Origin: Eublepharis macularius
Lineage: Eukaryota; Chordata; Lepidosauria; Squamata; Eublepharidae
Assembly: GCF_028583425.1 (NCBI RefSeq)
Contig: NC_072795.1
Location: 11,307,001 to 11,371,000, forward strand
Length of the DNA stretch: 64,000 bases
Direction of reading: 5' to 3'
Below, piece after piece: positions 1 to 64,000 of the stretch; the first letter of the stretch is position 1; each line of letters opens with the position of its first letter. The translations under genes and the position numbers were made by a program. The notes beneath the pieces are model-generated. The model had not been told where the DNA came from. It did not search any database and was given only the letters and a program-made list of their open reading frames with translations.

Positions 1-114
1 CCCAAAATAGCTTAAAGTCAGGTGGGCGGGGCCGCCTGACACGTGACCTCTTTGGAGAACTGCTGGAACTGCGTTCCTGCATGTTCCCCCTCAAAATGAG
101 CCCTGGTCATACAT
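1..114 (-). mobile_element. hAT-type non-autonomous element, one end
   Basis: This stretch is the inverted counterpart of the element at 27759-28181. It shares the sequence around GGTGGGCGGGGCC, ACGTGACCTCTTTGG and a terminus CAAAATGAGCCCTG. Only one end lies inside the window. Confidence 0.6.
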
Positions 115-162
115 GATTCAAATTACTGAAGGCTTAGTAATACTGTTCTACTACCAAATATA

Positions 163-345
163 GAGCTGCCAACCTCCAGGCGTTGGCTGGAGATCTCCCA
201 GAATTACAACTGATCTCCAGGCCATAGAGATCAGTTCCCCTGGAGAAAACAGCAGCGTTGGCATTATACCTTGCTGAGGTCCCTCCCCTCCTCAAACTCT
301 GCTCTCCCCAGGCTTTGCCCCCATATCTCCAGACATTTTCTAACT
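163..345 (+). repeat. Interspersed repeat of about 190 bp, class unknown
   Basis: Contains GAATTACAACTGATCTCCAG, CCTGGAGAAAAC and GCATTATACCTTGCTGAGGT. The same repeat appears near 9985-10075, 48525-48725 (minus), 49226-49435 (minus), 53315-53420 and 53495-53680. I cannot assign it to a family with certainty. Confidence 0.6.
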
Positions 346-426
346 AAAGAGCCATCCAGTTTATCTTAGAATTAGGTTTGTATGATGCCTTGAAAAATAT
401 GCAAATTTTCAGTATCTAAATATTGA

Positions 427-930
427 AGGGAGTGAAGCTCAGTGGTAGAGCATCTGATTTTCTTGCATCCTGGGAGACCAAAAGGGCCCTGAAAAGGGCC
501 CTGCTCCCTGGCTCAGCCTTGCTCCTCAGTGGAGAGGATGGAGGAAGGAGAGGCCCGGTCCTACCCTGTCAGATACAGAGGAAAGGAGCAGCTCCCAGCT
601 GCTCCCACCCTCCTCATGGTGGGGGTTGCTGAGTTATTGATGGCAGCAGCAGCTGCTACCCCCTGCATAGAACCCCTCAGGGGTTGGGTTGGCCCAGAGG
701 GATAGCCAAGCCACCGGCTCACCAAGACTTTACCTTTAATAGCCAATCTGCCCCTGTGTGGAAGATCCCGTGTTCTGTCTCCGGCATCTCCAATTAAAAA
801 AAGGTAGAAGGTGATGTGAAAGACCTCAAACTAAGACACCAAAGATGCTCTGCCACTGCCAGTCAGACAAGACTGACCTTGATAGACAAATGACCTGATT
901 CAGTATAAGCCAGCTTCATGTGTTCGTGTG
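427..930 (+). repeat. tRNA-derived SINE, interrupted
   Basis: The head at 427-470 (GCTCAGTGGTAGAGCATCTG) and the tail at about 771-930 (CATCTCCAATTAAAA to CAGCTTCATGTGTTC) belong to a SINE seen elsewhere in the window. About 300 bp of unrelated sequence separates them. Confidence 0.6.
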
Positions 931-1079
931 TATTTCTGAGAGTTAGTTCCCACGTGCTTCGGTTGATGGCGAGTGATTGAAATGTGGAATTCACTGCAAA
1001 CAAAGAAAGGGGTGGTGGAAACCCACAACTCAACCCGAAATATACTGTAGATGCTAGAAGGGTCAAGTGATAACAATTG

Positions 1080-1450
1080 AAATATATACATATTAAACAT
1101 ATTTAAAATATTTATTATACAGTGTACATAGTAATAAAATTAAAAACAAAGGGCCTGAATGTATTGTCGAAGGCTTTCACGGCCGGAGAACGATGGTTGT
1201 TGTGGGTTTTCCGGGCTGTATTGCCGTGGTCTTGGCATTGTAGTTCCTGACATTTCGCCAGCAGCTGTGGCTGGCAAAGGGCCTGAATGTCAGGCTACAT
1301 AGGAAAGTTTTAGATAAGCTGTAACATTCTCCAAATACAGTTGATAAACATATCAAATGAGCAACACAAGGCCATACACGTTTCGGCCCAAGGGCCTTCC
1401 TCAGTGGTCAGTAATACACACTTTAGTAATAAACAGACCCACACATCCAG
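1080..1450 (-). repeat. Third hammerhead-like repeat type (degenerate)
   Basis: On the minus strand, 1404-1377 reads CTGAGGA, a GGCCC/GGGCC hairpin, then GAAACGTG, followed by a tail reaching about 1080. This is the same layout as the hammerhead repeats described below, but the base after U16.1 is G, which would not support cleavage. A Penelope fragment (1163-1275) sits inside it. Confidence 0.5.
1163..1275 (-). mobile_element. Short Penelope-like element terminal fragment with 15-bp duplication
   Basis: Starts ATTGTCGAAGGCTTTCACGG and ends inside the ribozyme hairpin (GCTGTGGCTGGC). AAAGGGCCTGAATGT is present on both sides (1148-1162 and 1276-1290), a 15-bp target-site duplication. It is a strongly truncated insertion. 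Confidence 0.75.
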
Positions 1451-1563
1451 AAAGCAATATTTATCAATTCTTCCATGATGTTTTTATCTGAAAATGAAAA
1501 TAGAATTCATTGCCAGAGGACATAACAATGGCCACAGGCATAGATGCCTTTAAAAGAGCCTTA

Positions 1564-1763
1564 GAGCCAAGCTACAAGTGACGCCTGACACAGGTTGGAC
1601 ACTTGTCAGCTTCCCTCAAGTTTTGATGGGAAATGTAGGCGTCCTGGTCTTGCGGCTGTAATGGAGAGCCAAGCTGTAAAACCAGGACGCCTACATTTCC
1701 CATCAAAACTTGAGGGAAGCTGACAAGTGTCCAACCTGTGTCAGGCATCACTTGTAGCTTGGC
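1564..1763. mobile_element. Palindromic MITE, AGCCAAGC family
   Basis: About 200 bp made of two inverted arms starting AGCCAAGCTACAAGTGACG and containing CTCAAGTTTTGATGGGAAAT. It is flanked by CTTAG and CTCAG. Relatives are at about 3150-3516, 12750-12949, 22595-22947 (split), 45896-46094 and 51230-51343. It has no coding capacity. Confidence 0.8.
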
Positions 1764-1819
1764 TCTCAGATAGAGTCATGGAGGAGAGGTCTAACAGTGA
1801 AGACTAGACATGGTGACTA

Positions 1820-2010
1820 AGGGGAACCTCCATGTTCAGAGGCAGTAAACTTCTGCATGCCAGTGCCAGGAGGCAACCCCAGGGGAAGGCCTCAGCCTCT
1901 GTGCCCTGTGGTTGGCCCTTCATAGTAACTGGTTGGCTGCCATGTGAGACAGGACATTGGACTAGATGGACCACTAGACTGATCCAGCAAGGCTTATATA
2001 CTAAAGTTTC
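1820..2010 (+). repeat. LINE 3'-region fragment
   Basis: The block containing GACAGGACATTGGACTAGAT followed by GGACCACTAGACTGATCCAG is the common 3' piece of a CR1/L2-like LINE. It also occurs near 37980-38030. Confidence 0.55.
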
Positions 2011-2743
2011 ACAGTATGTCTGGAACCGCCACCCCAGAATTGATGAGGAGTCAGTAGTATTGTCTTACATCACTTCCAGCACAATGCCGCTCACTGGAAT
2101 CCGTCGTTGCGGTCAACTACGAACCTGCCCGTCGGGGCAACTTTCCTATCTGTGATAGCTCATTCACCTAGACAGGTCCTCTGATACCACGTAACTTGAG
2201 TACCAAACTACACAATATGTTTTGGGGCAAGTCGATTCACTTTCCTCACAGCCGCACACAAGCTGCAGGGAATGTAGTTTTAAAAACCAGCAGGGCCCGG
2301 ATTCAGTTCGGAATGGCTCTGTGGCGGGGAGGGGCTCTTTCCTCCCCCTCCACACTATTTTCCTGAGCTAAATGGAAGTCTCTGCCATGGCCGTTTGGCT
2401 CAGGAACATACAGCCCTGGCAGAGACTTCTGCTTTGTCTCAGGGAAATCGGGCACAGAGGGAAGGCGGGAGCTCCCCTTGCCACAGTTCCGAGCTGAATT
2501 GGGCTGGCATCTGTTTTAAAAACTGCAGTACACAGCTGCCATGGGGCTGCATTTCTGGATCCAACTTATCTAAATATGTGATGCATATTTTGGCTTCAAT
2601 GAGCGTAGATGAGTGAACTGCCGTTCTCTTATTGTAAAACAAGTAAAGCTGTATACATCTGACAAAGGTTGGGGGGCATAGCAGCAAGCTAACCTGCAGT
2701 GCGGGCAATCGCCTTCACTTATCGTCATCTTTATTTCCTGCAG

Positions 2744-37317
<34,574 letters not shown>

Positions 37318-37351
37318 AAAGGGATGGGTGGGCTTTGGCTAAGCGGGTGCC

Positions 37352-37357
37352 AATAAA
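37352..37357 (+). terminator. VWA5B2 polyadenylation signal
   Basis: A canonical AATAAA hexamer lies 35 bp after the VWA5B2 stop codon, with a G/T-rich stretch downstream. The 3' untranslated region would then be only about 50-60 nt. Confidence 0.7.
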
Positions 37358-37764
37358 GAGGATTGGTTCAGAGTCTATAGAGTCGAGCATATTCTTTCAT
37401 AGCTCCGTTCCGTGGTCGCCCTGGATGACCATACCAGCTCTTATATCCCTCTGAGATGACTTAACAGTAAAGTTTCAGGATACACCAGCCTTCTGCAGAG
37501 AGCCAATGTGGAATCGCCCCTTGTACCCAGCTGAGACCTATCAAACACGTATATTAGGGTGTAGGATAGTTGGTGGTTTTCAAAATGAGTTACATGGAAC
37601 CCTGGTGATGTGGTGGTGGCCACCAGCTTTAAAACGAGAGTGGGCAGGGCTATCAATGGCTACTAGTCATGATGGATATCTACTCCCTCCAATACCAGTG
37701 GCAGTATGCATCTGTATCTCAGCTGGGAGCCTAGGCAGCAGAACATTTTTTAAAAAATAGGTTT

Positions 37765-38065
37765 TTTTAAGCATTGCCAGCTTCAAGAGGGGACTGGACA
37801 AATATATGGAGCAGAGGTCCATCAGTGGCTATTAGCCACAGGAGATAGATGGTATTCTCTTTGTGGGGAGGTGGTGCTCTGTTGTCTTGGTGCTGGAAGG
37901 AAGGCAGTGGGAGGGCTTCTGGTGTCCTGGCCTCACTGACAGTCCTTTAGATGGCACTGGATTTCTAGCCACTGTGTGTGACAGAATGTTGGACTGGATG
38001 GGCCACTGGCCTGATCCAACATGGCTTTGCTTATGTTCTTATGTTCTTATGTTTTTACATTGAAA
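37765..38065 (+). repeat. LINE 3'-region fragment
   Basis: CTTCAAGAGGGGACTGGACA, AGGTCCATCAGTGGCTATTA and GCCACTGGCCTGATCCAACA are the same 3' segment as 42045-42390. It lies between the convergent VWA5B2 and ALG3 ends. Confidence 0.7.
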
Positions 38066-38709
38066 GGGAATGTTGCTCCACTTCTGTCAAAAAGCCAGGA
38101 ATTTCTTTCGCTGGCTCCACCAACCAACAACACAGAAGGCTAACGTCATTCATTGATTTTTTTTTCCCTTTGTGGAAAAACGAGGACATTCTAAAAATGA
38201 AGAAAAGCTTTCTATTGAAGAGAGATTTTAGTTCACTTACAATTCCACTCATGCTCTGCAAACAGGGGGAAGAGCCTTAATTCATTTCTTAAAGCAGCCC
38301 TAATCGTAAAATGTATAAATCTTTGCCAACACCCATCATGAAACGAGTCACATTCTTATGATTAAACCGATACAAATTCCTTTAAAGGTGTGATTCTTAA
38401 TAGGCCTCATTCTATGGCATACACTCCTGCAATGTCACACAAAACAGAGGCAAGAGGCTTCGCCCCAGAACCCAGCCGCTCCACCTTAATACTAGAGAGT
38501 ACGTCGGCTGCACTCTCCTCGCCACCACCTTCCCCGCACCCCATCCAGGAAGACCCTTTGGGGCCAGGGGGTATGGCTGCTCTAAGCAAGAGGCTCCAGG
38601 AGGGACAGGAATACGGCCATCCGTAGCTCTTCTAGAGCGATGTCCAACCCAAACCCATCCTATCTGCCTGGGCCTCTCACTGGCTTGCAAGGCAGTTCTT
38701 GTCCAGTTC

Positions 38710-38881
38710 TTACTCAGCCTTTTTCGATGGTTGCCTTTCTTCCTCTGTTGCTGGAGAGGACGCTGTGCCGTACCAGAGCTGTGTAAGGATGACACCGTGA
38801 CACAGATGGAGGGCGGCTGAACTGTAGACTGTTGAAGGATAGGTGTTCCAGGACAGCTCGATCAAGCCTAGGATCAGCACC
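38710..38881 (-). CDS. ALG3: ALG3 terminal exon 9
   Basis: Encodes [20 protein letters not shown] and [16 protein letters not shown], and ends in a short polar tail PSKKAE with a TAA stop at 38712-38710. The acceptor is CTCTTCCAG. I saw no AATAAA or ATTAAA on the minus strand just downstream. Confidence 0.94.
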
Positions 38882-41800
38882 CTGGAAGAGGAAGAGGCCA
38901 GAGGCAGGTTCTTAGATTCTGGGAGTAACCAGTCAGAAAAACACTGTCATCTAAACCTGGAGCTTTTTATCAAAATCAAACTAATTTTAATATTGCCTTC
39001 TCTGCCCCGCCCCCAATATTTCCTTGAAAAGGTGCTCCTGGAACTTGCTCTGCTTCCTCACTCTGGGGTCTTATGCTCTTTACTTTATAGCAACCCCTGG
39101 GCTATTGTGTTATTTATATCGTATGTTCCAGGCATCCCCCAAAATTGTGCCCAATGGCACCCACCAAGTGTTTTTAGGAAGTGGTGGGGTCTTGCCCAGA
39201 AAGGCTGGCTACTGCAGAATTTGAGTCCAGTGGCACCTTAGAGACCAACAAGATTTTTGGAGTGTAAGCTTTCAAGAGTCAGAGCTCCCTTCTTTAGATG
39301 CAAGACTCGCCACTGGAGAGCTGACTGGCTGCGCAGATTAAAATAACATCGTTTCACCACCAGCTGCCACCACAGTGTTGGGTCTTATTTACCTTTATTC
39401 CCCTTCTCCAATGTGTTTTTAAAATTAACCCCCTTCTCCTCTACTCTTGGCTTTCCTCCAAGTGCATGCTCTGCCCCCGAAACAGTCGTTTGATGAGTGA
39501 CTTCACCTGCGGCAGCCATTTTGTGGCTGCGCCCACCACCCAGCATCAGAATTCCAAAGATACCCAAAGGCTCAAAAATGTTGGGTACCCGATACACTGA
39601 ATTTACAAGGTTTACGACCATTTTCTTGTACATCCTTTCAAGAACCACATGACAGAGATTACCATTATCCCCATTTTGCACAAGAGGTGAGGCAGAGAAA
39701 GGAAGCTTGAAAGACATTGGCTGCTGCAAGGAGGACAGAGAGGATGCACATGAAGCCATTTGTCCCAAAGTGCTATGTAACTCTGCGCCAGCAAACAGAC
39801 GACTGAGGACAGCATTCAGGTGGCAGTGGGCTGCTCTGGCTACCTTCGTTCTCAGGATTTTAGGCGGTCACGAGGCAGCTCCTGAGATCTGCACTAAACT
39901 CTAGCTTTAGATACAGAATTCTGATCAGATCAAAAATGGAGGAAGCAATTTGCAGTTTGCTGAACTTCTGCCCGCTCTTGTGTACAGAAACTGCTTGACC
40001 CTGGAAAGGTTTGAGTAAGTTGTAGCGGCTGAATCCTAGGACCTGGGTAAAAGCGGGGGTGGGGGGAGCAGATTTTTGCAGTCAGATATTTCCATAGTCT
40101 TTTGAAAGTTAAGGGAAATTGCATCAAAAATTCATAGGCCAGGAAGTGGGAGATGAGGACTGGCTCTTTAGGTTCTCCGCACACTCCGCCCCCTCTAGAG
40201 TACCGCAAGAAGAAATCTAGTTGTGAAAGGGGATTGACAAATGTCCTTCCCTGCAGTGGTCAGAACCATTTCTGTGACTGGGGTAGTTAGAAGAAAGAAT
40301 TCTGTTATGAACGCAGAGATGCTAGCTAGCTGCATGCTATATCCACCGTTCACCCTGAACCATACACTGCATGTGGAGAAAACAAACCAACGGCTGGCTT
40401 GCGTGAGCTGACCCCGAGTTGTGACCACTGCCTTAAGGCCTTCCCCAGCCAATCCATGCAGGTTCTTACTTTAGCAGGTGAGCAGGCTGCTTGGCAGGTG
40501 TGCACCACAGGAGGTAGGGCAGAGTGTGAAAGTACCACACGTAAAATTGGTAGTGCAGGGAGCGGCTGAAGCACACGCCGATGAAGTTGGACGTGAAGAG
40601 AGCAAAGACTATCTGTGGCCTTCGGTTAAGGGAAGGCCATACCACACAAAGCTCCGAGAGGACAGCTATTCTGTGCCCCAGGCCCGACCTCAGCATGGAC
40701 CATCAGCTCTTCCCACTCCATCCCCCTAAACAAGCAGGCCCCACAGGGCTCTGGCCTCGCACTGTGGGAAAAGGATATGGTTGGCTGAGAGAGGCCGTGG
40801 GGGGCTTTTCTTCTCAGCTGGACCCTTCAGAATCGACCAGATGCTTTCCTCAGATCTGCCGGGAGGGGAGAAAGAGAAACAACCGTTATCTTTTGGTAGA
40901 TCAGAGAAAACTGTTCTCCCACAACCTGCACAGTAGATATGAAGGGGTTTATTTTTCTAGTTTCAACTGGCCCGAATTAGAGATGCGATGTTGGGCAATG
41001 TGCCCACGTGTCACTTCCCTTGTGAAGGCTTAGCGGATGGTTTTGCTCAAGTTTGGTCTGGGGGTGTCCGATCACCCACTTGAGAGGCAGCAAAGGAAGT
41101 CTGCCCCCACTCAGATTGGCTAGCAATCCTTGGCCCTTTTTGCCATCCCTTGAAGAGGAAGCTGGAACTATTTGTTCTGCATTGCAAGGTTCGTATACAC
41201 AAGGCATAGCTGGGCAGGGGGAAGCTGGTCACAACTTAGCTCATCCCTTGCAAACTGACTGAAGTGGGCAATTTATTATTTATTTATTAAATTTATAGTC
41301 GGCTCTCCCCGCAAGTGGGCTCAGAGCGGATCACAACAATTAAGATATATAAAAATAAAACACTGGTAGCATAAAAATAAATTACAGTTTGTTAAAACAT
41401 CCTAAGTGCAGTGTACATATTGCACAAGTGGGACAGGGTGGCCAACCTTCGAATGGACAACAGAACTGAGGGGGCACACGCCTGCCGCCCCCCAGGCTGG
41501 CTGGGTGATTCACCTGCCTCAGTCACCGTAAGCCTAGCAGAAAATCTCTTATCTTAGTTACAAACATTTGTCATGCAGTCTCAGGAAGATCAGGCGGGGA
41601 GAGAATAACTAGAGAGGTCTCCAACAGATAGCAGAGGACAGCCCTACCAATAGCAATCAGCCTACATAGTTACATGGAATCTCCCAGGCTGACAGAGTTG
41701 GATTGTTGGATGCCAGTGGACAACAACCAAGAGAAGCTGTTGCTTTCACACAGGGGGATGGAACACATCCCCTATGAAGACAGGTTAAAGTGCTTGGGGC

Positions 41801-44800
41801 TCTTTGGCTTGGAGAAACGACGATGGAGGGGTGACATAATAGAGGTTTACAAGATTATGCATGGGATAGAGAAGGTAGAGAAAGAAGTATTTTTCTCCCT
41901 TTCTCGCAATACAAGAACTCGTGGGCACTCAAGGAAATTGCTAAGCAGTTGGGTTAGAATGGATAAAAGGAAGTAGTTCTTCACCCAAAGGGTGATTAAC
42001 ACATGGAATTCACTGCCTCAGGAGGTGGTGTCAGCTTCAAGCACAGACAACTTCAAGAGGGGATTGGATAAACATATGGAGCAGAGGTCCATCAGTGGCT
42101 ATTAGCCACAAGGTATAGATGGAAGTCTCAGTCTAGGGCAGTGATGCTCTGTACGCTTGGTGGTTTTGGGGGGGCAATCAGTGGGAGGGCTTCTAGTGTC
42201 CCTTCCCCACTGGCAGACCTCCTGATGACACCTGGGTTTTTTGGCCACTGTGTGACACAGAGTGTTAAACTGGATGGATTCTCTTACGTTCACACTCTCT
42301 TGGCTTCCAGGAGCATCTGCCTGACTACTGTTCCCAGTGCCTGGATTAGATGTCCCTTGCCCTGACCCAACAGGGCTATTTCTTATATTCTTACAACTGA
42401 GCTTTTCAGTTTAGTCTGAATTTGAACCCAAGTCCTTCTGCCCCAGCTCCAACCAAGTGGTTACTACAGACCAAGCACAGCCGTGTAGGAGGAGGAGGAG
42501 GCAGGAGGCAGAGTTGGTTGGCAGTCTAGGAGGACGCAGGCCCCAGCAAATGGCCTGCTCCTACAAACACCCGAATATTCAGCCATAGAATTGGACTGCT
42601 GAATATAATTAATCCAAATGAAATCTGTGTACTGGCTGCAGGGAGATGTGTTGCCTGTGGAAGTCCCATTTTATCCCATGTTGATCTTGGACCCGATGCA
42701 GCAAAGCTTACTTTCGATAAGAGTAGGTTAGACTATGCTTAGGGGCTTAGAGGCAACCTGAGAGATTTTTGTTTCCTCCCCATGCTTCCCCCCGCCCCCG
42801 GAAGGCAAGCAGTAACGCACCGTCTTACCTGTGCCACCTATTTAGTGCAAAAAGCCCCAGAACAGTCAGGTGAGCCATCAGTAGCCCCATATGGAATGCC
42901 CGGTGCTGGAAAACCTCCTCCGGCAAGAACCGCCAATTTACTGTCCACTTGAAGAGGAACTGACGGCCCAGATCGAAGGAACGGGTCAGGTACCCAACAG
43001 GGTTCACAACCAGGAAGGGCAACCCCAGAACCACCTGCGAGAAACACCAGTGCCTTGAAGCTTCCTTGTTAAGAGGAGGTTGGCAGGAAGGGCAGCATAC
43101 AAATATTTTAATAAATGTGAGCGTGAATTTTTAGCAGCCTGACAGGTGTGGGTGCAGATGTGGGAGGGAAAGGTCCGGTGCCCCATCCCCAGAAGATGAT
43201 GCCAGGCAAGCTGTGTTTGAAGGAGAGAAAGTTGCACACAGCATTTCTGCCTGCAGTACTTGTTGGTTTTGCAAGGAATATTCGATCATATGAATACAGC
43301 TAATAGGTAGTGCCACCTGCTGGAGTGTGACAGACTGACGCATCCGACTACCTCAGCTTCCTCATTTCCTTACAGAATCTGGGAAATCTCACAGGGAAAA
43401 GGAGGAACTGAAGTGGTCAGATGCTTCAAGCTGTCAAATCCCCACAGGTGAAACTAACAATTAGAGTTGCCACTGAAGGCCACCTAAAGCAAAGATTTGG
43501 TTGAAATCTGAGGTCCTGCTACTGCAACGTCACACACTGACACGGCAGACGGGGTAACTAAAGTCTGTATTGCTTCATATCCTCTGCTTTCATCCCTAAA
43601 GCTCTCTATTGTTATTGCTCACATGAGAGCTACAAGTATTTTTGCAATCTTAGATGCTCCAGTGACTGTTTGTGCTGCCTCAGGACTACAAAACTCATGA
43701 TGCAGCGCAGCTGTGAGAAGACAAGCAATACAAAGAACACCCTCTCCCACATTCCTACTACTTTCACCTTCCTTCTCCCATTAGGGGTAGTTTGGGCTGC
43801 AGCTCAGCTTGGCACTGAACCTTTTAAGAGAACTGCAGTGTGTATGTTTTGTCGTTTACTCTTAACTGCAAAACAATGGTAAGTGAGCCTTGCGTTTATA
43901 TGACAAAGGGCTATTGTTCCCCCCACCTCCCGTCAAAAAACCCTTCTTCCAAGCTTTGTTGATGTTAAGTTTCTTCTCCACTTATAACAGAGGGTGGTTT
44001 ATTTGCCTGCATACTACGTCTGGATGTGAAAGTTGGACAATGAAGGAAACTGACAGGAAGAAAACTGATTCATTCAAAATGTGGTGCTGGAGGAGAGTTT
44101 TTACAGATACCATCACCGTAAAAAAAGACAAGTAAGTAGATTTTAAATCAAATCGAGCCTGAATTCTCCCTAGAAGCCAAAATGACAAAACTATTGTACT
44201 TTGGCCACATCATGAGAAGACAAAACTCTCTGAAAAAGACAACAATTTGTTAGGACAATGTTAGGAATTGGTAAGTATGCATGCATAGTGGTTGCAGAGT
44301 ATTGATAAGCGTATTGGTTTCAGAATCCATTCTTAAGTTTGGTGATTTCAGATTAGGTATAGATCTTTAAATGTTTGTTCGCAGACCCAGTCACAAAGAC
44401 TAATTTCCACACAGTTGCCACGTAGGTTAAAAATAAGGACAGACTCCGTCACCAAGATTTATTTCCCTCAGTTCTTCACTAACAGAACCTTCCTCTTAAC
44501 CACACAGACATGGGTTCACTCAGGCTTTTCCACACAGACTGACTGAACCTGACAGACCCTCTGAACTAGACACATTCCTGACAGACTGACTGAAGCTGAT
44601 AGTCTATTTTCCCTCAACAGTCAGAATAAAAACGGCAATTCAGTCCACCCGCTAGGTCACAGCTACCCTCCATTCACAGCAAACCTCACTCACCCATACG
44701 GCCTCCCTCTTTCTCACTTCAGAGGCCTGCTTTTAAACCCACTGTAACAAATATCCAAACCTCCCACGTTAGCTGGCAGAAACAAAACACAAACTAGTCA

Positions 44801-47800
44801 TGGCCAAAGGTAACACCTTTCAACCAGCAAGGCCAGACTCTGCTCCCAGCCAGGTTCTTCTATCTGTAAAAAAACGGAGGGAAAAGAATTCTCTTACTTG
44901 CAAGACGGCACAGATGGCGAGCTTAGGAATGGTGCCCAGCAGGCCAAAGCGCTGCAGCAGGAGGAAGAAGAGAGCCGGTGCAAAGAGCAGGATATTCATT
45001 TTCACAGACACTGCAAGGCTGGAAGAGGAGAGACGGCGTTGGTGCCTGAGAGCAATGCGAGGTCCATTCAAGTCCCCAAGTTCCCTGCACACGCGACTTA
45101 GCATTGTGTCAATAGTAGAACATCACAAACACCACATGATGAAAACAGCACAGCAGGACTGCCCACTGGCGATTTCCATTTCCCCAAAACAACGCAGGAA
45201 AACCAAACTCCTTGCAGGGTAGTGGGCACAAAGAGAAATCAAGCTAATAACCAGGGGCGGGGAGAGTGAGGCAGGTGGGGAAGAACATGCAAGGAAAGGC
45301 TGAGCGACGCGCGCCTTTGATGCAACAGGTGGGCTCCACAATTCTGCATTTCAGCCTTCTGCAAGTACCGCTTTGCTGTTATTTGTTTGCCTTCAGTGGC
45401 TCAACCAGCCCCGAAAGGGTCTCACCTGAAGCAGAAGCAGCCCCAAGACCAGTGGTCCTCCAGGAAAAGGTTGACGGCCAAGAAAAGGATTGCCATGGCG
45501 ACGGGGTCGTTGAAGAGGCGTAGGACGAAGATGGAGTGGATGCGGTAGGAGGCACAGCACATGAAGAAGAAAACGTAAGGAGGGACCTGCTGGCAAAAGT
45601 GGCAACGTATCACCAGATGTGTCCTCCAGGGAGCTCCATCTGCCAAACAGATGCAATTCCTGTTTGACAGGTGCATGCCTGCCAACTATATTTCTGTGAC
45701 GTGTGCAGTCAGTGAGTGTCGGTGCCCTGAACCTCCCAGAGGAGTGGCTAGGAGTTTTGTTAAGCGAAGATATCCATCTCTCTGACTACGAGAAGCTCAA
45801 CATAAGCCTTGATTGTTCATCCCAGACTTTCCCCCCATGACTATGAAAGGGGACAGATTATGTTGGGCTCTGAAATGCTAGATTAGAGTCTCAGAGCCAA
45901 GCTACAAGTGACGCCTGACACAGGTTGGACACTTGTCAGCTTCCCTCAAGTTTTGATGGGAAATGTAGGCATCCTGGTCTTGCAGCTGTAATGGAGAGCC
46001 AAGTTGTAAAATCAGGACGCCTACATTTCCCATCAAAACTTGAGGCAAGCTGACAAGCGTCCAACCTGTGTAAGGCGTCACTTGTAGCTTGGCTCTCAGA
46101 CTCCTCGGCATTTATGCGCACGAGCCGCAAAAAGAACTGTGGTTCGCAACCTCTATTAACAGCAGCATTTGAGTCCAGTGACACCTTAGAGACCACCAAG
46201 ATTTTCAGGGTGTACACTTTTAAGAGTCACAGCTCCCTTTCTCAGATACAAGCAGGGAAGGAGGTCCCCACTAGGGACAAAGACGGGGGTATAACATTTG
46301 TTATAAATCAAAATTCTGGCTACAGTTCACCCAGAAAAGATAATTGCTATTGCTGCCGCTTCATCGACCAATGTTTGCATCAGCCTGCTCGTAGTCAAGT
46401 TTGCATAAAGGCATCACAAATAGATAGAGCTACTGTTGTTCCCTGTGTCTGAAGAAGGGCGCTCTGACTCTCAAAAGCTTACACCCTGATCATCTTGTTG
46501 GTCTCTAACGTACCACAGGACTCCAATCCTGCTGTTCTACTGCAGACTAACAAGGCTACCTACCTAAAACTTAACTTCTGTTAAAAAAGCACTTGCCCGT
46601 AAGTTTGCCCCAAATCTACAAATTCCACCATTTCGGCATCAATTTAGAATTTAAGCTCCATCGGACAGGCATCTGCCTTCGTTCCTGCTATTATTTTGTA
46701 AGATGCAATCTGCACTGACGGTGCTGATCAAAATAAGCAATCGAAACCTTGGCAACGAACATTCCCAGAGTTCCTGCCCTTCTGCCCTCATCTGCAGCCC
46801 TGTGCTCTCCCGACTTTATCTTTCCCCTTCATGACGTGTTTGGTTGGAGGCTCCCGTTTCTGACAGAAGAAGAAACGCTCTTCAGCGATCCTTCAGATGC
46901 CGCGCCCGGCTACTGACCTTATTGGTCCGGCTGTAGATGCGGAAAACCAGCAGCAGCGTGGCGAGGTAAAGGGCGGCAAAGAGGTACTGGGCCAGGCGGA
47001 TGTTGGTGCCACGGCCAGTGGCATAGTACAGGCCCAGGAAGATATAAACAAAGCCAGCTGGATAACTGCGAAGAGAGAGAAAAATGAGAACGCTCGAGAG
47101 GACAGGAAAAGCCGCTGCTCCTCTCACCAAGCGTCAGGCTTCAGAGGAGACCCCCCCCCCACTCCAAGTCCAACCCTAGACTCTGGAGGGGTAACTGGCA
47201 CTCACACAAGGGGGCCAGTGTCTCCTTTCAGCTGGGTGTAATCCAGGGTCCCGTTCACAACGCCCTCCACCTCATCCATGTAAGCTTTCCAGTCAATCTC
47301 TGTATCTAGAGGGAGAGCACAGGAGAAGTCACACAGAGAAGGCGCTCTGCTCAGCTGCTGGAAAGACTCTCGTCTCACGAAAAGCGATTAAAGGATCTAT
47401 CACACCATGCGCCATGTTCTCCATGCACATCTCCCGTTCCGCACATGTGTCTCCCTGGTGGAATCTTTCTCTGAAGTCTCGTTACAGCCTGGACAGCCTT
47501 CCCGAGGAGGTCAAGAAGGCTCCCGAGCCCGCATCGTTCCGCAGAATACGTAAAACAAAATTGTTCAAGCGGGCATTTTTAGAAAGGGAATGGCGCCACA
47601 GTTTTATGGCACTGTCTAGTGTATGCATGAGCTCACTCTTTCTGCATTGCTTCCTAGTTTCTGTAATCCAACCTTATTGCGCTGTTTATTGTACATTTTA
47701 GGCTGTTGCATCATTTTAAAATTTTGTGATCCGCCTTGAGGCTCAGCAAGAAAGGCGGACTATAAAGTAAATAAATAAATGGCCATGTTTGGAAATAGAT

Positions 47801-49659
47801 CCAGAGGAGTTAGCCGTGTTAGTCTGTAGTAGCAAAATCAAAAAGAGTCCAGTAGCACCTTTAAGACTAACCAACTTTACTGTAGCATACGCTTTCGAGA
47901 ATCACAGTTCTCTTCGTCAGATGCAACAAAGAGCGCTGTGGTTCTCGAAAGCTTATGCTACAGTAAAGTTGGTTAGACTTAAAGGTGCTACTGAACTCTT
48001 TACATGTTTGGAAAGGCTCTGAGAGGTTTCATTTGGCCTCCTGGGATTAAACTTTCCGTAGCTGGGAGGGAACGAGATGGGCATGAAGACAGACAGCCTA
48101 CAAGTCTTCAATAATTCAGCAAATACAAGACTGGTGATAGAGGGCGTATGACCAGAGAAGGGGGGGTACTAATAACCATTTCACAACATAACTACATCCA
48201 GTGAATGGCAAAACCAGCTCATCAAGAGGTTACATGGGCACTATAGTAAGAAACCACTTGGTCAAATGGTTATTAGGTCATCACTACAGAATGCAGATTG
48301 CGTTGACCCGGCAAAATTCCACCCTGGGGCAGTGTCAATATCTGTATCCACCACAAGACCAGCTCACAACGCAATGCAAATTTCAGCACCACCACAAAAC
48401 CACCGAAATATGGGCTGTGTTGAGGTTCCGTTCTAAACTGAGAAGAAATTGGAGTTGAGTTGTACTAACTTCATGCAGCAGAAGTTTTGTAAGATCTGGA
48501 AGCCATTTTCTCAGCCGCCTCCTGATTACTGAGTTGCCAACTCCAGGTTGGGAAGTTTCCAGAAATGTAGGGATGGCACCTGCCAGGGGAGTTCAGCAGG
48601 AATGTGATGCCATAGCATCCACCCTTGCAAGCGACAATTTTCTCCAGGGAAACTGATCTCTCTCATCAGGAAATCAGTTGTAATTCCAGGAGATCTTCAG
48701 GCCCCACCTGGAGGCTGGCAACCCAGGTGGCTTTCAGGGCTATAACCTCTGACAGACCCATCACCAAGCACCAGTTATTCCAGATTTGGGGCACCTGTCC
48801 GCTCACCCTCGTTTCTCTTCCTGACATGTCTCTTGATGCTCTGTGTTTATAGTTCATGCCTTTTTCTTCTACCATACTGCCAGGCAATACTGACATTCCT
48901 AGACCTTCTACAGAAGGCAGCTTCATGAATTTCACTATCCAGCCCTTACAAAGGGAGCTCTGACTGTCAAAAGCTTAAACCCTGAAAATCTCCTTGGTCT
49001 TTAAGGTGCCGCTGGACCTGAATCTGGCTGTTCAACCCTGGCAGGCAGCATATGCCGCTTGCGCAAGCCCTATATGAAACCCACCATACCAGACCCTCTC
49101 CGGACCCCACAGGAGACCCTGAGCTGATGCCCCCTCTGCTCAGAGCCACAGTGAACCCATCCCCAACATGCCATCCCTCAAGATGTGCCAGGGCACATCA
49201 CTCCTCCACCCTCTGCCCTGCCTAGTGCTGCCAGCTCAGAGTTAGGCAATTCCTGGAGATCTGGGGTGCAACCAGGGAAGAATAAAGTTTGGGGATGGAG
49301 GGTAGACTGCCACGGAGTCCACCCTCCAAAGCAGCCATGTTCTCCAGGGGACCTGATCTCTGCAGTCTGGAGAGGAGTTCTAATTCCGGGAGATCGCCAG
49401 CTCTCACCTGGAGGTTGGCAACAGCCCCGGCCCCCTCCCTACCCCCCCCCTGGCGCGGGCACTCACATGCCACCCGCTGGATGACCCACTGATTGACCCC
49501 CACCTCCGCCAGGCAGAGGCAGGCGGCCACCAGCGGCGTGTAGCGGGGCTCCAGCAGCACCCGGCGCTTGTCCTGCCAGGCCCGGCGCAGGCTCTGCCGC
49601 AGGACGGGCGACCCCAGCCCCGCGCCGCCCTTCCTCCGCAGCCCGGGCCCCGCAGCCAT
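38710..49659 (-). CDS. ALG3: ALG3, Dol-P-Man:Man5GlcNAc2-PP-Dol alpha-1,3-mannosyltransferase (complete, 9 exons)
   Basis: ALG3 transfers the first lumenal mannose, from dolichol-phosphate-mannose to Man5GlcNAc2-PP-dolichol, in the ER membrane during N-glycan precursor assembly. Exons in transcription order: 49659-49467, 47305-47206, 47065-46918, 45586-45426, 45018-44898, 43034-42829, 40855-40779, 40614-40470, 38881-38710. They total 1,323 bp, or 440 residues plus stop; human ALG3 has 438. Visible family blocks are [102 protein letters not shown] and [12 protein letters not shown]. The protein is very hydrophobic, as expected for a multi-pass ER enzyme. NGT in VVNGTLDY is a possible glycosylation sequon, and the C-terminal KKAE fits a KKXX ER-retrieval signal. 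It is convergent with VWA5B2 and divergent from EEF1AKMT4. The intron between exons 7 and 8 looks U12-type. Confidence 0.96.
39125..39595 (+). repeat. Repeat of about 470 bp also present at 54541-55020
   Basis: Shares GGCACCCACCAAGTGTTTTT and GGCAGCCATTTTGTGGCT with the second copy. A worn hammerhead-family repeat (39214-39310: GAGTCCAGTGGCACCTTAGA to CTTCTTTAGATGC) is inserted in it. Its class is unknown. Confidence 0.55.
40470..40614 (-). CDS. ALG3: ALG3 exon 8
   Basis: Begins with AG completing a Gln codon, then [20 protein letters not shown] and [27 protein letters not shown]. It is preceded by AC, not AG. The donor is GTAAGA and the exon leaves in phase 2. Confidence 0.93.
40615..40778 (-). 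other. ALG3 intron 7, probable U12-type AT-AC intron
   Basis: Read on the minus strand, this 164-bp intron starts ATATCCTT, ends in GGCCAC, and carries TTCCCTTAAC at 40634-40625, a close match to the U12 branch-site consensus TTCCTTAAC. The branch A lies about 11 nt from the 3' end, as expected for minor-spliceosome introns. The flanking coding phases fit exactly (C + AG = Gln). Confidence 0.85.
40779..40855 (-). CDS. ALG3: ALG3 exon 7 (77 bp, before the AT-AC intron)
   Basis: Encodes [20 protein letters not shown] then PLSAN, equivalent to human [25 protein letters not shown]. The acceptor is CCCGGCAG. The exon ends with AACC and is followed directly by ATATCCTT, the U12-type AT donor consensus. 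Confidence 0.88.
41270..41410 (-). repeat. LINE 3' tail, inverted
   Basis: TTATTATTTATTTATTAAAT then TTATAGTCGGCTCTCCCCGC is an inverted LINE 3' end. Similar tails lie near 50117-50180, 55535-55700 and 58590-58680. Confidence 0.55.
41725..42400 (+). repeat. CR1/L2-like LINE C-terminal and 3' region
   Basis: Encodes [40 protein letters not shown] and [17 protein letters not shown], typical of ORF2 C-termini, and continues into the 3' region with AGGTCCATCAGTGGCTATTA. It lies in an ALG3 intron, antisense to the gene. Confidence 0.8.
42829..43034 (-). CDS. ALG3: ALG3 exon 6
   Basis: Encodes [40 protein letters not shown] and on to LFALNRWH. It is nearly collinear with human. It leaves in phase 2 before GTAAGA. 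Confidence 0.95.
43965..44262 (+). repeat. RTE/BovB-like LINE fragment
   Basis: Encodes [20 protein letters not shown] and [14 protein letters not shown], and in another frame [18 protein letters not shown], hallmarks of the RTE/BovB ORF C-terminus. It is frameshifted and short. Confidence 0.7.
44263..44897 (-). other. ALG3 intron 5 stretch, unassigned
   Basis: It contains CACACAGACTGACTGAACCT-like direct repeats near 44535-44595 but nothing I recognise as a gene or known element. Confidence 0.4.
44898..45018 (-). CDS. ALG3: ALG3 exon 5
   Basis: Encodes [20 protein letters not shown] and [20 protein letters not shown]. The acceptor is CTCTTCCAG, the donor is GTAAGA, and the exon ends in phase 0. 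Confidence 0.95.
45426..45586 (-). CDS. ALG3: ALG3 exon 4
   Basis: Encodes [40 protein letters not shown] and [13 protein letters not shown]. The acceptor is TTGCCAGCAG and the donor GTGAGA. It leaves in phase 2 (AG, completed to Ser by exon 5). Confidence 0.95.
45896..46094. mobile_element. Palindromic MITE, AGCCAAGC family
   Basis: Near-identical to 12750-12949, flanked by CTCAG on both sides. It lies in ALG3 intron 3. Confidence 0.8.
46155..46570. repeat. Hammerhead-family repeat, two worn inverted halves
   Basis: The left half GAGTCCAGTGACACCTTAGA and right half GGCGCTCTGACTCTCAAAAG to GGCTACCTACCTAAAAC face each other across about 200 bp of unrelated sequence. Confidence 0.6.
46918..47065 (-). 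CDS. ALG3: ALG3 exon 3
   Basis: Encodes [20 protein letters not shown] and [20 protein letters not shown] through [10 protein letters not shown] 140-bp intron separates it from exon 2. The donor is GTCAGT and the exon ends in phase 0. Confidence 0.95.
47206..47305 (-). CDS. ALG3: ALG3 exon 2
   Basis: Encodes [20 protein letters not shown] and [13 protein letters not shown]. The first two bases complete the Tyr codon left by exon 1. The acceptor ends CTCTAG and the donor is GTGAGT. It contains the conserved acidic lumenal loop (EIDWKAYM). Confidence 0.95.
47410..47785 (+). repeat. LINE 3' fragment
   Basis: Encodes [20 protein letters not shown] and [14 protein letters not shown], and ends CGGACTATAAAGTAAATAAA. 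It lies in ALG3 intron 1. Confidence 0.65.
47796..48002. mobile_element. Hammerhead-bearing short repeat, inverted dimer, 12-bp duplication
   Basis: TAGATCCAGAGGAGTTAGCC at left, inverted core at 47878-47924, second arm to 48002. CATGTTTGGAAA flanks it at 47784-47795 and 48003-48014. The left core has one altered base in helix III and the right arm lacks CTGANGA. Confidence 0.8.
48525..48725 (-). repeat. Interspersed repeat of about 190 bp, inverted
   Basis: AAATCAGTTGTAATTCCAGG and CCCCACCTGGAGGCTGGCAA are the complement of the repeat at 163-345. Confidence 0.6.
49226..49435 (-). repeat. Interspersed repeat of about 190 bp, inverted
   Basis: GTTCTCCAGGGGACCTGATC and TTCTAATTCCGGGAGATCGC, the same family as 163-345. 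It ends about 30 bp inside ALG3 intron 1. Confidence 0.6.
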
Positions 49660-50856
49660 CTCCCCGCCGGGCTGTGCGGCGCCTGGCAGCCGACGCCGCG
49701 GCCAAGGGCCTCCCACTCCCGGGCGCACGCTCGGCGCCGGCCCGGCCGGGTCCCGCCCGGCCACGCCCGAGGACGCAGCGCCAAGCGACTGGCTGGAAGG
49801 CGCCACGCCACCGGCCCTTCCGCGAGGGCGGAGCGCGGCTTTCAAATCACCGCGCTTTCCCCTTCGAGACTGGCAAGACTCTTGCTGCGCTTTGGAGACG
49901 GGGCATTTATTTGTGCGCTTTAATGACTTGAGGTTTTAGCCCCTAAACCTAACGCCCCCAACCCCAATCAACGAGTCCGATTTTAAGGCGAGATGCCACA
50001 GTGTAAAGCAATGCATAACAGGGAAATCCTAAACAGAGTTATCCCAGCCTAAGCCCATTGAAATTCCTGTAAACAACTAGGAGATTCAATAAACAATAGG
50101 GAAGTTCAAAGTCAGCGTTATTTATGTTATTTATAGTTCGCCTTTCTCACTGCGAGTTCAGGCGGATTACAGTGTAACCCATGCCTCTAAAGTCTAAGAC
50201 CCAAGCTCACAGTGCCATCCTAAAAAGTTATTCCACTCTAAAACCACTGAGTTCAATAAGATTAGACAGGAGTAACTCTTTTTAGGATTGGAGTGTCAAT
50301 TTCTGTGAGAATTGATTAAAAAATGCGCGCAGAAGAATCCGAGGAAAGGCTTCTTTGTGGCACTGGCAAGAGATCATGTTCCTAGTTCTCGCTGACTGAC
50401 GTGGCAAACTCTATCCCTGGGCTGCACCCCTTCACATTACAGTTCGGTTGCTACTCGGTCCAAAAATAGACCCTCGCACGCAGAAAAGTAGCTCGTCAAG
50501 GGAAAATGCGGGGCAATCCTAAACAGCGTTATCCCAGCCTAAACCCCCTAAAATCATTGGAGAAACTCTGTTTAGGATTGCACTGCTAGCCTTCTATGCG
50601 TCACCTTCGATGTGGTTTGTAAGAAGGAGGTCGCACCCCGCGGACTTCTCTTGCATTCTGAACTGGTACAGCCCTAACACAGGAGAGGACGAAGCCACGT
50701 CGGCTCTTCCTCAACTCCCCTTCCAGCCTGCCTTAGAGGACCTAGAAAAAGGGGTTGTGGGCGGGGGGGGATGGCTTTCGCGGTTGCACCGGCCTCCACC
50801 GGAAGCTCCACGTGGGTTGTGCAACGCACGTGGGCGGAGAGGGGCTTCGGCGGAGG
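49440..50856. promoter_or_regulatory. Bidirectional ALG3 / EEF1AKMT4 promoter interval with two CpG-rich zones
   Basis: The start codons of ALG3 (49659, minus) and EEF1AKMT4 (50857, plus) are about 1.2 kb apart and face away from each other. CpG-rich sequence covers about 49440-49860 and about 50690-51060, and the middle is AT-richer and holds short repeats. No TATA box is apparent, as is usual for housekeeping CpG-island promoters. The promoter role is inferred from position and composition. Confidence 0.65.
49467..49659 (-). CDS. ALG3: ALG3 exon 1 with start codon
   Basis: The start is [16 protein letters not shown]. The ATG (minus strand, 49659-49657) has G at -3 and +4, and the N-terminus matches human MAAGLRKRG. 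It runs through [20 protein letters not shown] to VIQRVA and leaves in phase 1 before GTGAGT. The open frame extends upstream, but no homologous sequence is there. Confidence 0.95.
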
Positions 50857-51034
50857 ATGGGCGAGCCTCGGCGGCGGCTGCCGGATTCCAACGCCCGCTA
50901 CGGGGAGCGGAGCTTCTGGGAGTCGCGCTATCGGGACGAGGGAGCCACCCCGGCCGAGTGGTTTGGGGGCCTGGACTCTTTCCGCGAGCAGCTGGAGGCG
51001 GAGCTGAGCCCGACCGATCGCATCCTGGTGCTGG
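50857..51034 (+). CDS. EEF1AKMT4: EEF1AKMT4 exon 1, eEF1A lysine methyltransferase 4 (5'-partial gene)
   Basis: Encodes MGEPRRRLPDSNARYGERSF, WESRYRDEGATPAEWFGGLD and SFREQLEAELSPTDRILVLG, then a GTGAGT donor in phase 1. It matches the human N-terminus ([37 protein letters not shown]). The family is a class I SAM-dependent methyltransferase acting on a lysine of elongation factor 1A; in mammals the same promoter also gives EEF1AKMT4-ECE2 read-through transcripts. The intron interrupts SAM motif I between LVLG and the expected CGN. The ATG has A at -3 and G at +4. The frame is open upstream, but this Met is the first with a good context and homologous following sequence. No further exon was found to 64,000. 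Confidence 0.9.
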
Positions 51035-51229
51035 GTGAGTGGCCGCCGGGCAGGCTCCCGGGCTCCAGGTGGGGCCTGGAGATCTCCCGGAATGGCAGTT
51101 GGTCTTGAGAAGGAAGAGAGCAGCCTCCCTCCTTTGCCAGTTCGACTGCCCTGAGCTCAGCAGGCGGCCCTGGCGAAGCCACTCCTCTCAGCCCTAGCTC
51201 CCCAGATGTATCCCACCGTACGACTGAGG

Positions 51230-51343
51230 GCCAAACTACAAGTGACGAATGACACTTGAACAGCAAGTGTATTCCTCCCTGTTCACTTGCCCTCCACTTG
51301 ATCCAGTTGCCGTTCAAGTGTCATTCGTCACTTGTAGCTTGGC
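51230..51343. mobile_element. Short palindromic MITE related to the AGCCAAGC family
   Basis: GGCCAAACTACAAGTGACGA and the complement of its right end enclose AATGACACTTGAACAG and its inverse. The flanks are CTGAG and CTAAG. A half copy ends at about 8955. Confidence 0.7.
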
Positions 51344-51599
51344 CCTAAGACCGAGTTTGTTCACCTCTGAGTGGGGCACTGATCTGCCTAGAAGAGCAGT
51401 ATATAATCGGAGTTATTATTATGAGCTGTTGTAACATAGAGGTTAGGTGGTTGACATGTAAATCAACATTAGGAAGAAAAGTATAAATGAAGCGAATAAA
51501 TAACATCAGATGGCCGCCCCTGCACGGTGCCTTCCTGGTGATGAGGAAGAGGGGGTTGGGATCATGCAAAGGGCACCCTTATTTGACACCTCCCAAAGC

Positions 51600-51792
51600 T
51601 GTACCATTGTAGCATAGAGCTGCTGCATCATAGTGGTTAAGTGGTTGGGTTGTAACTCAGCATTCTGCTGGTTCGACTCCCACTGCCATGAACACAGCAG
51701 GTGGCCTTGGACAAACCACTCCTCTTGCCCCAGCTCCCCAGCTGCATTTTTGGGATAATAATAACACAGACTTTGTTCACTGCTCTGAGTGG
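51600..51792 (+). repeat. tRNA-like SINE, third family
   Basis: TAGCATAGAGCTGCTGCATC, AGTGGTTAAGTGGTTGGGTT and GGTTCGACTCCCACTG keep tRNA-like promoter boxes. A second copy starts at about 52088 and is split by the solo LTR. Confidence 0.65.
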
Positions 51793-51889
51793 TCATAGAT
51801 CCAGAGGAGTTAGCCGTGTTAGTCTGTAGTAGCAAAATCAGAAAGAGTCCAGTAGCACCTTTAAGACTAACCAATTTTATTATAGCATA

Positions 51890-51931
51890 AGCTTTCGAGA
51901 ATCAAGTTCTCTTCATCAGATTCCTGATCAA
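51890..51931 (-). ncRNA. Hammerhead ribozyme motif, inverted partner
   Basis: On the minus strand: CTGATGA, the same GAGAA/TTCTC hairpin and GAAAGCTTATGC. Helix I is weaker (GAAT against ATGC). Confidence 0.6.
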
Positions 51932-51944
51932 AACATCTGATCAG

Positions 51945-51983
51945 GCATCTGATGAAGAGAACTTGATTCTCGAAAGCTTATGC
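51945..51983 (+). ncRNA. Hammerhead ribozyme motif, best-preserved copy
   Basis: GCAT, CTGATGA, A, GAGAA-CTTGA-TTCTC hairpin, GAA, palindromic AGCT, T, ATGC. Helix I (GCAT/ATGC) and helix II (5 bp) are perfect, and cleavage would follow 51979. An unpaired A separates the core from helix II. Confidence 0.7.
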
Positions 51984-52340
51984 TATAATAAAATTGGTTA
52001 GTCTTAAAGGTGCTACTGGACTCTTTTTGATTTTGCTCTGAGTGGGGCACTGATCTGTCCAGAAGAGAGAGAGATAAGTGCAGTTATTCTTAGGAGCTGC
52101 TCTAGCATAGTGGTTAAGTAATACAAATCGGGCAAATCAGCGCTCTGCTGGTTTGCATCCCACTGCTGCCCTGAGCTCTGTAGGTGGCTCTGTTCACCGC
52201 TTTGAGCGGGCACTAATCTTTCTAGAAGAGCTGTATATAAGCACAGTCATTATTATTTATTATTACTGCCATGAGCTCAGGAGGTGGCCTTGGATAAGGC
52301 ACTCCTCTCACCCCCAGCAACCTGGCTGTATTGCGGGGAT

Positions 52341-53223
52341 TGATCGAGAAAAATTAAGATTTAGAAATTTTAGGTTAGTAAGATTGTCTCTTTTGCCTTC
52401 TGCCTGTTGCCAAGGATTCTGCGCGAGTAGAAAACAAAACAACAGTCCCTGTAGTAGATACAGAGATTCTCTATGTGAACCTTAAAGTATTTTGAAATGT
52501 TTATCTATATTTTTATATAAAGTGCAAGTGCTTAAATAATAAGTGCAAACATACAAGTTAACAATAACATCAGCCACTTTCTCACAATAATTATTACAGA
52601 AGCTCTTAAACTAACAGTATAATCACACAACTTACATAGCTAACATATACTCAAGGACCATCAATAATCTTCGTTCATCCAATAAATATAGTTATTCCAA
52701 TAAATCGTATATATGTAGGAGAATAAATATAGATGTCCAATCCTCGATACAAAAATACAATTATTGACAACGCTAAATAGTAATTACAATAAATATATTC
52801 TCTAATATAAATGCACTTTGGCAAATAGAAAAATAGAAAGGCTGAAGTCCATTGTTTGAAACTTCCTTCAACCCTAAAGTGACCATGCCTTTGACTACAG
52901 GAGATCTGGTTTTTATAACAAGATATACTCCCTGTTGCCTTTTCTTATCTTTAAAGATGGTATGTAGATGTGCCAACCTTACTGCCTTAGCAGGAACATT
53001 GATAATAGGAAAGACAGGAAGACACAATTTACCGTTTTAGGTCTCCTATCAATAGGGGCCCCCTAGTCCTTTGATACTTTGATAAAGTTCTTACTATTCA
53101 TGTTTTGTGTGCTTTGTCTGACTTGCATCTGAATAAACCTTGCCACTTATGTCAACTGAATCTTCTTATTTTGCCTTGACCGGGGTTTTCTAAAACCAGA
53201 TTCCCTTAAAAATTCCCCTAACA
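52341..53223. mobile_element. Solo LTR of an LTR retrotransposon (fossil)
   Basis: 883 bp beginning TGATCGAGAAAAA and ending CCCCTAACA, with GGGAT on both sides (52336-52340 and 53224-53228), a 5-bp target duplication. AATAAA lies at 53132-53137, about 90 bp from the right end. It splits a tRNA-like SINE (52260-52340 / 53229-53310). No internal region is present. Its family (ERV or Ty3-like) cannot be told from the LTR alone. Confidence 0.7.
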
Positions 53224-54540
53224 GGGATAATAACAACACTGCCCTTGTTCACCACGCTGACTAGGTCATTAATTTGCAGTACGTAAGTGCAGTTGTGGTT
53301 GTTGTTATGGCTGCTTTGGACAGTGGACTCTATGGCATTATACCCCACTGAGATCCGCCTCGTTCCCTGACCGCTGCCCTCCCTAGGCTGCACCCCCCAA
53401 ATCTCTAGGAATTTTCCAACCCAGAGGTGGCTTCCCCCGGGGTGGAGGGGGGGTGATAGAGACTGTGATCAGTGGGCCTTGCATGAGCTGTTTCTGACCC
53501 TCCAACTGGGTCCTGGAGAGCTGTCAGAATTACAGACAAGAGCGATCGGTTCCCCTGGAGAAAATGGCAGCTTTGGAAGGTGGACTACGTGGAATTATAA
53601 CCTGCTAAGGTCCGCCCTCTCCACAAGCCCCTCCATCCCTGGGCCCCAATGCTAAATCTCGAAGAATTTTGCAACTGGGAGTTGGCATCCCAATTTTTCT
53701 CCATCTTGGAGGGTTCTTCAAGGCCTGTTCAGTTTCGTCTCTTGGCCCGGCAACTTATAGACGTCCATGGGGCGAAAGATCAAGAAAAGTTCCATTGTGC
53801 TTCCTCACAGCAAGGCCGGTCGAGAGGTGAAGAACGTGGATTCTGAGGTTGCAACACGTTGAGTCCTTAATGCACATTTTTGTATCATGGGGTAGGGTTT
53901 GCGGAAGCATGGATGTTGAAACTGAAGCTGTGGGTTTTGGGGGGTGGGATTTTGGGGCTCTCCATCCCACCACACGCACCCACAGATGGTATCACGTCAG
54001 GCAACTGGAAGACGTTGTTCCTGCTGCAGCCAAAGGCTAACTCCTGAGGGCACTGTTGTCCCAGTCCCCAACATTAGGTGCAGACTTGCCAACCTCCAGG
54101 TGGGGCCCGGAGAGAATAATACCAAGTTTGCACTGTTTATGGGCAAAAATGTTTTGCTATGTAAAACAACCTCTCACAGTGAATTCTGTAAATCAACAAA
54201 AGTTACCAGTCTTGCTTGCCTGTATGTACCTATATTGGTATTTGTGGTAAAAAAAAACCACCTGTTCGTGTAAGAGTTCTCTGCCTGGTTGCCTTTGGCA
54301 GCTTTTACTGGCCATATGCAGGTAAATCTAATAGAAATGGAGACCGGCCTTCTTTCCCCCAGGTTATGGGAAAGGTGATGAATGAGCTTGAACTGGCACG
54401 TCCAGTGGCTGGAATATTTTTAAGCAAAAAAGGTTTTATGTTGGAGAAATGCTGAGACTGGAAGCCAGCATATTGTCTCTCTTTCTTGCACACTCTCTCT
54501 CAACAAATAAGTAAATAAAAGGTGACTGTAATATCTAGCC

Positions 54541-55020
54541 CAGGGGTCTTCGGCGTGGCACCTGTGGGCAACATTTTTCCCAGCACCTACCAAGTGTTTT
54601 TAGAAAGTGGACGGGCCGGGGGGGGGGGGGGGCTTTTGCCCGGCAGGGCTTCTGATTGACGTTGGAGATGTGATTGGCTATGCAGGAAAAAAACGAGTGT
54701 TTGGGCAGCAGCTGCCGCCATAGCACAAAGATCTTCACTGAGTGACTGAAGGTCAGTTGTACGTCAGCAAGAGAATATTTCTAAACAGTATGTTCGTTTA
54801 AAGAGGCATGCTGTTAAGCAGAGCTGCTGCCTGAAATGTTGAAGAGTTCCTGTGAGAGTTATGCTCAGCCTTGCTCCCTGACATTTTGGGGTTGCCTCCG
54901 CCTCTTGTGGCAGCCATTTTGGAGTTGGCTCCGCCTCTTGTGGCAGCCATTTTGGGGTTCCCACCACCCTGTGTCAGAATTCCTAAGATACTCGCAGGCT
55001 CAGTAAGTGTGGGGACTTCA
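54541..55020 (+). repeat. Repeat of about 480 bp, second copy
   Basis: GGGGTCTTCGGCGTGGCACC, CACCTACCAAGTGTTTTTAG, then a doubled GCCTCTTGTGGCAGCCATTT and GTGTCAGAATTCCTAAGATA. The same layout as 39125-39595. Confidence 0.6.
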
Positions 55021-55899
55021 GATATAGCCCATGTACCGTAGCGCTGCAAAAAGGAGCTATTGGTGCAAGCCCTAATTCTTGGTTGCTAAGTCAAGAATTC
55101 CAAAGTACTCATTAACCTGATGATAGGGGAATAGAATTGCCAAAGTCAGTGTCAGGTGTCAGCATTACTGAGCAGCTGTGTGGCCCCACAATATCAGGAG
55201 TGTGTTCTGCTATGCAGCAGCGTTCGCAGCTTTCAGTCTGTCTCTTAGTTATGGTGCTAGGCACCCCTGGCAGGATTGGTCTTGCCTGCTCTTCTAAACT
55301 CAGGTATAGGATGCCTGGTTAACTTCCTCCTTAAGAAGTCTGTCTCTCCGCCTCTGTTTCCCATCTGTACACAGGGAAAAAAAATACTGCCTTGCACGGC
55401 TGTTGTGGTGATCAGTAAATAAGATGGATGAAAAGTGTTTTATGTGGTGCTTGAGTGACCTCTGGAACTCCTTGCCGCAGGATTCATGAATCCAAATATT
55501 ACAAAGGGCTTAAAATAATCCAGACCAACCACTGGCTTCTATTTTATTTATTTATTTACTTCATTTATACCCCGCCTTAATTCACCACAGGGACCCAAAG
55601 CGGCTTACGTCATTCTAGGTTTCTCTATCCTCAACAACAACCCTGTGAGTTAGGTTAGGCTAGTCAAATAACTAGATCCTCAGCCACGAACTTCCTCTTA
55701 GCAGCTCTTTAAGCCAACCAACAGGGCGATCCTAGGAACATTTTCCTGGGAGAAAGCCCCTTGAATAGGCCTGAGTAGGATTCTGCATAGATCTACTTAG
55801 GATGGCACTGTAAAACATTCTGTACAGTGGAAATGGTTGTCATAAGAATGCTGTACTGTCACCCTTCAGCCACTGGAGGGCAGGAGCGATACATAGTTG

Positions 55900-56035
55900 T
55901 TGGTCTCAGGTGGGTAGCCGTGTTGATCTGCCCTGGAAGAGCAAGATTAGAGTCCAGTAGCACCTTAAAGACCAACTAGATTTCCAGGATATGAGCTTTC
56001 AAGAGTCAGAGCTCCCTTCATCCGATGGTCTGATG
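55900..56035 (-). repeat. Hammerhead-family short repeat, worn
   Basis: GTGGGTAGCCGTGTTGATCT and AGTAGCACCTTAAAGACCAA. The complement of 55990-56030 reads CGGATGA where CTGATGA is expected. Confidence 0.6.
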
Positions 56036-56814
56036 GTGACTGGCAGGCGGCATGGCAGTGCTGAGTTGACCAGATCTCTGGTCAGTCGTGGCTAATTTGG
56101 CAACATAGCCTTGTGCTGCCACAAGGAAAGAAGACGAGAAGAGGGGTGGACAGCTCTGTTTTTGCTATCTTATGGCTGTTATTCCAACCCCCATTTTGCT
56201 CAGTTTCCCCTCTGCTCCAATGCCAGTTTCAAGCTTGGTAGCAGTGACTCAGATCTGGACTAGCGAGGGGGTGTTTTGGGGAATTGTAAGTAGTTACTGC
56301 ATTGAGGCATCTTAAGGGTTATTCAGATGTTTAAGGGAAGGAGGTATACAGTGTAAGATGCTGTCTGGTCTGATGCTGACAGGACTGTAGGTTTCCCTGT
56401 GAGATTCTAGACTCACTGGCCACCTGAGCTTTGGCAGGCATCTAGTTCCTTACCTTGCAAAGCAAAGTGGCTCAGAGAAACTGCGAGTTGGAGGCGTTTT
56501 GTGTTTTTTAGGTAGAAACCTAGTTTGTGCAATTTGGATGAATTGCACAAATTGGGCGTGTTTGCCAGGCCTGCCCAGCGATTAACAACTTATCGTTCTG
56601 ACTTCCATGAGCCAAGCTTTGAAATAACATTTTGATTATTTTGGTAAGGAAGAAGGTGGGTAGAAAATCCATGAAGGCAATTCCGTGCTTTCTTTGCAAA
56701 TATGAGGACTCGAAACGTTTTTTAAAAACACCTCAAAGGTACCAGGTTTTTTAGAGTCAGAAGTAGCTTGCCTGGAAGATACAGATACATTAGCCTGTGT
56801 GGCGGCTTGCAAGA

Positions 56815-56960
56815 GAAATCTGGCAAAGGTTTCTGACAAAGGGAGCTTTGACTCTTGAAAGCTCACCCCCTGGAAATCTAGTTGATCTTTAAGGTGCTAC
56901 TGGACTCGAATCTTGCTCTTCTACCACAGCCCAACACTGCTACCCGCCTGAAACGATCGG
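56815..56960 (+). repeat. Hammerhead-family short repeat, worn
   Basis: TTTCTGACAAAGGGAGC then CTTGAAAGCTCACCCCCTGG and AAGGTGCTACTGGACTCGAA. One core base differs (CTGACAA). Confidence 0.6.
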
Positions 56961-57737
56961 CAAGAGAAATGGCTCCCCTCGCCTTCTCCTCCTTGCTTTC
57001 CACCCTATAGCGAGGAAGGGTGTTCTTGGATCACTCCCTCCCTATTATGCACAGAAGATGCCAATCGGGGGTGGAGGGAGATGGACGGGAAGGCACATGG
57101 GTGCAGCAACAAGCCGTCCGCTTCTACTGCAGGGGTGACATTTTGTGAACGCGCAACATCGAATTCCTCCTGGCTGCCACCAGAGGGCAGTGTGGCGTCC
57201 CCTAAAATGGATGCTTCTCTTTGCTTTGTTTGTTTGTTTTATTTATTTAAAACCTGTCTTGTGATTTCCCCTTTGAGGGCTGTTCCTGATGGGGGCATAG
57301 CTTTACAGAATTACTGAGTCAGCCTGTTGGTCATCCTCTCCTTATAGCAGGAGTCTTTAGTAAGCTTTAAGGGTGTTTCCCTGTGTTTGGGGAGTCCTGT
57401 TTTTTTTAATTTAATGCAGCTGTTTGAATACCTATTGAACAAACCTGGGAATATGGGCAGGGCTTAGGAACCATTTGGGTATATTGGAAGGGGATAAGGA
57501 CTGTGCAGTGGCTTGGATACCCTGTCACCTGACTGCCAAAAAAACCTTCACATCAAACCTCTTTCTGAGCTGACATATTTCCAAACTTTTCCGTAGACTC
57601 ATAAGTGCTAGAAACTTGCTTCTCATTTAAACATTCTCGAAAGCCACCAGGCTGTCTGGCACCGTTCTCCTGGTTAGTATTACTAGATGAAAGGCAAGAT
57701 GCAGCTGCTTAGATATGCTGCACCCTCTTTTGGGGGA

Positions 57738-57902
57738 GATCCAGAGGAGTTAGCTGTGTTAGTCTGTAGTAGCAAAATAGAAAAGAGTCAGTAGCACCTT
57801 TAAGACTAACCAACTTTACTGTAGCATAAGCTTTCGAGAATCACAGTTCTCTTCGTCAGATGCAAAGTTGGTTAGTCTTAAAGGTGCTACTGGACTCTTT
57901 TC
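57738..57902 (-). mobile_element. Hammerhead-bearing short repeat, single arm, intact core
   Basis: Starts GATCCAGAGGAGTTAGCTGT and ends GGACTCTTTTC. The flanking CTCTTTTGGGGG and CTCTTATGGGGG look like a worn 12-bp duplication. Confidence 0.75.
57824..57863 (-). ncRNA. Hammerhead ribozyme motif
   Basis: On the minus strand: GCAT, CTGACGA, A, GAGAA/TTCTC hairpin, GAAAGCTT, ATGC. Core and both helices are intact. Confidence 0.65.
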
Positions 57903-58589
57903 TCTTATGGGGGGAGAACCTGGCTTTCATTTGCTTAGAAGTAAAAGTTTCTAACTCTTTTAACTGTTCTGTTTGAAGCTGAAAATGTAACACTGGAGAC
58001 GCGTGAAGGCTGTGAAGCCAAGAGGCAAGCTAAAGGCGTGCCCAGGTGTCATTGTTTTTCATCTCTTGTGAGTTGAGCCCATCTGTTTGGATTTTTCCAA
58101 GGCTGACTCAGGCTTTTCTCGTTGGCGGCTAATAGTAAGAATATCAGAGCGAGAAGCGCTTGTCCGCCAACTCTGATTTGGCATCTGCCATGGAAATGAT
58201 ATGCAGTTTGTTAATTGCATGTGCCTTAAATATGCAAGCTCGCTTTGGCTGCGTCTGTCTCAGGTATATTTTTATCTCTCTCTTAATATGTATTTCCAAA
58301 TGAGTATCTATTTAAATATTACTTCTTTTCCCCCCAGATGTTTCTGTATGGCTTTATTCCTTCGTATGCGGAAAGCTCAGAGTTCATCTGGTTAAAGAAG
58401 AAATTTACGTGATACTTTAATGCAATCTTCTCCTGTAGATTAGAATGTGCAGGCTGCACAAATGGATTCTTTCAGTGGAATCTCTGTGTTTGTTCCTTTT
58501 TAAAAAAGTGTCTAGTTCTCATGGCTATGGAAGAACAGGGAGTCATCCAGGCCCCCACTGATGTCATGACGTTTCCGTGGACTTAAATG

Positions 58590-59060
58590 ATGAGTGGGCA
58601 TTATTTATTATTTTATTCACGTGGTTTATAGTCCGCCTTTCTCTCTGAGACTCAAGGCGGATTACACAGTGTAAGTCAATACGATCAGTGGCTGGGATAT
58701 CCAATAAACAGTACAATAAGGTTTGGATTGCAGAAGTTTGAAAGCAACTAGAAATCTGATACTAAGCTGTAAACAATGTGGGAACAAGGCGTAAGCAATT
58801 AAACATGACATGTTAAACAGCACAGAAGTAACCTAGTAGGAACATTCTTACAGCAACAGTACACAGTAGTATAGTCTGCAGTCTCTATCCCTTTACCAAA
58901 GCGGTTTTTTGATCTTTTTCCTTACGGTGTATCCCTTCTGCCTCTGTGTTTAAAAAAAAAAAACCTAGACAATTCAGTTTTGCATAGATTGTAGAAAGCC
59001 AGGAGAATGCTGTCTTTCTCATCAAGAACGTCATTCCATAAGGTGGAGGTCACATCAGAG
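58590..59060 (-). repeat. LINE 3' fragment, inverted
   Basis: TTATAGTCCGCCTTTCTCTC followed by TCAAGGCGGATTACACAGTG is an inverted LINE 3' end of the same group as 9255-9730. Confidence 0.55.
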
Positions 59061-59479
59061 AATTACCTGCTGTAAGCATCGCTGTGTGAACTTCTTGTGT
59101 CTTTTGGAGCCACCACACCATTCCTCCGGGCCTCCAGCCAGGTTCCCTTGATGGATGCATCAGACTGCCCTTTGCATCAGATTTTCTGTTTATGGCACAC
59201 CATGGTCTGGGTTTGTGCAGTTTAATCTGGGGGCGGGCAGGTGGACGGGCCCCGTTCTGCAGCAAGGGGCAGTCTAGCTGGCCTCTCCTAGTTCGACAAT
59301 TCCATGCACACATCTTGGCCAGCAAATGGCACTGCTTTGGTTTGTTTGAAACACGTCTGTCCTGCCTTTGGGAATTCATAAGGTGGTTTCCAGCAACGAG
59401 CCGCTGAAAACACTCCTAGAAAATGCCACAAGATAAAGCCACCGACAACACAAAAGGCAACAGAGAAAGCAGCCGAAGC

Positions 59480-60060
59480 CTCCCCACAGCCCCTGATGGC
59501 TTCATTGATTTGCTACTCCAGTCAGTCCTAGGGAGAGGGAGCCGGAGAAATCTCCCTTGGAAAGGAGTTCCGTAGTTTGGGTGCCACCACTGAGAAGGCC
59601 CGGTCTCATGTCGACACCCACCACAAGGATGTACAGATCGGGGTCACCTCTGATGAGCAGGAGAAGGGAGGTCCAGGTCTCCTTATCCCAGACTGGTTTG
59701 GTCCTTAAAGTCCAAAACCAGCTCTTTGACTTGGTCCCGGAAGCCAACCAGCAGTCAGTTCAGGTTGATGTAAAAGATAAGAACATAAGAAGAGCCCCAT
59801 TGGATCACAGCAGTGGTGCGTCTAGTCCAGCATCCTGTCCCACCCACACAATGGCCAACCAGTTACTCTGGAGGATCAACACAGAGGCCGAGGCCTTCCC
59901 CTGACATTGCCTCCTGCCACTGCTGTTCAGAGGTTGACTGCCTTTGAATGCGGAGGTTCTCTTTAGTCCCCATGGCTAGCAGCCGCTGATAGACCCATCC
60001 TCCATGAATCTGCCTAATCCCCTTTTAAAGCAGTGTGTGCCTGTGGCTTAGTTGGATATT
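59480..60060 (-). repeat. CR1/L2-like LINE 3' fragment, inverted
   Basis: The complement of 59770-60050 matches the 3' region at 42000-42390 (GAACATAAGAAGAGCC, CTAGCAGCCGCTGATAGACC). The adjoining 59500-59750 is a related inverted LINE segment. Confidence 0.6.
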
Positions 60061-60084
60061 TGAAGCAAATGATTTTTCTGAAGA

Positions 60085-60310
60085 AAGCTTATGTACATCT
60101 TTATCCCGGCACGCCTCTTAGGAGCTCAAGATGGCGTGTGTCATTCTCACCGCCTATGTTTTATCCTCTCAACAGCCCTGTGAGGTAGTGTAAGCTGCCA
60201 GAGGGTGACTGGCCCAAGGTCACCCGGCAAGCTTCACAGCAGAGGGAGATTTAAACTGGGACCATCCCAGGTCCCGGTCTGACACCCTATCCCACCTGCT
60301 GTTTGCCAGA
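60085..60310 (-). repeat. tRNA-derived SINE, inverted
   Basis: CAACAGCCCTGTGAGGTAGT and GGTGACTGGCCCAAGGTCAC are the complement of the SINE at 21818. Confidence 0.65.
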
Positions 60311-61205
60311 CCCGGCAGAGGTCGGAGTTGGCCTGAGGCATGCAGTAGCGCACCAGTTTGGCCATCCTCGCTGCTTTCCAGCATTCAATTTGGAGTGCTT
60401 TGATCATGAAACTCGGCTTCGTGCTACCAGCTGAGCACAGCTCTGTCCCTAGAAAGCCCGGCTAGTTATGCAATCTCGATCTGCGGCTCGTCCCCCGCCC
60501 GCCTCTCTGTAGCCAAGCAGGGTCTCTGCTTCTGCCTTGCCTCACATGGTATATCTTTGTTGCTTCATCGGACCTTTCTTGGGCTCTCTGCAACATCCCT
60601 CCGCCCAAATTGTAACCCACACATTAACAGAATCCGGGCGTATGGGTTGGGGAAAGCACCAGCCGGGGAGAAGAGGGACTCTAAGCCCACATTAATCCTA
60701 CCTGATGCTTTATCTTTCTGATCCAGCGGCCGCTGCTGCGGCTGTAGCTTTTAACCTGGTAGTTCCTTAATCTGATATTGGGAGAGAGACTAGCGTTTCC
60801 AAGCAGGTTGGGATTAACTGGGTCTAATCGCCTGATCCTGTTAGAGGGATCGGTCTGCCTGATATGTGATTAACGGCAGCCACATTCCTGCTCCGCTGGG
60901 AAATTGGGGGGTGAGGAGTGGGGGTGAGTTGAGAGTTGCACGATTTGTGGGACTGTGGTGGCTCCTCTGTCAAGCCAGGAATGGCAGGATTCTGTCTGCT
61001 GAGTCACAGAAAAGATCCCCTTGTGAGTATTATCCACCGCTCCTTTCCATGTGCATGCGCCAGGGTTTCCCCATCCGTCTTCTCGCACTGTACTAAAAAC
61101 ACTTTTTGACACTGCTCAGATTTGGGGGTTCAGGTAGGCATATGGGGCGATAGGAAGGGCTCTTCTTTTTTGAAGAGGCCTACTGGCTACCCCCCCCCCC
61201 CCACC
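60311..61205 (+). other. EEF1AKMT4 intron or intergenic stretch without recognised features
   Basis: I see no coding block, RNA gene or known repeat here, only a poly-C run near 61190. Confidence 0.4.
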
Positions 61206-61495
61206 AGAGCCCTGTGGCGCAGAGTGGTAAGCTGCAGTACTGCAGCCCAAGCTCTGCTCACGACCTGAGTTCGATCCTGGCGGAAGCCGGCTCAAAATTG
61301 ACTCAGCCTTCCATCCTTCCAAAGTCAGTAAAATGAGTACCCGGTTTCCTGGGGGTAAAGCGTAGACAACTGGGGAAGGGAATGGCAAACCACCCCTAAC
61401 AAAAAAAAGTCTGCCAAGAAAACGTCGTGATGCGACATCCTCCATGAGTCAGTAATGACTTGGTGCTTGCACAGGTGCTTGCACTACCTTTATCT
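61206..61495 (+). repeat. tRNA-derived SINE (Sauria-SINE-like)
   Basis: The head GCCCTGTGGCGCAGAGTGGT and B-box-like GAGTTCGATCCTGGC are followed by the body GACTCAGCCTTCCATCCTTC, ending in TTGGTGCTTGCACAGGTGCT. Confidence 0.75.
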
Positions 61496-62046
61496 TTTAC
61501 CTGCTGGCTACCCCACTCCATGTTCCGAGGTCACTGTGCAACCTGCCGGATCAGGCCTTGATGCATACTGGGCAAAGGGCACTTCCCACAGCAGATGCCG
61601 CATCAAATTCAGCCCAGTGCAAAGCAAGCAGCGGGCGCCTCCCAAAGCCCGTCTGAGAGTTCAGAACATGCCGATACAGGTGGATTCCTTGCCGGTGTGA
61701 TCTGTGGCACAATATTCATAAAAATGATTATGCCCAGGCTTAAATATTTGGAGGAGTGATATAATGCAAAGCCCCTTGGGTCTGAAGAACTTGTGAGGTT
61801 ATCTTCAAAGCAAAGGGAAGGGCAGAGGCCCGGGTGCAACAGCGAAATGGCGCTCTGGCCTGAGAGGTCGAGACAAAGGCTTCACAGGCGAGATTTGTTC
61901 GTTTGTTCAGGATACTTCTGTGCCGCCTCATCAGAGTCCTGCTGGAGGCCGCTTGCAATTGAAAAACATTGCAGTACAGAAACAAGCCAGTGGATGCAAG
62001 CGGCATAAAAGCAGTCAGGCAAAAGAAGTAAACTCTTAAAAAACTG

Positions 62047-62271
62047 CAAAATAGTAGAGTCCAGTAGCACCTTTCAGACGAACCAACTTTATTGCAGCAT
62101 AAGCTTTCGAGAACCACAGCTCTCTTCGTCAGATGCATCGTCAGATGCATCTGATGAAGAGAGCTATGGTTCTCTAAAGCTTATGCTTCAATAAAGTTGA
62201 TTAGTCTCAAAGATGCAATGGACTTTTTACTATTTAGCAACTACAGACTAACACGGTTAACTCCTCTGGAT
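62047..62271. mobile_element. Hammerhead-bearing short repeat, head-to-head dimer
   Basis: CTTAAAAAACTG (62035-62046) and CTTAAAAAGCTG (62272-62283) flank it. The left arm is inverted with an intact core (62097-62136, minus); the right arm has a changed base in GAAA. It landed beside the LINE at 62284. Confidence 0.8.
62097..62136 (-). ncRNA. Hammerhead ribozyme motif
   Basis: On the minus strand: GCAT, CTGACGA, A, GAGAGC/GTTCTC hairpin, GAAAGCTT, ATGC, cleavage expected between 62101 and 62100. Helix I is perfect. Confidence 0.65.
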
Positions 62272-62283
62272 CTTAAAAAGCTG

Positions 62284-63200
62284 GTAAGATAAAAAACTCC
62301 TAATAAAAAGACTAGGTAAAAAGACTGCCTGGCGCTTGAAAGAAAGTGAAGGAGGTGCCTGAAGAGCCTTGAGGGGAGGGCCTTCCAAAGGTAAAGTGCC
62401 ACCACAGAAAATGCCCTGTCTCTAGTTGCCACTTGCCTTGCCTCTGAAGGCAGGGGCACAGAGAGCAGGGCGTGGGAGGCATATTTTTGCTGGCAGTCTG
62501 GATAGTACGGGAGGAGACAGTCCTTCGGGTACTTTGTCTCATAGGTATTTAGAGCCTTAAAGGTGAGAACCAGCACTGTGAACTATGCCTGCAAACCAGT
62601 GCAGATAGGTTTGATACAATCCCTGTACGGTCGTTGCATTTTGGACCAATTGAAGTTTCTGGGCTGTTTTCAAGCGTAGCCCCACGTAGAACATATCACA
62701 GTAATCTAACTTGTGATGTGATCAGAGCATGGGCCACCGTGGCTAAATCACACGTTTCAAGGAACGGCCGTAGCTGGCAAAGCAGCCAAAGATGATAAAA
62801 GGCACTATGGCCACGGAGAAGATGTGAGCCTCCAAGTGTCGGCCAAGATCCAGTAGCGCTCCTAACCTGTGAACCTGCTTCTCCAGTGGGACTGTTGCCT
62901 GCTCCAGGACAAGGCAGCTCTGCAGTCCCCAAGTAACATCCCCTTTTATTGACAGCACCTCAGTCTTGTCTGAGCTTCAGTTTACTCTGCTTCAGTTCAC
63001 TGGCACTTGTCCACACCATTGCTTTATTCAGGTGTCTCTTCGGCACTTCCCCAGACCCACCTGGCTTCACCGTAAAGGAGCAGTAGAGCTGGGTGTCATC
63101 CGCATATTGGTGGCTCCTCACTCCGAATTCTCTATGACCCCCCTCTGGGAGAACCCCTTGTTCAATGGCAAGCCAGTCCAAGAGTCCCATTTCAGCACCG
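62284..63200 (-). repeat. CR1/L2-superfamily LINE with reverse-transcriptase remnant, inverted
   Basis: The minus strand encodes SHQYADDTQLYCSFTVKPGG, the YADD catalytic motif of this LINE group, then MVWTSASELKQSKLKLRQDK, and further on LVLTFKALNTYETKYPKDCL. The frame changes several times, so it is dead. It is the longest LINE copy in the window (about 0.9 kb). Confidence 0.8.
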
Positions 63201-63960
63201 GAGACGTGGCTGCTTTGCCAAACCCCTTCGAAACTGCAAAATTCTCTTATGCGTCCTTGAATAAAATAAACCCATTTCCGATGGAAATCGCAACTGGGAG
63301 CATTCGGTATTTCACGCGCAACCCAGTTGCAGTGATAAGATCAGCTGGTTTTGCTTGAGGTATGTTCTGCAACGAGACTTGCCCCCTTGATCTTGCCCGT
63401 ATGTCTTATCCCACTCGAGTCTCCAACCGTACTCTACTTCCACAGTGGCAATGCTGGCTAGGCAAGAGACTAAAGGCAAGGTGCTTCTGTATCTTTGAGA
63501 GACTTGTGGTGCAGTCATGTGCAAACTTACTCCAGTATAAGCCCATTGATTTCAGTGGGCTTAGACTGCAGTAACTCTGCATAGAGCCAAGTTTCTCTGA
63601 TCCAAACGGCCTGGAAGCAGGCAGGTTGCTTTTTTCTGGTTGACGGAGCAGCTCCAGCGTCACATAAACGTCCTGCCACATTGCTTGACACACTTTATAA
63701 TTTGATATTAAGACAGTTTGATAAAGATAATTGGTAGGTTGGGTAAATAATTAGCGAAACAGATTGTATAATGTGGAAATATCGGTATAAAGTCAATACT
63801 GTTATTGAAAGGTAAAGTATAAGGTAATGATATACAGAAGGGAAATAAGAATTTTTTCTTTCTTCTTGTTCAAGATAAGGAATAGAAATAGGTTAGGTCC
63901 ATGTTAATCAGTTATATTCAGAAATAAGCAGTGATATTGTTAATAATTGTTATTGTATTG
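63201..63960 (+). other. Unassigned stretch
   Basis: Contains a short inverted repeat near 63525-63590 (TATAAGCCCATTGATTTCAG / GTGGGCTTAGACTG) that belongs to a small repeat also seen at 50020-50070, 50205-50298 and 50512-50583. Nothing else is recognised. Confidence 0.4.
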
Positions 63961-64000
63961 TCGAAGGCTTTCACGGCCGGAGAACGATGGTTGTTGTGGG
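63961..64000 (-). mobile_element. Penelope-like element terminus, cut by the window edge
   Basis: TCGAAGGCTTTCACGGCCGG followed by AGAACGATGG equals the terminal sequence at 1163. The rest lies beyond the window. Confidence 0.75.

Follow-up and report, generated by a model that had tools for sequence, protein, structure and literature searches.

What kind of element carries the hammerhead-like cores that recur in this window, the whole stretch of 64,000 nucleotides of Eublepharis macularius DNA analysed here? The initial annotation had described a short repeat family, placed at 17322, 47796, 51793, 57738 and 62047, and all five repeats were recovered at these places; the leader GATCCAGAGGAGTTAGCC occurs five times at ≤3 mismatches in the 64-kb window where 0.08 occurrences would be expected. 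Several of the copies had been called head-to-head inverted dimers, and in fact all five are built from a single unit present as two head-to-head arms, some of them truncated; in the 62047 copy the leader lies on the minus strand. In order of position, these copies (family F1) measure 174, 207, 241, 165 and 224 bp between their target-site duplications. Such duplications were found in 5/5 copies, are direct and 12-13 bp long, and contain one mismatch in 3/5; among 2000 random position pairs tried for each copy, 29, 20, 3, 5 and 7, respectively, matched as well. Positions 51793-52033 coincide exactly with the interval between the two TGCTCTGAGTGG copies. This copy was inserted into a SINE, and a paralog at 51346-51448 represents the insert-free site, matching at 79% over 105 nt across the joint of the two flanks, which three shorter paralog matches span as well. 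The search for insert-free sites was made at nine sites and gave informative paralogs for 51793 alone. The coordinates of F1, of its older relatives and of a second family (F2) are collected in the table.

Table. Repeat units, hammerhead-type motifs and target-site duplications in the window (+ and -, strand; fractions after duplications, matching positions).
Feature	Positions	Strand	Target-site duplication	Details
F1_51, head-to-head pair of probable Penelope-like 5'-end units	51793..52033			tailed arm minus, 51793-51922; tail-less arm plus, 51945-52033
Left target-site duplication of F1_51	51781..51792	+	TGCTCTGAGTGG	3/2000 random controls equally good
Right target-site duplication of F1_51	52034..52045	+	TGCTCTGAGTGG	
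F1 copy, inverted pair	17322..17495		17310-17321 / 17496-17507 (11/12)	tailed arm truncated inside
F1 copy, inverted pair	47796..48002		CATGTTTGGAAA 47784-47795 / 48003-48014	
F1 copy, inverted pair	57737..57901		57725-57736 / 57902-57913 (11/12)	tail-less arm truncated
F1 copy, inverted pair	62047..62270		62034-62046 / 62271-62283 (12/13)	tail at right end
Hammerhead-type motif of F1_51	51944..51984	+		predicted cut after GAAAGCTT; motif scan
Hammerhead-type motif of 57737 copy	57824..57863	-		motif scan
Hammerhead-type motif of 62047 copy	62097..62136	-		motif scan
Older F1 relative, head-to-head pair	8190..8390		not found	motif 8261-8300 (+)
Older relative, head-to-head pair	25378..25527		CATGTAGTACA 25367-25377 / 25528-25538	
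Older relative, single arm with tail	34796..34920	-	34783-34794 / 34924-34935 (11/12)	
Older relative, single arm with tail	56832..56954	+	GCAAGAGAAAT 56809-56819 / 56960-56970	
F2 head-to-head pair	6526..7601		AAACAATGCAATG 6513-6525 / 7602-7614	arms ~520 nt; motifs 6576-6616 (-), 7473-7513 (+)
F2 pair, right half two units in direct partial tandem	18950..20015		TTTCCCTTATAGA 18937-18949 / 20016-20028	motifs 19036-19076 (-), 19678-19718 (+), 19920-19960 (+)
F2 single-arm insertion with tail	1163..1274	-	1147-1162 / 1275-1290	

The sequence CTGANGA-N(4-30)-GAAA occurs 20 times in the 64-kb window compared with a mean of 6.28. A strict scan demanding the core, at least 4 bp in helix II, at least 3 bp in helix I, U16.1 and H17, with room for one additional nucleotide separating A9 from helix II, yielded 10 motifs, whereas 60 shuffles gave 0.017 on average; this ratio overstates the evidence since repeat copies are not independent. 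Three of these motifs belong to F1, one to the older relative (8261), five to F2 and one lies elsewhere (1372). All 10 score best with the extra nucleotide, and when it was disallowed the strict scan of the window returned none. A chrysanthemum viroid ribozyme is said to contain an extra nucleotide at the same place; if general, this insertion would explain why standard hammerhead models miss such ribozymes.

All invariant bases of a type I hammerhead with a palindromic helix III had been claimed for the unit. The core-type motif and the palindrome are indeed present, but the scored core bases are kept in 5/10 F1 arms (17free, 51tail, 51free, 57tail and 62free), and only three of the ten (51free, 57tail and 62free) combine the core with a fully paired helix I of at least 4 bp. 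Nor does the unit possess the helix III of its own that a canonical type I hammerhead would have: helix III amounts to a 4-nt palindrome, AGCU or ACGU, which pairs well only between two molecules, so that a single molecule has no true helix III. The covariance-model search proposed in the initial annotation gave no match to the Rfam hammerhead models in the window, whether the cut-off was the gathering score or an E value of 10, and none in three short stretches searched alone; folding of four single motifs was no more stable than that of most shuffles (z -0.7 to -2.0). The lack of an Rfam match and the weak folding are what one would expect if the resemblance to a hammerhead had arisen by chance within a miscellaneous inverted repeat. 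We consider this extremely improbable in view of the 10 motifs found against 0.017 expected, of an identical core in two families of otherwise unrelated sequence, and of compensatory changes in both helices. These changes were scored in an alignment of 12 tailed stretches (five F1, seven older), the tail-less arms being left out. In this alignment 94.6% of the cells of helices I and II are paired, compared with 32-70% in slid controls, and changes on both sides occur at 5/9 pairs, a count reached by 1/500 shuffles, while the pairing and covariation scores were reached by 0/500. Covariation of helices I and II between copies indicates that the sources maintained the ribozyme, and the comparison of copies thus makes ribozyme function at the level of the source elements likely, with activity of their RNA as a prediction. 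The core had further been expected to be better kept than the rest of the repeat; in the inserted F1 arms it changed at 3/85 cells compared with 48/648 elsewhere (p 0.26), which is no significant signal of protection after insertion. The motif belonging to neither family (1372-1407, minus strand) adjoins the F2 single-arm copy and combines CTGAGGA, an additional A, a GGCC helix and GAAACGTGTA.

Could F1 be a retrozyme, that is, a non-autonomous element spreading through circular RNA excised by its hammerhead? Its small size, its non-coding character and its hammerhead core would agree with this, and the enzymes of PLEs (Penelope-like elements) are suspected to serve animal retrozymes, according to the available parts of PMC7229834 and PMC7761336. 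Metazoan non-LTR retrozymes, as portrayed in the accessible text of PMC7229834, are likewise small non-coding repeats with type I hammerheads, but there canonical hammerheads stand in direct tandem repeats, whereas the F1 hammerhead is minimal and each pair bears its two motifs on opposite strands. Each strand, and hence each transcript, thus contains at most one sense motif, so that the unit cannot be released by a cut on each side. The RNA of a pair, moreover, folds as one long hairpin: for 239 nt of pair RNA, -171 kcal/mol was calculated, compared with -50.8 for shuffles (z -28). The ends of F1 fit reverse-transcription starts and not the ribozyme cut site. The sole direct same-strand tandem of motifs in the window, formed by the two plus-strand motifs of the 18950 pair ~240 nt apart, belongs to F2, and the second of them has lost the palindrome. 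With the two hammerheads of a pair on opposite strands and a one-hairpin RNA, excision of a circle from F1 pairs is unlikely on the modelled folding, and the retrozyme reading is very improbable; neither 'retrozyme-like' nor the suggestion of circular RNA was borne out.

More informative is a second family. F2 shares no detectable sequence similarity with F1, and no F1 query matched any F2 place. Its motif, CTGAAGATGCC...GAAACGTC, overlaps a reading frame whose ATG lies at A9 of the core. Counted in this ORF, the cut would fall after nt 29, while tail-less arms run to nt 82 and 87 and tailed ones to nt 118 and 120. Upstream of the motif an open frame of ~117 codons is closed by a stop, and we take its product to resemble the C-terminus of a PLE protein; with this C-terminal peptide, Pfam gave no match and the best PDB match had an E of 1.2. 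The F2 unit at 19884-20015 starts ~30-40 nt past a TATAAAT-like stretch that is seen in the sister arm; the pLTR transcript possibly starts where this unit does.

Judged from its sequence, F2 shows the ribozyme and reading-frame geometry published for PAc, a Poseidon/Penelope-like element of Anolis carolinensis (PMC11167929), in which the hammerhead overlaps the ORF start as well. In PAc the distance from the cut to the reverse-transcription start is about 82-92 nt, the optional tail measures 30-40 bp, and the protein cuts and extends both target strands (PMC11167929); the spacing and the tail seen here are comparable, and an enzyme working on both strands fits two-sided insertions. F1 differs from PAc in sequence and in having no ORF through the unit, the likeness to PAc being drawn from its published description.

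F1 and F2 share one layout. The minimal hammerhead lies right at the start of the unit or a little downstream of it, a first end lies ~50 nt past the cut, and the tail, present on one arm per pair, adds ~37 nt. Distances could be measured in 6/7 insertions for each type of end: from the cut to the tail-less end they are 48, 54, 54 and 57 nt in F1 and 53 and 58 nt in F2, and to the tailed end 88, 91, 93 and 96 nt in F1 and 89 and 91 nt in F2. Two end distances are expected from the two internal reverse-transcription starts of PAc. Exactly one tailed end is found in 8/8 pairs with a clear duplication (five F1, two F2 and 25378), a pattern that would have a probability of at most 0.5^8 = 0.004 if each end were chosen independently, and by profile positions the older pairs 8190 and 46167, which lack a clear duplication, have one tail likewise. 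In F1 and older units the body may form a stem with the tail, GTTAGTCT/AGACTAAC, of which 91.7% of cells are paired compared with 28-35% when slid. Its covariation is weak (the score was reached by 36/500 shuffles, the number of pairs changed on both sides by 381/500), so that this stem is only suggestive; in older copies it is of the GTTGGTCT/AGACCAAC type, and the tail-less end lies inside it.

The same anatomy is known from PLEs. In the available part of PMC3846280, inverted pLTRs of Penelope elements of Adineta vaga and others are described as head-to-head, with a tail optional at one of them, duplications of 8-10 bp and a palindrome at the junction. Head-to-head ends with a tail on one were found here in 8/8 pairs, a short target-site duplication in 5/5 F1 copies, and a minimal type I hammerhead close to the reverse-transcription start, though without an Rfam match. 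However, the pLTR pair of those elements usually flanks a coding element, whereas here the ends stand alone, and the duplications of 12-13 bp in F1 and 11-16 bp overall are unlike those of Adineta vaga-type pLTRs as given in that part of PMC3846280. For the minimal type I hammerheads of PLEs, activity as dimers has been reported (Cervera and de la Pena 2014; Lunse et al. 2017; both as cited in the accessible portions of PMC7761336 and PMC6466107), and a very short palindromic helix III suggesting dimers is what we see here; the additional nucleotide that follows A9 in all 10 motifs may be a difference from them. No ORF runs through the F1 unit, whose frames are disrupted in one way in F1 and in another in an older relative, and we take the unit as non-coding from its sequence. 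No coding capacity was found in the F1 copies, and the link to Penelope elements drawn earlier agrees with the ends, the single tail and the duplications (PMC11167929; PMC3846280, in part). We therefore identify the five repeats with high confidence as copies of the 5' ends of PLEs. F1 is a known kind of system and not the under-described one it had been thought to be, PLE anatomy and minimal PLE hammerheads being already in print, as far as the sources available in part go. No description of the short F1 family was noticed in the literature searched, the coverage of which lacks two key papers, so this is no proof of novelty.

The well-preserved F1 ends record how Penelope-like elements insert. 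In a short pair that retains intact duplications, a single event is visible with its two ends and its junction, so that such pairs can discriminate self-priming from two-strand priming. The explanation that accounts best for the whole, and that we regard as very probable, is that the repeats are copies of PLE ends, with the pairs resulting, more tentatively, from two-strand priming. A PLE protein would cut both target strands, DNA synthesis would be primed on each strand from a separate RNA, once at the distal and once at the proximal start, and the far ends of these two cDNAs would be joined, aided by the short palindrome GATGCATC that is found at the centres of several copies. The hammerhead would act, if at all, in the RNA of the source element, probably assisted by protein or as a dimer, and the inserted pairs would be by-products without the upstream promoter region or the coding frame. 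For the more specific proposal that each pair derives from two RNAs and two strands, we have a slight preference. Compared with the similar arms at 6.5 kb, two arms of the 18950 pair show 11 differences and 1 difference, respectively (p 0.006), which looks like the use of two RNA templates. On the other hand, PAc does not differ in start site between the strands in vitro (PMC11167929), and equal use of the start sites on both strands leaves one tail per pair unexplained.

Alternatively, the first cDNA may fold back at the central palindrome and copy itself into a second arm, stopping at the proximal start since the protein remains on the tail. Such self-priming has been put forward for inverted PLE ends in the accessible part of PMC3846280, and the presence of GATGCATC in several copies would suit it. 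It would also suit the 51793 pair, whose arms show one difference in 80 shared columns and have two private substitutions and a deletion in common. Over all pairs, the mean distance between arms is 0.083 within a pair and 0.116 between different pairs. The slightly greater closeness of arms of one pair and the private changes common to the 51793 arms would also be expected from self-priming or from one source locus. A fold-back copy should include the tail, yet one tail is found in 8/8 pairs, the 47796 arms carry different variants of helix II, and the unequal divergence of the 18950 arms from their common relative is contrary to a self-copy. By their substitutions, the 51793 pair looks like the product of a single source and the 18950 pair like that of two, and we regard self-priming as a possible but rather unlikely origin of the pairs.

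We also considered that the inverted pair itself might be mobile, a palindromic element of SINE-like kind propagated in one piece from a master pair. The same tailed/tail-less layout in the five F1 copies and a centre nearly constant in most of them agree with this, as does an uncorrected test of the tailed/tail-less labels in which 2/32 relabellings were as extreme, a test biased by conserved tail columns. On columns common to both types of arm this signal was gone (4/32 at a minimum of 20 columns and 18/32 at 60), and the tailed arms as a whole are not set apart from the tail-less ones by any column. Single-arm insertions with duplications of their own at 1163, 34796 and 56832 likewise speak against a mobile pair, which we consider improbable. 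Within two-strand priming, a bolder version can be offered only tentatively: F1 might be a Penelope lineage reduced to a non-coding remnant (a 'Penelope SINE'), with only the hammerhead, the stem between body and tail and both start sites retained, and pairs might be the normal product of a PLE dimer priming both strands from two RNAs, with one subunit per start site and hence one tail. A spacing of 50/91 nt shared by two unrelated sequences and a single tail per pair are both simple predictions, and counts from any reptile genome can address them.

A profile built from four tailed arms detected 19 stretches at E < 1e-5 in the window, namely all ten arms of F1 plus nine that are older and more diverged. 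Over all families a clear duplication was seen at 10/15 sites (five F1, three F2, 25378 and 34796) and was absent at 8190, 46167, 55903-56954, 39218 and 22483. Rechecking eight sites with wider margins added one duplication, at 56832 as a single arm, giving 11 in all, with older sites mostly without. Reading 55903-56954 as one element with inverted ends was rejected, as no duplication was found for the pair and the right arm alone has one. In the reading frames beside older copies nothing was recognised. The window lists 88 ORFs of at least 100 aa; in 28 translated stretches Pfam gave no match to a PLE reverse transcriptase or GIY-YIG domain, and its seven weak matches were all below cut-offs, none being a reverse transcriptase. 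A 17-base pattern used for distant relatives had no match in phages and plasmids and picked out 15 stretches in viral_contigs and 19 in genome_contigs; these were treated as chance, the best similarity to the repeats being 22 bases. Other inverted repeats of the window, at 22595-22717 / 22825-22947, 1660-1775, 12845-12962 and 45990-46099, are related to one another and MITE-like, with no relation to F1 seen. A further inverted repeat, at 5269-5485 / 5498-5714, has arms of 217 nt that are 98% complementary and enclose an AT-rich centre.
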